In this document: positions 1 to 64,000 of the stretch, one piece after another | Numbering within the stretch: position 1 is the first letter of the stretch | Layout: each line of letters begins with the position of its first letter | Assembly: GCA_004347685.1 (NCBI GenBank) | Contig: SLTJ01000037.1 | Location: forward strand, 71,417 to 135,416 | From: Clostridia bacterium | GTDB lineage: Bacteria; Bacillota; DSM-521; Neomoorellales; SLTJ01 | Length of the DNA: 64,000 bases | Direction: 5' to 3' | Translations under genes and position numbers: made by a program | Notes under the pieces: model-generated | Told to the model about the DNA's origin: nothing | Seen by the model: the letters and a program-made list of their open reading frames with translations, nothing else | Databases searched by the model: none

Positions 1-719
1 TCAGTGGCGACAGGTTCACCGTGGAAAACGGCGCCATCAGGGTTCCTTTAAGTCAGGTAAAGGGTATCCGCCGGGCGGAGCTGGCGACCATCCTCCAGGC
101 CCGCAGGCAGGGGGCCTTTGCCTCCCTGGCCGACTTTTGCCGCCGGACCGGGGTGGAACGGGATACCTTGGCAAACCTCATTCTCAGCGGGGCCTTTGAC
201 CACCTGCATCCCAACCGGCGTCAGTTGCTGGCCTGGGTGCCGCACATTATCGCGGCCTCGTCCCGGCAGGGGACACTGGAACTGGGGCCGCCGCTGGGGC
301 TGGAGGATTTTCCGCCCACCGAAAAATATGTCCGGGAATATCAGGTGCTGGGCCTGGAGATCAGCCGCCACTATATAAGCTTCTGGCGGGAAGCCTTGAA
401 TGGAGAAGGCTATCTTACTGCCGGGCAGTTGCGCACGGTCTCCCCGGGAAAGCATGTCCGGGTGGCCGGGCTCCCCATCAGGCCCCACCGGCCCCCCACT
501 CGAAGCGGCCGCCTGGTGGTCTTCTTCTCCCTGGAGGATGAGACGGGTCTAGCGGATATCACCGTCTTCGCGGACGTTTACCAGCAATATGGGCATTTGC
601 TTTTCGGGCCGGAGCTGGTGCCCCTGAAGGTGGCCGGTATCCTGCAACGCCGGGGAGAAGGAGTGAGCGTCACGGCGAAGTGGATGGCGGCATTACCCGG
701 AAATGACTATCCCGGTTAG
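1..719 (+). CDS. dnaE: DNA polymerase III alpha subunit (DnaE family), C-terminal part
   Basis: The reading frame is open at the left edge (from base 3), so this is the 3' end of a longer gene and the GTG at 21 is internal. About 238 residues are visible. The first part holds the helix-hairpin-helix segment (QVKGIRRAELATILQAR) and the finger-like region that ends in NLILSGAFD. The last 90 residues form an OB-fold domain (VVFFSLEDETGLADITVF). It would act as the catalytic subunit of a replicative or error-prone C-family polymerase. It stops soon after the OB fold and shows no long tau-binding tail, which fits a DnaE2/ImuC-like or short Firmicute DnaE. The catalytic PHP and palm domains lie outside the window, so the subtype is not settled. 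Confidence 0.88.
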   Translation, partial: SGDRFTVENGAIRVPLSQVKGIRRAELATILQARRQGAFASLADFCRRTGVERDTLANLILSGAFDHLHPNRRQLLAWVPHIIAASSRQGTLELGPPLGLEDFPPTEKYVREYQVLGLEISRHYISFWREALNGEGYLTAGQLRTVSPGKHVRVAGLPIRPHRPPTRSGRLVVFFSLEDETGLADITVFADVYQQYGHLLFGPELVPLKVAGILQRRGEGVSVTAKWMAALPGNDYPG

Positions 720-822
720 TTCTTGTTGCGCGGCAGAACCATATGGCTACGGGTTCAAGACAAGCCGCTCGCAGCCAGGAAAAAACAGGGGGGACTCTAA
801 TGCCCCTTCCAACACCACCCAG

Positions 823-1539
823 CTAGCGGCCGGTCTGGCTGGCCGGCCCTTGGACCGGGGGCTCGATGGCGATGCGGGCATTGTAGTCGAAAAAGTCAAC
901 CGTGAAGAAAATGCGGGTGTTGGTGTTGGCTTTGGAGGTGGCCTCCACCTCGGCCCGGCTCACGTGCCGGTTATTGCGGGAGATATGCAACGAATAGGTA
1001 AAGTCCTGGGCGTATATGTTGAGAAACCTGTTCTCCACCACCTGCGGCCGCAACTTCAGCACGTAAACCTGCCCGCCCTGACCCTCCTGTTTGCCAAGGT
1101 ATTCCAGATCCCGTGGCTGGCTGATATTCAGCATGGCCACCGGGTTGATCTCGGCCATGAAGAGCTCCTGCTGGAAAAGGTTATTTCCCGGGATCACCAT
1201 CCACTTGGAGGTTACCGGGTCCTTGAGATAGGTGGTATCCTCAATCTGGTAGGCTTCTGTGGGCTGCCCCGTCATCTCCCCCTGGACGTGGAAGTTTCCT
1301 TGGGCATCCCGCTCGCCGGTCACCTGGCTCAGCTTCTCCTCCCTGCCGTCCACAGTCAGGCGGACACTGATGTCGTACCGGTAGCTACTGGCCGCCAAAG
1401 TGTTTTTCAGGGCTTCGTCCAGGAGTTCCTCAGGAACTAGCTTGACGTTCTCCTGGTAGTAACCGTACCCAACCCAGGCCAGAATACCCGCGGCCAGCGC
1501 CACCGCGATGAAGCGCCAGTACCCCTTAATAAAACGCAT
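823..1539 (-). CDS. membrane-anchored LolA/LppX-like protein of unknown function
   Basis: 238 residues. Residues 8-28 form one hydrophobic segment (FIAVALAAGILAWVGYGYY) after a basic start, so the rest (about 210 residues) should lie outside the membrane as an anchored domain. That domain alternates short polar beta strands (YRYDISVRLTVDG, DTTYLKDPVTSKWMVIPG, FTYSLHISRNNR). This resembles the beta-sheet fold of the LolA/LppX and DUF6612-type lipoprotein families, but there is no lipobox cysteine and I recognise no specific family. It stands alone and converges with dnaE. The opposite strand is open over most of its length but that frame is compositional shadow. Confidence 0.65.
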   Translation of the reverse strand: MRFIKGYWRFIAVALAAGILAWVGYGYYQENVKLVPEELLDEALKNTLAASSYRYDISVRLTVDGREEKLSQVTGERDAQGNFHVQGEMTGQPTEAYQIEDTTYLKDPVTSKWMVIPGNNLFQQELFMAEINPVAMLNISQPRDLEYLGKQEGQGGQVYVLKLRPQVVENRFLNIYAQDFTYSLHISRNNRHVSRAEVEATSKANTNTRIFFTVDFFDYNARIAIEPPVQGPASQTGR

Positions 1540-1686
1540 TTTTCCCCACCCCTGGTATCGGAGGTTAGAAGACTGGTGCCGGGCGCCGGCCCCGGCGCGA
1601 ACACCTGGTTAATACTTAGTGGCGGGTTGGGATAATTATGTCAGGCAAAAAATAGCATTCTCAGAACTCAGGCCGGCACTTCTGCC

Positions 1687-1824
1687 CTGAAAATAGAGGT
1701 GAGAGGTGGGAGGTGGGATACTTGTAGGAACCGGCTGCGCCGATTCCTGATCTTAACTCCCGTCTCTGCCACCGCTCCTTTTTCATCCACTGTTGGTGCC
1801 ACCGATGGTGGCATGGGGGTCTGC
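1687..1824 (+). repeat. heptamer-plus-hairpin repeat, copy a
   Basis: Starts with iterated 7-bp purine units (GAGGTGA, GAGGTGG, GAGGTGG), then CTTGTAG, a stem-loop built on GGAACCGGC...GCCGATTCC, and a trailer ending in GGCATGGGGGTCTGCC. The same order is found near 8.6, 10.7, 30.1, 43.5, 51.8 and 54.4 kb. The trailer runs into the 3' end of the sensor kinase gene and supplies its last codons. This copy has no nested CCGGCACTCAAC element, so it serves as the empty-site reference. Confidence 0.75.
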
Positions 1825-2691
1825 CTTGAAATTATCCGGGAATACCAGAGAAAAGGTGGACCCGCAACCCAATTCGCTCCGCACCTCCATCCGCCCTTCG
1901 TGCCTGGCCATGATCTGGCGGCAAATGTAAAGGCCCAGGCCTGTGCCGTTTTCCTTAGTGGTAAGGAATGGGGTACCGATCCTGGCCACCATTTCCGGCG
2001 GCATGCCGCTACCCGTATCCTCGACCTGTACCCAGACCTGCCTGTTGCGCCAATGACTGCGGACAGTTATCCGCCCGCCGGACGGAGTGGCGGCCAAAGC
2101 GTTGCTCAGCAGGTTCAGCACAACCTGCTTCACCTGGCTGCGATCCAGCCACAGCCACGGCAGCTCCGGGGACAGTTCCTGGCTCAGGCTTACCCCGCGG
2201 AGGAAGGCCTGTCCTTCCACCAGCATGACCATGTCTCTTACCATGGCGTTTAGATCAACTTTTTCCCACAGCGGCTCCCGGGGCCTGGCTACCTGGAGGA
2301 AATCACCGATAAGTTCAGTTGCCCGGTCCAGCTCACCGGACATGATGGTGATATACTCCTGGAGCTCCGGCTGGACAACTTTTTTCTCCAGTAACTGCAG
2401 AAAGCCTTTTACCGAGGTGAGTGGATTACGGACTTCGTGGATCAGGCTGGTGGCCAGTTGGCCGGCTGCGGTAAGTGCTTCTGTCCGGCGCACATACTGC
2501 TGGTACTTGCTGTTAAAGACCGGCAGCCTGGTGAGGCCCCACGCCGTCAGGCAACTCACGGCCATACCTATGGCCAGGATAACCAGCCAATCCTGCGTTG
2601 AGTAGGGGTACAACCAGTAATTAACGACCACGGATATAAGTCCCACCAGCCACAATCCAAGCCAGAGTATGGCAAACGGCAGTGGTTGCAA
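1783..2691 (-). CDS. sensor histidine kinase, two-TM, KinB/KinD-like
   Basis: 302 residues from a TTG chosen because AGGAGG lies 9 bases upstream; an upstream start at 2802 adds 37 residues without a comparable ribosome-binding site. Two membrane helices (about residues 6-26 and 35-55) are joined by a very short loop, so there is no real external sensor domain. The H box is SLIHEVRNPL with phospho-acceptor His near residue 85. N box NLLSNALAATPSGG, G1 VEDTGSGMP and G2 GTGLGLYICRQI complete the ATPase core. This architecture is typical of sporulation phosphorelay kinases of the Spo0F/Spo0A pathway; no response regulator is adjacent, so it is an orphan. The last 15 or so residues (KADPHATIGGTNSG) are encoded by repeat copy a. 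Confidence 0.88.
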   Translation of the reverse strand: MQPLPFAILWLGLWLVGLISVVVNYWLYPYSTQDWLVILAIGMAVSCLTAWGLTRLPVFNSKYQQYVRRTEALTAAGQLATSLIHEVRNPLTSVKGFLQLLEKKVVQPELQEYITIMSGELDRATELIGDFLQVARPREPLWEKVDLNAMVRDMVMLVEGQAFLRGVSLSQELSPELPWLWLDRSQVKQVVLNLLSNALAATPSGGRITVRSHWRNRQVWVQVEDTGSGMPPEMVARIGTPFLTTKENGTGLGLYICRQIMARHEGRMEVRSELGCGSTFSLVFPDNFKADPHATIGGTNSG

Positions 2692-2808
2692 CCTCTTATT
2701 CCTCCTCTCAACATTTGGCCAGCCGACCCCGAGGAGAGTTGGGAGAGTATTGAAGAAAACTCTCTGCCCGGCGGCAGGATTGCCGCCCTGGGGTTTTGCC
2801 ACCCTCTC

Positions 2809-3432
2809 CTAGCCGTAACTTTCACCTCTGGTTCCCTGGGGGCAGTGGATCACTTCCGCCTCAGTAATAATTATATTTACCGGCCAGTCTTGCTGGCCAT
2901 GCTCCACTTCAGGCAACACCTGAAAGTCATAGGCTAAGGCGATACTGGCGGAGTGAGCCGGTAGTTGGGCGAGAAAGCGGTCATAGAAGCCACCTCCATA
3001 ACCAAGCCGGTTTCCGTGCCGGTCAAAGGCCACCCCCGGGACAAGAACAAGGTCAATTTCAGACGGATCAACCGGTCGCAGGGCTTCTGTTTTCGGCTCC
3101 AGAATACCCCAGCACCCGGGAGCCAGGTCGCCGGGGAAGTCATAAACCTGTGAGGGAATGAGCCGCTTTTCCCGGCTAACGGTTAAAGGTACGGCTACCT
3201 TTTTCCCCATGGCCAGGGAGCGAAGAATAATATCCCTTGTTTCCACCTCATGGCGGAAGGCAACATAGCTCATGATCAGCTCTGCCTTCTGGTATTCCGG
3301 GAGGGACCACAACCGGGCGGCAACTAGGGCGCTCAAAGTCGCAACTTCGTCCGCGCTCATGGCGAGCCGCCGGGTAATGATGGTTTCACGCCGCGTTTTT
3401 TTGTCCCCAGACCCCACATTAGAGTTCAGCAT
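2809..3432 (-). CDS. fthC: 5-formyltetrahydrofolate cyclo-ligase
   Basis: 207 residues, the usual size. It converts 5-formyl-THF to 5,10-methenyl-THF with ATP and so clears an inhibitor of folate enzymes. The family signature GYGGGFYDRFL is near residue 145; N-terminal basic helices (KKTRRETIITRRLAMS) and VLVPGVAFDRHGNRLG match the 5-FTHF cyclo-ligase fold. The start follows an AGGAGGATTTTTCC motif 13 bases away, rather far for a ribosome-binding site, so GTG six codons in is a possible alternative. It lies downstream of tsaD on the same strand, separated by a 118-bp gap that contains four DnaA boxes. The sensor kinase follows at 118 bp. Confidence 0.93.
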   Translation of the reverse strand: MLNSNVGSGDKKTRRETIITRRLAMSADEVATLSALVAARLWSLPEYQKAELIMSYVAFRHEVETRDIILRSLAMGKKVAVPLTVSREKRLIPSQVYDFPGDLAPGCWGILEPKTEALRPVDPSEIDLVLVPGVAFDRHGNRLGYGGGFYDRFLAQLPAHSASIALAYDFQVLPEVEHGQQDWPVNIIITEAEVIHCPQGTRGESYG

Positions 3433-3437
3433 CAGAT

Positions 3438-3451
3438 GGAAAAATCCTCCT
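3438..3451 (-). other. AGGAGGATTTTTCC motif, copy 1
   Basis: Minus-strand AGGAGGATTTTTCC, 6 bases before the cyclo-ligase ATG counted from its end. It is one of five copies in the window; the match to the extended motif (a later CGAATA) is weak here. Confidence 0.5.
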
Positions 3452-3491
3452 TTAAATCTTTGTCAACATGATAAAAAGGACGAGCCTCAGG

Positions 3492-3536
3492 TTATACACA
3501 GTTTTATCCACATTATCCACAGGTAGATCATCCACA
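3492..3536 (+). promoter_or_regulatory. cluster of four DnaA boxes
   Basis: TTATACACA (3492-3500), TTATCCACA (3504-3512), TTATCCACA (3513-3521) and TCATCCACA (3528-3536), all in one orientation within 45 bp. Two are perfect consensus DnaA boxes, one is a good variant and one has a single mismatch. They sit between tsaD and the cyclo-ligase gene, in the presumed promoter region of the latter. There is no dnaA, dnaN or AT-rich unwinding tract, so this is more likely a DnaA-titration or DnaA-regulated site than the origin. Confidence 0.72.
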
Positions 3537-3550
3537 AGAAACCATTTTCA

Positions 3551-4549
3551 CTATATTTCTAACACTGGACAGGAAGATGCTTCCAGATTCAGGCCGGCCA
3601 CCTGACCCCGTTGCAGGCGATAAAAACCAGCGCTGGCGACCATGGCGGCGTTATCAGTACAAAATTCAGGCCGGGGGGCAAAAAAAGCAAAGGCAGATTC
3701 GCCAGCCGCCGCGGCCAGCCGCTGGCGGAGGTGACTGTTGGCCGCCACCCCGCCGGCCAGGACAATGCTCCGGACTTGCTCCTGCCTGGCCGCCATAATC
3801 GTCTTTCCTACCAAAACGTCCACTACCGCGGCCTGAAAGGAAGCCGCCACATCCGCCCGGCTGGCATCGGGGTGGGCCTTGAGGTAGTTGCTAACAGAAG
3901 TTTTTATACCGCTGAAGCTGAAGTCCAAACTTGCGGGCTCCAGCCAGGCCCGGGGAAATCTGATGGCCGCGGGGTCACCTTGCCGCGCCAGCCGTTCCAG
4001 GGCTGCGCCACCCGGGTAAGGAAGCCCCAGCAGGCGAGCCACCTTGTCAAAGGCCTCTCCGGCCGCATCGTCACGGGTGGTGCCGAGGATACGCAGGTGT
4101 TCGTGGGATTGCCAGTAAAGGAGACTGGTATGGCCGCCGGAAACGATAAGGCATACCGCCGGCAGGGGAAGGCCGCCATACTCGAGCCAGCAGCCATAGG
4201 CGTGGGCTACGGTATGGTGCACCGCCACCAGGGGAACCTGCCTGGCCAGAGCCACTGCCTTGGCAAAGGAGACGCCTACCAGCAGGGCGCCGATAAGCCC
4301 CGGCCCGTAGGTAACGGCCACCGCGCCGACATCCCCCAGGCGTATCCCGCTCTCCTGCAGGGCTGCTTCCACTACTACCGGGAGGTTTTCCAGGTGCTGG
4401 CGGGAGGCCAATTCCGGAACGACGCCGCCGTATCTCTGGTGAAGCTCAATTTGGGAAGCTACCACATCGGCCAAAACCCGGGTGCCGTCAGCGACTATGG
4501 CGGCCGAGGTTTCGTCACAAGAAGTCTCTATACCCAGGATATACGCCAT
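3551..4549 (-). CDS. tsaD: tRNA N6-adenosine threonylcarbamoyltransferase TsaD
   Basis: 332 residues from the ATG of MAYILGIETSCDETS, with GAGGG just upstream; the longer reading frame adds 44 residues with no family support. TsaD moves the threonylcarbamoyl group from threonylcarbamoyl-AMP to A37 of tRNAs that read ANN codons. The metal-binding HHTVAHAYG (two His spaced by four), the ATP-binding VSGGHTSL and the C-terminal GGVAANSHLR and CTDNAAM motifs are all present. It is the last gene of tsaE-tsaB-rimI-tsaD, which together make the t6A complex. A short partial repeat (4592-4622) lies between rimI and tsaD. Confidence 0.96.
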   Translation of the reverse strand: MAYILGIETSCDETSAAIVADGTRVLADVVASQIELHQRYGGVVPELASRQHLENLPVVVEAALQESGIRLGDVGAVAVTYGPGLIGALLVGVSFAKAVALARQVPLVAVHHTVAHAYGCWLEYGGLPLPAVCLIVSGGHTSLLYWQSHEHLRILGTTRDDAAGEAFDKVARLLGLPYPGGAALERLARQGDPAAIRFPRAWLEPASLDFSFSGIKTSVSNYLKAHPDASRADVAASFQAAVVDVLVGKTIMAARQEQVRSIVLAGGVAANSHLRQRLAAAAGESAFAFFAPRPEFCTDNAAMVASAGFYRLQRGQVAGLNLEASSCPVLEI

Positions 4550-4591
4550 CAAACCCTCACCCAAATCTTCCCTAGACGCCTTTAGCGTAAA

Positions 4592-4622
4592 CCGCGTTCC
4601 AACTTCCAACTCCCGCTTTTTC
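4592..4622 (-). repeat. partial heptamer repeat, copy h
   Basis: Minus-strand GAAAAAGCGGGAGTTGGAAG matches the first part of copy d near 30.19 kb (GAAAAAGCGGAGGTTGGAAG) but breaks off before the hairpin. It lies in the rimI-tsaD spacer. Confidence 0.55.
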
Positions 4623-4626
4623 ACCG

Positions 4627-4665
4627 GACGGCCAGCCCGACAAAACCAGACGAAGTTTTGCTGGC
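4627..4665. repeat. 39-bp dispersed repeat, first copy
   Basis: Shares most of its bases with 6508-6547, including AGCCCGAC and CGAAGTTTTGC. One copy lies inside and one beyond the tsa gene group. No coding content. Confidence 0.6.
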
Positions 4666-4706
4666 AACCTCTGCGGACCACCCGTTCCTCCGGCGACGGA
4701 TGCCGG

Positions 4707-5174
4707 CTATCTGCCGGCTGGGGTGGCCACCAGATCCTTCCACATGATTATGGCATCTTCCCGGGTGTCGGTATAGTAGCCCTTGCGTAACCCCACCGGG
4801 GCAAAACCGGCGTGGCGATAGAGGGACTGGGCTTCCCGGTTAGAAGGCCTTACTTCCAGGGTCATCCTCTCGACCCCTGCCGCCACGGCCCGCCTTTCCA
4901 ACTCTGTAAGCAAGGCCCGGCCCAGCTTCTGCCCCCGGTATTGCGGGTGAACCGCAATATTGGTTATATGGGCCTCGTCGAGAATGACCCACATCCCGGC
5001 ATACCCGGCTACAACTTTCCGAACCACGGCCACATAATAGCGGGCGAAATCGTTATTATATAGCTCGCTGCAAAGGTGCTGCCGGTTCCAGGGGGTGGGA
5101 AAGGACATCTTTTCAATCGCTACTATCTGGTCCAGGTGTTTCTCCTGCATTTCTTCGATACGGTAGTTGCGCAT
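4707..5174 (-). CDS. rimI: ribosomal-protein-alanine N-acetyltransferase RimI
   Basis: 155 residues, GNAT fold. Acetyl-CoA-binding motif A is seen at about residues 75-95 (ITNIAVHPQYRGQKLGRALL), followed by TLEVRPSNREAQSLYRHAGF. RimI acetylates the N-terminal alanine of ribosomal protein S18. In many Firmicutes it sits between tsaB and tsaD, as here. Its stop is about 158 bp before the tsaD start; its start is 6 bp beyond the tsaB stop, so tsaB-rimI are probably co-transcribed. Confidence 0.93.
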   Translation of the reverse strand: MRNYRIEEMQEKHLDQIVAIEKMSFPTPWNRQHLCSELYNNDFARYYVAVVRKVVAGYAGMWVILDEAHITNIAVHPQYRGQKLGRALLTELERRAVAAGVERMTLEVRPSNREAQSLYRHAGFAPVGLRKGYYTDTREDAIIMWKDLVATPAGR

Positions 5175-5180
5175 GGCGCC

Positions 5181-5855
5181 TCACCTTATCTGGCGAAAAT
5201 TACCCGGTGACAGATAAATGGCCCGTAAGCTCGGACCGTCTACTTCTCCACGCATAAATCTCTGCCACCCCAGGAGGGCTACTGCCAGGGCCAGCGGGGG
5301 ATGGTGGGGAGCCGGGAGCACCCGGCCTCCCAGGGAGAGGTCGGCCGGCATCCCGGTGCCGGTGGGGCCGGCCTGGCCCACAAAAATAACCGGTTCACCC
5401 TCGGGCAGGAGTTCGCCCAGTTTTTCTGGCGGCCCCACCCAGTACGGCGACACCCGTACCGGACTTCCCTGCCGCCATTGATAGCAAGCCGCATATACCT
5501 CACCGCGGCGGGACGGCAGTAGCGGGCAGATAACGCCTGCCGCGCCGGCCGCCAAACAAGCCATGGCCTCCAGGGTGGGCACGCCCACCAGGGCGCACCC
5601 CAAGGCCAAGGCCAATCCCTTGGCCGTTGCCAGGCCGGTACGCAGCCCGGTGAAGGAGCCAGGACCGCAGGCCACGCCCACTGCCGCCAGCTCCTGTACC
5701 TGGACGCCGCTCTCCTCCAGCAGCCCCTCTATCCAGGGGACCAGGTCCCGGCAGTGTTCGCCACCCCCATGGCGCCACCGCCCGGCCAGCGTGGTTTCAC
5801 CCCGGATCAGCGCCACCCCCATGGTGCTGGTGGCCGTGTCTATTCCAAGGACCAG
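5181..5855 (-). CDS. tsaB: t6A biosynthesis protein TsaB, probable CTG start
   Basis: 224 residues when read from CTG at 5855, which gives (M)VLGIDTATSTMGVAL, exactly where TsaB proteins normally begin. No ATG, GTG or TTG occurs at or near this position. The nearest canonical options are TTG at 5906 and ATG at 5996; they would overlap tsaE by 67 and 157 bases and add residues foreign to the family. TsaB is the inactive paralogue that bridges TsaD and TsaE. The actin-like/ASKHA core GPGSFTGLRTGLATAKGLA and the C-terminal YLSP are clear. The start codon is inferred, the identity is not in doubt. Confidence 0.88.
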   Translation of the reverse strand: MVLGIDTATSTMGVALIRGETTLAGRWRHGGGEHCRDLVPWIEGLLEESGVQVQELAAVGVACGPGSFTGLRTGLATAKGLALALGCALVGVPTLEAMACLAAGAAGVICPLLPSRRGEVYAACYQWRQGSPVRVSPYWVGPPEKLGELLPEGEPVIFVGQAGPTGTGMPADLSLGGRVLPAPHHPPLALAVALLGWQRFMRGEVDGPSLRAIYLSPGNFRQIR

Positions 5856-6331
5856 GCTTTCTTGAATTCCCTGATCAGTTTTTCCGCTCTGGCTCCAGCC
5901 GGCCAAAAGGTCAACTCCCTTGCATCCGGGCCCAGCCACTTCAGGGTAACCTGCACATAGTCGGTTAGTAAATGAGACGGCAATACCTCCGGCCATTCCA
6001 CCACCGCCACCCCTTCGCTCCCCAGGAATTCCTCCAACCCCAGATCGGCGGCCCCGTCGTGGTCCAGGCGGTAGAGATCCAGATGGTACAAGGTGAGGCG
6101 GCCCGGATATCGGTTCATAAGAACAAAGGAAGGGCTGGTGACCGGCCCCTCTACTTCCAGGCCGGCAGCCACGCCCTGGGCGAAGACTGTTTTCCCACTC
6201 CCGAGTTCGCCGCTCAAGAGCACCACATCCCCGGGTTGGAGCAGTCGCCCCAGGACCCGGCCCATATTCCTGGTTTCCTCAGCCCGGTCTGTGATAACGG
6301 TCAGGACGGCCTCACGCATGACAAGCCTCAC
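5840..6331 (-). CDS. tsaE: t6A biosynthesis ATPase TsaE
   Basis: 163 residues. Walker A is GELGSGKT at about residues 41-48, followed by SPSFVLMNRY, HLDLYRL and VVEWPE, all standard for TsaE. It is the P-loop ATPase that recycles the TsaB-TsaD complex during t6A synthesis. Two starts are possible: ATG at 6331 or ATG at 6319 (MREAVLTV). Its stop overlaps the proposed tsaB start. It is the first gene of the tsa group; an AGGAGGATTTTCC motif lies about 120 bp upstream. Confidence 0.93.
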   Translation of the reverse strand: MRLVMREAVLTVITDRAEETRNMGRVLGRLLQPGDVVLLSGELGSGKTVFAQGVAAGLEVEGPVTSPSFVLMNRYPGRLTLYHLDLYRLDHDGAADLGLEEFLGSEGVAVVEWPEVLPSHLLTDYVQVTLKWLGPDARELTFWPAGARAEKLIREFKKAWSLE

Positions 6332-6451
6332 ATCTCCGGTAGCTCAAGCAGCAGAAAAGACCTCGTCTGGCCACGGCCCGACGCGTAGCCCTTAAAAGTC
6401 TTTCCCAACCGGCTGGTTTTTAGTTCCACCCGCTGGGATACCTGTTTTACT

Positions 6452-6480
6452 TATTCGTGACCTGCCAGGAAAATCCTCCT
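6452..6480 (-). other. AGGAGGATTTTCC...CGAATA motif, copy 2
   Basis: Minus strand: AGGAGGATTTTCCTGGC, then CGAATA 7 bases later. The best partner is the plus-strand copy at 40071-40102, which keeps both blocks. No start codon follows at ribosome-binding distance, so it is not a simple ribosome-binding site. Confidence 0.55.
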
Positions 6481-6507
6481 CTCACGCTGGAGGTACTTCG
6501 CGCGACC

Positions 6508-6547
6508 TGCCGGCTAGCCCGACCAAGCCAGGCGAAGTTTTGCGGGC
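6508..6547. repeat. 39-bp dispersed repeat, second copy
   Basis: Partner of 4627-4665; carries AGCCCGAC and GGCGAAGTTTTGC. It lies immediately after the thiC stop in the thiC-tsaE gap. Confidence 0.6.
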
Positions 6548-6555
6548 CGCCCCCC

Positions 6556-7857
6556 CTAGCACCGGTCGGCCGGCTTGCCCAAATACGCAGCCACCACGTC
6601 CATGGCGCAGTAAGTGCCACACATGGAGCAGGCCTTTCCCTTGGCCTCCGGGTTGTGGCTTTCCCGGTACTGCCGCGCCTTCTGCGGGTCTATGGCCAGG
6701 CGGATCTGCTCCTCCCAGTCCAGGCTCTTGCGGGCCACGGCCATGGCCCGATCCCACTCCTTAGCTCCGGGAAGGCCTTTGGCCACGTCCGCGGCGTGAG
6801 CCGCGATCCTGGCGGCTACTACCCCCTCCTGCACGTCAGCGGCATTAGGCAGGCCCAGGTGCTCGGCCGGGGTGACATAGCAGAGGAAATCAGCTCCGGC
6901 CATGGCGGCCAGGGCCCCACCGATGGCCGAAGTGAGGTGATCATAGCCGGGGGCCACATCCGTAACGATGGGCCCGAGAACATAAAAGGGAGCCTGGCGG
7001 CACAGGCTTTTCTCCAGCTGCACGTTGGCCTCCACCTGATCCAAGGGCACATGCCCCGGCCCCTCCACCATAACCTGAACCCCGGCCTCCCTGGCCGCGT
7101 CTACCAATTCCCCTAGGATGACAAGTTCTTGCACCTGGGCCCGGTCAGTGGCATCCGCCAAGCATCCCGGCCGCATCCCGTCGCCCAGACTCAGGGTAAC
7201 GTCGTATTCCCGGACGATTTCCAGCAAGCGGTCATACTGGGTGTACAGCGGGTTCTCCTGCTCGTGAAACAGCATCCACCCGGCCAGAAAGGCCCCGCCC
7301 CGGCTGACAATGTCGGTCAGGCGGCCCTGCTTTTGCAGCCGGCCCACTGCCTCCAGGGTTACCCCGCAGTGCACGGTGATAAAATCCACCCCGTCTTCCA
7401 CCTGCCGGCGGATCACCGCGAAAAGGTCATCCGCGGTCATCTCCACCATGGAGCCACGTTCTTCCTGAGCCTGTACCATCGCCTGGTAGACAGGCACTGT
7501 GCCCACCGGCACCGCACAGGCGGCCATAACCCGCTGACGCACGGCCTCCAGGTCACCGCCGGTGCTGAGGTCCATCACCGCATCGGCCCCGGCCGCGAGA
7601 GCCGCCCGCAGCTTGTCAAGTTCCTTGGCGATATCTGGGTAGTCGGCTGAGGTGCCGATATTAGCATTGACCTTTGTCCGCAACCTGGCGCCAATTCCTC
7701 GCGGCGAAAGGTTGCTGTGCCTTATGTTCGCCGGGATGACCACCAGACCCCGGGCCACCAGTTGCCCGAGTTCCTCCGGGGCTATCCCCTCCTGCCCGGC
7801 CACTGTCAGTATTTCGGCGGTAATCTCTCCCTGCCTGGCTCTTAAGAGCTGTGTCAA
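6556..7857 (-). CDS. thiC: phosphomethylpyrimidine synthase ThiC
   Basis: 433 residues, the normal bacterial length without the long N-terminal extension. ThiC is a radical-SAM enzyme that rearranges aminoimidazole ribotide to HMP-phosphate for thiamine. The C-terminal CSMCGTYC carries the atypical CX2CX4C cluster ligands. [26 protein letters not shown] and EGPGHVP are hallmark segments. No TPP riboswitch (CTGAGA core) lies in the 37 bp before it, so any thiamine control must act further upstream. It follows the amidotransferase gene closely and was probably transcribed with it. Confidence 0.97.
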
Positions 7858-7894
7858 AATACTTCCACCTCCTTGGCGGCGTTGACCTCCGCCC

Positions 7895-8617
7895 TCAACT
7901 TCTCACCTGTGTTTTCCGCCTCTCTGCCGCTTCCACCAGAGAGGCGAACAACTGACGCTGATATGTATCCTTGGCCCACATGAGCTCGGGATGCCACTGC
8001 ACCCCGAGGACAAAACCGTCCCCCTCCAGCTCCATAGCCTCCACCACCCCGTCGCTGGCCACAGCCGCGGCCTTAAATCCAGGAGCTAGAGAGCGTACTG
8101 CCTGGTGGTGGAAACTGTTCACCCGCACCCGGGCCTGCCCCCAGATACGGGCCAGCAGAGAACCGGCGTGGACCTCTATCCAGTGGGTCGGGTACCATCC
8201 TGGCGCATTCTGGCGGTGTTTGATCAGAAATCCGTTGCCGACCGGCAATGATAGATCCTGATAAATGTCGCCGCCGGCAGCAATATTCAGAACCTGCAGG
8301 CCACGGCAAATACCCAGGATCGGTTTCCGCGCCGCCAGAAGCTCGCGGACCAGGGAAATCTCAAAAGCGTCCCGGGCAGGAGTTACCCGCTGGGTACTGA
8401 CCGGCTCCTCGCCAAAATAAAGCGGGTCCACGTCTCCCCCGCCGGTAAATACCACTGCGTCTACCACCTCTACGTACTCCCGGACCGCAGACTGAGCTGC
8501 CGGCAAAACCAATGCCACGCCGCCGCAGGCCTGCACCGCCTCCACGTAGCTCTCATCCAGGTAATAAGTGCCCTTTTCCCAGTCAACGTTACTGGTAATG
8601 CCGATAAGTACGGCCAG
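7895..8617 (-). CDS. class I glutamine amidotransferase-like hydrolase (PuuD/peptidase C26 type), probable CTG start
   Basis: 240 residues if read from CTG at 8617, which sits behind an AGGGAGGGAG ribosome-binding site and gives (M)[12 protein letters not shown], the conserved first strand of the family. The first canonical codon, GTG at 8545, would drop that strand, so CTG is preferred. The nucleophile Cys is in [10 protein letters not shown], and the His-Glu pair is in [15 protein letters not shown] is the family signature. Members cleave gamma-glutamyl amides such as gamma-glutamyl-GABA. The substrate cannot be read from the sequence. Repeat copy b begins only 18 bp upstream and may have altered the original start region. 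Confidence 0.85.
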
Positions 8618-8635
8618 GGCCTCTCCCTCCCTGCC

Positions 8636-8877
8636 CTGAAACTAGAGGTGAGAGGTGGGAAATGGGAGGTGGGACACTTGTAGGAACCGGCTGCGCCGGT
8701 TCCTGATCTTAACTCCCGTCTCTGCCACCGCTCCCTTTTCATCCTCTGTTGGTGCCCCGGCACTCAACCTGCCGTTCACGTTGTGTGCTACCCGAACATC
8801 TTACCGCCCGAATGGTAGTACTGCGGGTGAAGCACCTTACGACCACGGAGTTGAGTGCCGGGGCATGGGGTCTGCCC
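8636..8877 (+). repeat. heptamer-plus-hairpin repeat, copy b, with nested element
   Basis: Same order as copy a: GAGGTGAGAGGTGGG units, CTTGTAG, a perfect stem GGAACCGGC...GCCGGTTCC, then a trailer. Between GTTGGTGCC and GGCATGGGGTCTGCC it carries an extra block of about 108 bp that copy a lacks. The copy fills the whole gap between the amidotransferase and ndoA genes. Confidence 0.78.
8755..8863. repeat. nested palindromic element with CCGGCACTCAAC ends, copy 1
   Basis: Begins CCCCGGCACTCAAC and ends GTTGAGTGCCGGGG, an inverted repeat of 14 bp around about 80 bp with no coding capacity. Comparison with copy a at 1.8 kb shows a filled versus an empty site. Confidence 0.72.
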
Positions 8878-8898
8878 TAATAAACAAAGGCCCGGACC

Positions 8899-9249
8899 CT
8901 AAATCTCCACCAGCCCCAGGCTGATGCTGATGGCATGGTCAACCCTCTCCATGATCTCCCCGTTTAAGGCGGTCACCCGTTGCTTGAGGCGGCTCTTGTC
9001 AATGGTGCGGATCTGTTCCAGGAGAATTACGGAATCCTTTTCCAGTCCCGTTTCCTTGCCGAGGATCTCTATATGGGTGGGCAATCTGGCTTTATCAATC
9101 TGCGAGGTAATCGCCGCCACAATGGTGGTGGGGCTGTACTGGTTGCCAATGTCGTTCTGGATTATCAGTACCGGCCGCATCCCCCCTTGCTCCGAACCCA
9201 CCACTGGGTTCAGTTGGGCGTAAAATATATCCCCGCGGCGAATATGCAT
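8899..9249 (-). CDS. ndoA: endoribonuclease toxin NdoA (MazF family)
   Basis: 116 residues from ATG of [11 protein letters not shown], with GAGG 5 bases upstream; a GTG at 9264 overlapping the antitoxin stop would add five residues. The PemK/MazF core [18 protein letters not shown] and RPVLIIQND is intact, including the Arg and Ser/Thr (AAITSQ) of the active site. NdoA cleaves mRNA at short U-rich sites and is held in check by the antitoxin. It is directly downstream of the antitoxin gene, and both follow alr, the standard Firmicute order. Confidence 0.93.
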
Positions 9250-9260
9250 GGCATCCTCAC

Positions 9261-9527
9261 TCACTCTACCAGCTTGGCCTCGTATTTTTCTAACACCTGC
9301 TCTCCGTAATAGTGTTCCTGAGCCAGAGCCAGATTAATCTCCGCCATTTCCTGGTAGCCTCTTTTCATCTGCTCGCGAAGATTGATCCGTTTCCTTTCTT
9401 GAATGTACTCTTCCATAATCTGACAAATACATTGGCTACGATTGAGGCCATTGGAGTAAACCAGACCATCTAATTCTTGTAATAAGTCCTCCGGGATTGA
9501 GACCATAATGCGTCTGGTAATAGCCAA
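9261..9527 (-). CDS. ndoAI: ribbon-helix-helix antitoxin NdoAI (MazE-like)
   Basis: 88 residues. The N-terminal [18 protein letters not shown] strand and helices [18 protein letters not shown] form a MetJ/CopG ribbon-helix-helix DNA-binding domain. The C-terminal tail ([20 protein letters not shown]) is the toxin-binding segment. It neutralises NdoA and probably represses the pair. Its stop is 11 bases before the toxin ATG, so translation is likely coupled. Upstream lies alr at 19 bp. Confidence 0.92.
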
Positions 9528-9546
9528 GATGCGCCCTCCTCTAGTT

Positions 9547-10662
9547 TTACTCCCTGTAAACCCGGGGAACGCGGGGACCTACAGCGCACAACAGCTCATA
9601 GCTTATGGTAGAAACCTTGTCCGCCACTTCCTCAACCGGAAGGCAGCCCTTCTCTCCCGGTCCCCACAGAATGACCTCCTGGCCTACGCCGGCAGCCGCG
9701 ACCCGGGAAACATCCACCATGACGTGATCCATGCACACCCGCCCCACCACCGGGATTCTATTACCGTCCACCAGCACCTGACCGCAATTGGAAAGCCCCC
9801 GGCTGTACCCGTCGGCGTAACCCACCGGCAGGGTGGCGATCCTGGCCCGCTCCCCGGTCACGTAGGTACAACCGTAGCTAATGGGGGTACCCGGTGGCAC
9901 TTCCTTTACCATGGCTATCCGGGCGCGAAAGCTCATGGCCGGCTGTAGCTTGACCGGCAGGTCCTGCCCCGGCTCCAGGGGAGAACAGCCGTACAGCATG
10001 ATCCCCGGCCGCACCAGGTTAAAATGACTTTCAGGCAACCGCGCCACCGCGGCACTGTTGGCCGCGTGCTGCCAGCGAAAATGAAGTCCTAACCGGGCCA
10101 TGTCCGCCACTACCTGCCTGAACCGCTGCAACTGCTCGCGGGCAAAGCCGGTATCGGCGGCATCAGCAGCAGCGAAATGGGTGAAGATCCCTTCCACCTC
10201 CAGGCCGGGTAACCCGGCCATCCGGCTGACCTCCTGGACAGCGCGGGAGTAGAGAAAGCCCAGCCGTCCCATACCGGTGTCTATCTTGATATGGGACTTG
10301 ATCTTAAGGCCGGCCTTCTGGACCCCAGCCGCTATGGCCCGGGCCTGTTCCATACTGGAAAGGCAGACACTCACGCCCAGGGCGGCCATCTCCGGCCCCT
10401 GTTCGGCCGGGGTGTACCCCAGGACCAGGATGGGGGCCTGGACCCCGGCCGCCCGGAGTTCCGCGGCCTCTTCCGGGATGGCCACCCCCAGCCAAGAAGC
10501 ACCCGCCTCCAAAACCGCCCGGCTGACCTCGACCAGCCCGTGGCCGTAAGCATTGGCCTTAACCACAGCCATGAGGCCCGTGCCCGGTGCCAGCAGCCCC
10601 CTGATTGCGCGCAGGTTATGCTTGATGGCTCTCAGATCCACCTCGGCCCAGACCGGCCGCAA
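9547..10662 (-). CDS. alr: alanine racemase
   Basis: 371 residues from TTG at 10662, chosen because GGGGAGG lies 7 bases upstream and (M)RPVWAEVDLRAIKHNL is the usual start. The longer frame to 10791 reads through repeat copy e and adds 43 foreign residues. The enzyme makes D-alanine for cell walls. PLP-binding lysine is in VVKANAYGHG; the second active-site tyrosine region is PISYGCTYVTGE; the C-terminal VVGRVCMDHVMVDV is standard. It heads the alr-ndoAI-ndoA group. Confidence 0.95.
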   Translation of the reverse strand: MRPVWAEVDLRAIKHNLRAIRGLLAPGTGLMAVVKANAYGHGLVEVSRAVLEAGASWLGVAIPEEAAELRAAGVQAPILVLGYTPAEQGPEMAALGVSVCLSSMEQARAIAAGVQKAGLKIKSHIKIDTGMGRLGFLYSRAVQEVSRMAGLPGLEVEGIFTHFAAADAADTGFAREQLQRFRQVVADMARLGLHFRWQHAANSAAVARLPESHFNLVRPGIMLYGCSPLEPGQDLPVKLQPAMSFRARIAMVKEVPPGTPISYGCTYVTGERARIATLPVGYADGYSRGLSNCGQVLVDGNRIPVVGRVCMDHVMVDVSRVAAAGVGQEVILWGPGEKGCLPVEEVADKVSTISYELLCAVGPRVPRVYRE

Positions 10663-10675
10663 GGGATCGCCTCCC

Positions 10676-10750
10676 CTAAAATCAGAGGTTAGCGGTTGGA
10701 GGTTAGAGGTTGGATCTCGTAGAAAGCGGCTGCGCCACTTTCGATCTGAG
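10676..10750 (+). repeat. heptamer-plus-hairpin repeat, copy e
   Basis: Units GAGGTTA and GGTTGGA repeat before CTCGTAG and a stem GAAAGCGGC...GCCACTTTC with one C/A mismatch. It ends without the long trailer of copies a and b. It lies just upstream of the alr ribosome-binding site. Confidence 0.72.
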
Positions 10751-10830
10751 TCTGGGCCGCTACCCTCGCTGTGGGGTGACGCCGGGGGCACCGTGGACGT
10801 CTCCTGAATACAGAGGCTGCCGTAGATACA

Positions 10831-12393
10831 TCACCCCTCCCGGGCCGCCGCCACTTCTTTAAAGGCCAGCGGCAAATACTCGATCAAGCTGGTGGCCGTA
10901 AGGCCGGCCATCCCCAGGTCCTGGCCGGCCAGGTCACCGGCCAGGCCATGCAGGTATACCCCGCAGGCTGCCGCCTCTTCAGCCGGCAATCCCTGGGCCA
11001 ACAAGGCGGCGATAATGCCGGTGAGCACGTCACCGCTGCCGCCGGTGGCCATCCCCGGATTGCCTGTCGGGTTGACATAGATATGCCCCTTGGGCGTGGC
11101 TATTACCGTCCTGGCCCCCTTGAGCACCACCGTCACCTGCCACTGCTGGGCCGCGGCCTGGGCCACCGCCAGCCGGTCCTCCTGCACCCTGGCCACCGGA
11201 ACGCCCAGCAGGCGGGACATCTCGCCCGGGTGAGGCGTGAGGATGGCTGGCTGCTTCAGGGAAGGAAGGATTTCCGAGTGGCCGGAGAGAGCATTAAGGG
11301 CATCGGCGTCAATCACAGCCGGGCAATCAAGGCGGGGCAGGAGTTCACGCACCATAACCGCGCTGTCGGCATGTAGCGATAAGCCGGGGCCCAGGGCCAG
11401 CACCGAAGCCCGCTTGAAGGTCAGAATATCGTCCACCGCCTCCCGCGATAAGCAGCCTTCACCATTGGCCGGCAGGGGACGAGACATGACTTCCAAGGCC
11501 CGGAGCTGGACCGCCTGGTGCAGAGGGGCCGGGACTCCCAGCGTCACCAGTCCGGCGCCAGCGCGCAGGGCCGCCGTGGCCGCCATCACCGCCGCCCCGC
11601 CCATTCCCGGTGATCCGCCAACCACCAGGACGTGGCCGTAGTCGCCCTTATGCCCAGCCGGCAGGCGCTGTGGCAGCCGGCTGGCACACCAGGAGTGGGT
11701 CAGCAGCTCTCGCATCAGCGGCTGGCTGGTGACCAGGGCGCAGGGAATAGAGATATCGGCTACGGTGAGCTGTCCGACGTACCCGGCTCCCGGCTCCAGG
11801 ACCAGCCCCAGCTTGGGCAGGGCCAAGGTTACAGTGCGGGTGGCCCGGACGCACGGGCCGTTGACCTTCCCGGTGTCGGCTTCCAACCCCGAAGGCAGGT
11901 CCACAGCTACTACCGGCTTCCCGGTCTGGTTGACCAGCTCAATGACCCGGGCCGGCACGCCGAGGGCTGCTCCCTTGAAACCGGTACCATAAATAGCATC
12001 TACAATCAAATCGGCGTAGAGCAGGGCGATGTCGGCCCGCTGTACATCCTTTTCTTCCAGCACAGGGTAAAAGGTGGCCTGCATGGCGCGCAAAACCCGG
12101 TAGTTTACCTCGGCATCACCCCGGAGATCCTCGGGGCGGGCCAGGAGGAAAATCTTAACTTCGGCGCCGGCGTTGATAAGGTGGCGGGCCACCACCAGGC
12201 CGTCACCGCCGTTGTTGCCTTTGCCGGCAAAGATCCAGATGCGCTTGCCGGCGAGGTCAGGGCCGAGCTCCTGCCTGATGGCATGGACTACGGCCAGGCC
12301 GGCGTTTTCCATCAGGATCAGGCTGGGGAGGAAATACTGCTCCGCCGTCATCCGGTCCAGGTTGCCCATTTCGGCGGCCGTAATCAGCTTCAC
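10831..12393 (-). CDS. nnr: bifunctional NAD(P)H-hydrate epimerase/dehydratase
   Basis: 520 residues. The N-terminal YjeF domain (about 1-215) carries FAGKGNNGGDGLVVARHL and is the epimerase. The C-terminal ribokinase-like domain (about 230-510) carries GGSPGMGGAAVMAA, LTPHPGEMSRLLG and GNPGMATGGSGDVLTG and is the ADP/ATP-dependent dehydratase. Together they repair hydrated NAD(P)H. Its start overlaps the acpS stop by 4 bases, so the two are translationally coupled. Length is normal for the fused form. Confidence 0.95.
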   Translation of the reverse strand: MKLITAAEMGNLDRMTAEQYFLPSLILMENAGLAVVHAIRQELGPDLAGKRIWIFAGKGNNGGDGLVVARHLINAGAEVKIFLLARPEDLRGDAEVNYRVLRAMQATFYPVLEEKDVQRADIALLYADLIVDAIYGTGFKGAALGVPARVIELVNQTGKPVVAVDLPSGLEADTGKVNGPCVRATRTVTLALPKLGLVLEPGAGYVGQLTVADISIPCALVTSQPLMRELLTHSWCASRLPQRLPAGHKGDYGHVLVVGGSPGMGGAAVMAATAALRAGAGLVTLGVPAPLHQAVQLRALEVMSRPLPANGEGCLSREAVDDILTFKRASVLALGPGLSLHADSAVMVRELLPRLDCPAVIDADALNALSGHSEILPSLKQPAILTPHPGEMSRLLGVPVARVQEDRLAVAQAAAQQWQVTVVLKGARTVIATPKGHIYVNPTGNPGMATGGSGDVLTGIIAALLAQGLPAEEAAACGVYLHGLAGDLAGQDLGMAGLTATSLIEYLPLAFKEVAAAREG

Positions 12394-12776
12394 GCTTTCA
12401 CCTCTCCTTCGGCCACGGCCAGGGCAACGGCCTGCTCCCGGGAGTGGCTGAGACTGACCACTACCCGGGTGATGCCCTGGTTCTCTGCCCGCTCCCTGGC
12501 CGCCCCCCGCAAGACAACCTCCGGCCCCCGGCCGGAGGCCATGCTGATCTCAATATCCTGCCAGCGGCAGCGGCCCAGGCCGAGGCCCAAAGCCTTCATT
12601 ACCGCCTCCTTGGCCGCAAACCTGGCTGCCAGGGAAGAGGCCGGGTGTTTCCTGGCCAGGCAGTACTCCAACTCCTGCGGCCCAAAGACACGGGCCGCAA
12701 ATCTGCCCGGCCGGCGCCGCCAGGCTGCAGCCACCCGGCCTATTTCCACCACATCTACCCCGATTCCTTTGACCAT
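12390..12776 (-). CDS. acpS: holo-[acyl-carrier-protein] synthase
   Basis: 128 residues from ATG of MVKGIGVDVVEIGR; an ATG four codons earlier (12788) is also possible and neither has a strong ribosome-binding site. AcpS transfers 4'-phosphopantetheine to ACP. The Mg-binding Asp in GVDVVEI and the RFAAKEAVMKAL motif are present. VSLSHSREQAVALAV is the usual C-terminal strand. It overlaps nnr, a common pairing in Firmicutes. Confidence 0.93.
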   Translation of the reverse strand: MVKGIGVDVVEIGRVAAAWRRRPGRFAARVFGPQELEYCLARKHPASSLAARFAAKEAVMKALGLGLGRCRWQDIEISMASGRGPEVVLRGAARERAENQGITRVVVSLSHSREQAVALAVAEGEVKA

Positions 12777-12836
12777 GCTCTTATACATTCGGCAAAACCA
12801 ACTAAAACCCTGCTAGTTTTCTCCTGGTGGAAAATA

Positions 12837-14714
12837 CTACTCGACAGTAACGCTCTTGGCCAAGTTGCGCGGCTGGTCCACATCGCATCCCCGAGCCACG
12901 GCGGCATAATAGGCCAGCAGTTGCAGCGGCACCGCCGCCAGAGAGGGCATCAGTTCCTCCGGGGCTAGCGGTACCCTTAGCACGCGGTCGGCCACGGCAG
13001 CCACGTCCGCCGCCCCGGCGGGCTCCGGTAAACTCTCTCCGGCAGGTCCGGGGTCCGGCCCGGCAAAGGGGGTCACCACGATTATCCGCCCCCCGCGCGC
13101 CCGGGCTTCCTTAATATTGCTGAGGTTTTTCTCCAGGATATGCTTCTGGGTGGCCAGAGCCACCACCGGCATGCCCCGGCTGATCAGGGCCAGGGTACCG
13201 TGCTTCAATTCGCCGCTGGCCAGGCTCTCGGCATGGATGTAAGAGATTTCCTTGAGCTTCAAGGCGCCCTCCATGGCCACGGCGTAATCCAGCCCGCGGC
13301 CGATAAAGTACACATCTTCCCGACCGGCCAGTTCCCCAGCCGTTTCCGCTACCTGATCGGCCCCCTCCAGGATCTCTTGGACCTGGCCGGGGAGAGACTG
13401 GAGGGACTTTACTATTGTTTCCATATAATCCCTCGATAACACTGATCTGATTTCCCCCAGCCACAAGTAAAAGATATTCAGGGCCAGCAACTGGGTCAGG
13501 TAAGCCTTGGTAGAAGCCACGGCAATCTCCGGCCCGGCCCGGGTGTAAAGAGTAGCTTCCGCCTCCCGCGCCAGGGTACTGCCCACGACATTGGTGATGG
13601 CCAGTACCTTCGCCCCCCGCTGCCGGCAGAGCTCGACCGCCGCCAGGGTATCGGCCGTCTCCCCGGACTGGCTGATGGCTATGGCCAGAGTCTGCCTGTC
13701 AATCAAGGGGTCGCTGTAGCGGAACTCCGAGGCCAGTTCTACCCGCACCGGAAGCCGGAGGTGGCGCTGGATGATGCTGCCTCCCACCAGCCCGGCATGG
13801 TAGGCGGTGCCGCAGGCTACCACTACCACCTGCCTGAGTTCCTGAAGGAAATCCGGGGTCAAGGCCACCTCAGCGGACAGGTCGGCCCGCGGACCAGCCA
13901 GCCGGCCAGCCATGGTTTGGCGCAAGGCTTCAGGTTGCTCAAAAATCTCCTTGAGCATAAAGTGGGGGTAACCGCCCTTTTCGGCCGCGGCCAGTTCCCA
14001 GTTGACCTGGAAGCTACGGCCGGATTTCCGTTCCCCCGCGGGGCCGAAGACCTGCATTCCCCCCCGGCCAAGGACCGCCGTCTCCCCGTTCTCCAGAACC
14101 GCCACCTGCCGGGTATACGGCAGCAAGGCCGGGATATCCGAGGCCACCCAGTACTCACCCTGGCCCAGGCCGATGACCAGCGGGCTGTCCTGCCTGGTAG
14201 CCACCAGCACGCCCGGCTCCCGGGTACTGACAGCCACCATGGCGTAGGAACCGTCCAGATATCTCCGGGCCTGCAGGATGGCCCGAAGGAGATCGGCGTC
14301 ATAAAGTTCTTCCAGCAGGTGGGGGATCACCTCAGTATCAGTATCAGAAGTAAAGCGGTGACCTTTCCGGCCCAGTTCCCGGCGCAGTTCCAGGTAGTTT
14401 TCAATTATGCCGTTATGCACCACCCCCAGGCCGGCGCTGCAGTCCAGGTGCGGGTGGGCGTTGTTATCTGTGGGTTCGCCGTGGGTAGCCCACCGGGTAT
14501 GCCCGATCCCTACTGTGCCTTCCGGGCAGTTTTCATTCAACTGCTGCCGCAAAACCTGTATTTTCCCGGCCTTCTTGACCACCTGTAGGCTGGCCCGGCC
14601 GTTAGCTACAGCTATCCCTGCCGAATCGTATCCCCGGTACTCCAGCCGGGCCAGCCCTTCCAGCAATATCGGAGCCGCCGGCCGGCAGCCAACGTAACCA
14701 ACAATGCCGCACAT
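12837..14714 (-). CDS. glmS: glutamine-fructose-6-phosphate aminotransferase (isomerizing)
   Basis: 625 residues from ATG of MCGIVGYVG, whose Cys2 becomes the N-terminal nucleophile; the GGGAGGG ribosome-binding site is 8 bases upstream. The longer frame to 14978 is a translation of the ribozyme leader and is not real. The glutaminase domain (1 to about 235) has GIGHTRWATHGEP; two SIS domains follow (SQSGETADTLAAVE, ASTKAYLTQL) and the C-terminus ends RNLAKSVTVE. GlmS makes glucosamine-6-phosphate for peptidoglycan. It is controlled by the ribozyme directly upstream and follows glmM. Confidence 0.97.
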   Translation of the reverse strand: MCGIVGYVGCRPAAPILLEGLARLEYRGYDSAGIAVANGRASLQVVKKAGKIQVLRQQLNENCPEGTVGIGHTRWATHGEPTDNNAHPHLDCSAGLGVVHNGIIENYLELRRELGRKGHRFTSDTDTEVIPHLLEELYDADLLRAILQARRYLDGSYAMVAVSTREPGVLVATRQDSPLVIGLGQGEYWVASDIPALLPYTRQVAVLENGETAVLGRGGMQVFGPAGERKSGRSFQVNWELAAAEKGGYPHFMLKEIFEQPEALRQTMAGRLAGPRADLSAEVALTPDFLQELRQVVVVACGTAYHAGLVGGSIIQRHLRLPVRVELASEFRYSDPLIDRQTLAIAISQSGETADTLAAVELCRQRGAKVLAITNVVGSTLAREAEATLYTRAGPEIAVASTKAYLTQLLALNIFYLWLGEIRSVLSRDYMETIVKSLQSLPGQVQEILEGADQVAETAGELAGREDVYFIGRGLDYAVAMEGALKLKEISYIHAESLASGELKHGTLALISRGMPVVALATQKHILEKNLSNIKEARARGGRIIVVTPFAGPDPGPAGESLPEPAGAADVAAVADRVLRVPLAPEELMPSLAAVPLQLLAYYAAVARGCDVDQPRNLAKSVTVE

Positions 14715-14738
14715 AAAATACCCTCCCAGGTTTGTTGC

Positions 14739-14891
14739 TCCCAAGAGGGTCACCCGGCTGCTTTGTCTCCGGGATTGCTCCCGGCCTTTGTCAGCCTTTG
14801 CGGTCGTGACCAACCGGAGGGCATCCGCCGAAATCTCGATAAACCCTCTCCTCGTCAACCGCCGGGGTTTGCCGCCGGCGGTGCTGGCGCT
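14739..14891 (-). promoter_or_regulatory. glmS ribozyme: glmS ribozyme (glucosamine-6-phosphate riboswitch)
   Basis: On the minus strand the transcript reads AAAAGCGCCAGCACC (cleavage expected just before the first G, about 14890), then a GCCGGCGG...CCCCGGCGG stem, the conserved TTGACGAGGAGAGGGTTTAT and CGAGATTTCGGCGGATGCC core, and the 3' GCCGGGTGACCCTC segment. These are the landmark elements of the glmS catalytic riboswitch in the right order, 25-30 bases before the glmS ribosome-binding site. GlcN6P-triggered self-cleavage would expose the mRNA to decay and so limit GlmS. Confidence 0.93.
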
Positions 14892-14978
14892 TTTCAGAGA
14901 CTGCCCTCTTGGGAATAACGAACATGCTGTCCCTACATGCTTCCGGCCATGAGCCCTTCGCCCCGACCGGAAGGGCAA

Positions 14979-16376
14979 TTACCTTATCCTGCCTGCTTCT
15001 TCCCTGGCACTCACCTCCTTCCTGCTTCCTACCACCTGTTCATGTTCGCGGGAGGCCACCCGGCTTAACTCGGCCACGATAGCCTCAAGTTCGGCCACGT
15101 CAGGTCCTTCGGCCATGATGCGGATGACCGGCTCAGTACCGGAAGGCCGTACCAACACCCTGCCCTCTCCTCCCAGACGGCACCGGTTTCTTTCCACCGC
15201 CTGGATAAATTCCGGGTGATTAAGCACGGCCGCCTGGTCCGGGGCCGCTATATTGTACATCACCTGCGGCAGGCAGGTCAACACCCCGGCCAACTCGCTC
15301 AAGGGCCGCCCGGTCCTGACCATTACCTGCAGAAGTTGCAGGGCCGTGATCAGACCGTCTCCGGTGGTATTATGCTCCAAAAAGATGATATGGCCGGATT
15401 GCTCCCCGCCCAAAACGGCGCCGCACCGCTGCATTTCCTCCAGCACGTAGCGGTCACCCACCGGGGTGGTATAGACCGCGATCCCGGCCCGCCGCAGGAC
15501 ATGGTGCAGGCCAAGATTGCTCATCACCGTGACTACCACGGCATTGTTCCATAACCGGCCCTGCCGGTGCAGGTCCAGACCACAGATGGCCATGATCTTG
15601 TCCCCGTCAACCAGGGCTCCCTTTTCATCCACCGCGATCACCCGGTCGGCATCGCCGTCATGGGCCAGACCAACATCAGCTTCACACTCGCTCACCGCCT
15701 GCTGCAACCCGCCGGGGTAAAGGCTCCCGCAATCCTGGTTAATATTCATGCCATTAGGAGAAGTATTCAGGGCCACCACTTTTGCCCCCAACTGTTCCAG
15801 GACCATGGGAGTTATCTGGCTGGCCGCACCCTGGGCACAATCAACCACTACCTTCAGGCCGGATAGGTCCACATTTACCGTACCGAGCACATGGGCCACG
15901 TATTCAGCTCTGACCTCAGCACGTTCAACCAGCCGGCCGATGCCGGCGCCTTCAGGGTAGGGGAGGGAGAGGTCCGGGTCGGCCAGCAAGGCCTCGATCC
16001 TTTCTTCCAGGGCATCTGAAAGCTTGTAGCCGTCATTGCTGCAAAATTTGATCCCGTTGTCAGTAGCCGGGTTGTGGGAGGCCGAAATCACCACGCCGGC
16101 CGCGGCCCCCAGGTGCCGGGTCAGCCAGATTACCGCCGGCGTCGGTAACACCCCCAGGCGCCAGACCTCGGCTCCGGCCGAACACAGGCCGGCCGTCAGG
16201 GCTGCCTCCAGCATGTCCCCGGAAAGTCGCGTGTCCCGCCCTACCACCACCGCCGGGTGCGTGCCGTTGTCCTTGAGCAGGTACGCTGCCGCGCGGCCTA
16301 GTTGCAGGGCCAGCTCGGGCGTAAGCTGCCGGTTGGCTACTCCGCGTACCCCATCGGTACCAAAAAGCTTCCCCAT
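14979..16376 (-). CDS. glmM: phosphoglucosamine mutase
   Basis: 465 residues, slightly long through a C-terminal basic tail (EHEQVVGSRKEVSAREEAGRIR). It interconverts glucosamine-6-P and glucosamine-1-P. The phosphoserine loop VISASHNPATDNGIKF, the metal-binding AHDGDADRVIAVD, the sugar loop GGEQSGHIIF and the phosphate loop RPSGTEPVIRIM are all intact. It lies between cdaR and glmS in the conserved cdaA-cdaR-glmM-glmS order; GlmM is known to bind and inhibit CdaA in Bacillus-type bacteria. Confidence 0.97.
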   Translation of the reverse strand: MGKLFGTDGVRGVANRQLTPELALQLGRAAAYLLKDNGTHPAVVVGRDTRLSGDMLEAALTAGLCSAGAEVWRLGVLPTPAVIWLTRHLGAAAGVVISASHNPATDNGIKFCSNDGYKLSDALEERIEALLADPDLSLPYPEGAGIGRLVERAEVRAEYVAHVLGTVNVDLSGLKVVVDCAQGAASQITPMVLEQLGAKVVALNTSPNGMNINQDCGSLYPGGLQQAVSECEADVGLAHDGDADRVIAVDEKGALVDGDKIMAICGLDLHRQGRLWNNAVVVTVMSNLGLHHVLRRAGIAVYTTPVGDRYVLEEMQRCGAVLGGEQSGHIIFLEHNTTGDGLITALQLLQVMVRTGRPLSELAGVLTCLPQVMYNIAAPDQAAVLNHPEFIQAVERNRCRLGGEGRVLVRPSGTEPVIRIMAEGPDVAELEAIVAELSRVASREHEQVVGSRKEVSAREEAGRIR

Positions 16377-16435
16377 GAACTATCCTCCGCATCTGGTATA
16401 GTTGAATTCGTCCAGCATACCCCTGCCCTTTAAGT

Positions 16436-17386
16436 TTATGTCTTTTGGTTTCTCACCGAGCCTGTACCTTCAGGCACTACCCGGATGAGGGCCTGTACCT
16501 GCACCGAAGGCAGCGAAACTTCGGACGGCAGGGAAAACTTGAGGTCTACCAGCCGGTCCGAGGAGATCCCGGAGATATCTACCGGGTCGCTGACCAAGTA
16601 CGGCAGTTTTTCCAGCACCGCTTCCGGGCCAAAAACAAGCACTTCCGCGGGAACGACCACCACTTGCTCCAGGCGGAAACCACGGGCCGGCTCCCCCTGT
16701 AGTTGCACCCTGACTTCCACCTCTCGGCTGGGAAGATCACGCACCACCGGAACTAATACCTCCACGGTCGCAGGCGAAATCTGCAGCCAGTCGGAAACAT
16801 TCCGGCCCTCGGCATCGCTTGCCGTTACCGGCACGCTCTGGTGGAAAGCCATGTCCGCCCGGCTTACATCTACGGTGACCCTAACCACGCTGATCCGGTC
16901 CAAGATGGTTTCCGGCCCGCCGACCATAACCTGCTCCGGACGAGCCACCGGGGGCAAAACGCGGTACCCGGCCGGCAACCGGCCCTTAAGCTCCACCTGT
17001 ACCGGAAACTGTTTTTCCGTAATCCTGTCCACCTTGATGTTCGCCTGAGAGGGAGTGACCGTAACCAGCTCCAACCCCGCCGGCAACCGCACTTCCACCG
17101 GCTCGATATTGGCCCCGATTCCCGGCCGGGGCAAGTCTACCACAGCCCTGATTTGCCTAGCTGAAATCTCAGCTAGACGCTGACTGCGGCCCTGCACCCG
17201 TACCTCCACTTCTTGGGGTTTATCGGCCACTACCAGGCCGCCAGGCAGTCCTTCCACCTCCAGCGGGACGCGGTAGATATCTTCGGCCCGGGGATTCTTC
17301 TCATCATTAACATAGAACCAGAGGGCCAGCGCCAATAGCACCGCTATTATCTTATATACCAGATCGTTCCGCCAGGCGTGCGGCAT
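16436..17386 (-). CDS. cdaR: CdaA regulatory protein CdaR (YbbR-domain protein)
   Basis: 316 residues. One N-terminal membrane helix (about 10-25, YKIIAVLLALALWFYV) is followed by the characteristic NDEKNP and then about three to four YbbR repeats, each a short beta domain with the pattern VPLEVEGLPGGLVV or FPVQVELKGRLPAGYRV. The repeats face outside. CdaR modulates the diadenylate cyclase CdaA encoded 2 bases upstream. Tight spacing with cdaA indicates one transcript. Confidence 0.92.
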   Translation of the reverse strand: MPHAWRNDLVYKIIAVLLALALWFYVNDEKNPRAEDIYRVPLEVEGLPGGLVVADKPQEVEVRVQGRSQRLAEISARQIRAVVDLPRPGIGANIEPVEVRLPAGLELVTVTPSQANIKVDRITEKQFPVQVELKGRLPAGYRVLPPVARPEQVMVGGPETILDRISVVRVTVDVSRADMAFHQSVPVTASDAEGRNVSDWLQISPATVEVLVPVVRDLPSREVEVRVQLQGEPARGFRLEQVVVVPAEVLVFGPEAVLEKLPYLVSDPVDISGISSDRLVDLKFSLPSEVSLPSVQVQALIRVVPEGTGSVRNQKT

Positions 17387-17388
17387 AA

Positions 17389-18198
17389 CTACCTCCAGGG
17401 CCAGAAATGATTCGTGCGCTCCTCCGCCGGCAGCAAGAGGTCTTCCAGCATTTGCTGCAGGTTCTTTTCCTCCAGATAACGCGTCAGCTTGCCGCCTTCA
17501 GCCACCGAAATGGTGCCTGTCTCCTCGGAGACGACCACTGCTACCGCATCGGCTATCTCAGTGATCCCCAAGGCTGCCCGGTGCCTGGTCCCCAACTGGC
17601 GGCTCAGATAGGGGCTATCGGTCAAGGGGAGAAAACACCCGGCCGCCACCACGCGATCCCCGCGAATGATGGCCGCGCCGTCGTGCAGGGGCGTCCGGGG
17701 CATGAAAATATTTACCAGGAATTCGGCTGAAACCACCCCGTCAATCTTGATCCCGGTTTCAATATAGTCGTTCAGGCGCGTCTCCCTTTCCAAGATTATC
17801 AAGGCCCCGGTCCGGTTTTTGGCCAGGACCCCGACGGTACGCACCAGTTCCTTGATCAGACGGGAAACATCTTCCACCCCCAAGAAGGAAAAGGAGCGGG
17901 CCAGGATATTACCCCGCCCGAGGTACGCCAGGGCCCGCCGCAATTCCGGCTGGAAAACCACCGGCAGAGCTACCATGATTACCAGCCCCAACTGGTCAAG
18001 AATCCAGTTGATAGTGGTCAATCCTAACCGGTCACTCAGGAAAGCCACTATCACCAGTACCGCCAGTCCCTGTACCAACTGCCCGGCCCTGGTTCCCCGG
18101 ATCAACACGAGGCCGCGGTAAATTACGTAGGCCACTACCCCCACGTCTACCGCCATTCGTACCGCGTCCACCCAGGTAAGGCCAGCCAGCGCTCCCAT
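17389..18198 (-). CDS. cdaA: diadenylate cyclase CdaA
   Basis: 269 residues from ATG of MGALAGLTWVDAVRM; a start 15 codons earlier exists but has no ribosome-binding site and lies against a repeat. Three membrane helices occupy about residues 8-85. The DAC domain has the catalytic LHDGAAIIRGDRV (DGA) and GTRHRAALGITE (RHR) motifs. It makes the second messenger c-di-AMP. First gene of cdaA-cdaR-glmM-glmS, apparently read from the promoter at 18406-18434. Confidence 0.96.
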   Translation of the reverse strand: MGALAGLTWVDAVRMAVDVGVVAYVIYRGLVLIRGTRAGQLVQGLAVLVIVAFLSDRLGLTTINWILDQLGLVIMVALPVVFQPELRRALAYLGRGNILARSFSFLGVEDVSRLIKELVRTVGVLAKNRTGALIILERETRLNDYIETGIKIDGVVSAEFLVNIFMPRTPLHDGAAIIRGDRVVAAGCFLPLTDSPYLSRQLGTRHRAALGITEIADAVAVVVSEETGTISVAEGGKLTRYLEEKNLQQMLEDLLLPAEERTNHFWPWR

Positions 18199-18261
18199 GC
18201 AAACACCCCGAATGTAAGACTTGAACACCCTGCAGATAGGCAACGTGGACGTCTGAGCTCC

Positions 18262-18396
18262 AACTACTCAGGCCACCGCCTCTCACCGCCTTTGAGCGCG
18301 GCCTTGCCGTCACTTTGGCGAAGCCTGACAACCCGGCTAGCGTCTTCAGCCGTTCGCCGCCAGACATCCGACCGGCCTGGCAGGCTGAGTAGTTAC
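18262..18396. repeat. 135-bp TAACTACTCAG element, copy 1
   Basis: Starts AACTACTCAGGCC and ends GGCAGGCTGAGTAGTTA, giving imperfect inverted ends. The interior keeps GCCGTCACTTTGGCGAAGCC and CCGGCTAGCGTCTTC as in copies at 30368 and 43061. It lies between the cdaA promoter and the cdaA start, so it would be transcribed as leader. No open frame. Confidence 0.75.
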
Positions 18397-18405
18397 CCTG
18401 AGCTT

Positions 18406-18434
18406 ATTATAGCCTAAAACTGGCAACAGCCCAA
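18406..18434 (-). promoter_or_regulatory. sigma-A-type promoter for cdaA
   Basis: TTGGGC, 17-base spacer, TATAAT on the minus strand. It points at cdaA, about 200 bases downstream through repeat copy 1. Confidence 0.55.
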
Positions 18435-18485
18435 GAAACTCGCAAGTATTTCTTCGACGTGATCAGGCAGCAATCCTTTCTCCCC

Positions 18486-18514
18486 TTGTGAATTTAGCCC
18501 AAGTACGCTAAAAT
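18486..18514 (+). promoter_or_regulatory. sigma-A-type promoter for the DUF881 pair
   Basis: TTGTGA, 17-base spacer, TAAAAT. The -10 ends 20 bases before the GTG start at 18534, so the leader is very short. Confidence 0.6.
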
Positions 18515-18533
18515 AACAGCCGGAGGGATGGCT

Positions 18534-19265
18534 GTGAAACCAACTTGGTGGCATATTTCCCTGACAATCATGGGCGTGGCCTGCGGGGTGCTGATCTCCT
18601 GGCTATACCTAACCCAGTCCACCCTGCGGGCCGAGGAGAGCACCGCCCCCAACGCCCGTCTTATCGCCCTTATTAACCACCTCGAAGAGCAGACGCAGGT
18701 CATGGAAAACCGGCTGGTGAGTCTGCGTAAGGAGCTGGAAGGAAAGCAGCAGCGCCAGACAGGTGGAGAATACCGGGTCACTGCCCTGGAGGCCGAATTG
18801 CGGATGCTGGAGGCCCAGGCTGGACTGCGAGAAGTGGCGGGGCCAGGCGTGGTCATTACCCTGGACGACAACAATTCCGGGGCTCTGTCGGCCCAGCAGG
18901 CTAATCCTGGCTTCTACCAGCCGGATAACTTCCTGATCCATGATAAGAACATTCTTTACCTGGTAAACGAGCTGAAGCGGGCCGGGGCCGAGGCCATTGC
19001 CGTCAATAACCAGCGTATTGTCCCCAGTTCCACCATCCGCTGCGTGGGTACGGTTATCCTGGTCAACTCCGCCCGACTGGCCCCGGTGTACGAGATCAAA
19101 GCCGTCGGCGACCCTGAAGCCCTGGAAAAGGCCATTGCCAACGGGGAGGAGTTTCCCTACCTGAAAGCAAAAGAATTCCCGGTAAAAATAACCAGGGTAA
19201 ACGACATGCTCATTCCGGCTTATAAGGGCGGCTTTGACACCGACCATCTGCAGCCGGCTGCATAG
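18534..19265 (+). CDS. DUF881 family membrane-anchored protein
   Basis: 243 residues from GTG, chosen because GGAGGG lies 6 bases upstream; the ATG at 18528 touches that site. One N-terminal membrane helix (about 7-25) is followed by a coiled coil (about 45-85, LINHLEEQTQVMENRLVSLRKELEG) and a globular domain with GPGVVITLDD, NELKRAGAEAIAVNNQRIV and RCVGTVILVN, the DUF881 signature. These proteins often sit near division or cell-wall genes in Gram-positives; their biochemical role is unknown. It is the first of a tandem pair. Confidence 0.88.
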   Translation: MKPTWWHISLTIMGVACGVLISWLYLTQSTLRAEESTAPNARLIALINHLEEQTQVMENRLVSLRKELEGKQQRQTGGEYRVTALEAELRMLEAQAGLREVAGPGVVITLDDNNSGALSAQQANPGFYQPDNFLIHDKNILYLVNELKRAGAEAIAVNNQRIVPSSTIRCVGTVILVNSARLAPVYEIKAVGDPEALEKAIANGEEFPYLKAKEFPVKITRVNDMLIPAYKGGFDTDHLQPAA

Positions 19266-19283
19266 ACGGGAGGTAGCAGATAA

Positions 19284-19967
19284 GTGACCAAAGGCTTGTC
19301 TTTAATGGCGGTGTCGTTGGCCCTGGGGCTCTTGCTGACAGTACAGTTTCAAACCCAGCAACATCTGGCCAACAGCCTGGAGGCGCAGAGCACCAACAAC
19401 CTGGTAACCATGTGGCAGGATCTGAACGAGCGGAAGGCCCAGCTCGAGAAGGAAGTAACTAACCTGCAGGCGAATCTCACGGAGTTGGACCAGCAATCCA
19501 GCCTCGGCCGCAGCAACTTCGAGACGCTCAGCAAGAACACGGCCAGGCTAAAAATGGTGACCGGCGATGCGCCGGTCAAGGGACCGGGGGTAAGCGTCAC
19601 CATCACCGGGGAATCCTCACTTCTTTATTACGATATAGTTGATTTGATCAACGAACTCTGGGTTTCTGGCGCGGAAGCCATTGCCATCAACGGCCAGCGG
19701 GTGACCCTGGGTACGGCTATCGGCGAGCAGCCTGGCCCCAACAGTACCACTGTGATTACCGTGGATGGCAAGCCCTTGCTTTCGCCTTATATAATTGAAG
19801 CCATTGGTGACCCGGCCGCTTTGGAGAAAGGGCTGACCATGCAGGGAGGCATAATCTATAACCTGAACACCCTCTACTCCATCTACCCCGAAGTCCACCA
19901 GCGCGTCCTGATCACCCTGCCGGGAGCCGGGCCGCTGAGCTGGCGGTACGCGCGGGTGCGGGAATAA
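19284..19967 (+). CDS. DUF881 family membrane-anchored protein, second copy
   Basis: 227 residues from GTG with GGGAGGTAG upstream. Same plan as its neighbour: short membrane helix (about 5-20), coiled coil (about 40-75, LNERKAQLEKEVTNLQANL) and a DUF881 domain (GPGVSVTITGE, LINELWVSGAEAIAINGQRV, STTVITVDGKPL). The two copies are clearly diverged duplicates separated by 18 bp and share one promoter. A hairpin without a T tract (19973-19990) follows the stop. Confidence 0.87.
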   Translation: MTKGLSLMAVSLALGLLLTVQFQTQQHLANSLEAQSTNNLVTMWQDLNERKAQLEKEVTNLQANLTELDQQSSLGRSNFETLSKNTARLKMVTGDAPVKGPGVSVTITGESSLLYYDIVDLINELWVSGAEAIAINGQRVTLGTAIGEQPGPNSTTVITVDGKPLLSPYIIEAIGDPAALEKGLTMQGGIIYNLNTLYSIYPEVHQRVLITLPGAGPLSWRYARVRE

Positions 19968-20175
19968 CCGGGGCCAGGCCACAGCCTGGCGGGTGATGTG
20001 GCAAAACCCCCAGGCGACAGGAACGGTGACTACTCAGCCTGCCTAACCGGCCAGCCATGCAGTGAAAGCCAAAGAGGCCTATGTAGCTAGCCCGGCCTCG
20101 TGAGACTGACGGCATGGGGCGGCGGCTAAGATCGGCGGTGGCAATGGCGGGGGCGCCCGCTCGCGCCACTCCCCT
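19968..20175. other. convergent spacer with hairpin and partial TAACTACTCAG element
   Basis: GCCAGGC...GCCTGGC (19973-19990) forms a 7-bp hairpin with no T tract. From 20026, GTGACTACTCAGCCTGCC matches the right end of the 135-bp element in reverse orientation, but the following 100 bases diverge from the other copies. No gene seen. Confidence 0.45.
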
Positions 20176-21795
20176 TTAGACCAGGTTTTCCCTGACCTCT
20201 GATACCTGCCGTCCAGCCGCAGGCTCCTGGCTCCCGATCTCGGTTTTCAGCAGGTAAAGTTCCATGCTGTCCACCAGGGCCTGCCAGCTAGCCTCAATGA
20301 TATTCTCTGAAACCCCAATGGTGCTCCAGCTCCCGCTCCGGTCCCGGGATTCGATGAGTACCCGTACCCTGGCGGCAGTACCGTTATTGCCATCCAGTAC
20401 GCGAACCTTGTAGTCGGCCAGGTGCATGTCCGCCAACTGCGGGTAAAACCCGACTAGGGCCTTGCGCAGTGCATTATCCATGGCATTTACCGGGCCGTCA
20501 CCCTCCGCGGCCGTATGCACCACCCGCTCCCCGACCCGGAGCTTGATCACGGCCTCGGCCACCACGTTTTCCTCACTCTTTTTCTCTACGATCACCTTGA
20601 GGGATTCCAGCTTGAACAGTTGCCGGTACTGGCCGACGATCCGGCGCAAGAGCAATTCCAGGGACCCCTCGGCCCCCTCAAATTGATACCCTTGGTACTC
20701 CAGTTCCTTTATTTTCTCGACCATCAGGCGGGCCCGGGCTGGCTCCAGTTCCGGCAGGCCGGCCTCCTTGAGCTTGAGCACCAAGCTGCTCATGCCCGAG
20801 AGCTCGGAAACCAGGATCCGCCGCTGGTTCCCCACCACTTCTGGACTTATATGCTCGTAGGTATCGGTATGTTTCATGACCGCGTTAACGTGAATGCCGC
20901 CCTTGTGGGCAAAGGCGCTGACCCCGACAAAGGGTTGGCAGGCCGGTTGTCCTACGTTGGCCACCTCGGCCACATACCGCGAGACCTCGGTCAGGTGGGC
21001 CATTTTCCCTTCCGGCAGGCAACCGTACCCCATCTTCAGTTCCAGGTTGGGGATAATGGCGACGAGGTCGGCGTTGCCGCAGCGCTCCCCCCAGCCGTTG
21101 ATGGTGCCCTGAACCTGGGTGACCCCGGCCGCGACCGCGGCCAGGCTGTTGGCCACAGCCAAGGCCCCGTCGTTGTGGGTGTGAATGCCCAGGGGCACGA
21201 CCATAACCTCGTGCACTTGGCTGACGATAGCTGATATTTCCTGGGGTAAACACCCGCCGTTGGTGTCGCACAAGACCACCCAACCGGCCCCGGCCCGCAC
21301 GGCTACCCGGAGGGTTTCCAGAGCGTATTCCGGATTCCGCTTGAAACCGTCAAAAAAGTGTTCCGCGTCGTAAATAACTTCCAGGCCCCGACCGCGCAGA
21401 TAAGCCACGCTCTCGTGAATCATGGCCAGGTTCTCGGCCAGGCTGGTCCCCAGGGCGGCATATACGTGAAAATCCCAGCTCTTGCCGACGATGGTTACCG
21501 TACCCACGCCGGCCGCCACCAGGGCGCGCAGGTTGCTGTCAGCCTCCACCGTAATCCCGGGCCGGCGCGTGCTGCCAAAGGCCGTTATCCTACTGGAGCT
21601 GAGGGGGAGGCGCGCCGCCTGGTGAAAGAACTCCATATCCTTGGGATTGGATCCGGGCCAGCCGCCCTCGATGTAGTCAATCCCCAGGAAGTCCAGCCGG
21701 CTGACAATTTTCAGTTTGTCCTCCACCGAAAGGCTGATGCCTTCCCCTTGGCTGCCGTCACGTAGAGTCGTATCATACAGGTAAATCTTACTCAT
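20176..21795 (-). CDS. cimA: (R)-citramalate synthase
   Basis: 539 residues from ATG of [19 protein letters not shown], overlapping the leuD stop by 4 bases. It condenses pyruvate and acetyl-CoA to citramalate, the start of the threonine-independent isoleucine route. TIM-barrel motifs DTTLRDGSQ, GTVQ-like VQGTINGWGERCGNADL and HTHNDGALAVANS are present; the C-terminal LeuA-type regulatory domain (about 400-525) should bind isoleucine. Its length (over 500) and GWGERCGN fit CimA rather than LeuA, which is present separately at 23564. Last gene of the operon. Confidence 0.93.
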   Translation of the reverse strand: MSKIYLYDTTLRDGSQGEGISLSVEDKLKIVSRLDFLGIDYIEGGWPGSNPKDMEFFHQAARLPLSSSRITAFGSTRRPGITVEADSNLRALVAAGVGTVTIVGKSWDFHVYAALGTSLAENLAMIHESVAYLRGRGLEVIYDAEHFFDGFKRNPEYALETLRVAVRAGAGWVVLCDTNGGCLPQEISAIVSQVHEVMVVPLGIHTHNDGALAVANSLAAVAAGVTQVQGTINGWGERCGNADLVAIIPNLELKMGYGCLPEGKMAHLTEVSRYVAEVANVGQPACQPFVGVSAFAHKGGIHVNAVMKHTDTYEHISPEVVGNQRRILVSELSGMSSLVLKLKEAGLPELEPARARLMVEKIKELEYQGYQFEGAEGSLELLLRRIVGQYRQLFKLESLKVIVEKKSEENVVAEAVIKLRVGERVVHTAAEGDGPVNAMDNALRKALVGFYPQLADMHLADYKVRVLDGNNGTAARVRVLIESRDRSGSWSTIGVSENIIEASWQALVDSMELYLLKTEIGSQEPAAGRQVSEVRENLV

Positions 21796-22301
21796 GGCTG
21801 TTGTTGCCTCCCGATTTGGGCGGCCACGTAAGGCAGCAGCCCGCCGGCCCGGATGAGTTCCCGCATGAAGGGCGGGAAGGGGTTGGCCTGGTATACCTCT
21901 CCGGTAGTAAGGTTCTTCACCCGGCCATTTTCCACATTGACCAGAAGCTGGTGGCTGGTTTCCGTACTGCCGGTGCCGCCGGGACACTCGAGAATAGGCA
22001 GGCCGATATTGATGGCGTTGCGATAAAAAATGCGGGCAAAACTGGTGGCCACCACGCAGGCCACGCCGCTGGCCTTGATGGCTATGGGAGCGTGTTCCCG
22101 AGAAGAACCGCAGCCGAAATTCCGGCCGGCGACAATGATATCTCCGGCCTGGACCGCGTGGTTGAACTCGGGCTGGATGTCCTCCAGGCAATGGCTGGCC
22201 AGTTCCTGCGGGTCAGTGGTATTCAGCCACCGCGCCGGGATAATTACATCAGTATCTATATTATCGCCTAACCGCCATACCCGACCTGAAAATTCCATCA
22301 T
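21792..22301 (-). CDS. leuD: 3-isopropylmalate dehydratase small subunit
   Basis: 169 residues. [13 protein letters not shown] and [14 protein letters not shown] are the swivel-domain signatures of LeuD/aconitase small subunits. It pairs with LeuC to isomerise 2-isopropylmalate and, in this operon, probably citramalate too. Start and stop overlap leuC and cimA by 4 bases each, so translation is coupled. Confidence 0.95.
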
Positions 22302-23551
22302 ACCACCTCCTCCGGGCTGGCGATGCGCCCTAGAATCGCACTGGCTGCGGCCACCGCCGGGTTCGCGAGGTAAACTTCGCTCTCCGGGTGCCCCATGCGG
22401 CCGACGAAGTTACGGTTGGTGGTGGAAACCGCCCTCTCCCCTTTGGCCAGGATGCCCATATGGCCGCCCAGGCACGGGCCGCAGGTGGGAGTGCTTACCG
22501 CCGCCCCGGCGGTGATAAAGGTCTCAATGTAGCCCTGGCGCATGGCCGCCAGATATATTTCCTGGGTCCCCGGGATCACGATCAGCCGCACGTCACGGTG
22601 AACCTGGTGGCCCTGAAGCACCCTGGCCGCCAGGGCCAGATCCTCGAGCCGGCCGTTGGTGCAGGAGCCGATGACCACCTGGGCGATCTCTACCGGCCCT
22701 GCCTGGCTGACCGGCTTGACGTTTTCCGGCAGGAAGGGAAAGGCTACCTGGGGTTCGAGGTTGCGCACGTCGAACTCGTAAACGGCTGCGTATTCCGCGT
22801 CCGGGTCGCTGCGATAAACCTTGAAAGGCCTCCGCGCCCGCTCACCGATATAACTGATGGTTTTGGCGTCAGCGGCGAAGATACCGTTCTTGGCCCCGGC
22901 CTCTACGGCCATATTGGCCATGGTGAAACGGCCGTCCATGGACAGTTCCGCGATGGTTTCGCCGGTAAATTCCATGGCCTGGTACTGGGCCCCGTCTACG
23001 CCAATTTGGCCGATGGTGTAAAGGATAAGATCCTTGCCCCCGACCCAGGGTGGCAAATGGCCGTAAAAGACAAATTTTAGGGTAGAAGGCACGCGGAACC
23101 AGGTCTGTCCGGTGGCCATGGCCGCGGCCATGTCGGTACTCCCAACCCCGGTAGCCAGAGCGCCCAAGGCTCCATAGGTACAGGTATGAGAATCCGCTCC
23201 GATGATAAGATCGCCTGGCACCACCAGTCCTTGTTCGGGTAACAGGCAGTGTTCTATCCCCATCTGCCCGACTTCAAAATACACAGTACCGTGCTCCCGG
23301 GCGAATTCGCGCACCTTTTTTACCTGCTCGGCCGACTTGATATCCTTGTTAGGCGTAAAGTGATCCGGCACCAGGATCACCCGCTGCGGGTCAAACACCC
23401 TGTCTGCACCCAAGGTGGCAAATTGCTCAATGGCCACCGGGGCGGTGATGTCGTTTCCTAAAACAACATCCACCCTGGCGGAGATAAGCTGCCCCGGGTG
23501 GACTTCCACCAATCCGGCATGGTCGGCTAGGATCTTCTCAGTAATGGTCAT
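22298..23551 (-). CDS. leuC: 3-isopropylmalate dehydratase large subunit
   Basis: 417 residues from ATG of [13 protein letters not shown], with AAGGA 9 bases upstream; ATG two codons earlier is too close to that site. Cluster cysteines appear in [13 protein letters not shown] and [21 protein letters not shown] and [13 protein letters not shown] are standard. It carries the 4Fe-4S cluster of isopropylmalate isomerase. It follows leuA at 12 bp. Confidence 0.96.
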
Positions 23552-23563
23552 CCCCATTTGTCC

Positions 23564-25120
23564 TTAGCTACCGCCCTTCGCCCGCGCAAGTTGTGCTACT
23601 GGCAACCGGTAATTTGTCTCATAGATGGCTTTGTTAAGGGCATTAAGATAAGCTTTGACGCTGGCCTCAATAATATCAGTGCTGAAGCCCCGCCCGACAT
23701 AGGCCTTGCCCTCCAGTTCGATGCGGGCCGTAACCTCCCCTAGCGCATCCTTGCCCCCGGTCACGGCGCTGAGGCTGTAATCCAGAAGGTTGACCTCCAG
23801 CCCTACGATCTTGTCAATAGCCTTGAAAGCAGCATCCACCGGCCCTTCCCCGCAGGCGGCTTCCTGCATGGGTACCCCCTCAACCACCAGTTGTACCGTG
23901 GCCGTGGGCACCACCCGGTTGCCAGTGGAGATGTGAAGGCTTTCCAGGGCCACCTTTTCCGGCAGGACACGCACCTCGTCTTCCACAATAGCTTCCAGGT
24001 CCCGGTCGGTTACCTCTTTCTTCCGGTCGGCCAGGGCCTTAAAGCGTTCAAAAGCCTTATTCAGTTCTTCCTCGCTCAGGTTAAAGCCAAGCTGTTCGAG
24101 CCGGTGACGAAAAGCATGGCGGCCGGAAAGCTTGCCCAGGACGATGTTGTCCTGGGAGAGGCCGATCATGGCCGGGTTCATTATCTCGTAGGTGGTGCGT
24201 TCCTTCAGGACCCCGTCCTGATGGATGCCTGACTCGTGCTGAAAGGCGTTGCGGCCGACGACTGCCTTGTTATACTGGACGGGCATGCCGGTGAGGCTGC
24301 TCACCAGGCGGCTGGTCCGGTATATTTCCTCAGTCTTGACGTCCGTCTCGCAGTCATAAACGTCCCTGCGGGTGTATAAGGCCATGACCACCTCTTCTAG
24401 GGCGGTATTGCCAGCCCGCTCACCGATGCCGTTGATGGTCCCCTCCACCTGGGTGGCGCCGCCGGCGATGGCCGCCAGGGAATTGGCCGTGGCCAGGCCC
24501 AGGTCATCGTGGCAGTGCACGCTGAGCATGGCCTTATCCATATTGGGGATGCCGGCCAGGAGAGCGGCGATAAACCGCCCAAACTCCACCGGCGTGGCAT
24601 AGCCCACCGTGTCTGGAACGTTTATCACCGTGGCCCCGGCCTCGATCACGGCGGTAAAAATCTGCCGCAGGAATTCAGGTTCGGTGCGGGAGGCGTCCTC
24701 GGCTGAGAACTCCACTGCCGACGTGTAACGCCGGGCATGCCGCACTGCGGCTACAGCCGCCTCCAGAACGGCCTCGGCGTTCATCTTCAGCTTGTACTGA
24801 CGGTGGATGGGCGAAGTGCCGATGAAAACATGGATACAGGGTCTGGCGGCGTATCTTATCGCCTCCCAGGCCCGGTCAATGTCCGTGGGCGTTACCCGGG
24901 CCAGGGCGGCAATGGCCGGTCCCTGGACCGTCTGGGCAATACGGCGAACGGCTTCAAAATCACCGGGAGAACTGGCTGGAAAACCGGCCTCAATCGTGTC
25001 TACCCGCAGCCGGGCCAGTTGTCTGGCTATCTCTACCTTTTCCTCTATGTTCAGGGAGGCACCCGGGGACTGTTCTCCGTCCCGCAAGGTAGTATCGAAA
25101 ATAAAGATGCGGCGGCTCAT
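23564..25120 (-). CDS. leuA: 2-isopropylmalate synthase
   Basis: 518 residues from ATG of [20 protein letters not shown], with GGGAGGAG upstream; the longer frame adds ten residues. First committed enzyme of leucine synthesis. [13 protein letters not shown] supplies metal-binding His residues; [17 protein letters not shown] and [11 protein letters not shown] are LeuA1 hallmarks. The C-terminal third is the leucine-binding regulatory domain. It lies between ilvN and leuC. Confidence 0.96.
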
Positions 25121-25136
25121 GCATGTCTCCTCCCGT

Positions 25137-25619
25137 CTAGTTCTTGGCACCCCTCACCATAGCAATCCGCCCCGTCCGCACTACCTCGCGGATGCCAAAG
25201 GGTTTCAGGGCCTCTTCGATGGCGTTGATTTTTCCCTGGTCGCCGGTGGCTTCAATGATCACGGTATTGCGGCTGATATCCACGATATGGGCGCGGAAAA
25301 TATCCACGATCTGCATGATCTCGCCCCGGCTGGCCGGCTCGGCGCTGACCTTGATAAGAATCAGTTCCCGGTCCACGAAGGGTTCCCTGGTGATGTCGTT
25401 GAGCTTGAGCACGTCTACCAGCTTGTTGAGCTGCTTGGTGATTTGCTCAATGGCTTCATCGTCAGCTTCCACCACCACCGTCATGCGGGATACGTCCGGG
25501 TTCTCGGTGGGGCCGACAGCCAGGCTTTCAATATTATATCCCCGGCGGCTGAATAGACCGGCAATCCTGGTCAGCACGCCCGGACGGTTTTCTACTTGAA
25601 TAGCCAGGGTATGCTTCAC
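25137..25619 (-). CDS. ilvN: acetolactate synthase small subunit
   Basis: 160 residues. An N-terminal ACT domain ([20 protein letters not shown]) binds valine, and a second C-terminal domain starts near residue 80 ([12 protein letters not shown]). It regulates the catalytic subunit IlvB. Its start overlaps the ilvB stop by 4 bases. In most related operons ilvC follows here; in this window leuA follows instead. Confidence 0.95.
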
Positions 25620-27340
25620 TCGGCCACTCCACCTGCCCCTAACATCCTGGTCAGCTCGCCTCCCGGCGGCACCATGGGAAATACGTTTTCCTCCGCAGCC
25701 ACCCAGAAGTCCAGCAGCATGGGCCCCGGGTAAGCAATGGCTTCTTCGAGGGCCGGGCGCACCTGCTCTGGCTCAGTCACCCGCACCGCTCTAATGCCAA
25801 AGGCTTCGGCCAGTTTGACGAAATCCGGGTTGCCCTCCAGCCGGGTATGGGAATAGCGCCGGCCGTGGAAGAGCTCCTGCCACTGCCGCACCATCCCCAG
25901 ATAGCCGTTGTTCAGCAGGGCTATTTTTAGCGGCAGCCGGTGCTGGGCCACTGTGGCCAGCTCCTGGCAGGTCATTTGCAGGCTGCCGTCACCGGCGATA
26001 TCAAATACCAGGGCCTCCGGGCGCCCCACCTGGGCCCCCACTGCTGCCGGCAGGCCAAACCCCATGGTACCCAGACCGCCGGAAGAGACGAACTGCCCCG
26101 GATGCTTACACCGGTAATACTGGGCGGCCCACATCTGGTGCTGGCCCACATCGGTGGTGATAATGGCCTCGCCCTGCGTGGCCTGGTAAATCTGCTCGAT
26201 CACGTACTGGGGCTTGAGTTGCCCGTCCAGGTCGTAGTGCAGCGGGTACTCGCGCCGCCAGGCCTCAATCTGCGCGCGCCAGGGGGCCAGATCACGGGCC
26301 GGCTGTAGCTGACGCAGGACTTCCTGGAGCACCTTCCGGACGTCGCCGACGATAGGAATGGCCGGGCGGATATTCTTGCCGATCTCGGCGGCGTCAATAT
26401 CCACGTGAATGACCGTAGCCTCGGGAGCAAAGGTCGCCAGTTTCCCGGTCACCCGATCATCAAACCTCACCCCCAGGGCCAACAGCACGTCACAGTGGGA
26501 AATAGCCAGGTTGGCACAGGCCGTACCGTGCATGCCCAGCATGCCCAAGGCCAACGGGTGATCCTCAGGGAAAACCCCTTTCCCCATCAGGGTAGTGGTT
26601 ACCGGGATCCCCATTTTTTCAGCCAGGGTAAGGAGTTCCGCGCTGGCCCCAGAGATGATGGCCCCTCCGCCGGCCAGGATCAGCGGCCGCTCGGCCTGAG
26701 CAATGGCGGCCGCCGCCTGTTTGATCTGCAGACCATGGCCATCGCCAGGCACTTTATACCCGGCCAGCTCCAGCGGGGGTGGGTAGGCAAACTCGGCTTC
26801 CTTCATGGTAACGTCTTTGGGCAGATCAATGACTACCGGCCCGGGCCGGCCGGTGGTGGCGATATAAAAGGCCTCGTGGATTATCGGCCCTAAATCCCGT
26901 ACGTCTTTCACCAGGTAATTATATTTGGTAATGGGCATGGTGATGCCGGTAATGTCCGCCTCCTGAAAGGCATCGGTGCCGATCAGGTCAACAGCCACCT
27001 GGCCAGTAATGGCGATCAACGGCACGGAATCCATGTAGGCATTGGCCAGACCTGTTACCAGGTTGGTGGCCCCCGGGCCCGAAGTGGCTAGGCAAACCCC
27101 CGGGCGACCGGTAACCCGGGCATAAGCATCGGCGGCATGGGCCGCGCCCTGCTCATGCCGGACCAGGATGTGCCGGATTGATGAACAATGATAAAGGGCA
27201 TCGTACACCGCCAGAACCGACCCACCCGGAAAGCCAAAAACAGTATCTACCCCTTCGCCCTCCAGTGCCCTGACCAGGATCTCCGCTCCAGAGAGCACTT
27301 CGGCTTTGGGCACGGCTTGCAGTTCTTGTGAAGCTAGCAT
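25616..27340 (-). CDS. ilvB: acetolactate synthase large subunit
   Basis: 574 residues from ATG of [14 protein letters not shown], which overlaps the ilvD stop by 7 bases; an earlier start at 27430 would reach 97 bases into ilvD. TPP-dependent condensation of two pyruvates (or pyruvate plus 2-ketobutyrate). The catalytic Glu is in [16 protein letters not shown]; the TPP/Mg motif runs from AGDGSLQM to [16 protein letters not shown]-binding central domain present. Normal length. Confidence 0.96.
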
Positions 27341-28995
27341 TGCAGTATCGCCCCCGTATGGCTTGAGCTTACCAACCGGACATACCGGGCTAGGTAGCCA
27401 TGCAGTTCTTCGGCTTGGGGAGGGGTCCAATCACTACGTCGCCGGGCCAGTTCGTCCTCGGTGACTTCCAGTCGCAACTCGCCCGCATTAATGTCAATCT
27501 TAATCATGTCTCCATCACGTACCAGGGCAATGGGGCCGCCGACCACGGCCTCAGGAGAAATATGACCGATAGAGGCTCCCCGGGTAGCGCCGGAAAAACG
27601 GCCGTCGGTGAGCAGGGCCACCTGATTGTCCAGGCCCATACCGGCCAGGGCGGCCGTGGGCGTGAGCATCTCCCGCATCCCGGGGCCGCCCCGGGGCCCC
27701 TCATAGCGAATGACCAGCACGTCACCCGGCCGGATCTGCCCGCCAAAGACGGCCGCCACCGCGCTTTCCTCACCGGCAAAAACGCGGGCCGGCCCCCGGT
27801 GTACCAGCATGGCCGGGTCCACGGCTCCCTTTTTCACTACCGCGCCCTGGGGAGCCAGATTACCCCACAGCACGGCCAGGCCGCCGTCAGGGGAATAAGG
27901 ATGGATATAAGGCCTGATGACTTCGCCGTCGGCTCCGGGCCGCCCGGCCAGGTTCTCCTTTACCCGCTTCCCAGTAACCGTCAGATTGTTGCCCGGCAGC
28001 TTCCCATGGTGCTCGAGCTCCACCATGACCGCGGCCACCCCGCCAGCCCGATCCAAATCCTCCATAAAGTGGTTTCCGGCCGGACTCAAGCGGCAGAGCT
28101 GGGACACCTCGCGGCTCATTTCCGCGAAGCGCGCCAGTGGGAGTTCCAGCCCCAGTTCATGGGCTATGGCCGGGAGATGGAGGGCGGTGTTGGTAGAACA
28201 TCCCAGGGCCATGTCCACCGCCATGGCATTGTTAAAGGCCTCCTCCGTTAGGATATCCCGCGGACATAGATTCCTCTCCAGCAGGGACATCACCTGCTGT
28301 CCGGTCCGCTTGGCCAGCCTGATCCTGGCTGCCTGCACCGCCGGAATAGTGCCGTTGCCCGGGAGGGCCATCCCCAGGGCCTCGGTCAGGCAGTTCATGG
28401 AATTGGCCGTGAACATACCGGCGCAGGAGCCGCACCCCGGGCAGGCCGCCTCTTCGAGACCGGCCAGTTCTGCATCCGTCATTTTCCCGGCCGCTACCGC
28501 GCCCACCGCCTCAAAGAGGTTACTCAGGCTGACCCGCTGCCCCTGGTAATAACCAGCCAGCATAGGGCCGCCGCTGACAAAGATGGCCGGCAGATTGAGA
28601 CGGGCCGCAGCCATGAGCATCCCGGGAACCACCTTGTCGCAGTTGGGGATAAAGACCAAGGCGTCGAGGGCGTGAGCCCGGGCCATCACCTCCACCGAAT
28701 CGGCAATCAACTCCCGGCTCACCAGGGAATAGCGCATCCCGTCGTGGTTCATGGCCAGACCATCACAGACGGCGATGGTGGGAAACTCCAAGGGCGTGCC
28801 CCCGGCCAGGCGCACCCCGGCTTTCGCCGCTTCCGCTACTGCCCGCAGGTGCTGGTGTCCCGGAACAAGTTCGTTAAAGGAATTAACTACCCCCACCAGA
28901 GGCCGCGAGATCTCTTCAGCCGTCAGCCCCAGGGCGTAAAGGAGAGAGCGGTGCGGGGCCTTGGCTGTCCCCTGCTTTAGCGACTCGCTTGGCAA
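27334..28995 (-). CDS. ilvD: dihydroxy-acid dehydratase
   Basis: 553 residues from TTG, with GGAGGAG about 10 bases upstream. It dehydrates dihydroxy acids in the valine and isoleucine pathways. Cluster ligands lie in [11 protein letters not shown] and [16 protein letters not shown], and the active-site segment is [11 protein letters not shown]. The start lies inside the 3' end of ilvE (19-base overlap). Confidence 0.96.
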
Positions 28996-29894
28996 GAAAC
29001 ATTCTCCTCCCCAGGGGTGACCTCCTGGTACACAGGGACCCCTTCTGTCCGGGTTAACCGGTGAAAATCAGCAATAAGGGTCTTGCTCATTTCGCCTGGG
29101 TGCCCGGACCCGATCGGCCGCCCGTCCAGACGCACCACCGGAATAACTTCCGCGGCCGTACCTGTCAGAAGACACTCGTCAGCATTATAGATTTCGTAGC
29201 GGGTAAAAACTTCCTCTCGCACTTCAATGCCGCGGCGCCGGGCCAGGCCGATCACCGCGTTCCTGGTAACCCCCTCTAAAAGTCCAAGGTACGGCGGGGG
29301 AGTAATCAGCGCCCCCTCCTTGACGATAAATACGTTATCACCAGTAGCTTCGACCACGTAGCCTTCGTGGTTAAGGATCAGGCCTTCGCCCACACCCGCC
29401 AGATTGGCCTCGATCTTGGCCAGAATGTTGTTCAGGTAGTTCAACGACTTGACCCGGGGATTTACCGCCTCGGAGACGTTGCGCCGGGTAGCCACCGTCA
29501 CCATCTCCAGCCCGCGATCGTATAGCTCGGCTGGGTAAAGCTCAATGGCTGCCGCGATACAAAAGACGGTTGCCCGTGGGCACTTGCGCGGGTCCAGTCC
29601 GAGATCGCCCTTGCCCCGGCTGACCACCAGGCGGATGTAAGCGTCCCGGAGGTCATTACGGCGCACTGTTTCCAGCACCACTTCCTCCATGGCCGCCATG
29701 GGCAATGGGATTTCCAGCGCGATGTGTTTGGCCGAAGCATAGAGCCGCTCAAGGTGCTCCTTCAGCCTGAAGGCCAGGCCATTATAGGCCCGGATGCCCT
29801 CGAAAACCCCATCGCCGTAAAGCAGCCCGTGATCGAACACCGAAACTTTGGCCCGTTCTTCAGGTACGTACTCCCCGTCCAGATAAATGATCAA
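28977..29894 (-). CDS. ilvE: branched-chain amino acid aminotransferase
   Basis: 305 residues from TTG giving (M)[15 protein letters not shown], preceded by a GGGGGGAAAG ribosome-binding site; GTG eight codons earlier is an alternative. The open frame runs on to 30065 but that part is repeat copy d. Class IV PLP fold: catalytic Lys in [34 protein letters not shown] near the start, [12 protein letters not shown] later. First gene of ilvE-ilvD-ilvB-ilvN-leuA-leuC-leuD-cimA. A terminator hairpin lies 50 bases upstream, between promoter and start, suggesting attenuation. Confidence 0.94.
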
Positions 29895-29945
29895 TCCTAT
29901 CTTTCCCCCCACGCCGTGCACAAAGTATACACCTGGTAGAATATG

Positions 29946-29974
29946 AAAAAAGCCTGCCCTTCGATTGGCCAGGC
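29946..29974 (-). terminator. intrinsic terminator in the ilv operon leader
   Basis: GCCTGGCC, 7-base loop, GGGCAGGC (one mismatch) followed by six T on the minus strand. It lies downstream of the promoter at 30318-30346 and 50 bases before ilvE, the expected place for an attenuator. No clear T-box antiterminator is visible. Confidence 0.7.
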
Positions 29975-29985
29975 CCTTAACAGCA

Positions 29986-30196
29986 CCTCGATTGGTGGCA
30001 CCAACAGAGGATGAAAACGAAGCGGTAGCAGAGACGGGAGTTAAGATCAGGAACCTGGCACTCAACCAGTAGCCTCACCATGCCTTATTATCCCTAACGG
30101 CGGTACCCCGAGGGGGCATTTTGGCGAACACCGGGTTGAGTGCCGAGTTCCTACGAGCTCCAACCTCTAACTTCCAACCTCCGCTTTTTCAGGGTA
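29986..30196 (-). repeat. heptamer-plus-hairpin repeat, copy d, inverted orientation
   Basis: Minus strand: GAAAAAGCGGAGGTTGG, GAAGTTA and GAGGTTG units, CTCGTAG, then a nested palindrome in place of the hairpin, then GATCTTAACTCCCGTCTCTG and GTTGGTGCCACC as in copies a and b. It fills the centre of the ilv leader. Confidence 0.75.
30056..30145. repeat. nested palindromic element, copy 2
   Basis: Begins TGGCACTCAACC and ends GGGTTGAGTGCCG; about 90 bp. It has replaced the hairpin of copy d, splitting the conserved GGAAC...GTTCC stem. Confidence 0.7.
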
Positions 30197-30317
30197 GTAC
30201 CGGCGTACCGGCGGACTTGCTCCCTGGCGATAAATATCTATGTACTGGTGAGACTCCCGGCTTTCCTCCCGTGGCGCAGTAAGAATGCGATTTTCAGCCT
30301 GATTTGGCTTATGGTCT

Positions 30318-30346
30318 AGTATAGTCAAGCACGCTGAAGCTGTCAA
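30318..30346 (-). promoter_or_regulatory. consensus sigma-A promoter of the ilv-leu operon
   Basis: TTGACA, exactly 17 bases, TATACT on the minus strand. The best promoter in the window. It points toward ilvE 420 bases away. Because a yabG remnant lies just upstream and veg follows yabG in Bacillus, it might once have been a veg promoter, but no veg frame follows. Confidence 0.8.
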
Positions 30347-30367
30347 GAGGTTAGCCGTTAAAAAGAT

Positions 30368-30503
30368 GTAACTACTCAGGCCACCGCCTATCACCGCCGC
30401 TGTCATGGGCCGGTCCGTCACTTTCGCTAAGCCTGATAACCCGGCTTGCGTCTTCAGTCGGTCGCCGTCCGACCTCCGACCGGCCTGGAGGCTGAGTGGT
30501 TGC
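30368..30503. repeat. 135-bp TAACTACTCAG element, copy 2
   Basis: Starts GTAACTACTCAGGCC and ends GAGGCTGAGTGGTTGC. The inner block CACTTTCGCTAAGCC...CCGGCTTGCGTCTTC is shared with copy 3. Its right end abuts the stop of the yabG remnant. Confidence 0.75.
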
Positions 30504-30505
30504 GA

Positions 30506-30691
30506 TTACAGTTTGCCTTTGGGCAGAACATTTACCAGATCCTCAATCGGCGCGTCTACCACCATGGTCTGATCGAATAGCGCCTTGAGGATGGCGATGC
30601 ACTCGCCCTGAACTCCGGCTTTAAAGCCGATAATACAGAAGGTCAGGTCGTGGTTATGGGACTTCCGGGTAACGAGATCTCCCACCATCAT
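30506..30691 (-). pseudogene. yabG: YabG-like sporulation protease, N-terminal remnant
   Basis: 61 residues from ATG (ribosome-binding site AGGGGG), starting MMVGDLVTRKSHNHDLTF and ending VVDAPIEDLVNVLPKGKL. This resembles the N-terminal 60 residues of YabG, a coat-maturation protease of about 290 residues. The rest is missing: the frame stops in TAA at the boundary of the 135-bp element, and no YabG-like sequence appears beyond it. A very short functional protein cannot be excluded. The identification rests on family memory of the GD-V-RKS...DL pattern. Confidence 0.5.
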
Positions 30692-30744
30692 GGTAAACAC
30701 CCCCTGGTATTTACATATGATCCCAGGGGGGCCAAGGTGCATAT

Positions 30745-30846
30745 CCTCAGGCCCCTTCTCTGTCGGGCGGTCAGTGGTCTCCGTCGTGGCCGACCGAGCT
30801 AACACTTGGCGGAGCCCCATACCCGCTAGGCAGGCTGAGCAGTTAC
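30745..30846. repeat. diverged TAACTACTCAG-type element
   Basis: Begins CCTCAGGCCCCTTCTC and ends GGCAGGCTGAGCAGTTACC. Only the ends and a central GGTCAGTGG...CCGAGCTAACACTTGGCG resemble the 135-bp family. It fills the gap between the SLH gene and the yabG remnant. Confidence 0.5.
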
Positions 30847-30856
30847 CAAGGGTGCA

Positions 30857-32740
30857 TCATTCGGCCCGGCTGCCAATGACCACCACCAACTCGCCTACGA
30901 AAACACCATTTTCAACCCGGCCGACAACGATCACTTCATCGTCTTCCTCCACGTCGCTCAGGGCCACCGTGCTGCCAAAGCGCCGGATTTCACCGCTGCT
31001 TTCCAGGTATACGGTACTATACCCGGTAAGTCCGGCCACCGGGTCCACTACGATTACCCGCGCCTGGCGGTTGATGTTCTTCACCCGCCCCACCAGGTAA
31101 TCCTGCCGCTCCCAGGGCTGCACGTCAATGCGAGTCACCGCCTCCCCCTCGGCCCGCAGAGTTACCCAGTCGCCGCGGTTGATCTCCCGGAGTTCGATCC
31201 GCTGCCCGTCCCTACGGATTTCTACCGCATTGCCGACCGGCAAGGTTTTTTCCTTCCCATCGCCCCCGGCCACGGTGATGGTAGAGGTGGCCGCCAGTTG
31301 CAGGGCCACCACCCTGCCTTCCAGTTCCTGGATGACCGGGGTAGCTGTCAATTCTTCTACCCTGTCATTGCGCAGCTTCAACCCCACCTGGTCTCCGGTG
31401 CGGATCTCCCGCAAACTCACGCTTTGCCCGTTACGCCGGATAACGGCCGTGGCGGCTACCTGGTAAGATTTCGCCCCGGCCGCGGTAGTAAGGGTGATGC
31501 TTTCCGGGGGGCCAAAGTCAATACCAGCCAAAATACCCTGTACTTGGGCCGTCGTGCTGGTGGCTTCTACCCGGATGGCCTGCTCTTCCCGCACCGTGAT
31601 TTTCGCTGCCTGGCCGGCAACCAGATCGCCCCGGGAGGCCGTCCGCCCGTCCAGCATGATTACCGCCCCGGCCGCCAGGGGCCAGGTATACTGGCCGCTA
31701 TCCGCCGCCAGGGTGACGGCCCCACTTCCGGCACCGCTCACACCCACTATGGTACCCTGCCACACCTTATCCGGTTGCGGCGGCGGTGACGGCAGGTCAG
31801 CAGCCGCGATAACTTCCACCAGGCCTACTTTGTTCTGGCCGTCGGTGAGCGCCAGGACGGGCTCGCCCGCTTTCAGGCTGGTGATACTTACCTCGTTTTT
31901 CTGCCGGTAAACCCAAAATCGTTCGGCCAGGGGCCAGGAATTCAACGTGCCGTCCGCCAGCAACAACTGTATCTCCCGGCCGGCATTCGGCAGGGACCGG
32001 AAGGTACCGCGGATTTCCCGTTCCCTCAACGCCCCGACTACCCCGTCAACCCGGCTGAGAATAGCCGCCATCTCCGCCCGCGTGACTTCAGACCCAGGGT
32101 TAAAGTTGTTCTTATCGTCACCCTGCATGATCCCCTTTTCCTTCAGGGCGGCCACGTATCCAAGGGCTTCCGGTGGTATTTTCCCGGCATCAGCATAGCC
32201 CACGCCAGCCAAGCTGCCGGCAGTGGCCTCTAGTTGCAGGGCGCGCCCGACGAAGACGGCTATTTCCCAACGCAGGGCCGGCTCGGTTGGGCGAAAAGCG
32301 GTAAGGTCGCGGCCGCTGACAATCCCTTTTTCTATGGCGAGGGCCACCGGCTCCTTCGCCCAGGAACTCACTGCTCCGGGATTGGCGAAACCCGGGGGAA
32401 ACTTCTTGCCGGCGGCCTGGGGCTCCCAACCCATGACCCGCACCAGCATCACCACCGCCTGCTCCCGGTTGACCTTGGCGTCAGGCTCATACTTGTCTCC
32501 CGGGAGACCGCCTACCGCCCCCTTTAACTTCATCTTGACGATGTCCTTTTCCCCCCAAAAACCGGGGTCAACATCTTGGAAAATACGGTAGGTTCGCACC
32601 TGCACACTGGTGGTAGAGGTACTCGGGCTTCCAGGTACCACCGAAACGTCATCCGCCGCCACCGCCGGAGCAGCCAGCATAAGCACCAGGCTCAACAGCG
32701 ATAAAACCGCACCCACCAGTCTATGTAATCTAAGTCGCAT
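30857..32740 (-). CDS. secreted S-layer-homology (SLH) protein with repeat domains
   Basis: 627 residues from ATG of MRLRLHRLVGAVLSL, with AGGGGGGAAGGGG upstream. A signal peptide (about 1-29, ending PAVAADD) is followed by three SLH domains (about 45-225; FQDVDPGFWGEKDIVKMKLKG, WAKEPVALAIEKGIVSG, YADAGKIPPEALGYVAALKEKG). The rest holds four to five beta-rich repeats of about 75 residues with the pattern G-I-D/V-G...ITL...V-A-A-TAVIRRNG...SLREI-GD-V-L. SLH domains bind pyruvylated secondary wall polymers, so this is a cell-surface protein. No catalytic motif is visible. The large subtilase-SLH gene lies upstream on the same strand. Confidence 0.9.
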   Translation of the reverse strand: MRLRLHRLVGAVLSLLSLVLMLAAPAVAADDVSVVPGSPSTSTTSVQVRTYRIFQDVDPGFWGEKDIVKMKLKGAVGGLPGDKYEPDAKVNREQAVVMLVRVMGWEPQAAGKKFPPGFANPGAVSSWAKEPVALAIEKGIVSGRDLTAFRPTEPALRWEIAVFVGRALQLEATAGSLAGVGYADAGKIPPEALGYVAALKEKGIMQGDDKNNFNPGSEVTRAEMAAILSRVDGVVGALREREIRGTFRSLPNAGREIQLLLADGTLNSWPLAERFWVYRQKNEVSITSLKAGEPVLALTDGQNKVGLVEVIAAADLPSPPPQPDKVWQGTIVGVSGAGSGAVTLAADSGQYTWPLAAGAVIMLDGRTASRGDLVAGQAAKITVREEQAIRVEATSTTAQVQGILAGIDFGPPESITLTTAAGAKSYQVAATAVIRRNGQSVSLREIRTGDQVGLKLRNDRVEELTATPVIQELEGRVVALQLAATSTITVAGGDGKEKTLPVGNAVEIRRDGQRIELREINRGDWVTLRAEGEAVTRIDVQPWERQDYLVGRVKNINRQARVIVVDPVAGLTGYSTVYLESSGEIRRFGSTVALSDVEEDDEVIVVGRVENGVFVGELVVVIGSRAE

Positions 32741-32780
32741 TCCCCTTCCCCCCTGACAATTCATCCCTTGGGATCTTCTA

Positions 32781-32802
32781 CCTGGAGGGCGAAAATCCTC
32801 CT
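32781..32802 (-). other. AGGAGGATTTTCGCC motif, copy 3
   Basis: Minus-strand AGGAGGATTTTCGCCC then TCCAGG, 40-60 bases upstream of the SLH protein start. Too far to be its ribosome-binding site. Confidence 0.55.
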
Positions 32803-32825
32803 GACATCAAGATATTTTCTACCTA

Positions 32826-33070
32826 CCCGTGCCATCCCGACCCCAGGAGGGTGACCCAGGGGTCGGGGAGGCCGGCCAGGATTTCCTTCAGCCGTTCCAC
32901 CACGTAGGCCGGCATGGAGTCGTTGGTAAGCCGGGGCAGTTCGATGAGCCGCGCTTCCCCGGGGAACTTCTCCACGATAAACCAGGGGTCCACGGCCAGG
33001 CAGTGCCCGCCCACCGCGGGGCAGTACATCAACCAGGCCTCCAGCGCCTCCCGCGGCCGCCGTTTCAGTT
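32826..33070 (-). pseudogene. UDP-N-acetylmannosamine dehydrogenase (WecC-like) fragment
   Basis: About 81 codons read NFVRELKRRPREALEAW, then VGGHCLAVDPWFIVEKFPG, LIELPRLTNDSMPAYVVERL and end VTLLGSGWHG. The VGGHC-AVDPWFI segment is the active-site signature of UDP-ManNAc/UDP-GlcNAc 6-dehydrogenases, and L-R--ND-MP-YVV follows it in that family. Both flanks are missing: the frame begins next to the subtilase-SLH stop and is cut short by TAG. It is a remnant of a surface-polysaccharide gene, fitting the SLH context. It has no start codon of its own. Confidence 0.75.
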
Positions 33071-33073
33071 CCC

Positions 33074-36000
33074 TTACGAAATTCCTAGCCAGACCCGCGC
33101 CAGCAGGGTGGCTGCCTGTCCCCGGGTGGTGGGGCTGCGGGGCGAAATGTCGTTTTGGCCCACGCCCCGCAGCCAATTGTTGCTAACTGCCCAGGACATA
33201 GCTCCCTTGGCCCAGGACGATACCTGCGAGCTGTCCTGGAAGCGTGATAGCATGGTTTCCATCTTCTCAGGCGGCAGGTCGTTGGCCTCGTTGGCCACCC
33301 CCAGGGCCCTGACCAGCATAAGCAACGCTTCTTCCCTGGTGATGGGGGCGTCCGGAGCGAAATGATCGCCGTATCCCTTCACCCAGCCGGCATCCCGGGC
33401 GGCCCGAATATAGGGCGCGTACCAGGAGTCCACCGGTACGTCTGTAAAGGCAGGTTCAGGGCCGGCCGGCAGAACCAGGTGCAGGGCTTCCGCCAGGGTT
33501 TTGACCCATTCGGCCCGCGTTAGCGGGGCGTCCGGACGAAAACTGCCGTCAGGGTAACCGGCCATGATCCCCCTGGCCGCTGCCACCTCCGCCTCCTTCT
33601 GGGCCCAGTGACCCTTCAGGTCGGTAAAGGCTACCACCTTTTCCGCCACCACAAAGCTACCCAATCTGTCTGTCTGGGCTACGATTTTCCCTTCCCCCTG
33701 CACCTGTCCACCCAGGTAAATCCAGGTCCGGGTCCCGGGGTCATAGCGATACACGCCCAGTTCCTGGGGATCGGCCGGGCCGGGGGCAAAGGGCAAGGTT
33801 ATCCGGGCTGGACGGCGTAGATAAATATCTTCCGGCGTCACGTGCCAGGGATCGCCTGTCAGCCGGTACCCGTCCAGGGAAAAATTGGGACCGGGCACTG
33901 CTACCGCGGTAAACGTAGTGAGTTGTTCCACGGCCCGCGGGAGGATCTCCAGGCGGAAGTCCCCGGCACGCAGCTCTCCCCCCCGGGGGCCGATTTCCCT
34001 TGCTGTCTCCTGGCTGCGTGGCACTGGCTCCCGGGGCGGAACCATGGCTTCTCCACCGACCCGGAAGCCGGCCTTGCCGGTATAGGTAACTACACCCTGA
34101 CCGCCATCCAGGCCCAAGGTCAGGGTAAGGGCATAATCGCCCGCCGGCAGGGTTGCCGGCAGGGGCCAGCTTATGGCATAAAAGTCCGCGGCCTCCCGGC
34201 GACTGGCTATCGTTTCCCCGGAGGGGCCTACCAGGCCTACCACTGGAGCCACCAACTGGTAGCCAGGGATGTCCGGAGGGGGCTCCTGGTCAGCCCCTAG
34301 TTCCTGCGCCTGGATCAGGCCTAGCACTTCCGCATCGCCATGCAGGGACCAGATATTCACCAGGCGGTTTCCCTGATCGTCACCAATCCAGGGAGCGGCC
34401 TCTACCCTTTCGCCGGGGCGGTAAGACTCTTTGTCAACCTTGAGAGATACGTGCCACGGTCCGCCGACACTGTATTCCGCGCGGGTACCGGACCGTAAAG
34501 ATAGGGGAACGTCCGCCTCCAGCCAGTACTCCCAGGACCCTTCGTCTCCCCGCCGCTCCAGTAAGGCCCGGGGCCGGTACGCCCCTGGGGTCACCAAGAT
34601 TTCCTGGTCTGGCAGCAGTTGAAAGATAGGAAAGAAGCTGCTGCGGTCGGTTACCAATTGCACCGCCGCAGCCGTGAAGTCCTGGCTGGCGAGTTTCACC
34701 CGCAGCCGGGCCACTTCCCTACCGTTGAAGTCCAGGTACTGGGCTTGCCCTCCAGGGACAATAGTGGTTTCGGGCAGGGTAAGATAATATGCCGGGTACC
34801 AACTTACGGCTTGGAAGTAATAGCGGCCCGGATCCACCCAGACCAAGGTTTCACCGTTGGCCTTGAGGCTGCCAATGGCCAGGGAATCCCCGACTATCGT
34901 CCCGCCTCTGTCCAGGGGGCTGGCGAAGACCTCGGCAAAGGCCAGACCCGTACCGTCCTGTCCCGCTGCCTTGACTACCACCGGCCTGGCCTCGGCGGCC
35001 CGGAGGAGGTTTGGCCCCGCATGAAAGGTAAGCTCCCGGTTTAACAGTACCCCTACCTGCTCACCGGATGTATCCGCGGTAAAACTGGCTATCACCCGGT
35101 AGCTGCCCTCCGCGGGGAGATCTTGCGGCGAAATATAGAGCCAGCCGCTGGCATCGGTCCGGCTGGCGTAGGCCTGGGTCATGCCCTGGCCCTTGACTTG
35201 CCAGAAGCTGACCTGCGCCCCGGCTGCCGGTTTTTCTTCCGGGTCCAGCACCAGGAGGTGGATGCCATCGGCCAATCGGCTCTGCAAAGTAATCTCCGGG
35301 CTGGTAGCCTGGACTTTTCCCTGCCAGGGGCCGAAATCCAGGGTCAACCGGGCCAGGTATTTCCCGGAAACGGTATCCTGCGGTACCTGATAAAAGCCCT
35401 GGTGATAGTACTCGGCACCCTCCTGCCGGAATACAACCCGCCCGTCCCCGGTGGTCACTTCCAAAACCGGGACCAGGGCCTGGTAGCTGGCCGGCCGCCA
35501 GGGCACCGATTGTCCGAGGGCGGGGCTGAAGACCACCCCCAGCCTCTGGCCCTGTGGCTGCGCCAGCCCCTGGCCGGAGATATTCTCCTGGATCTTCTCC
35601 CTGTCCAGCCCTGCTTCCCAGATGCGGTTGCCAAAGGCATCGGTGAACCCGGTTTGTAATTTTACCGTATCCCCTACCCGGTAGGTATCCTGGTCAGGAA
35701 TAACCCGGCCCCAAAGTGGACCTCCCAGGGAAAAGGCCGCCACCCTGCCGGCCGCGATCGCCAAGGGCGAGTTGGCCTCCAACCAGTAAAACCACTGTTC
35801 CCCGTCTTTCTGCATCCCGATCTTGGCGCCCAGGTAATATTCCCCGGACGTAATCACAAGGCTGCGGTCACCGGTGAGGTCAAAGCCCCATGACCACAGC
35901 ATTCCCTTCTGGTACGGATAAATAAAGGCATAATTAGGAGTCAGGCCCACCAGGTTCAGCCGCAGGCGACCCATGGGTTGATCGCTGAAGTTCAAACGGT

Positions 36001-38179
36001 TGGACCCCTCCCCGACTGCAAAATCCTTGGACCTGAGGTAGTAATTATACTGCCAGCTCACGGCCTCCAGGTTATAGGTGCCCATGTCTACCAGGGCCAT
36101 ACTCCGCCCGCGTTCATCCAGGATACCCAGGAAACTCGGCCAGCCAATCGGTTCCCCGGACCCGGGGTCCACCGGATCAATCATTACATAGGCATGATCC
36201 AGGTAGGCTCCGTTCAGTTGCTCTGCCGCCAGACTGACCAGGCGGGCCTGGCGCCCGTCAATTACCGTCTCCCGGGGCGCGGTGAGCAGGCGCTGGTAGA
36301 AAACCGGCATTTCAATGCTGCCGGCCGCAAGGCTGCCGCTGACCAGCACCAGGTAAGTTTCACCGCTCCTGGCCAGGGAGCCGGGAATATGGATTCTCCC
36401 TTCGGTCCCGGTACGCCCGGTGAAAACGTGCTCGGTATATTCCTCCCCGGCTTCCCGCGCCCGGAAAAGCACCGTGACCAGGGCTCCAGGCAGCGGCACG
36501 CCCTGAGGATCGTTGACAGTCAAATCCAGGCCCGAGGCATGGCGATTGCGCACCTGGACGTGGATCGCAGCCACCACCTCTTCCCCGCCCCCGCTGCCCG
36601 CCCTGGCTTCTAACCGATACGTCCCGTCGGCAGTCCGGCGGGTATCCCACTGGTAGATGTAATCGTTCCCGTCACCAGACCGGTAGGCGCGCCCGAGTTC
36701 TGTCCCGTTCAGAAACACCGCCACTTGCCCGGCCGGGCGTGCGGCCCGGATCGTAACCCGTACCACGCCCCAGACGACCTCTCCTTCAGCCGGCACCAGC
36801 AGCCGCATTGCTCCTCCTCCCGGGGAACGCAAAGCCGCCAGGGCATCCACCAGGCCGTAGCCTGAGGCATAATCAAACCCGACCGGCGGCAAATCGCGGG
36901 CCGTATTTTTGAGGAGCTCGCTTACTTCGGCAGCAGTAAAATCGGGGAAGGTGGACCAAACCACGGCCGCCACCCCGGCAGCCAAAGCCGCGGCCGCGGA
37001 GGTGCCGCTTCGCTTTTCATACTTGCCCCGGGGTACGGCTCCCCAGATGCCCACCCCCGGGGCCGCCAGGCTCACCTGGGGACCGTAATTGGAAAACCAG
37101 GCCAGTTTCCCCTCCGCGTCTACCGCGCTTACCGCTAGGACCTCAGAGTAAGCAGCCGGGAAATAGTTGGAAATGCTCCGGCCGCCGTTGCCGGCCGCGG
37201 CCAGGATAAGGGCCCCCTGCTGGCGAGCATGCGTGATGGCCTGGTGCATGACCTGGCTATCCACCGGGCTGCCCAGGCTGAGGAGGATGATATCGGCCCC
37301 GTGATCGGCCGCATAGGTAACACCCCGGGCCACGGTATATGTATCACCGTCACCATTGCCGTCCAGCACCCGCACCGGCAAGATACGCGTATCCGTATCC
37401 AGGGCGGTACCGGTTATCCCCTGACCGTTGTCCGGAGCTGCAGCCACAATGCTGGCCACGTGGGTGCCATGACCGTTGGTATCGGCCGGGTTATCGTCGC
37501 CATCCACAAAGTCCCACCCCCCTGGCGCCACCCGGCCACGTAAGGCCGGGTGCGTAGCCTCCACGCCTGTATCCACCACGGCCACCGTCACCTGGCGTCG
37601 TTTTTGCACCAGCCCCTGGGCCGAGGCGGCGACCAGCCCCATCTGAGCGAGGTAAGTCTGCTGGGAGAAATAGGAGCCGTTCCCTGGAACCGGGCCAGCC
37701 GCATCCTGGCTGACTGCAGGTGACGGGCCCGCCGCCTCCGCGACCGCCTGCATATGCACCCGGTAATTGGGTTCGACATATTTCACTTCTGGGTCGGCCG
37801 CCAAGTTACGGGCGGCCTTTTCTTCCTTGCCGCCGGGGACGCGGACGACCCGGGTATGACCATCACGGTAACCGACAACCAGCTCGCCCGGCACCCGCCC
37901 TTCAGTTGGGGCCGTCTTCCTGTCAGCACCGGGTTCTCTTGTTACCGCCCCGCCACTGCCGCCCCCGGTTTCCGGAGATGCAGAGCCCACGGACCCGGAC
38001 CCCGGCCCGCTACTGCTCCCCCCGGACCCGCCGGAGAATCTCTCTTCCTGATCTGGGGGCCGCCCCGCAGTGCCGGAAGAATGGTTGCCAGGAAGAACCG
38101 GCCCAGCCTGTTCATGCGTAAAGGTTAACAAAAACATAACCAACAAAAATAAAGCTACCCTGCGCACTAAAGACATCAC
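33074..38179 (-). CDS. giant secreted subtilisin-like serine protease with C-terminal SLH domains
   Basis: 1701 residues. Signal peptide (about 1-25); Gly/Ser/Pro-rich linker (about 32-90); fervidolysin-like propeptide (about 93-145, VPGELVVGYRDGHTRVVRVP); S8 domain with Asp203 (VAVVDTGVE), His237 (NGHGTHVAS), oxyanion Asn331 (AAAGNGG) and Ser394 (GTSAAAALA). Then an Ig-like domain (about 455-545), two long tandem units of carboxypeptidase-regulatory-like beta domains that resemble each other (VLLNRELTFHAGPNLL and similar), a ZU5-like segment (GPRGGELRAGDFRLEILP) and three SLH domains at about 1520-1700 (GHWAQKEAEVAAARGIM, WYAPYIRAARDAGWVKGYG). A protease displayed on the S-layer. All catalytic residues are intact. 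Confidence 0.93.
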   Translation of the reverse strand: MMSLVRRVALFLLVMFLLTFTHEQAGPVLPGNHSSGTAGRPPDQEERFSGGSGGSSSGPGSGSVGSASPETGGGSGGAVTREPGADRKTAPTEGRVPGELVVGYRDGHTRVVRVPGGKEEKAARNLAADPEVKYVEPNYRVHMQAVAEAAGPSPAVSQDAAGPVPGNGSYFSQQTYLAQMGLVAASAQGLVQKRRQVTVAVVDTGVEATHPALRGRVAPGGWDFVDGDDNPADTNGHGTHVASIVAAAPDNGQGITGTALDTDTRILPVRVLDGNGDGDTYTVARGVTYAADHGADIILLSLGSPVDSQVMHQAITHARQQGALILAAAGNGGRSISNYFPAAYSEVLAVSAVDAEGKLAWFSNYGPQVSLAAPGVGIWGAVPRGKYEKRSGTSAAAALAAGVAAVVWSTFPDFTAAEVSELLKNTARDLPPVGFDYASGYGLVDALAALRSPGGGAMRLLVPAEGEVVWGVVRVTIRAARPAGQVAVFLNGTELGRAYRSGDGNDYIYQWDTRRTADGTYRLEARAGSGGGEEVVAAIHVQVRNRHASGLDLTVNDPQGVPLPGALVTVLFRAREAGEEYTEHVFTGRTGTEGRIHIPGSLARSGETYLVLVSGSLAAGSIEMPVFYQRLLTAPRETVIDGRQARLVSLAAEQLNGAYLDHAYVMIDPVDPGSGEPIGWPSFLGILDERGRSMALVDMGTYNLEAVSWQYNYYLRSKDFAVGEGSNRLNFSDQPMGRLRLNLVGLTPNYAFIYPYQKGMLWSWGFDLTGDRSLVITSGEYYLGAKIGMQKDGEQWFYWLEANSPLAIAAGRVAAFSLGGPLWGRVIPDQDTYRVGDTVKLQTGFTDAFGNRIWEAGLDREKIQENISGQGLAQPQGQRLGVVFSPALGQSVPWRPASYQALVPVLEVTTGDGRVVFRQEGAEYYHQGFYQVPQDTVSGKYLARLTLDFGPWQGKVQATSPEITLQSRLADGIHLLVLDPEEKPAAGAQVSFWQVKGQGMTQAYASRTDASGWLYISPQDLPAEGSYRVIASFTADTSGEQVGVLLNRELTFHAGPNLLRAAEARPVVVKAAGQDGTGLAFAEVFASPLDRGGTIVGDSLAIGSLKANGETLVWVDPGRYYFQAVSWYPAYYLTLPETTIVPGGQAQYLDFNGREVARLRVKLASQDFTAAAVQLVTDRSSFFPIFQLLPDQEILVTPGAYRPRALLERRGDEGSWEYWLEADVPLSLRSGTRAEYSVGGPWHVSLKVDKESYRPGERVEAAPWIGDDQGNRLVNIWSLHGDAEVLGLIQAQELGADQEPPPDIPGYQLVAPVVGLVGPSGETIASRREAADFYAISWPLPATLPAGDYALTLTLGLDGGQGVVTYTGKAGFRVGGEAMVPPREPVPRSQETAREIGPRGGELRAGDFRLEILPRAVEQLTTFTAVAVPGPNFSLDGYRLTGDPWHVTPEDIYLRRPARITLPFAPGPADPQELGVYRYDPGTRTWIYLGGQVQGEGKIVAQTDRLGSFVVAEKVVAFTDLKGHWAQKEAEVAAARGIMAGYPDGSFRPDAPLTRAEWVKTLAEALHLVLPAGPEPAFTDVPVDSWYAPYIRAARDAGWVKGYGDHFAPDAPITREEALLMLVRALGVANEANDLPPEKMETMLSRFQDSSQVSSWAKGAMSWAVSNNWLRGVGQNDISPRSPTTRGQAATLLARVWLGIS

Positions 38180-38523
38180 CGACTCCCTGTGCTAAGGCTG
38201 TAACTGGAAAAACCTTCGACACCGGTGGGCGAAAACCTCCTTGAAAGTGGTGGCAGAATCCACTGCGTAGTCTTCTGGTAGCGAGGCCGGCACTACTCAG
38301 GCTCTTATTACGGCCATGTTCGCATAAACTCAAGAAATAACTGAGACACTTAGTACTACAGAGGTGGTTTTCCTGGCAGCTTGGGCAAGGACTTATTTCT
38401 GGACGAGGCTGACAGGGCCGTGATGGCAGGCGTTGGCAAACAGTTGCTTTGGATTTCGGCGCCGGCTTCAATAACTAAGAGCATGTTACTATCCGATAAG
38501 CTGAGGAAAGGAGGCATATCAGA
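38180..38523. other. divergent spacer, subtilase-SLH / spoVT
   Basis: About 340 bp without a gene. Minus-strand AGGAGGTTTTCGCCCACCGG followed by TCGAAG (38214-38242) is copy 4 of the AGGAGGATTTTCC motif. A short CACTACTCAGGC near 38291 recalls the 135-bp element end. AAAGGAGG at 38509 is the spoVT ribosome-binding site. CATGTTA near 38482 resembles a sigma-G -10, but no convincing -35 is present. Confidence 0.5.
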
Positions 38524-39093
38524 ATGAAGGCCACAGGTATAGTCAGGCGGATAGACGATTTGGGGCGGGTAGTAATACCCAAGGAAATCCGCAGGACGCT
38601 GCGCATCCGCGAGGGAGACCCCCTTGAGATTTTTGTTGATCACGACGGCGAGGTTATCTTGAAGAAGTACTCCCCCATCGGCGAGTTGGGACATTTTGCC
38701 CAGGAATATGCCAATTCCCTCCATGAAGCGTTGGGGCACATTGCCTGTATCGCCGACCGCGACAACATCATTGCCGTGGCCGGTGCAACCAAAACCAAAG
38801 AGTTTCTCAACCAACCGATAGGCCCCGTCGTCGAGAAAGTCACCGACGACAGAAGGCCGGCCTTGATCAATGCTACCGGTGAACACCTGTTGGGAAAGGA
38901 ATGCCCCGTGTATGTGGAGGAAGGAGAAAACTGTGACCTGACGGCCACGGTGATTGCCCCTATTGTGGCGGCCGGCGACCCCATTGGCGCAGTGGTGATG
39001 TGTTCTAAGGAACCAGGGGCAAAGATGGGCAACATGGAACTGAAGCTGGCTGAGACCGCTGCCAGCTTTCTGGCCAAACAACTTGAGCAGTAA
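38524..39093 (+). CDS. spoVT: stage V sporulation transcription factor SpoVT
   Basis: 189 residues, slightly longer than the usual 178. The N-terminal 50 residues are an AbrB-type swapped-hairpin DNA-binding domain (KATGIVRRIDDLGRVVIPKEIRRTLRIREGD); the C-terminal part is a GAF-like domain (GHIACIADRDNIIAVAGATK, PIVAAGDPIGAVVM). SpoVT modulates sigma-G-dependent forespore genes. It shows the organism is an endospore former. It is a single-gene unit on the plus strand, ending in a probable terminator. Confidence 0.95.
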   Translation: MKATGIVRRIDDLGRVVIPKEIRRTLRIREGDPLEIFVDHDGEVILKKYSPIGELGHFAQEYANSLHEALGHIACIADRDNIIAVAGATKTKEFLNQPIGPVVEKVTDDRRPALINATGEHLLGKECPVYVEEGENCDLTATVIAPIVAAGDPIGAVVMCSKEPGAKMGNMELKLAETAASFLAKQLEQ

Positions 39094-39113
39094 GATCTTT
39101 GCAGCTACCCGAC

Positions 39114-39162
39114 CGGCCCGCGGCCATCCTGCTGACCAGTGACCCCGGGCCGTTTCCTTTTT
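39114..39162 (+). terminator. probable intrinsic terminator after spoVT
   Basis: CGGCCCG (39114-39120) pairs with CGGGCCG (39146-39152), followed by TTTCCTTTTT. The loop is 25 bases, long for a terminator, and could fold further. Confidence 0.5.
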
Positions 39163-39194
39163 CCCAGGCGGGCCAGTCAGGACAGCCCAGTCCC

Positions 39195-39761
39195 TCAAGC
39201 CCCCCAGACCCGGGTCAGGTCCAGAGAAAGATCGGGGAAACACCGGGTGGCACAGACAGTGGCACCTTGGTAAGTGGCCAGCCGGACAAAAACCTCGCCT
39301 TGGCGCTGGTACTCCTCCAGGGTCTCACCGTCCGGGTCCACCAGCCAGTAGTAGTCCACCCCATGACGGGCATATATCTGCGACTTGGTCAGCCGGTCAA
39401 CCAGGGCCGTGGAAGGAGAGAGGATCTCCACCACCAGGTCCGGCGAACCGGCGATATTTTTTTCTGTGACGCACTGGCTCCGCCCCCGGCTGACAAAGAT
39501 AAGGTCCGGCTGAGCCACATTGTGCGGGCTTAATACCACATCAACAGGAGCGTCAAAAACCTCCCCCAACTGGTTGGCTTCCACGTACAGGGCCAGGATA
39601 AGTTCCAGGCGGCGCGAAACCCGCTGATGCCTGATATTCGGAGCCGGAGCCACGTGCAACACCCCCTCCAGAATCTCATACCGTTTGCCGTCGTTGGGCA
39701 GGGCACAATAATCCTCATAGGTCAGCAGGATGCGACCCGCTGGCGGGGTAGGCTGGAACAT
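39195..39761 (-). CDS. Uma2-family (DUF820) putative restriction endonuclease-like protein
   Basis: 188 residues, typical for the family. LTYEDYCALPNDGKRYEILEGVL at the start, AQPDLIFVSR with the conserved Asp, and PDLVVEILSPSTALVDRLTKSQIYARHGVDYYWLVDPD make up the PD-(D/E)XK core. Uma2 proteins are abundant in cyanobacteria and some Firmicutes; their substrate is unknown. It stands alone and converges with spoVT. Confidence 0.88.
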   Translation of the reverse strand: MFQPTPPAGRILLTYEDYCALPNDGKRYEILEGVLHVAPAPNIRHQRVSRRLELILALYVEANQLGEVFDAPVDVVLSPHNVAQPDLIFVSRGRSQCVTEKNIAGSPDLVVEILSPSTALVDRLTKSQIYARHGVDYYWLVDPDGETLEEYQRQGEVFVRLATYQGATVCATRCFPDLSLDLTRVWGA

Positions 39762-40149
39762 GACCTCTCACCTCCCGAAGGGCTCGGAATCTTGCTACCA
39801 TAATCATACTGCCCGCCTGGCGGCAAGTCAAGGAGTCTGTCATACGACCGCGCTGCCAGGCCTGTTTTAACCCGCAAGCCTGCTCCCGGTCAGCGGCCTG
39901 GCAAAGCTTGCTATTAACCTTATCTCTGCCCCCGGCATAGGATAAGGGGTGTAAGACTTGACGCGGCCTTGACCTGGTCACTGGCTGGACGTGGCCGCAC
40001 CAGTCTACGCGGATAGATAGCCTGCCGACATAGTCCCGCGCCATGTCTATGTAGGTGACTGTATTGCCCAAAGGAGGATTCCCCCTGGCGGCCGGCGAAT
40101 ATAGAGGTTGGTAAGCGCTTCCAGTAATTAATCCTTGAGGCGGTGCGGT
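39762..40149. other. spacer upstream of comEC with AGGAGGATT...CGAATA motif, copy 5
   Basis: About 390 bp without a gene. Plus-strand AAGGAGGATTCCCCCTGGCG then CGAATATAG at 40071-40102 is the only plus-strand copy of this motif and the best match to the copy at 6452-6480. It lies about 50 bases before the comEC start. No clear -35/-10 pair was seen. Confidence 0.5.
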
Positions 40150-42792
40150 ATGCCCCGGCCCCTGGTGGCGGTAGCCGTGGCCTTGGCCACGGGGATCGCC
40201 TTGAGCTTATGGATAGATATCTCCCTGACCGTCACCTTCTTCTTACTGGCGGGCACGGCCGGAGGCTCCCTGCTGGCCTTCCTTGCTACCCGCGGCAACC
40301 AGCGAGGCCACCTCACCTCCGGCCTGCTGCTGGCTACCTGCCTGGCCGCTGGGATCTTCTGGGTTACCCTGGACCGCACTACCCACCAGTCCCGCCTGCT
40401 GGACGACCTGCATACTCACCTTTACTTGACCGGCACGATAGCCGCCGAGCCGCAAGTTTACGCCAACCGGGTGGTCTATACCCTGGACGCCATGGAAGTA
40501 AGACAGGGAAAATGGCGGGAAGACCTGCGGGAAAAGGTGCAGGTGGTATACTACCTGCCCCGGGAGACCGCCGGGCCGGGGGCCGGGGTACCGGCCGGAC
40601 CGCCCACGGCGGCCCGCGCTGGCCGCAGCGCCTTCCCCGTATTCGCTTACGGTGACTTGCTTCGGGTCTTTGGGCAACTGGAGCAGCCGTCAGTACCCCG
40701 CAACCCGGCGGAGTTCGACTACCGCACTTACCTGACCCGTCAAGGAATCTTCACCCGGATGACAGTGGACGACCCACAGGACATCACCCGGCTGACCTCT
40801 GGCCGGGGCCACCCGCTGATGTCCCTGGCCCTGGCCGCCAAGGGCCGGGCCGTGGCCGCTATCGAGACCAGCCTGCCCTACCCGGAGGCCGGGGTACTGC
40901 AGGCCATCCTCTTTGGAGATGTGGAACAACTAGACGAAAATGAAATTGAGTTGTTCCAGGATCTAGGTGTATTTCACCTCTTCGCGGTGAGCGGTTTTAA
41001 TGTGGCCTACCTCCTGGTGCTGATCCTGGCCATAGCCAACCTCCTCGGTTTACAGAGGTGGGGCCGGTTGGCCGTGGGCAGTATTCTGATCCTATTTTAC
41101 GCCGCAATCACTGGCTTTACCGCTTCGGTGAACCGGGCCAGCTTCATGGCCGGGACCGTACTGCTGGGACAGGCCCTCGGTGAGAAGGTAGACTTCTATA
41201 CCGACCTGGCCCTGGCCGGCCTGGTCATCCTGGTGGCTTCGCCGCAGCAGCTTTTCTTGCCCGGATTCCAGATGTCCTTCCTGGCCACCTGGGGGATAGT
41301 CTACCTCTATCCCCTCCTGGCCGGACTCTCCGGCCCGGCCCCCGACCCAGGCGGAAATAAACCTAACCCGGCCCAGACTTGGTGGCAGGAGAAATCGGCG
41401 GTGCTGGGCCGCAGCCTGCGTGATTCCCTGGCCGTATCCCTAGCCGCCCAATTAGCCGTCCTCCCACTGTCTGCCGCCTATTTCAACCTGGTCAGCCCGG
41501 GCGCCCTGCTGGCCAACCTGGTAGTGGTACCTGTAGCCGGCCTAGCGGTCATCCTCGGCCTGGTAGTTCTCTTGGCCGCCCAAATAGCCATCCCGGTAGC
41601 CGGCCTCTTTGCCTACGCCGCCGGCGGCCTCCTGTGGGGCATCCTGCTTTTCCTGCAGTTCATCTCCCGCCTGCCGGGAATGGCCTTCAACGTCCCTTCC
41701 CCCAAACCCTGGGTTATAGTCCTGTTCCTCGGTTGTCTGGTGGCGGCCAGGGAAATCTGGATACGGCGGAATAACCAGGCCCTGCAGACCTGGGGCCGGA
41801 AGCTCCTACCGGTATCCGGGACGGCCGTGGTCGTCATCCTGGCCGCATATCTTCTCCTCCCCCACCCTCCCGGCGAACTGAAGGTAGGTTTCATAGACGT
41901 GGGCCAGGGAAGTTCGATCTACTTGGAAATGCCTAACAGGAAACACGTGCTGGTGGACGGCGGGGGTATGGCCATGCCGCTGCCCGGGAGCGACTTTGAC
42001 GTGGGTAAGGACGTAGTGGTGCCCTTTCTCGTCCGCCAGGGGGTGCACCGGGTGGACCTGCTGGCGAGCACGCACCCGGACGCTGACCACATCCAAGGTC
42101 TGGAAACGGTCCTGGCCAGCCTCCCGGTTTCCCTGGCCGTCATGCCCCCGCCGGAATGGTTTGACCACGGATACGATAATTTCCTGTCCCTGGCCGGGTA
42201 CCGGGAAACCACGGCCACGGCAGACCGCACAGGACTCACCCCTGCAGGTGGCCTGGGCAGCTCCGCTGCGGCACCACGGATGTCAGGCTTATTCTTGCCA
42301 CGGGCCCCCGTACCGGTCTCTCCGGTCACCCGGGGCTACCAACTCCAGCTCGACCCGGCGGTGAGGATCGAAGTCCTCCATCCCGAGCACGACTTTGCCG
42401 GCACCCACTCGGACGATAACAATGCCTCCCTGGTCCTGCGGGTGAGCTATGGGCAGGTGTCCTTTCTCCTCACCGGGGATGTGGAGGAGGAGGGTATGAA
42501 GGAACTGCTGGAGGAGAAAATGCCCTTGACCAGCACCGTGCTGCTCCTACCCCATCACGGCAGCCGCTACAGCTTCGTCCCCGAGTTCTACCGGGCGGTA
42601 AACCCGGCCGCCGTGGTGGTCCAGGCCGGCGAACACAACACCTTCGGCCACCCGGCCCCGGAAGTAGTCACCTATTGGACCGAACACGGTGTGCCTCTTT
42701 ATCGCACCGACCAGTACGGAGCCATCACCTTCACTACCGACGGACAAAACCTCCGGGTGGAAACAGCAATCCCCTTCGGCACGGAGAAATAG
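40150..42792 (+). CDS. comEC: DNA internalization channel protein ComEC/Rec2
   Basis: 880 residues from ATG of MPRPLVAVAVALATGI; GAGG lies about 10 bases upstream and TTG five codons earlier is an alternative. The N-terminal DUF4131 region (about 1-220), the multi-helix Competence domain (about 235-600, LFQDLGVFHLFAVSGFNVAYL) and a C-terminal metallo-beta-lactamase domain (about 615-870) with STHPDADHIQGL are all present. It forms the membrane channel for single-stranded DNA uptake. No comEA or comEB is adjacent. An inverted repeat (TAGATCC...GGATCTA) starts at the stop codon. Confidence 0.95.
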   Translation: MPRPLVAVAVALATGIALSLWIDISLTVTFFLLAGTAGGSLLAFLATRGNQRGHLTSGLLLATCLAAGIFWVTLDRTTHQSRLLDDLHTHLYLTGTIAAEPQVYANRVVYTLDAMEVRQGKWREDLREKVQVVYYLPRETAGPGAGVPAGPPTAARAGRSAFPVFAYGDLLRVFGQLEQPSVPRNPAEFDYRTYLTRQGIFTRMTVDDPQDITRLTSGRGHPLMSLALAAKGRAVAAIETSLPYPEAGVLQAILFGDVEQLDENEIELFQDLGVFHLFAVSGFNVAYLLVLILAIANLLGLQRWGRLAVGSILILFYAAITGFTASVNRASFMAGTVLLGQALGEKVDFYTDLALAGLVILVASPQQLFLPGFQMSFLATWGIVYLYPLLAGLSGPAPDPGGNKPNPAQTWWQEKSAVLGRSLRDSLAVSLAAQLAVLPLSAAYFNLVSPGALLANLVVVPVAGLAVILGLVVLLAAQIAIPVAGLFAYAAGGLLWGILLFLQFISRLPGMAFNVPSPKPWVIVLFLGCLVAAREIWIRRNNQALQTWGRKLLPVSGTAVVVILAAYLLLPHPPGELKVGFIDVGQGSSIYLEMPNRKHVLVDGGGMAMPLPGSDFDVGKDVVVPFLVRQGVHRVDLLASTHPDADHIQGLETVLASLPVSLAVMPPPEWFDHGYDNFLSLAGYRETTATADRTGLTPAGGLGSSAAAPRMSGLFLPRAPVPVSPVTRGYQLQLDPAVRIEVLHPEHDFAGTHSDDNNASLVLRVSYGQVSFLLTGDVEEEGMKELLEEKMPLTSTVLLLPHHGSRYSFVPEFYRAVNPAAVVVQAGEHNTFGHPAPEVVTYWTEHGVPLYRTDQYGAITFTTDGQNLRVETAIPFGTEK

Positions 42793-42848
42793 ATCCGCGC
42801 CAGAAAGGATCTATGCCCGGCCTAGCCTTTGTGATCCACTCGTAAACC

Positions 42849-43060
42849 TCATAGCCCGCCCCTAAGGGCGTTCAGGGCCATGGCGGCGATGGCCGTGGCC
42901 AGGAGCACGCGCAAGGTAGCGGCCGGCAGGCGCTGGTTAAGGCGCGCCCCAAGCCTGGCCCCGGCTATCGCCCCGGCGCATACCCCGGCTGCCAGCAAAG
43001 GGGCAATCTGTCCGGCCCCCAGCTAGCCAGCAAAGGTGGTCACGGCGATAAAAAAACTGG
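42849..43060 (-). pseudogene. TauE/SafE-type permease, C-terminal remnant
   Basis: About 70 codons read PSFFIAVTTFAG, a TAG stop (43023-43025), then LGAGQIAPLLAAGVCAGAIA, GARLGARLNQRLPAATLR and a last helix ending ALRGGL. The G-x-L-GA-LG-RL-QRLP---LR pattern is the C-terminus of the TauE/SafE (DUF81) sulfite/anion permease family. The 5' part is cut off exactly at the left end of the 135-bp element copy 3, and an in-frame stop lies inside. Nonfunctional. Confidence 0.75.
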
Positions 43061-43195
43061 GTAACTACTCAGGCCAGCGCCTCTCACTTCGGCTGTCAGC
43101 GGCCTCGCCGTCACTTTCGCGAAGCCTGATAACCCGGCTTGCGTCTTCACTCGTTCGCCGCCAGACTCCGGCCAGCTTGACAGGCTGAGCAGTTA
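43061..43195. repeat. 135-bp TAACTACTCAG element, copy 3
   Basis: Starts GTAACTACTCAGGCC and ends GACAGGCTGAGCAGTTA, with the shared interior CACTTTCGCGAAGCC...CCGGCTTGCGTCTTC. It borders the TauE remnant on one side and the next gene's stop on the other. Confidence 0.77.
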
Positions 43196-43198
43196 GGC

Positions 43199-43465
43199 CT
43201 AATCTTTTTCCCGCCGCAGCTCAAAGACCACGGTTTCGGTGGGGTCGGGGCAACACCACTGCGTAGGCTCGCCGTTGGGAGCCCAGGAGAAATTGCCCCC
43301 GTTCAAAAGCACTGATACCGGAGCCGCCAGAGCCCCGGCCGCCCAGCGGCATAGACCGGCCGGCACGTGCTCGGTGAAAATGAGTTTATCTCCCGGTTTA
43401 TGCCCGGCCGAGCACTCCCCTGTCCCCCTTACTTCAACCACTTCGGCCACTACCTTTGTCGCCAT
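43199..43465 (-). CDS. TIGR04076-family small protein
   Basis: 88 residues from ATG of MATKVVAEVVEVRG, with GGGAGGTCAGG upstream; the longer frame adds 16 residues. Conserved points GECSAGHKPGDKL, PAGLCRWA, GGNFSWAPNG and WCCPDPTETVVFELRR match the TIGR04076 family, which has several conserved Cys residues and no known function. It sits between a 135-bp element and a heptamer repeat. Confidence 0.75.
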   Translation of the reverse strand: MATKVVAEVVEVRGTGECSAGHKPGDKLIFTEHVPAGLCRWAAGALAAPVSVLLNGGNFSWAPNGEPTQWCCPDPTETVVFELRREKD

Positions 43466-43530
43466 TGTCCTGACCTCCCTGAAAACCTTTGGATAGAACA
43501 ATAATTTCGCCACCCCTACCCATACTCCTG

Positions 43531-43605
43531 TTCAAATTTGAGGTTCGAGGGTTCGGAGTTCGAACTCGCAGAAAGTGGCTGTGCCACTTTCAAATTCAAG
43601 CCCGG
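43531..43605 (+). repeat. heptamer-plus-hairpin repeat, copy f
   Basis: GAGGTTC, GAGGGTTCG and GAGTTCG units, ACTCGCAG, then a perfect stem GAAAGTGGC...GCCACTTTC. Its GGTTCGA flavour is shared only with copy g at 51797; the two lie in the same orientation on either side of the corrinoid operon. Confidence 0.72.
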
Positions 43606-43634
43606 GGCCACCGGGATCAAGCCGGGGGCGCGCG

Positions 43635-43661
43635 AAAAAGCCGGGCCCCTTTAGGGCCCGG
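43635..43661 (-). terminator. intrinsic terminator
   Basis: CCGGGCCC, 5-base loop, GGGCCCGG, then CTTTTT on the minus strand. It would end transcription coming from the permease remnant and possibly from the whole corrinoid operon. Confidence 0.75.
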
Positions 43662-43669
43662 TCCTGGCC

Positions 43670-43768
43670 CACGGCCAGGATGACGGCCAGGAACACCAGT
43701 TCCAGGTGATCCAGGGTAAGCTTTACAATCTGCGGCCAGCGACTGGCCATAAAACCAAGCAAGTCCAT
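43670..43768 (-). pseudogene. OpuC-type glycine betaine/choline ABC permease, N-terminal remnant
   Basis: 33 codons: MDLLGFMASRWPQIVKLT, then LDHLELVFLAVILAV, with GGAAGG before the ATG. This is the usual start of osmoprotectant (quaternary amine) ABC permeases (L-SRWP-I--LT-EHL-LV). The frame then runs straight into the terminator and repeat f, so about 170 residues are missing. It suggests that an uptake system for a betaine once accompanied the neighbouring MttB genes. Identity by family memory. Confidence 0.6.
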
Positions 43769-43820
43769 ACCTTCCACCCACGTTCCCATAGAGTGTCAAT
43801 AACCTTCAACCTAGCAGCAG

Positions 43821-43843
43821 GGCTAACCACCCAGGGGTTAGCC
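43821..43843. other. inverted repeat
   Basis: GGCTAACC, 7-base loop, GGTTAGCC. It lies 45 bp past the glutamate-ligase stop; no T tract follows on either strand, so its role is unclear. Confidence 0.4.
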
Positions 43844-43886
43844 AACGACCTCAGAAGCGGAAAGCTCCAAGACCCAGACCCTGCTG

Positions 43887-45222
43887 TCATACCCAGGCGA
43901 ATTCATTTAAAACACCCTCCAGGCCATGCCGTAGAAATAGTTGCCGGGCCTCATCGGCCGGGCACTGCTCTTTTTCCAGCCGCACCCACAGCGATTCCAG
44001 AAATCTTTCTTCCCCCAGTTGCCGTTGGCGCAAACCCTCGGCCGCTATTTGCAATACCTCGGCACAGAGCTTGACAATGGGCCGTCCGGCCACGCAGGCC
44101 GCCAGACCCCTGCGGATGGCCTCCTCCCGCGCCACGACCAGCTCCTCCCAGGAATACTGCCGGACCACTTCCTCAGCCTGGCCGAGATTCTCCATCAACC
44201 CTAGGGTCAGGGCCGCTACCACCAGCAACCTCGGGCGGCTGCTGGCAGTTGACCCGGTTTTCCAGGGTACCGTAGCCCGATACCCGGGCGTCGTGCCAGC
44301 AAAAGGTCTGGTGCAGTTCCCAATCCTCTATCCGGGGCATAACCGGCACCATATTTCCCCGGCTGTCGGCGGCTGCCGCCTGTGCCCCGTCCTGCCAGTA
44401 AACGGCAAAGCTCCCGTAGTGGGCCAGGCCCAGGTACTGCCCGTCCCGGACCAGGTAAACCGGCCGGAAGCCTGCCAAGTGTTCCACGTAATCCCCCAGG
44501 TCACTGAAGGGACGGGAGATCTGGCCTACCCGCGGGTCTCCCGGCAACCACCATTCCCAGGCCTGCTCGGTCAGTGCCTTGTATCCTTCAGCCAGTCTCC
44601 CCTGCCAGATGGCGGAGTTGGCATGGAGGGCGATCTGGGCCGCAGCCAGGGCGTTAAAAACATTCACCGCCCTTATTGCTTCCTCGGGGGCCACATCCAC
44701 ATGCACCTGGTTGGTGGCCGTGACCGTGAACAGGTACACCCGGTCGTTGCCGAAAACTTCCTCCCAGAAGAGATTCCGGGCCTTGGGCATCATCAATTCC
44801 CGGCCCGGGGGAGTCAGGGGCTGGACCCCCAGGCCCAGGAAAGAAACCCCTTCGGCCGCGGCAAACTCGCCCAGCAGTTCCCGGATCTCTGCCAGGCGCC
44901 GATACAGGCGGTGCAGGTCATCCTGGTAGGCCAGGGAGATCTCCAGCTTGCAAAAACCGGTCTCGGTGCCAATGACATCCCGGCAGTACTTGTTCGGAAA
45001 AGAGGCGCTGACCGGCCAGCCATAATGGGGGTCAAGGCTGAGGTCCCACCCCCGGGTGGCCAGGAAGGCCCACAGTTTCTGCAGGGTCTCGAACCCTATG
45101 GCCTCTCCTCGCTGGTTTACTGCCGGGAACTTGAGCTCCAGCCCCGTCCCCCGCGGCCGGCCCCGGCGCCCGGCTTGCTTGCCTGCCAGCATCTCCCAGA
45201 CAAAACCGGCCAGCTCATCCAT
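43887..45222 (-). pseudogene. glutamate-cysteine ligase-like protein (GCS2 family), frameshifted
   Basis: The first frame (45222 down) reads through a GCS2-type ATP-grasp-like ligase core: GTGLELKFPAVNQ, GTETGFCKLEISLAY, FLGLGVQPLTPPG, TATNQVHVDVAPEEAIRAV and ANSAIWQG. It changes frame at 44230-44260: after ENRVNCQQPP the family sequence goes on as RLLVVAALTLGLMENL in the next frame, down to 43887. Removing one C from CCGCCC would restore a single protein of about 444 residues. Such enzymes join glutamate through its gamma-carboxyl to an amine or thiol. It is the last gene of the operon, 6 bp after proA. A sequencing error is possible. Confidence 0.75.
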
Positions 45223-45228
45223 CGTCCC

Positions 45229-46491
45229 TCACCTCGTACCCATGATATGTCCCCGGCCGACCACCACATACTTGTAGGTGGTGAGGTCCCGCAGGCCTAC
45301 GGGGCCACGGGCATGCAGCCGGTCGGTGGAGATCCCCATCTCCGCGCCCAGCCCCAGTTCCCCGCCGTCATTGAACATGGTGGAGGCGTTGACCAGCACC
45401 ACCGCGGAGTCCACCTGCCGCTGGAACTCCTGCGCCGCCTCAAGGCTTCCCGTAACAATGGCGTCGGTATGGTGGGAACCATAGGTATTGATGTGCTCGA
45501 TGGCTGCGGCCAGGGAGTCCACCACGCGCACTGCCAGGACCAGGTCCAGGTACTCGGTTCGCCAGTCTTCCTCCGTAGCCGGCACCAGGTCTGGAAAAAC
45601 TTCTCGCGCCTGGGAGCAGCCGCGCACTTCCACTCCCCGCTCCCGTAAGGCCTGCACCACCGGAGGCAAGAGCCGGCCGGCAGCCGCCGTGTGCACCAGG
45701 AGGGTCTCCAGGGCGTTGCAAACCTCCGGCATATATACCTTGGAGTCCACCGTCAGCTTTACCGCCAGCTCCACACCAGCCGTTTCGTCCAGGTACATGT
45801 GGCAGATGCCTTCGTAGTGTTTTAAAATCGGCACGCGAGCCTGCTCTTCCACCAGCCGGATTAGGCTCTTCCCGCCCCTGGGAATAGCCAGGTCAATCTG
45901 ACCGCGCAGGGAGAGGAGGATAGCCGCCGCCTCCCGGTCGGTGGTGGCGATTACCTGGATGGCCGTGGCCGGAAGGCCGGCTTCCGCCAGGGCCTCCTGC
46001 CACAGGGTACCGATTACCTGGTTGGTCCTACTGGCCTCGGCCCCGCCCTTAAGAAGGACGACATTGCCAGACTTCAGTGCCAGAGCCCCGGCATTGATGG
46101 TCACGTGGGGCCTGGCCTCGTAAATAACCGCCAGTACTCCCAGAGGAACCCGCCGGCGGTAAACTTCCAGTCCGCCGGGCCAGACCTCGCCCCAGTCCAG
46201 TGAACCTACCGGATCGGGGAGGGCGGCAATGGCTTCCAGGGCGCGGCAGCGGGCAGCTATCTTGTCGCCGGCAAAGGCCAGCCGCCGCAAAAGAGGCTGG
46301 GGCAACCCGGCCTGGGCGGCCGCCGCCAGGTCCTCCCGGTTGGCAACCTCGATTTTAGCCGCTTCTTCGCGCACCAGGCGGGCCAAGCTCTGCAAGACCA
46401 GGTTCTTCTGCGCCGTGCTGGCGCAGGATACTACCCGCGCCGCCTCCCGCGCCAGGCGCACCTGCTCCTGGATGAACTGCTGTACTTCCAT
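45229..46491 (-). CDS. proA: gamma-glutamyl phosphate reductase
   Basis: 420 residues from ATG of MEVQQFIQEQVRLAREAA. It reduces gamma-glutamyl phosphate to glutamate-5-semialdehyde for proline synthesis. PLGVLAVIYEARPHVT, LKGGAEASRTN, the nucleophile Cys in VCNALETLLVH and NASTMFNDGGELGLGAEMGIST are as expected. There is no proB (glutamate 5-kinase) in the window; instead a glutamate ligase of the GCS2 family follows. That, and the corrinoid genes upstream, makes the context unusual for proA. It is the only operon member with no visible lesion besides the activation-domain gene. Confidence 0.93.
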   Translation of the reverse strand: MEVQQFIQEQVRLAREAARVVSCASTAQKNLVLQSLARLVREEAAKIEVANREDLAAAAQAGLPQPLLRRLAFAGDKIAARCRALEAIAALPDPVGSLDWGEVWPGGLEVYRRRVPLGVLAVIYEARPHVTINAGALALKSGNVVLLKGGAEASRTNQVIGTLWQEALAEAGLPATAIQVIATTDREAAAILLSLRGQIDLAIPRGGKSLIRLVEEQARVPILKHYEGICHMYLDETAGVELAVKLTVDSKVYMPEVCNALETLLVHTAAAGRLLPPVVQALRERGVEVRGCSQAREVFPDLVPATEEDWRTEYLDLVLAVRVVDSLAAAIEHINTYGSHHTDAIVTGSLEAAQEFQRQVDSAVVLVNASTMFNDGGELGLGAEMGISTDRLHARGPVGLRDLTTYKYVVVGRGHIMGTR

Positions 46492-46506
46492 CCCCATCAC
46501 CTGCCG

Positions 46507-47178
46507 CTACCCGGCACACAGCCGGTCGTCCCGGTAGGCACACCTATCCCGCCGGCTGCAGGCCGGGCAGCGCCCGGGATTGATTTCCGCCATGGGCAGC
46601 GGTCCCATTTTCACGGCAAAGGAAACCGACTTGCGGGGGAGCATCATATAGCCGCTGGTCAAGCGTACTCCGGCCGGCTCCCCGGGAAAGTGGCGGAAGA
46701 TGAGTTGCTGGTCCTCTACCGGCCAGTTGCTGTAACCCGGGCTGAAGCGGCGGGTGGTGTACCATCCCTGGTCCCGGGCCAGCCGGTCAATCTCCTCGTT
46801 TACTGTGTCAGCCACGGCCTCGGCCGCCACCGAGCCAATAGCGTCCACCACCAGGGCCGCCGCGGCATCGCCCCGGCGAAAGAGCTCTGATACCTTTTCT
46901 TCCACCGTTTCCCCGGCCGTGCATACCGTCAGGGCCACTTCCCGGGCATCGGTAAAATTTTCCCTGGAGGCAAAGGGATCAGCCGCCACCACCCGGTAAG
47001 CAGCGCGCGGCGCCAGCCACTCCCGGGCCATGTCCAGTTGCTCTTCCACCATCCTCCGGGTACGGGAGGAAACCTGCCGGCCGTGCTTGTAGCCAAGGTA
47101 CCGGTACACCTCCCGCCGGGACAGCACCAACTGCTGCGGGTCAAACTCCAACTCCTTCAACCCACGCAAAGAAATCAC
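46507..47178 (-). CDS. stand-alone MetH-type B12 reactivation-domain protein
   Basis: 223 residues from GTG overlapping the corrinoid gene stop by 4 bases. FSPGYSNWPVEDQQLIFRHF and LTSGYMMLPRKSVSFAVKMG correspond to the SAM-binding activation domain of methionine synthase (MetH), which reductively methylates inactive cob(II)alamin. The N-terminal half (residues 1-90) is a helical segment. The C-terminus carries CPACSRRDRCAYRDDRLC, four Cys that could bind a metal or Fe-S cluster. Its place next to the corrinoid protein suggests it reactivates that protein with SAM. No ATP-dependent RamA/RACo-type activator is seen. Confidence 0.82.
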   Translation of the reverse strand: MISLRGLKELEFDPQQLVLSRREVYRYLGYKHGRQVSSRTRRMVEEQLDMAREWLAPRAAYRVVAADPFASRENFTDAREVALTVCTAGETVEEKVSELFRRGDAAAALVVDAIGSVAAEAVADTVNEEIDRLARDQGWYTTRRFSPGYSNWPVEDQQLIFRHFPGEPAGVRLTSGYMMLPRKSVSFAVKMGPLPMAEINPGRCPACSRRDRCAYRDDRLCAG

Positions 47179-47822
47179 CTCCCCACGGCTTCCCGGGCCA
47201 GGCGCACGGCTTCCAGGGCATCGTCGGCGTAGATGTCGGCGCCAATGCGGGCCGCAAATTCCGGAGTCACCGGGGCCCCGCCGACCATCACCCGCAGCCC
47301 GCCGTTCCTCAGGCCGGCTGCCTCGAGGGCGGCTATGGTCTGGGCCATGGCCGGCATGGTGGTATTGAGCAGGGCGGACATGCCGACAAACTGGGGCTTG
47401 TGTTCCCGGCAGGCCCGCACGAAATCCTCGGGCCTGACGCTCACCCCCAGGTCAATCACCTGAAACCCGTTGGCGGTCAGCATCATGGCCACCAGGTTCT
47501 TGCCGATGTCGTGAATGTCACCCTGCACGGTACCCAGGGCAACCTTGCCCCGCAGCCCCGCGCTTGCGGACTGACCGGCTTCCAGGTGGGGCCGCAAGAG
47601 TTCCAGGCCGGCCTGCATGGCCCCGGCCGACATCATTACCTCGGGCAGGAACATTTCCTGCTTCCCGAATCTCTCCCCTACCACGCCTAGGCCTTTAAGC
47701 AGGCCGTCCTGCAGGATGGTGTCTGCCGCCAGGCCCTCACCCAGGGCCTGCTCTGCCAGTTGCCCGGCCGTCGCCGCTTCCCCGTCAATAACGGCCCGGG
47801 CAAGCCGATCTAAATCTGCCCC
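47175..47822 (-). CDS. corrinoid (cobalamin-binding) methyl-carrier protein; expected start codon reads GGG
   Basis: 215 residues if begun at 47822, the standard length for MtaC/MtbC/MttC-type proteins. The helical cap (ADLDRLARAVIDGEAATAG, LPEVMMSAGAMQAGLELL) and the B12 domain with the axial His in GTVQGDIHDIGKNLVAMML, plus GMSALLNTTM and GGAPVTPEFA, are intact. GGAGG lies 7 bases before the expected start, but that codon is GGG, and no ATG, GTG or TTG occurs in frame between the upstream stop and the domain. The longer open frame to 47990 runs back through the upstream gene and is not credible. Either a start mutation or a base error. Confidence 0.8.
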   Translation of the reverse strand, partial: GADLDRLARAVIDGEAATAGQLAEQALGEGLAADTILQDGLLKGLGVVGERFGKQEMFLPEVMMSAGAMQAGLELLRPHLEAGQSASAGLRGKVALGTVQGDIHDIGKNLVAMMLTANGFQVIDLGVSVRPEDFVRACREHKPQFVGMSALLNTTMPAMAQTIAALEAAGLRNGGLRVMVGGAPVTPEFAARIGADIYADDALEAVRLAREAVGR

Positions 47823-47847
47823 CTTAACACCTCCAAAAAATCCTTTG

Positions 47848-48723
47848 CTATCCCAGCTCGCCCCGGCGGTAGGCCCGCAGGTAACCGGCACACATCGGGT
47901 CCTGCCCGGCCAGGGCCAGGCTGGCCACCAGCTCGCCGCGCAATTCCCGGTCCAGGGGATTGAGGATAACGGAATCCAGGCCCACCCCAACGGTCATGGC
48001 CAGGAAAGTGCGGTTCAGGACCTTCCTGGCCGGTAAGCCGTAGGAGATGTTACTCAGCCCCAGCGTGGTCTGCCACCCCTGCTGGCGGATGCCAGCCAGG
48101 GTCAGGAGGGTAGCCCGGCCGCTGGCCGGGGTAACGCTCAGGGGCAGCACCAGGGGATCAAAGTAGAGCCGGCCGGCCTCAATGCCGGCCTTCTGCGCCG
48201 CGGCAAAAAGCTCCCGGCAGTTGGCCAGCCGTTCCTCCGGCTCCTGGGGTACCCCGCCGTCAGAAACCGGCAGAACGATGGCCAGGGCTTCGTACCGGGC
48301 CGCCAGTCCCAGGAAGGGTTCTAACCGGTTGCTCTCCAGGCTGAAGGAATTCACCATGGCCCCGGGGCCGGCTGCTTCCAGGCCGCGTTCCAGCACCGTG
48401 GGGTCCGTGGTGTCAATGGCCAAGGTCTTATCCGTAACTTCCCGGATGATTTGCACGGCCCACTCCATGTCTGCGGCCTCCCGCTCCACATCGCCCAGGC
48501 CGGCAGCCACGTTCACGTCCAGGTAGTCAGCGCCGGCCCGGGCCTGGTTTGCGGCCAGCACCTGGATAACCTGCCGGTTATGGTTGAGAACAGCCTCCCG
48601 CACCGAGCGGCTGGTAGCGTTTATCAGCTCGCCGATGATTAAAATGCCTATCCCCCCCCCCCCCCGTTGATTTTCCGTGCGCCGGGTCCTGTCCGTCCCG
48701 GTACTGACGCCACGCGCCTTCAC
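47848..48723 (-). CDS. methyltetrahydrofolate:corrinoid methyltransferase (pterin-binding, AcsE/MtgA type)
   Basis: 291 residues from GTG at 48723. The family normally starts at the equivalent of LIIGELINATSRSV, so the first 26 residues, which include a run encoded by 14 G, look foreign. An ATT at 48645 would give (M)LIIGELIN and 265 residues, the usual size, with the G tract as ribosome-binding site. The DHPS-like barrel has YLDVNVAAG, LAIDTTDPTVLERGLEAAG, NSFSLE and GLSNISYGLPARKVLNRTF. It moves methyl groups between the corrinoid protein and tetrahydrofolate. It overlaps no neighbour; the corrinoid gene follows at 25 bp. Confidence 0.85.
   Translation of the reverse strand: MKARGVSTGTDRTRRTENQRGGGGIGILIIGELINATSRSVREAVLNHNRQVIQVLAANQARAGADYLDVNVAAGLGDVEREAADMEWAVQIIREVTDKTLAIDTTDPTVLERGLEAAGPGAMVNSFSLESNRLEPFLGLAARYEALAIVLPVSDGGVPQEPEERLANCRELFAAAQKAGIEAGRLYFDPLVLPLSVTPASGRATLLTLAGIRQQGWQTTLGLSNISYGLPARKVLNRTFLAMTVGVGLDSVILNPLDRELRGELVASLALAGQDPMCAGYLRAYRRGELG
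48652..48665. repeat. 14-base C/G homopolymer
   Basis: Fourteen consecutive C on the plus strand (G on the coding strand), by far the longest homopolymer in the window. It lies inside or just before the start of the methyltransferase gene, so slippage would change the reading frame or the ribosome-binding-site spacing. Confidence 0.9.
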
Positions 48724-48747
48724 GAAGTCCCGCCTTGAAAGAAGGCC

Positions 48748-49674
48748 CTACAGCAGCAAATGGCCCAGGCGGCCACGGATGCTGGCTTCGATCCGGGCCT
48801 CCAGGGGCCGGGGCCGGTGCTCCGCCAGGATTTCCCTGGCCTTCTCCCGCGCCCTGGCGGCAGCGTCCCTGGCCCCGTCCTGCTCCCACACCCGGCGCAG
48901 GGTTTCGGCATTGCTGGTCGCCACCGTGCCGGCCAGGGTTACCGGGCTGGTGGCCCCGGCCAGGGGTTCGGCCGGGCAAACTACCGGGATCCCCTGGCGG
49001 GCCACCTCCACCTCCAGGGCCGAATAGGTTTCGTCTAGAACCAAAGGACTCATGACACAGGTAATCATGGAGATAAACGGCCGTTCCCGCAGGGCCTCGC
49101 GGCCGCCGGCAATCTCTTCGGCCATGGCCACTACGTCCCGGATGCCCTGGATGGTGTACACGCCGCCCATGACGTGCTTGGAGGTATTGGTCAGGGCCGA
49201 AAAGAACCGGTTCACGTCTACCCTCTCGGCCGGCACCCCGTCTGGGTAGGCCGGGATGTTGTAAAACTGGATGTTTTCCATGGCATCCACCAGCCGGGCG
49301 ATTTGCCGCAGGTCGTCCATGGTGGCCGGGCGGCGCTGCCCGCTGTCCAGGTCCAGGACGTTGAGCACCGTGCCGCCGGTGCCCAGGTGGGTGCGCCTCC
49401 CCGCAAGCCACAGGTCGTATTTCTCTTCCCGGCCGCACAGGACGACGGAGGAGGGCGCGGTGTCAACGGCGTCCTCCAGCATGGACCTGGGAATGCGGAC
49501 TATGGTCCTCTCCCGGTCCACCGGCGCCCCTTTCCCGGCAAAGATCTCTAGAACGTCGGCATTGGGGACCTTGACCCCCACTTCCTCCAGCAGCCGCACG
49601 CTCACCTCGTGGATGGGCCGGATATCTTCCGGTTTTAACGGCTGGTACTGTCCTCCCTCGTAACTCTCCAGCAA
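48748..49674 (-). CDS. MttB-family methyltransferase with large internal deletion
   Basis: 308 residues against about 480-500 for the family. Residues 1 to about 260 match the N-terminal half (IHEVSVRLLEEVGVKVPN, GTGGTVLNVLDL, NRFFSALTNTSKHVMGGVYT, ISMITCVMSPLVLDE). After TVATSNAETL the sequence jumps to RRVWEQDGARDAAARAREKAREILAEHRP, which is the normal C-terminus. The missing 150-170 residues contain the back of the TIM barrel and the position that is pyrrolysine in true trimethylamine MttB. The frame is open, but catalysis is unlikely. MttB relatives demethylate quaternary amines such as glycine betaine. Confidence 0.8.
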   Translation of the reverse strand: MLESYEGGQYQPLKPEDIRPIHEVSVRLLEEVGVKVPNADVLEIFAGKGAPVDRERTIVRIPRSMLEDAVDTAPSSVVLCGREEKYDLWLAGRRTHLGTGGTVLNVLDLDSGQRRPATMDDLRQIARLVDAMENIQFYNIPAYPDGVPAERVDVNRFFSALTNTSKHVMGGVYTIQGIRDVVAMAEEIAGGREALRERPFISMITCVMSPLVLDETYSALEVEVARQGIPVVCPAEPLAGATSPVTLAGTVATSNAETLRRVWEQDGARDAAARAREKAREILAEHRPRPLEARIEASIRGRLGHLLL

Positions 49675-49697
49675 GGAAACTTCTCCTCCCTAGCAAC

Positions 49698-50935
49698 CTA
49701 CTTTTCCACCCGCAGGATGGCCACCAGGCCGTGGCCCAGGCCTTCACCCACCTGCCCCTCAATCTCCAGGCCGCGCAAAGCCAGCGCCAGTTGCCGCTCA
49801 AAACACCAGGCCCTGGCGTCGGGGACCAGTCTCCCGGCAGCCTCGGCCGCAGTCACCAACCCCTCGGCCAAGGAGGCCGGGACACCTGCCAGCCGCTCCA
49901 TCCCGTTGGGGTCTACCCCGGCTTCCAGGGCACCCAGCAGGGCCGCGGCAAAATCCACCAGGCTGTTCCAGTTACCGGCCATCCCGGCCAGGACCCGGTT
50001 CTGGTCCGGGAAGCCCTCCCGGGGATGGTATTCCAGTTTCAGGGTCGCGAGATCAGTCCGTACCCACGGTTCCAACAGCAGTTTGCCGCCCGCCGCAGGG
50101 GAACGGCGTAAGGGTTGTACTGCCGGGTCTCCATGTGGCGGCCGATAAACACCGAACGGTCAAAGAAGCTAAGTACACGTAGCCGGGCGTGGCTCCTTTT
50201 CTCGGCCTGCTCTATCACCCGGGTTACCTCCGGTCGGCTCATCAGCCGGAGCGGGAAGGAGGTATACTGCTGGTTTTCCCGCTCGGCCTCAGGATCCAGG
50301 TAGGACATGACGTAGTCCATGGTTGGCACCTTTTCCACCTCGTGGGTCCAGAGGCTCTGCCACTCGTAGGAATAGCGCCCGAGCCAGTCGGCCACGACAA
50401 TCGCCCCCGGCGACGCCTGGGCGGCGACGTTTACCAGCAACTGTTCCAGCTCGGCATCATTGCAGTGGGAAAGGGTACCGTAGGAGGTAAAATAGAGGTC
50501 AAACCCGCTGCCGCCGGGACCGGAGGGCAATACCTCGCAGAAGTTGGCCCGGGCAAATTCCACCTTCCCGGGTATGCCGTATGTAGCCCGGCCTTCAGCC
50601 AGGAGTTCCTCGTTCAGGTCAATGCCCAGGTAGCAGTCCAGAGTTCCCGGTCTCAAGAGGGCCGGGCGGCAGTCTTCCCACGATACCCGGCTGGCCGGCA
50701 GCCTGGCGAGCAGTTCGTAACCGTCCCCGCTGCCGCAACCCAGGTCGAGGATCCTAAGGCCCCTCCCACGGCGCTTCCTGTCGGCCACCACCTCCTCCAG
50801 GACGGGAGTGATAAAATAAGCGGTGACCCGGTCCTCCCAGTACACCCGCACGTTATCGTCTTTCCCCAGAAGGCCGGTAGGCCTGGCGTAACGACCGCTG
50901 GCCACGGCCTCCTGATAGGCTGCACCTGCTTCCAC
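49698..50935 (-). pseudogene. class I SAM-dependent methyltransferase, frameshifted
   Basis: From GTG at 50935 (AAGGAGGTGGGAG upstream) the first frame gives VYWEDRVTAYFITPVLEE, the SAM motif LRILDLGCGSGDGYELLA, YLGIDLNEELLAEG, FDLYFTSYGTLSHC and ends at 50039 shortly after YNPYAVPLRRA. The next frame resumes with LLLEPWVRTDLATLKLEY and a C-terminal domain of about 110 residues down to 49698. The shift falls in the G-rich CGGCGGGCGGC at about 50085-50095. Joined, it would be about 412 residues. The methyl acceptor is unknown. First gene of the corrinoid operon, possibly co-acting with the glutamate ligase and ProA. Confidence 0.72.
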
Positions 50936-51357
50936 AACTCCCACCTCCTTACGACTCGACAGGTTTAAAGTTCCATGCCGCTGAAAACACCTCAGGAAAG
51001 TGTTGATAAAGTCTTTGCTGGCCGCCGGGCTCCGGCCCCATGGCAAACCGCGCAAACGCCCTAGCCCGCGGCCAGCTCGGCCGCAAACTTCTCCGCCAGG
51101 GCCACGGCGGCAAAGGCGTCGCTGCCATGGGCATCCAAATCCACCTGACCGTATCTCCTTTCCACGCTCCTAATGCGCCAAACTCGCTACTTCCGCCTGC
51201 CCTCACCCACGCTGGAGACACCAGTTGCCAAAGCCCGGTTAAATAAGTTAGCACCCTAAAGACGTGCCCGGGAAGCCATTTTGATCCCCCAAAATGGCCG
51301 AAACATCCCCGACCCCGACCGGCCTGTAACCACGGCTGCTTCCCGGCAGGCCCGGGG
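50936..51357. other. spacer with a short residual coding fragment
   Basis: About 420 bp. A minus-strand frame at 51061-51186 encodes about 41 residues (VERRYGQVDLDAHGSDAFAA, then VALAEKFAAELAAG) without a start codon and preceded by TAG; its composition looks like the C-terminal tail of a lost gene, which I cannot identify. Other open frames here look like shadows. No promoter was recognised. Confidence 0.4.
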
Positions 51358-51675
51358 CTACTTCTTTTCCCACACCTCTATTGGCTCACCTATTTTGCTG
51401 ATGTAGCCCTCGTAGAGAATATACTCGGGGTGCTGGTCCAAGGTAGTAAAGTCCCCCACCTCTATGCCGGCGGCCCCGGTCCTGGCTGGGTCAAAGATGC
51501 GGATCTCCAGGCACGGTTTGCCGTTATATTCGGCCTCCCGCTCCACGTATCTCAGGTGTTGCAGCACATCAACAATAACCCCCTTGCTGACCATATACCC
51601 CCATAGAGGGCCTTCGATCTTCTTGACCGCCTTCTTCTTGTCACCGCCGCCTTTCCTGCCCCATAACAAAGCCAA
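51358..51675 (-). CDS. hypothetical protein
   Basis: 105 residues from TTG. A basic N-terminus (GRKGGGDKKKAVKKIEG) is followed by a compact domain: GYMVSKGVIVDVLQHLRYVE, CLEIRIFDPARTGAAGIEVG, YILYEGYISKIGEPIEVWEKK. I do not recognise it. It reads like a real small protein of mixed alpha/beta composition. It lies between the intact MttB gene and the corrinoid operon. Confidence 0.6.
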   Translation of the reverse strand: MALLWGRKGGGDKKKAVKKIEGPLWGYMVSKGVIVDVLQHLRYVEREAEYNGKPCLEIRIFDPARTGAAGIEVGDFTTLDQHPEYILYEGYISKIGEPIEVWEKK

Positions 51676-51796
51676 CCTCTGTCACACCTCCCTTAGTGGA
51701 CGAGCTTGTTAGGCCGGGAGGTCCCGGCCCTAAACCCCCGCCGACCCTCCGGCAGATGCCGGTACTTTGGCAACTCGTATCCCAGCGTGGGAAACA

Positions 51797-51850
51797 GATC
51801 AAATTCGAGGTTCGAACTCGTAGAAAGTGGCTGCGCCACTTTCTACAATG
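51797..51850 (+). repeat. heptamer-plus-hairpin repeat, copy g
   Basis: GAGGTTC and GAACTCG units, then a perfect stem GTAGAAAGTGGC...GCCACTTTCTAC (12 bp). Closest relative is copy f at 43531. Confidence 0.72.
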
Positions 51851-51913
51851 AAATCTGGGACCTCTCACGTCGCCGTCTTTTTCACCCCTCTGCCGGTGGC
51901 GCCTGAGGTGGCG

Positions 51914-53494
51914 TCAGCTTCTAACCTCCGGCCCTGTGGCCGGCAAGACAGACTCTTTCCCGTAGGGATTGAGCCGGGGTAAAATACCCGGTACCCGGGC
52001 AAAAATTTCATGACATACTTCCCGGGACAGGCAGCGGGGCGACCGCGCGAGATAGGCGTCTAGTTGCTCGTGGGCCCGCAAGAGGGCCTCATCGGCCAGC
52101 CCCTGGCTGGCAAAGGGGTATGTAGGGAAAACTTTTCCTTTGTGTACAAGTTGGCGGGTGTAACGCGCGTAAAGGCGGTGGGAACTGGCCATGACCCGGC
52201 GCACGGTATCCAGCACCTGCGCCCCCGCCTCCTCCGTTACCTCTGGCTGCCGCCACAACTCCTTGACAATGCCGATCTGCCAGTTATCCAGAATGGCCTG
52301 CTCGGGGCAGAAGGTCTGAGTTTCTTCCAGCAGGCCGAAGGCATAATGGATAAGGGCCGGCCCGCTGGGGGTAACGTAACCATAGGTGAGCATTTTCTCC
52401 ACCGTGGCCTGGATACCGGGTATCCTGGCATCCCCCACCCCGGCGGTGGAGTAACACGGCAGGCCGTAAAACCTGGCCATCTGCACGCAGTCTACATTGT
52501 AGTGGCCGAACTCCGGCACCCCGTACATGTCGTGCAGGTTATCCATGCGCGCCCGCACCGGCACGCTGCCGTAAAGCACCGGGGCTCCCGGCCGGGCCAA
52601 CTGGCTCAGGACAATACCGGCCAGGATCTCGGCATTGATCTGGGCCACCATACCCGCTTCCTCTATGGGCGCAGTGGAACCACCCTGGGGGGAACTGGAG
52701 ATGACTACCGGGATACCGCGCCGCACCATTTCCAGCATTTTCTGGGTGGTGTCGTCCACCAACTGCAGCGGGCTTTTTACTACACAGGTAATAAATGAAA
52801 TAATCGGGTTTTTCCGCAGTTCCTCCGGCCCTCCGGCAATGATCTCCGCCATTTTGATTACATTGCCCAGTTGTCCCAGGGAGGTCAGGCCGGCCATAAC
52901 GTGTTTAGTGGTATAATTAAGACACGCAAAGAACTTGTTCACGTCCTTGTTGTCCCCGCCGATGTCGTCGTCCTGGATGTTGACCGGCCGCAGGAAAAAG
53001 TCCAGGTTGTCCAGTTGCTCGGCCAAGTGGGCCGCCCGGGCCAGGTCAGCTACCGTTCCCCGCCGGCGCGCGATAGTCGGATAGGTTATCTCCCGGCCGG
53101 GGTCGCCCTTAGCTACAAATACTTCCGGCTCGATCTCCAGCCAGACATTTGTCTCCGAACCGCTGCCAAAGTAAACCCTGGGCTGGCCGGCATCCAGCTC
53201 CAGGATGTTGTCCGCGTCCCTGGCCCCAAGGCGCACGCGGCGAGGAGCCGATTCCAGGGCCCGGTTCACCAGCTTCTCGGAGATATGTACCCGCCAGGCC
53301 GGAAAGGCAAAACCTTCCGCGATGGGCTCAACCTTCGCCCCGGCAGTACCCAGCAGGTCTACAGCCTCCTGGTTGAAAACCATTAACCCCGGCTCTTCCA
53401 GGATCTCAAGGGAAAGACGGTGAATAAGCTCCACCTGCTGCTGGTTCAGCCGCCTGAGAACCGGATCCACCAGGATTCCTCTCGCTTGCGGCAA
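51914..53494 (-). CDS. MttB-family (non-pyrrolysine) methyltransferase
   Basis: 526 residues from TTG with AGGAGGAGGG upstream; full length for the family. IHRLSLEILEEPGLMVFN, YFGSGSETNVWLEIEP, NKFFACLNYTTKHVMAGLTS, FITCVVKSPLQLVDD, VISSSPQGGSTAPIEEAG and PSGPALIHYAFGLLEE trace the MttB barrel. The frame has no in-frame TAG, so there is no pyrrolysine; such homologues (MtgB, MtpB, MtcB) demethylate glycine betaine, proline betaine or carnitine. Which substrate applies cannot be read. The C-terminal 90 residues (YARYTRQLVHKG to the end) differ from the neighbour's C-terminus. A single gene with its own ribosome-binding site. Confidence 0.87.
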   Translation of the reverse strand: MPQARGILVDPVLRRLNQQQVELIHRLSLEILEEPGLMVFNQEAVDLLGTAGAKVEPIAEGFAFPAWRVHISEKLVNRALESAPRRVRLGARDADNILELDAGQPRVYFGSGSETNVWLEIEPEVFVAKGDPGREITYPTIARRRGTVADLARAAHLAEQLDNLDFFLRPVNIQDDDIGGDNKDVNKFFACLNYTTKHVMAGLTSLGQLGNVIKMAEIIAGGPEELRKNPIISFITCVVKSPLQLVDDTTQKMLEMVRRGIPVVISSSPQGGSTAPIEEAGMVAQINAEILAGIVLSQLARPGAPVLYGSVPVRARMDNLHDMYGVPEFGHYNVDCVQMARFYGLPCYSTAGVGDARIPGIQATVEKMLTYGYVTPSGPALIHYAFGLLEETQTFCPEQAILDNWQIGIVKELWRQPEVTEEAGAQVLDTVRRVMASSHRLYARYTRQLVHKGKVFPTYPFASQGLADEALLRAHEQLDAYLARSPRCLSREVCHEIFARVPGILPRLNPYGKESVLPATGPEVRS

Positions 53495-53842
53495 AAAACA
53501 AACCCTCCTCCTACCAGAAAACTTAACGGTAATAAGTAAGTTGTAGGCTATAAAAATTGAATTCTACCTCCCAGCAGGGATTCCTTCCTCGATCCAAATA
53601 TTTTTTTGCCTACCAGCGAACTCCGATTCAGAAAAATAGTTAACCGCAAATCTTGGACAGGCATTACCGTGGTTTAGCGAATAAGCAGGAAAAAGCCTTA
53701 GCCTGGCCAGTGAACCTTTCTGCTACCTGGAAGCATATATTGTAAGAGACACCACTACCCGGCCACACCGGGCCAGAGCCGGTAGCTTTGATGTGGTCTT
53801 CGCCTGAGAATCGGGGAACTTCAGAAAGGAAGGTATCCACCT
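53495..53842. other. divergent spacer, mttB-like / ferritin-like
   Basis: About 350 bp, AT-richer than its surroundings. CATATATT at 53734-53741 matches a sigma-E -10 (CATAYANT) 100 bases before the ferritin-like gene, but the -35 is unconvincing. AAAGGAAGG at 53825 is that gene's ribosome-binding site. No riboswitch was recognised ahead of the mttB-like gene. Confidence 0.4.
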
Positions 53843-54349
53843 ATGCCCCAGCACCCGCATGACACCAGGTACCGGGCTCCCGGGCCCTACCCGCCCATCA
53901 TGGTCCGTGAACGTAACACCGATTACGCTCGCGTCATCTACGACGATTTTGCGGGCAGAGATAGCGAATTGACGGCCATCACCCAGTATCTCTACCATCA
54001 TTTCGCGGCGAATAATATGGAAGTGGCCGACTTGCTGGAGAACATCGCCATGGTGGAGATGCACCACCTGGAGATGCTGGGGCAGGTTATCGTCCTGCTC
54101 GGCGGGGACCCGCGCTACTGGGGGAGCGGTCTCAGTTACTGGAACGGCAGCTATGTAAATTATGAGACCGATCTCTGCCGGGCCCTGCAGGCCAACCTGC
54201 CAGGCGAACAGGTGGCCCAGCAAACATACCAGAATCACGCCGCCCAGATTCAGGATCCTTACGTGAGGGAGATCCTCCTGCGCATTGCCCGGGACGAAGA
54301 AGTACACGAAAGGCTCTTGCGAGAAGCCATAGATCGGTACTGCCGGTGA
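53843..54349 (+). CDS. ferritin-like diiron/dimanganese protein (rubrerythrin/CotJC-like)
   Basis: 168 residues. Four-helix ferritin-like layout with metal-ligand patterns: Glu in RDSELTAITQYLYHHF, EXXH in AMVEMHHLEML, Glu in LCRALQANLPGEQVAQQ, and EXXH in ARDEEVHERLL. A Pro/Tyr/Arg-rich N-terminal tail (about 1-25) precedes it. In spore formers such proteins can be coat-associated or protect from peroxide. The exact subfamily is open. It is a single gene, and its 3' end touches repeat copy c. Confidence 0.8.
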   Translation: MPQHPHDTRYRAPGPYPPIMVRERNTDYARVIYDDFAGRDSELTAITQYLYHHFAANNMEVADLLENIAMVEMHHLEMLGQVIVLLGGDPRYWGSGLSYWNGSYVNYETDLCRALQANLPGEQVAQQTYQNHAAQIQDPYVREILLRIARDEEVHERLLREAIDRYCR

Positions 54350-54537
54350 AAATGGAGGTGAGATGCGGGAGGTGAGAGGTGGGAGTTCGTAGGAACCCGG
54401 CACTCAACTTCACGCTCGCGTTGCGTGCATCCGAACGTGTTGCGTGCATCCGGACGTGTTGCCGCCAGCACAGTGATTCTATGGCTGAAGCACCTTGCGG
54501 CCACCGAGTTGAGTGCCGGGCCGTGAGGGTCTGCCCT
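54347..54537 (+). repeat. heptamer-plus-hairpin repeat, copy c, with nested element
   Basis: TGAAAATGGAGGTGAG, GGAGGTGAGAGGTGGGA units, TTCGTAGGAAC, then the nested palindrome in place of the hairpin and the GGGTCTGCCC trailer. It fills the gap between the ferritin-like and S41 protease genes. Confidence 0.75.
54396..54520. repeat. nested palindromic element, copy 3
   Basis: Begins CCCGGCACTCAAC and ends GTTGAGTGCCGGG; about 125 bp. The centre holds a direct duplication (GTTGCGTGCATCCGAACGT, then GTTGCGTGCATCCGGACGT) that explains its greater length. Confidence 0.75.
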
Positions 54538-54548
54538 TTCGTCGGCGG

Positions 54549-56018
54549 CTAAGGCCTTATCTCCGCCGTCTGGCTGGCCGCGTTCCACTCCACCGTGGCC
54601 CCGAAGGCCTCACTCACGGCCCGCAGCGGGACAAAAACCTGCGCCCCCTGGAGAATTATGCCGGCATCGGTCTGGCCGACCCGGTCACCCACCCGGATCC
54701 CCGGTTCCCCTGCCACTAGTTCCACGCTTAACGGGCCGTAACGGAGCACAGCCTTCTGTGCCCCGGCCTGCCACTCCACCTTGGCCCCCAGGGTGGCGGC
54801 AAAGAAATCCAAGGGCACATAGGTGCGGCCGCCGGCAATAAAGGGAGAGGGACTGACGGCCACCTCCCGGCCGTCCACCCGGACCTCGCCCCGACCGGGG
54901 ACCACCTGGATAAGATGGGGCCTTTCCCGGGCAACGAACTCCCGGGCGGCATCCAGTTGCCGTTCAGGGTCCTGCACCAAAAGGTCCGGCTCCAGGCCGT
55001 GGCCGTTTACCGCCCGCCCCAGGGGAGTAAGGTAACGGGCAGTAGTCAGTTTCAACACGCCCCCGTTAGAAAGCTCGATCAAGCTCTGCACCGTACCTTT
55101 ACCAAAAGTGCGCGTGCCTACCAGGGGAGCGAAGGAGTAGTCCTGGATGGCCCCGGCCAGGATCTCGGCCGCGCTGGCCGTCCCCCGGTTTACCAGCACC
55201 ACCACCGGCAGTCCCAGCGGTTCATATTTGGGAGTGCGCATTACCTCCTCTTCCCCCTGCCGGCTGACCACCCTTACAATTGGCACGTCCGGGATAAAAT
55301 AACCGCCGACGGTCACGGCGCTCTGCAGCAGCCCTCCGGGATTGTCCCGCAGGTCCAGGACCAGGCCTTTTACTCCCTCACTCTTTAGCTCTTCCAGGGC
55401 TTGCTCCACCTGCTGTGGGGCTTCCTCGTAAAAGTCGTTAAGCTTGAGATAACCGATGTCTCCCTCCAGGACCTCCCAGGAGGTGCTGGGCAGGTGGATT
55501 ACCGCCCGCGTGACTTCCACTTCAAACCGCTGCCCGTCACGGACAAAGGCGATCCTGACCTTTGTTCCCGCCTCGCCCCGGATCAGGGCGCTCACCTGCT
55601 CCACCGTCTTACCTTGCACGTCTTCACCGTTAACTCCGACGATGAGATCGCCGCCGGCCAGCCCGGCCTTTTGCGCCGGGGAATCCGGCAAAACGGTAAC
55701 TACCACCACGCCGGCTTCCTTTTGCTCCAGGGACATCCCCACGCCGCTGTAGCGGCCGGAAACCGTCTCCATAAAGTGCTGGTAGTCTTCAGGCGGCAGG
55801 TAATCAGTATAGGGGTCTTTGAGAGCTTCCATCACCTGATCAACTGTGTTAGCCTGCAGCGCCGCCTCGGGCACCGGGTCCACATAAAAAAGACGCAGGT
55901 AGGTCTTGACCTCCTGGACCAGGTCGCCTTCCCCGGCCAGGGCCACCGGCCCGGCCACCAGACCTAACAAAAGCAAGAGCAAGACTATGTACCGGCTCAG
56001 GCGTGGTTTAGATCCCAT
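54549..56018 (-). CDS. S41 family carboxy-terminal processing protease
   Basis: 489 residues from ATG of MGSKPRLSRYIVLLLLLL, with AGGTG 6 bases upstream. Signal anchor (about 8-28), PDZ domain (about 85-170, VTVLPDSPAQKAGLAGGDLIVGVNG), S41 catalytic domain with Ser in NRGTASAAEILAGA and Lys in GTRTFGKGTVQ, then a C-terminal copper-amine-oxidase-N-type domain (about 380-489, GGRTYVPLDFFAATLGAKVEW, VFVPLRAVSEAFGATVEW) that probably binds the cell wall. CtpA/B-type enzymes cleave exported proteins and some act in sporulation signalling. It stands alone. Confidence 0.93.
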   Translation of the reverse strand: MGSKPRLSRYIVLLLLLLGLVAGPVALAGEGDLVQEVKTYLRLFYVDPVPEAALQANTVDQVMEALKDPYTDYLPPEDYQHFMETVSGRYSGVGMSLEQKEAGVVVVTVLPDSPAQKAGLAGGDLIVGVNGEDVQGKTVEQVSALIRGEAGTKVRIAFVRDGQRFEVEVTRAVIHLPSTSWEVLEGDIGYLKLNDFYEEAPQQVEQALEELKSEGVKGLVLDLRDNPGGLLQSAVTVGGYFIPDVPIVRVVSRQGEEEVMRTPKYEPLGLPVVVLVNRGTASAAEILAGAIQDYSFAPLVGTRTFGKGTVQSLIELSNGGVLKLTTARYLTPLGRAVNGHGLEPDLLVQDPERQLDAAREFVARERPHLIQVVPGRGEVRVDGREVAVSPSPFIAGGRTYVPLDFFAATLGAKVEWQAGAQKAVLRYGPLSVELVAGEPGIRVGDRVGQTDAGIILQGAQVFVPLRAVSEAFGATVEWNAASQTAEIRP

Positions 56019-56139
56019 ACGGTTCACCTTTTCCCTCTGTTTCCCTAAAAGATTCACCTTCCCCCGGGATGTTCCTGCCGGAGAAAAAAATTGCTGTGGC
56101 CCTGGCGATCATTTTTCAAAATCTTATCTTGAAAACCTG

Positions 56140-56170
56140 GTTTTCCCATGGAGGGAAAACGTGCTATAAT
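56140..56170 (+). promoter_or_regulatory. promoter with overlapping palindromic operator upstream of the DedA-like gene
   Basis: Perfect inverted repeat GTTTTCCC, 5 bases, GGGAAAAC (56140-56160) lies directly before TATAAT (56165-56170). TTTCCC in its left arm is 17 bases from the -10 and may be a poor -35. A repressor bound here would block RNA polymerase. Confidence 0.6.
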
Positions 56171-56221
56171 AATCATACCGGTTGCGGTGAGGCCAGGTGA
56201 GCTTCCGGGGGGGTGACATGA

Positions 56222-56842
56222 GTAGAATTCCTTGGTGAGGCGTTTACCGGCACTTACGGTCTTTACCTGCTTTTTCTCGGTTTCGTCTGCCTGGGCATAG
56301 GTATACCTATCCCCATGCTAATCTTGTTTACCGCCCTGGGGGCCAACGTGCGCCCGGAGGCCCTGAGCCCCGCGGGAGCCATCCTCTTTGTCTTCCTCGC
56401 TTCCACTGCGGGTGACATTATCAGCTATTACCTGTTTTACCACCGGGGGCAGCCCCTGCTGGACTGGATCATCCAGCGCTTCCAGGTGGATCCCCACCTG
56501 GTGGCCAGGATCGAAGGCAGCTATCAGAAGTATGGCGTGGTCGCCATCTTCATCTTCCGCTGGATCGAGTGGGGTTATGGCCAGGTGATCTGGCTCTGCG
56601 GCCTCAGCCATATGCCCTTCCCTCGCTTCCTGGCCGCCATCTCCCTTGCCCTGTTCCCTTGGAGCATCGCCTGGACGTACATCGGCATCGGCTCGGCCGC
56701 GCTGCTGGAGCAGGTCATGCGCCTGGTCCCCCTGGTCTTTGTGGCCGCAATACTCCTGGCCAGCGGCCTCGGCTACCTCTATTACCGCCGCTACTACCTC
56801 CCCCAGGCCAGAAACCGCCGGGAAAGTAAAGCTACCGATTAG
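56222..56842 (+). CDS. DedA/SNARE-associated family membrane protein; start codon unclear
   Basis: The conserved first membrane helix (EFLGEAFTGTYGLYLLFLGF) is encoded in frame from 56222, but that frame has no ATG, GTG or TTG before 56315, which is after the helix. GGGGGGGTGACATGA precedes GTA at 56222, just where a start is expected; the ATG at 56218 is out of frame and stops after six codons. So the start is GTA, or one base has been lost. About 206 residues with four to five membrane helices. The DedA motif is degenerate (FRWIEWGYGQVIWLCGLSHM lacks the usual F-R--P--R). DedA proteins affect lipid carriers and membrane homeostasis. Confidence 0.78.
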   Translation, partial: VEFLGEAFTGTYGLYLLFLGFVCLGIGIPIPMLILFTALGANVRPEALSPAGAILFVFLASTAGDIISYYLFYHRGQPLLDWIIQRFQVDPHLVARIEGSYQKYGVVAIFIFRWIEWGYGQVIWLCGLSHMPFPRFLAAISLALFPWSIAWTYIGIGSAALLEQVMRLVPLVFVAAILLASGLGYLYYRRYYLPQARNRRESKATD

Positions 56843-56930
56843 CAAGGCCTACGGGTCACAACCATAAAACGACCGGCCTCCAGCATGGAAGTTACTTCTG
56901 AAACCCTGGCCGTCGCGATAGCGTGAGCCC

Positions 56931-58685
56931 TTACGGGTAAATTATACTCTGTTTGCGGATATCAAAGACGCCGTAGGGAGTGATACGGATAAAGGGCATG
57001 GCTGTCAGGCTGAGAAAATGTATAGAAAATATCGGATCCTGTAACCGACAGCCCAGCTCAGCCAAAACCCTTTTGGCCTGCTGGAAAGAGGCCGCCAGAT
57101 CGGATAACCCAACTGCGGCCTGGATACCGCCAATGGGCAGGACAAACTCGGCCCGCACCTCGCCATCGTGGACTATCACCATGCCGCCCCCCATCTCCAC
57201 CAGGCGCAGGAAAGCCTGACGCATATCCTGAGGGCTAGCACCAAGAACCAGGAGCTTGCCAGAGCCTACCCCGTAACTTGCCGCCACGCCGCCCACCTGT
57301 CCGCCAAAACCGCTGAGGAAACAAGTGACCGGGTAACGCTCTGGGGCCGTCGGTGCGGCCAGGATGAGATATCCTTCGCAGCCGGCGCGGATAAGGCCGT
57401 CCCGCATCAGTACCTCGACCGTGCGACTGGTGGTAATGGTCTTACTACGCAGGTGAATCGCCGGCACGCTGGCGGGACCGTTGTTGACCCCTGCCACCCT
57501 GGGAACAAAGTAGTCCTCGGGGATACTCGTCCACCCACCTTGCCACAAGGGTACCAGGGAGAAACCTGGAGCCATGCCGGCCTCGGGTTGCGGCAATAAC
57601 ATCTCGCCATCCCTGGCCACTATCTGGCCGCCGACGATAACCAGCCAGGGACGGAACTCGGTCAAGGATGGCAACAAAAGGATATCCGCCCTTCGGCCGG
57701 GGGCGATGACGCCTACCTCCTCCTCCAGCCGCAGGTAACGGGCGGCGTTGACAGTCACCATGCGCAGGGCGGCCAAGGGAGGGATTCCCAGTCTCACCGC
57801 TTCCTCCAGCGGGTAATTCAGGTAACCCCTGTCGGCAATATCATCAGGACTCATAAAGTCAGGAGTGAGCATGACGGCCGAGGTATCCAGACCGGGATTG
57901 GCCAGTAGGGCCGGAGCCAGGTCGGGGAGATCCTGGCGCACCGACCCGTGGCGCAACATAACATAGAGGCCCAGGCGTATCCTCTCCAGGACCTCGCTGG
58001 CCCGCAAGGCCTCGTGGCAGGATGATACCCCCGAAGCGGCCAGGGCGTTGAGCTGCCCGTACCTGGCGCCGGTGGTATGTCCGTCCACCCTTTTCCCGGC
58101 CCCAGTCATGGCCTGCATCTTGGCCAGCATCTCCCTGTCCCCGGCCAGGATCCGGCCCCAGGGCGGGATCTCACCGAGGGACCTGATGCGCGGGTGCCCA
58201 GCCCACCGGGTCACCAGCTCCACGGGGAAGAGGTCTGGGCCCTCGACCCCAGGAAACGAAGGGCAGGCTGGCGGCAAGGCAAAATAAAAGCCAAGTCCCA
58301 TCCCTTCGGTGGCGGTCAGCATGTATTCCAGCCCAAGTGGCCCCACAGCCGAACAAATATCGTCCGTGTAACTGAGAAGGGTGGTTGTGCCCAGGGGAAG
58401 CAAGGCCGCCTGGATGGCGGCCGGGGAGAGGAAAGTATCCACATGGGCATGGGCATCTATATATCCGGGTACCAGGTAGGAGCCCGTTGCGTCAATAACC
58501 GTTGTTTCCTGGCCAATCATCCCTGTGTCCGGGCCGACATAGGCAATCCTGTCGCCGGCGACGGCCACACCAACACCTGTCAGCACTTCAGCCGTCCAGA
58601 CATTGACCAGGCGGCCACCGCTAATGTATATATCAGCCGGACGCTGGCCCAGGGCCACCTGGAGCAAAGCCTTCCTATCTGACAC
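56931..58685 (-). CDS. adenine deaminase-like amidohydrolase
   Basis: 584 residues from GTG with CGGAGG 7 bases upstream; the longer frame adds 15 residues. N-terminal GRLVNVWTAEVLTGVGVAVAG, metal-binding YLVPGYIDAHAHVDTFLSP, VDGHTTGARYGQLNAL, SSCHEALRASEVLERIRLG, TPDFMSPDDIADRGYL and APGRRADILLL follow the adenine deaminase layout, and the C-terminal 160 residues match its second domain. The HXH motif continues VDTFLSP rather than the IESS of classical adenine deaminase, so it may be a YerA-like relative with another substrate. Single gene. Confidence 0.85.
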   Translation of the reverse strand: MSDRKALLQVALGQRPADIYISGGRLVNVWTAEVLTGVGVAVAGDRIAYVGPDTGMIGQETTVIDATGSYLVPGYIDAHAHVDTFLSPAAIQAALLPLGTTTLLSYTDDICSAVGPLGLEYMLTATEGMGLGFYFALPPACPSFPGVEGPDLFPVELVTRWAGHPRIRSLGEIPPWGRILAGDREMLAKMQAMTGAGKRVDGHTTGARYGQLNALAASGVSSCHEALRASEVLERIRLGLYVMLRHGSVRQDLPDLAPALLANPGLDTSAVMLTPDFMSPDDIADRGYLNYPLEEAVRLGIPPLAALRMVTVNAARYLRLEEEVGVIAPGRRADILLLPSLTEFRPWLVIVGGQIVARDGEMLLPQPEAGMAPGFSLVPLWQGGWTSIPEDYFVPRVAGVNNGPASVPAIHLRSKTITTSRTVEVLMRDGLIRAGCEGYLILAAPTAPERYPVTCFLSGFGGQVGGVAASYGVGSGKLLVLGASPQDMRQAFLRLVEMGGGMVIVHDGEVRAEFVLPIGGIQAAVGLSDLAASFQQAKRVLAELGCRLQDPIFSIHFLSLTAMPFIRITPYGVFDIRKQSIIYP

Positions 58686-58793
58686 AACAATACCTCCGTT
58701 ATTCTCCCTAACCCTACTAGCCGGAACCAAACACTGCCGCGTTATTTCCTTGCCGCTTGGCGAACATGTTTCGGCTTAACAGCCTAAACTCCG

Positions 58794-60956
58794 CTATTCG
58801 CCGACAGTTCCCCGTACCCCTCCCTCCCAGATATATAGCTGCCCCCGGCCAATGCGGCTGATACGCCCCATCAAGGCCGGATTCGAGCGTTCCCCCATGA
58901 GACAGACGACCGAAATACCTATCCCCTCCCGGGCCATCCGCACCGCCTGTTCCAGAGCGTATCCCTCCGGCCGGTCTTTAGGGGCGGTAGCCTCACCGTC
59001 AGAAATGAGGATAATTTGCCTCCGCCCGCCGTCCGGCGGCTTTTTGGCCAGCACCTTGCGGGCTGCTTCCAGACCGGCGCCGATGTTGGTAAAGGCGTTC
59101 AATTCCACTTCCAGGTCCACCAGGGCCCGGCTGACTCGGGCCAAGTTTTTACTTAGGGATACCACTTCCCTGGCCTCATTGGCAAAGGAAACCACGGCCA
59201 CCTGATCCTTCTGGGCCAGGTGGGTCAGGGCCAGTTGCAGCGCCACTTTTTTGGCCAGCCAGAACTTCTGCAATTCCGCCATGGTACTGGATACGTCCAG
59301 GCAGAGAACCGCTTCCAGCCGGGTGCGGTTCTCCCGCTGCCAGGCTACCAAATCCTCTCGCTTTATCTCCCGCTGGCCGCGCTTCACCGTCCGGCGGAGG
59401 GTATCCCGCAGGGAAAGGTCACGATAGCCGTCGCCCGTAGTAAAGGGTTTTACCCCGATTATTTCCCCCCGCGCCCACGGCAGGCGCCGGCCTACCCGCC
59501 CACCTTCTTCGGCTGGCATCTCCTGGCTGGCAAAACCTTCGGCTACCAGCCGGCCGATCAGGACCTTCAGACTCTCCGTGCTCAAGCGCCATCCTTCGCC
59601 GCCGGAAGATAGCACCGCTTCTTCTTCTAGGTAGTGCAGGGCCTCCTTTAGCGCTTCAATCTCCAGAGCCCGCAACGCCCTCCCCTGGACACCGCTCTCC
59701 CCTAACTTGCCTGCCAAAAAACGCTGGAAAATCTTGCTGAGCTCCCATGAAGGGTTATCTTTAAGCATCTTGACCAGGGAATGAAAATATCCGCGCTTGA
59801 GGTCCCGGCGAAACTCCTCGTTCATGGCTATTTCCTCCGCCAGGTTTTCCAGGGCCTCCCGGGGCAGAAAGCCCCCCTGGGAGCGGCACTGCGGCCGGCC
59901 GCTCACCACCGCCACCACCATGTCGTCAATGATGGCTTCCGGGGAATGGGATTCGGCTAGGGCGGGATGAACCTTGACGGCACCGGCCAGGCTGACCTCG
60001 GCCGCACGGCGCAAAATTACCTCCTCGGATGCCAGGTACCCGGACGCCTGCAACTCGGAATAGGCCCTGGCCAGTTCCCCGAAGCGCACTGCCGCCCTGG
60101 TGCTGGCCCCGCGCTCGAGGCGGGGATCGTGGCGGGAACGGTGCGCCACGTCAACCACGGTCCCGGCCACCGAAGCCGCTATGTTCCGCTCCACCAGCAA
60201 CCCCTTTTCCAGGCGGTAACTCTCCAGGTAGTTAACCTGAATTACGTCAAAATAGTCCAGGATAAACCCGGGTAGCCTAGCCAACCCCTGACCGTCCACC
60301 GTGGCCACTACCAAGGTATCAATGGCCAGCACCAACTCGCTCTCCGGGAGTACCAGTTCCCCTTCCAGTACATACCGCAAGAGCCCCAGGACCCGCCCCG
60401 GCATCCGCTCCAGAAAATCTACCACGAGCAAGGCGTTATTCGCCTGCCAAAGCCGGCCGGGTACCATGCCCCGCAAATCGCCGTGACCGTAGCGTAAGAG
60501 CCGGCGAGGGTCTACGCCGCCTAGCAAATCCTCCGGCTGTAGTTCCCCGCTTCCTTGCAGGCGAACCACTCGCTCCCGGGCCGGCCAGGGCATCGCTTCC
60601 CCATGGCTCAAGCCGGCGCGGCACCACGGGCACCCTGTGAGGCCGGGGAGGCAGTTGACCGGGCAGCCGCTAACCCGGGCCGTATCCTCCAAAAAATGCC
60701 ATAAATTTAGGGCCAAGGTGGTTTTCCCGCAGCCAGGAGGCCCTACCAGCAAGATATTGTGCCCGGCCAGCAGGCTGGAAAGCACTTCCCGGCCGGGGGT
60801 GCAGTTGAGGTATACCTCACCCACCATGACTTCGGCCGGCAGCCGGCCACCGGCCAGGAAGCGCATTACGCCGGCTGCTATCTCCTGCCGCAGCCCGGCC
60901 ATAGCGGCCCCCGGCCCGGCTCCAACTCCCTGGTTTTTCAAACCTTCACCCGGCAA
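58794..60956 (-). CDS. AAA+ ATPase-VWA fusion protein with Cys4 insert (chelatase/MoxR-VWA type)
   Basis: 720 residues. AAA+ domain (about 40-330) with Walker A VGPPGCGKTT but a degenerate Walker B (NALLVVDFLERM, Phe in place of the catalytic Glu). A Cys insert (SGCPVNC...GCPWCRAG) lies between them. A helical middle is followed by a von Willebrand A domain (about 545-710) with MIDAS DVSSTMAELQ, TNIGAGLEAA and ISDGEATAP. The design matches BchD/ChlD-like partners of an active AAA+ subunit, here the adjacent gene. Start TTG overlaps that gene by 11 bases. Likely role: ATP-driven insertion or remodelling on an unknown metalloprotein (inference). Confidence 0.85.
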   Translation of the reverse strand: MPGEGLKNQGVGAGPGAAMAGLRQEIAAGVMRFLAGGRLPAEVMVGEVYLNCTPGREVLSSLLAGHNILLVGPPGCGKTTLALNLWHFLEDTARVSGCPVNCLPGLTGCPWCRAGLSHGEAMPWPARERVVRLQGSGELQPEDLLGGVDPRRLLRYGHGDLRGMVPGRLWQANNALLVVDFLERMPGRVLGLLRYVLEGELVLPESELVLAIDTLVVATVDGQGLARLPGFILDYFDVIQVNYLESYRLEKGLLVERNIAASVAGTVVDVAHRSRHDPRLERGASTRAAVRFGELARAYSELQASGYLASEEVILRRAAEVSLAGAVKVHPALAESHSPEAIIDDMVVAVVSGRPQCRSQGGFLPREALENLAEEIAMNEEFRRDLKRGYFHSLVKMLKDNPSWELSKIFQRFLAGKLGESGVQGRALRALEIEALKEALHYLEEEAVLSSGGEGWRLSTESLKVLIGRLVAEGFASQEMPAEEGGRVGRRLPWARGEIIGVKPFTTGDGYRDLSLRDTLRRTVKRGQREIKREDLVAWQRENRTRLEAVLCLDVSSTMAELQKFWLAKKVALQLALTHLAQKDQVAVVSFANEAREVVSLSKNLARVSRALVDLEVELNAFTNIGAGLEAARKVLAKKPPDGGRRQIILISDGEATAPKDRPEGYALEQAVRMAREGIGISVVCLMGERSNPALMGRISRIGRGQLYIWEGGVRGTVGE

Positions 60957-61986
60957 GGCTGCCGACCTCCGCCCGCAGCAAGTCCTTGAGAAAGCCTTCG
61001 CGGTCGTTGTAATACCTGGAATCAGGAGTGATCTTCAGGCGTCCCCCCAGGGCCGAGGAGGCCATGCGGAGGATTTCCTCCGAACCGGGCTGTTCCTTAC
61101 CTTTAATTATGGCCAGGGCCTGGACCTTCTCGTAGAGGGCCAGGGTACCCCGCACGCTCACGCCCCGCTCCAGTTCGTCCGCCCAGGGCTTCTGCCTGGT
61201 AGCCCTCACGATCTTCACTATCTGGTCCAAGGTGCGCTCGCCCACTTCCACTCCGTTGAGCCTGACCCCATAGCGTCTGGCTATCTCTTTTTCAATCTCC
61301 GGCGATTCCGGGTATCCCAGCTTCACCACATCAAAGCGGTCCAGGAGAACGTCGGAAAGTTCCTCTACCCCCGCAGTCTCCGCCGGGTTCATGGTGCCGA
61401 TCATGACGAAGTTGGCCGGATAATCAATTTCATAGTTGCCGATGGTAGCAATTCCTTCCTCCAATACCTGCAAGAGGGCATTCTGTAACTTTTCCGCTAC
61501 CCGGTTGAGTTCATCAAAAAACACCACCCCGCGGTTACCCCGCAGGAGTTTACCCGGCTTGAAAGCCCGGTAATCCTGGGGCCCGTACTCAAAGGCCAGC
61601 ACCGGGTCAATATCCCCGAGAAGGTCCTCCACGGTCAGGTCCGGCGACCCCTGGAGACGGAGGAAGCGATCTTTCCCCGGCAGGAAGGTGGCTTCCAGTT
61701 CCTCCGCTCTGGCTACCCGGGCCCGGCACAGAGGACATACCGGATCGGCCGGATGACAGTGGTAAGGGCAGCCCTTAACCACCTCCACCGGCGGGAGGAT
61801 AGAGGCAATCCGCTTGGCCATGGTAGTCTTGCCCACGCCCGGCGGCCCTTCCAGGATAATGTGATGGTCGGCCAGGAGGGAGGTGATGATCTTTTCCTTC
61901 CCCTCCTCCTGGCCGAGAATATTGGCAAAGGCGTCTTCTTTTTTTCTGACAAAGTCCAGTATTACTTCTCTCAATCCTTCAATCAT
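60946..61986 (-). CDS. MoxR/ChlI-like AAA+ ATPase with Cys4 insert
   Basis: 346 residues. Walker A EGPPGVGKTTMAKR, canonical Walker B RGVVFFDELNRVAEKLQNALLQ, sensor 1 IGTMNPAETAG and arginine-finger region LLDRFDVVKLGYPE. Between Walker A and B, GCPYHC and VCPLCRARV give four Cys with the same spacing as in its partner, suggesting a shared zinc site. It should be the active ATPase of the pair, with the VWA fusion as adaptor. The genes overlap and are co-transcribed. The acyl-CoA dehydrogenase gene lies 22 bp upstream on the same strand. Confidence 0.88.
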   Translation of the reverse strand: MIEGLREVILDFVRKKEDAFANILGQEEGKEKIITSLLADHHIILEGPPGVGKTTMAKRIASILPPVEVVKGCPYHCHPADPVCPLCRARVARAEELEATFLPGKDRFLRLQGSPDLTVEDLLGDIDPVLAFEYGPQDYRAFKPGKLLRGNRGVVFFDELNRVAEKLQNALLQVLEEGIATIGNYEIDYPANFVMIGTMNPAETAGVEELSDVLLDRFDVVKLGYPESPEIEKEIARRYGVRLNGVEVGERTLDQIVKIVRATRQKPWADELERGVSVRGTLALYEKVQALAIIKGKEQPGSEEILRMASSALGGRLKITPDSRYYNDREGFLKDLLRAEVGSLAG

Positions 61987-62008
61987 GAGCTTTTATTCTA
62001 GCCTCCTG

Positions 62009-63154
62009 TCAGTCTTCCAGCAAAGCCCTGGCGATAACCACCCTCTGTACTTGGTTTGTCCCCTCAACGATCTGGGTTACCTTGGCCTCCCGCATCAGCC
62101 GCTCCACCGGGTACTCCCGCATGTATCCATAACCGCCGAAGACCTGCACCGCGTCACAGGTCACCTGCATGGCCGTATCGGTGGCAAAGCACTTGGCCAT
62201 GGAAGAAGCCCGCTGCGCCTCTTTGCTTTTGTAATCCCGGTCGGCCAGGAAAGCCGCGTTATAAACAAGCTGCCTGGCGGCCTCTACCTTTATGGCCATA
62301 TCGGCCAGCATGAACTGTATCCCCTGAAACTTCGCTATAGGCTGCCCGAATTGAACCCGCGTCTTGGCATAGGCCACGGCTTCGTCCAGAGCCACCTGGG
62401 CCAGCCCCACCGCCCGAGCCGCTGTCACCGGCCTGGAGGTGGTGAGGATCTTCATGGCTTCCATGAAGCCCTCGCCCTCTGCCCCTACCAGGTTTTCCCG
62501 CGGTACGCGTACATCCTCCAGGATAACCTCGCAGGCGTGGTTACCCTTGTGAGCCATTTTCTTTTCAATCTTGCCTATTCCCAGCCCAGGTGTACCTTTG
62601 TTAATGATAAAAGCGCTTATACCTCTGGCTTTCTTCTCTGGATCGGTCTTGGCAAATAAAGTGAATATGTCAGCCACGTCGGCATGGGTGATGAATATCT
62701 TACGACCGTTGATAACGTAGTAATCCCCATCCCGAACGGCCCGGCTCTGCATGCTTACGTTATCCGACCCGGCCCCGGGTTCAGTGAGGGCAAAGGCCGG
62801 AATGAACTCGCCGCTCGCTATCCTCGGCAGGTACTTGCGTTTCTGTTCTTCACTGCCCGAAAGCAAGATCAATTTAGAACCCAAAGCTTGGCCGGCAAGG
62901 ATTACGGCTGCATCGGAGCACCCCTGGGCCACCTCTTCCACCGCCAGGCAGAGGTCTACCACCCCGCCGCCGCTGCCACCGTACTCTTCAGGGAAGTGGA
63001 TGCCGAAAAGACCATTTTCGCGAAAAAGCTCAACGATATCCCATGGGAACTCGCCCGTATTATCAATCTCCGCGGCCCGCGGCTTAAGCTTTTCCCGGGC
63101 CATCCGCCTGACCATGGCCTGCAACATCTGTTGTTCTTCAGTCAAAGGGATCAT
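62009..63154 (-). CDS. acyl-CoA dehydrogenase
   Basis: 381 residues, the standard length. FAD-dependent alpha,beta-dehydrogenation of an acyl-CoA. FALTEPGAGSDNVSMQSRAV and KIFITHADVADIF are the flavin-binding signatures. The catalytic Glu is in TQIVEGTNQVQR near the end. QVFGGYGYMREYPVERLMREAK is standard. The 3-ketoacyl-CoA thiolase gene lies 46 bp upstream on the same strand, so the two fit a beta-oxidation or butyrate-type pathway. Chain-length preference is not evident. Confidence 0.94.
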   Translation of the reverse strand: MIPLTEEQQMLQAMVRRMAREKLKPRAAEIDNTGEFPWDIVELFRENGLFGIHFPEEYGGSGGGVVDLCLAVEEVAQGCSDAAVILAGQALGSKLILLSGSEEQKRKYLPRIASGEFIPAFALTEPGAGSDNVSMQSRAVRDGDYYVINGRKIFITHADVADIFTLFAKTDPEKKARGISAFIINKGTPGLGIGKIEKKMAHKGNHACEVILEDVRVPRENLVGAEGEGFMEAMKILTTSRPVTAARAVGLAQVALDEAVAYAKTRVQFGQPIAKFQGIQFMLADMAIKVEAARQLVYNAAFLADRDYKSKEAQRASSMAKCFATDTAMQVTCDAVQVFGGYGYMREYPVERLMREAKVTQIVEGTNQVQRVVIARALLED

Positions 63155-63200
63155 CTTGCTCCGCCCCCTTACTCTGTAATTGTTCTTACCTGGTATCTAA

Positions 63201-64000
63201 TTACCTGTTGTCAGGAACTTGTACCAATACCGCGTCCCCCTGGGCCAGGCCTCCGCAAATGGCCGCAACCCCATAACCGCCGCCGCGTCGCGCCAACTCA
63301 TAGGCCAGGGTCATAACCAGCCGCGCCCCGCTGGCCGCCAGGGGATGCCCGATTGCGATGGCCCCGCCGTTCACATTGGTAATGGCCCGCAGGTAGGTCA
63401 GTACAGCTTCATCCTCACCGGCCAGCACCCGGGTGCTGACCAGGGGCATAGCGGCAAAAGCCTCATTAATCTCAATCAGGCTCAGGTCGGCCAAATTCAA
63501 GCCCACCCTCCGCAGAGCCTCCTTGATGGCCAGGGCCGGCACCACTGGGATCAGGCGCGGCTCCGAAGCGATGGCAGCTACCGTCAGCACCTCGGCCAGG
63601 GGTTCCTTGCCCAGCCGGCCCAGCCCCTCCTCACTGACCATAAGGATGGCCGAAGCCCCGTCGTTGAGGCCCGGGGAATTTCCCGCCGTGCAGGTAGGGC
63701 TGCCAAAAATAGGCGACAACTTGGCTAGACCTTCTAAGGTGGTATGCGATTTGGGAAACTCATCTTCACCAAAAAGCCGGGTTGCCCCCTTGCCGGCGGG
63801 TACTTCCACGGGAACGATTTCCATGGCGAACTTGCCTTCCCGGCGGGCCAGGTCGCAGCGCATCTGGGAGCTGTATGCCCACTCATCCTGTTCCTGCCGC
63901 CCTACCCCATACTCCACCGCCACCTCACCCGCGTCCACGGCCACAGGATTGTAATCCCTGTAACCCAGGGGCCAGATAGGGTCTTCCCAACTGAAGGGAC
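63201..64000 (-). CDS. thiolase (acetyl-CoA acetyltransferase family), C-terminal part
   Basis: The frame is open to the right edge, so the 5' part, with the acyl-forming Cys, lies outside the window; about 266 residues are seen. YGVGRQEQDEWAYSSQMR, NSPGLNDGASAILMVSEEGL, EINEAFAAMPLVSTR, NVNGGAIAIGHPLAASGARLV (catalytic His) and the second Cys in AAICGGLAQGDAVLVQ identify a thiolase. It condenses or cleaves 3-ketoacyl-CoA. It is upstream of, and in line with, the acyl-CoA dehydrogenase gene. Confidence 0.94.
   Translation of the reverse strand, partial: PFSWEDPIWPLGYRDYNPVAVDAGEVAVEYGVGRQEQDEWAYSSQMRCDLARREGKFAMEIVPVEVPAGKGATRLFGEDEFPKSHTTLEGLAKLSPIFGSPTCTAGNSPGLNDGASAILMVSEEGLGRLGKEPLAEVLTVAAIASEPRLIPVVPALAIKEALRRVGLNLADLSLIEINEAFAAMPLVSTRVLAGEDEAVLTYLRAITNVNGGAIAIGHPLAASGARLVMTLAYELARRGGGYGVAAICGGLAQGDAVLVQVPDNR

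Follow-up and report, generated by a model that had tools for sequence, protein, structure and literature searches.

Quaternary-amine demethylation systems of the MttB superfamily that are described in two papers (PMC8604678; PMC12155760) include those of MtgB for glycine betaine, MtpB for proline betaine, MtyB for gamma-butyrobetaine, and MtcB for carnitine. The operon that we analyze here resembles these systems in that it has MttB, a corrinoid protein, an MtrH-like methyltetrahydrofolate (methyl-THF) methyltransferase, and a MetH-type reactivation domain, and in that its MttB2 is of the non-pyrrolysine type. It differs in having two divergent MttB proteins, two corrinoid proteins (CP1 and CP2), a SAM-dependent methyltransferase, and a proA-GCS2 pair, and in being apparently inactivated. 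The trimethylamine methyltransferase MttB (TIGR02369, cutoff 525 bits) is another near relative. MttB2 from our reference genome (G002, below) comes close to that cutoff but stays under it (510 bits), so it does not classify as the pyrrolysine enzyme, and it has methionine at the pyrrolysine position; the copy studied here is truncated.

The proA-GCS2 pair has parallels of its own. In Bacillus subtilis, ProJ-ProA-ProH is an osmostress proline pathway with a dedicated proA paralogue. As in that pathway, the ProA here is a second, dedicated copy, its neighbor is an enzyme that may activate glutamate, and the setting probably concerns an osmolyte. Unlike in that pathway, a GCS2-family protein replaces the glutamate kinase, methyltransferases are attached, and no ProH was seen in the operon. 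The GCS2 protein is similar in sequence to plant-type glutamate-cysteine ligase (2gwc, 6gmo, 9ufc) over about 300 residues (E = 5.5e-8), but it follows ProA and it scores weakly against every curated ligase model.

The operon and its reference

The operon lies in a 64-kb stretch of DNA (the window) from a draft genome in 54 contigs. Its features are:

42849..43022, minus strand: TauE/SafE exporter stub, C-terminal end only (positions 188-236 of 237 in PF01925)
43532..43789, minus strand: ORF with an OpuC-type permease-like start, probable stub (match to the Opu permease of locus L039)
43887..45222, minus strand: GCS2-family ligase/kinase-like gene, frameshifted (PF04107; two abutting tblastn segments)
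45229..46500, minus strand: ProA paralogue (glutamate-5-semialdehyde dehydrogenase), intact (NF001221, 539 bits)
46507..47178, minus strand: MetH-type corrinoid reactivation-domain protein, intact (PF02965; 86% nucleotide identity to G002)
47175..47822, minus strand: CP2 corrinoid protein, frame whole, start GGG (comparison with G002; profile matches)
47848..48723, minus strand: MtrH-like methyl-THF:corrinoid methyltransferase, open frame (PF00809, NF005719)
48748..49674, minus strand: MttB2 pseudogene, 513 bp deleted in frame (the G002 orthologue is a 487-codon open frame)
49698..50935, minus strand: SAM-dependent methyltransferase, broken (G002 frame intact; Methyltransf_25 match; 40-member family)
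51061..51144, minus strand: CP1 corrinoid gene remnant, 27 codons (comparison with G002)
51227..51913, no strand: about 0.7 kb without a match in the G002 operon, between the CP1 remnant and MttB1
51914..53494, minus strand: MttB1, non-pyrrolysine MttB-superfamily methyltransferase, intact, 526 aa (88% nucleotide identity to the intact G002 gene)

Lesions were called against G002, which carries the operon in another genus of the same family. A search of sister genomes for intact orthologues had been proposed in an earlier note on this DNA, and G002 supplies them: over the pieces compared, its largely intact operon is 86-90% identical to ours at the nucleotide level, and its frames are intact. 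As the G002 operon lacks proA-GCS2, it is not the exact ancestor, and GCS2 was judged instead against intact homologues in other loci. No second genome of the same genus was found among the relatives searched. The ancestral gene order that we infer is mttB1 - CP1 - SAM methyltransferase - mttB2 - mtrH-like - CP2 - reactivation domain - proA - GCS2. The locus had no match in a plasmid collection, which is weak evidence on plasmid origin.

Lesions and intact frames

Judged from its sequence, the operon is broken in at least five places, by two large deletions, two frameshifts, and one start-codon change. The deletion in mttB2, near 48900, removes 513 bp (171 codons, or about a third of the gene) and takes out the pyrrolysine-equivalent position. 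Its junction, near 48898-48901, has a 4-nt microhomology (CCTG). The G002 protein covers positions 30-489 of the 500 in the MTTB domain profile (PF06253, 412 bits), and the window's copy covers only 30-277. The earlier note's estimate of 150-170 missing internal codons was thus close. Pyrrolysine readthrough does not explain the short MttB, as the 171 codons are physically gone. The second deletion (609 bp, also in frame) leaves just 27 codons of CP1; this remnant had been missed before.

The frameshift in the SAM methyltransferase, which had been put at about 50.09 kb, is the loss of 1 bp compared with G002, near 50079 (about 50.08 kb), where there is no long homopolymer. Similarly, the GCS2 frameshift had been claimed at about 44.25 kb, and intact homologues of 450-483 aa that adjoin ProA place it at about 44233 (44.23 kb). 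In every homologous locus examined, GCS2 is intact and comes after ProA. Programmed frameshifting in either gene was ruled out because the homologues are single open frames. The window's GCS2 is a family-level match to PF04107 (57.8 bits, cutoff 21), and its best score against the curated ligase equivalogs is far below the cutoff (EgtA, 37 bits versus 370.8), although the frameshift lowers this score. A fold search with the SAM methyltransferase was no guide to its substrate: its matches were all generic class I methyltransferases and covered just part of the length (query-normalized TM of at most 0.34).

The start codon of CP2 (47820-47822) is indeed GGG, as the earlier note had it, and is GTG at the same site in G002. 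CP2 scores well below the cutoffs of the MtgC models (197 bits versus 370 for NF047996 and 186 versus 310 for NF047995), which does not place it in the glycine-betaine MtgBC system. The 14-G run that had been listed as a lesion at the start of the methyl-THF methyltransferase is present (48652-48665, near the expected start), but it leaves the frame unbroken, and the frame reads open from the GTG at 48723, which is conserved in G002. The run is absent from G002 and is the only homopolymer of at least 8 G/C or at least 9 A/T within the 64 kb. We considered phase variation via this run; given the open frame from a conserved GTG and the absence of the run in G002, it is at most a curiosity.

The earlier note was right that proA and the reactivation gene are whole, but they are not the only ones: MttB1 and the MtrH-like frame are whole as well. 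MttB1 scores below the TIGR02369 cutoff (262 bits), and its relatives in the PDB are 7xcl and 2qne. A second proA elsewhere in the genome (G000:C17) has 48% identity to the operon's copy and is nearer to the copies in G001 and G002.

At the left end, the TauE stub is real (57 codons, E = 2.7e-7, and 30.9 bits, just below the 32.6-bit cutoff). The OpuC-permease stub is only probable: the similarity was found, but as one 24-aa match at 46% identity whose E value of 0.004, against a tiny set, is suggestive only. In the segment that matches nothing in the G002 operon are an ORF of 105 aa (51358-51675) and a single copy of a dispersed intergenic repeat. Although the repeat occurs at 43.56 and 51.81 kb, we do not claim an element bounded by it, as two further contigs also carry it and its alignments span just 40-70 bp.

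Probable transfer and decay, and the alternatives

At fourfold sites, the operon diverges from G002 by 0.16-0.28, and six vertical genes do so by 0.45-0.54. Because the synonymous divergence of the operon is about half that of the vertical genes, the operon evidently moved horizontally before decaying. The lesions are evidently recent, because the broken and intact pieces share a low dN/dS (0.14-0.36 versus G002) and because window-only changes are not in excess at conserved sites (5 versus 3). So, of the earlier proposal that a betaine-type methylotrophic pathway was recently lost, the timing stands, but the operon seems to have been acquired horizontally rather than being an old native pathway, and methylotrophy is just one possible function.

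We consider it likely that what remains here is a corrinoid methyl-transfer operon that was acquired horizontally and has recently been inactivated. Both halves would be disabled: the SAM methyltransferase and GCS2 each have a frameshift, CP1 is deleted, CP2 is startless, and MttB2 is cut by about a third. Also, this genome lacks AsnB and the OpuC binding protein of the G002 type, both of which are linked to the operon in G002.

The earlier note had offered either decay or poor assembly. It is improbable that the lesions are artefacts of locally poor assembly or base-calling in an operon that the living strain has intact. The genome is a draft, sequencing through the 14-G run is difficult, and both frameshifts are of a single base, so each small indel alone could be a sequencing error. 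However, such errors do not easily account for the start substitution or for two deletions that are clean and in frame, the SAM-methyltransferase frameshift is outside long homopolymers, and the partner genes are missing genome-wide. Furthermore, ten genes sampled elsewhere in the window are full length, with no truncation, and where a close curated profile exists, the gene covers almost all of it. The claim that defects are dense in about 9 kb and few elsewhere holds within this ten-gene sample, as opposed to a full count of the window. Decay is much likelier than bad assembly, given the intact G002 relative, the several kinds of lesion, and the whole flanking genes; purely poor assembly is hard to fit.

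We are similarly skeptical that the operon is trimmed rather than dead, with MttB1, the MtrH-like protein, the reactivation protein, and ProA keeping a reduced role and with in-frame deletions that are tolerated because they preserve downstream translation coupling. Four frames are intact, and those with a G002 counterpart are within the low dN/dS range given above. That neither large deletion shifts the frame might point to residual function or to selection on the translation of what lies downstream. But two deletions would both be in frame by chance 1 time in 9, frameshifts disrupt both GCS2 and the SAM methyltransferase, and the losses in CP1 and CP2 leave no normally startable corrinoid protein in the operon, so that MttB1 would lack an obvious local partner.

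A wider cluster and its possible function

The ancestral operon was part of a wider cluster that is apparently new to the literature. In this cluster, a dedicated SAM methyltransferase adjoins MttB and has proA-GCS2 or an AsnB-like gene as a further neighbor, and an OpuC transporter is often present. We found no description of this cluster, or of glutamine or glutamate betaine synthesis, in the open-access literature searched. Our survey covers 59 loci, with partial contigs and shared ancestry among them. The SAM methyltransferase is beside MttB in 40 of these loci and is found with ProA-GCS2 in 8 loci from several clades; an OpuC-type binding protein is present in 20. The AsnB-like gene (21 of 59 loci) and ProA-GCS2 (8 of 59) never occur together, which is suggestive only, given the partial contigs and shared ancestry. 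In soda-lake Syntrophomonadaceae (L034-L036), the gene order is as here apart from the reactivation gene. The published genome study of one soda-lake syntroph, 'Ca. Syntrophonatronum acetioxidans', did not find a complete glycine-betaine route (PMC6295475). In cyanobacteria, the SAM methyltransferase occurs without MttB, beside AsnB and OpuC genes.

The dedicated SAM methyltransferase, its proA-GCS2 or AsnB-like partner, and the frequent OpuC transporter across these loci suggest a module for synthesizing and recycling a betaine as a compatible solute, rather than purely methyl catabolism. The SAM methyltransferase would N-methylate an amine derived from an amino acid, giving a betaine-type compatible solute, and proA-GCS2 would supply or modify the glutamate-family backbone. 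The two MttB proteins, the corrinoid proteins, and the MtrH-like protein would shuttle methyl groups between the betaine and tetrahydrofolate, in a direction that we infer, and the reactivation-domain protein would restore oxidized corrinoid. We tentatively propose that the intact cluster encodes a new betaine cycle: the SAM methyltransferase might make a glutamate-family betaine, the GCS2-ProA pair or the AsnB-like synthetase might modify the carboxyl, and MttB might recycle the methyl to tetrahydrofolate or, in reverse, methylate from methyl-THF. This might be a salt-adaptation module in soda-lake clostridia, sulfate reducers, planctomycetes, Methanophagales, and halotolerant cyanobacteria.

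It is rather doubtful that the intact system is purely for catabolic betaine methylotrophy, from an MtgB- or MtpB-like substrate to methyl-THF, with the SAM methyltransferase and proA-GCS2 as incidental neighbors. (This alternative concerns function only and is compatible with decay.) The MttB, corrinoid, MtrH-like, and reactivation genes do fit known anaerobic demethylation systems, but the recurrence of the SAM methyltransferase with MttB, its presence with ProA-GCS2 in several clades, and its occurrence in cyanobacteria without MttB argue otherwise.

The window would thus be a case in which a corrinoid methyl-transfer operon was gained by transfer and then recently lost, and for which a largely intact reference exists. 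Many halophilic or haloalkaliphilic lineages, among them soda-lake Syntrophomonadaceae, have the SAM methyltransferase together with MttB and with proA-GCS2 or an AsnB-like gene, and the cluster is a concrete, testable candidate for an unrecognized osmolyte pathway.

Gene content and lesions of the operon

The corrinoid methyl-transfer operon lies on the minus strand, between 53.5 and 42.85 kb of the window. Its transcription order begins with mttB1, the remnant of a first corrinoid protein (CP1), the SAM methyltransferase, mttB2, and an mtrH-like gene for a methyl-THF:corrinoid methyltransferase. Downstream, on the same strand, are the genes for CP2 (the second corrinoid protein) and for a reactivation-domain protein, then a proA paralogue and a ligase/kinase-like gene of the GCS2 family (PF04107). 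Probable OpuC-permease and TauE stubs follow the GCS2-family gene. The earlier note had not recognised mttB1 and CP1 as members of the same gene set. The two MttB-superfamily genes of the window, mttB1 and mttB2, are the only MttB-type genes found genome-wide, and the ProA (glutamate-5-semialdehyde dehydrogenase) of the cluster is a second copy, with the other encoded elsewhere in the genome.

In G002, a genome from a different genus in this family, the operon (contig C13, locus L019) is open in every frame between mttB1 and the reactivation gene, both included, with 86-90% nucleotide identity to the window. Against this reference, the frameshift that had been claimed in the SAM methyltransferase at about 50.09 kb is a 1-bp deletion near 50079, and the 150-170 internal codons reported as missing from an MttB-like gene correspond to 513 bp deleted in frame from mttB2, with a 4-nt microhomology at the junction. 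CP1 retains only 27 codons after a 609-bp in-frame deletion. The GGG start codon that had been noticed in a corrinoid protein (CP2) is also real as a difference, as G002 has GTG. Because G002 lacks proA-GCS2, we checked the frameshift claimed in the GCS2-family gene at about 44.25 kb against other loci: intact homologues of 450-483 aa from seven loci, and a separate tblastn search, place it at about 44233.

The mtrH-like gene is a different case. The 14-G run that the earlier note had described there is present (48652-48665, near the expected start), is unique within the window, and is absent from G002, but the frame stays open despite it, from a GTG that the window and G002 share. Where MtrH would be expected to start (the soda-lake locus L034 has ATG there), neither the window nor G002 has a standard start codon. 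The run is a possible slippage site. Separately, a 105-aa ORF (51358-51675) lies within 0.7 kb that is missing from the G002 operon; it had no match in Pfam or NCBIfam.

Probable decay, timing, and origin

The earlier note offered either decay or a locally poor assembly as the explanation for so many defects. We consider it quite likely that the operon is in decay, given that the lesions are of several types (two of them are large clean deletions), that none of ten genes sampled on both sides of the operon was truncated relative to curated profiles, and that partner genes are missing: the window genome has neither the AsnB-like gene nor the OpuC-type binding protein found with the operon in G002. 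These are comparisons of assembled sequence, and each single-base lesion, taken alone, is putative.

The breaks came late. In every piece compared, the window and G002 differ mainly at third positions; dN/dS is 0.14-0.36, and the broken pieces (0.15-0.26) show no more relaxation than the intact ones. At sites that are invariant in the outgroups, there are 5 window-only changes and 3 G002-only changes. Most of the divergence from G002 therefore accrued under selection.

The operon was also shared horizontally after the genera split, whether by direct transfer or from a third source. Divergence from G002 at fourfold sites is 0.16-0.28 within the operon, as compared to 0.45-0.54 in leuA, leuC, ilvB, ilvN, the other proA, and the gene at 38524-39093, and longer matches between the two genomes outside of the operon are 64-75% identical.

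An intergenic repeat of 40-70 bp, built around an inverted-repeat core, is present in four copies in the window genome (G000). Two of the copies flank the decayed segment, one on each side, and the repeat was not found in G002 or in a further relative (G001) at one mismatch.

Copies of the dispersed intergenic repeat
Window 43559-43579
Window 51811-51831
Window genome, contig C7 (G000:C7)
Window genome, contig C21 (G000:C21)

Distribution of the cluster and a putative role

With its MttB-superfamily, corrinoid, MtrH-like, and MetH-activation proteins, the operon resembles known demethylation systems (PMC8604678). However, the proteins of this operon score below the curated thresholds of trimethylamine MttB and of MtgC, the trimethylamine methyltransferase has pyrrolysine where the MttB2 of G002 has Met, and the GCS2 protein matches at the family level only. 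A description of the cluster was not found in the open-access literature that we searched.

A scan of named genomes gave 59 loci with the SAM methyltransferase. It is accompanied by MttB genes in 40 of these, by an AsnB-like gene in 21, by an OpuC-type binding protein in 20, and by ProA-GCS2 in 8; AsnB and ProA-GCS2 were never in the same locus (0/59). In the methyltransferase tree, the window pairs with G002, the smallest well-supported larger group of that pair holds the other Bacillota, and ProA-GCS2 recurs on Armatimonadota, Planctomycetota, and Bacillota branches. Apart from the reactivation gene, which they lack, three loci from soda-lake Syntrophomonadaceae (L034-L036) share the gene order of the window: mttB1-CP-SAM methyltransferase-mttB2-mtrH-CP-proA-GCS2. 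In L034, an aldehyde:ferredoxin oxidoreductase (17279-19198) follows proA-GCS2, which hints at an aldehyde intermediate.

In Leptolyngbya sp. PCC 7375, the methyltransferase is flanked by OpuC-like transporter genes and AsnB on one side and by a glutaminase on the other; this glutaminase-domain protein (L071:11286-13238) comes directly after the SAM methyltransferase. The AsnB-like proteins of cyanobacterial loci keep the N-terminal glutaminase cysteine. In MttB-containing loci, it is mostly replaced by Ser, Ala, or Gly (L064 retains it).

AsnB-like proteins adjoining the SAM methyltransferase that were compared for the cysteine
L019:1051-2574 (the G002 operon)
L039:3725-5209
L041:11281-12819
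L071:8421-9911 (Leptolyngbya)

From the neighbours of the SAM methyltransferase across loci, the pattern of the AsnB cysteine, and the second ProA, we infer a putative role for the intact operon in the synthesis of a betaine compatible solute and its recycling. The SAM methyltransferase would make the betaine on a glutamate-family backbone, and the betaine would be recycled via MttB; the substrate, the direction, and the role of GCS2 in this scheme are likewise putative.
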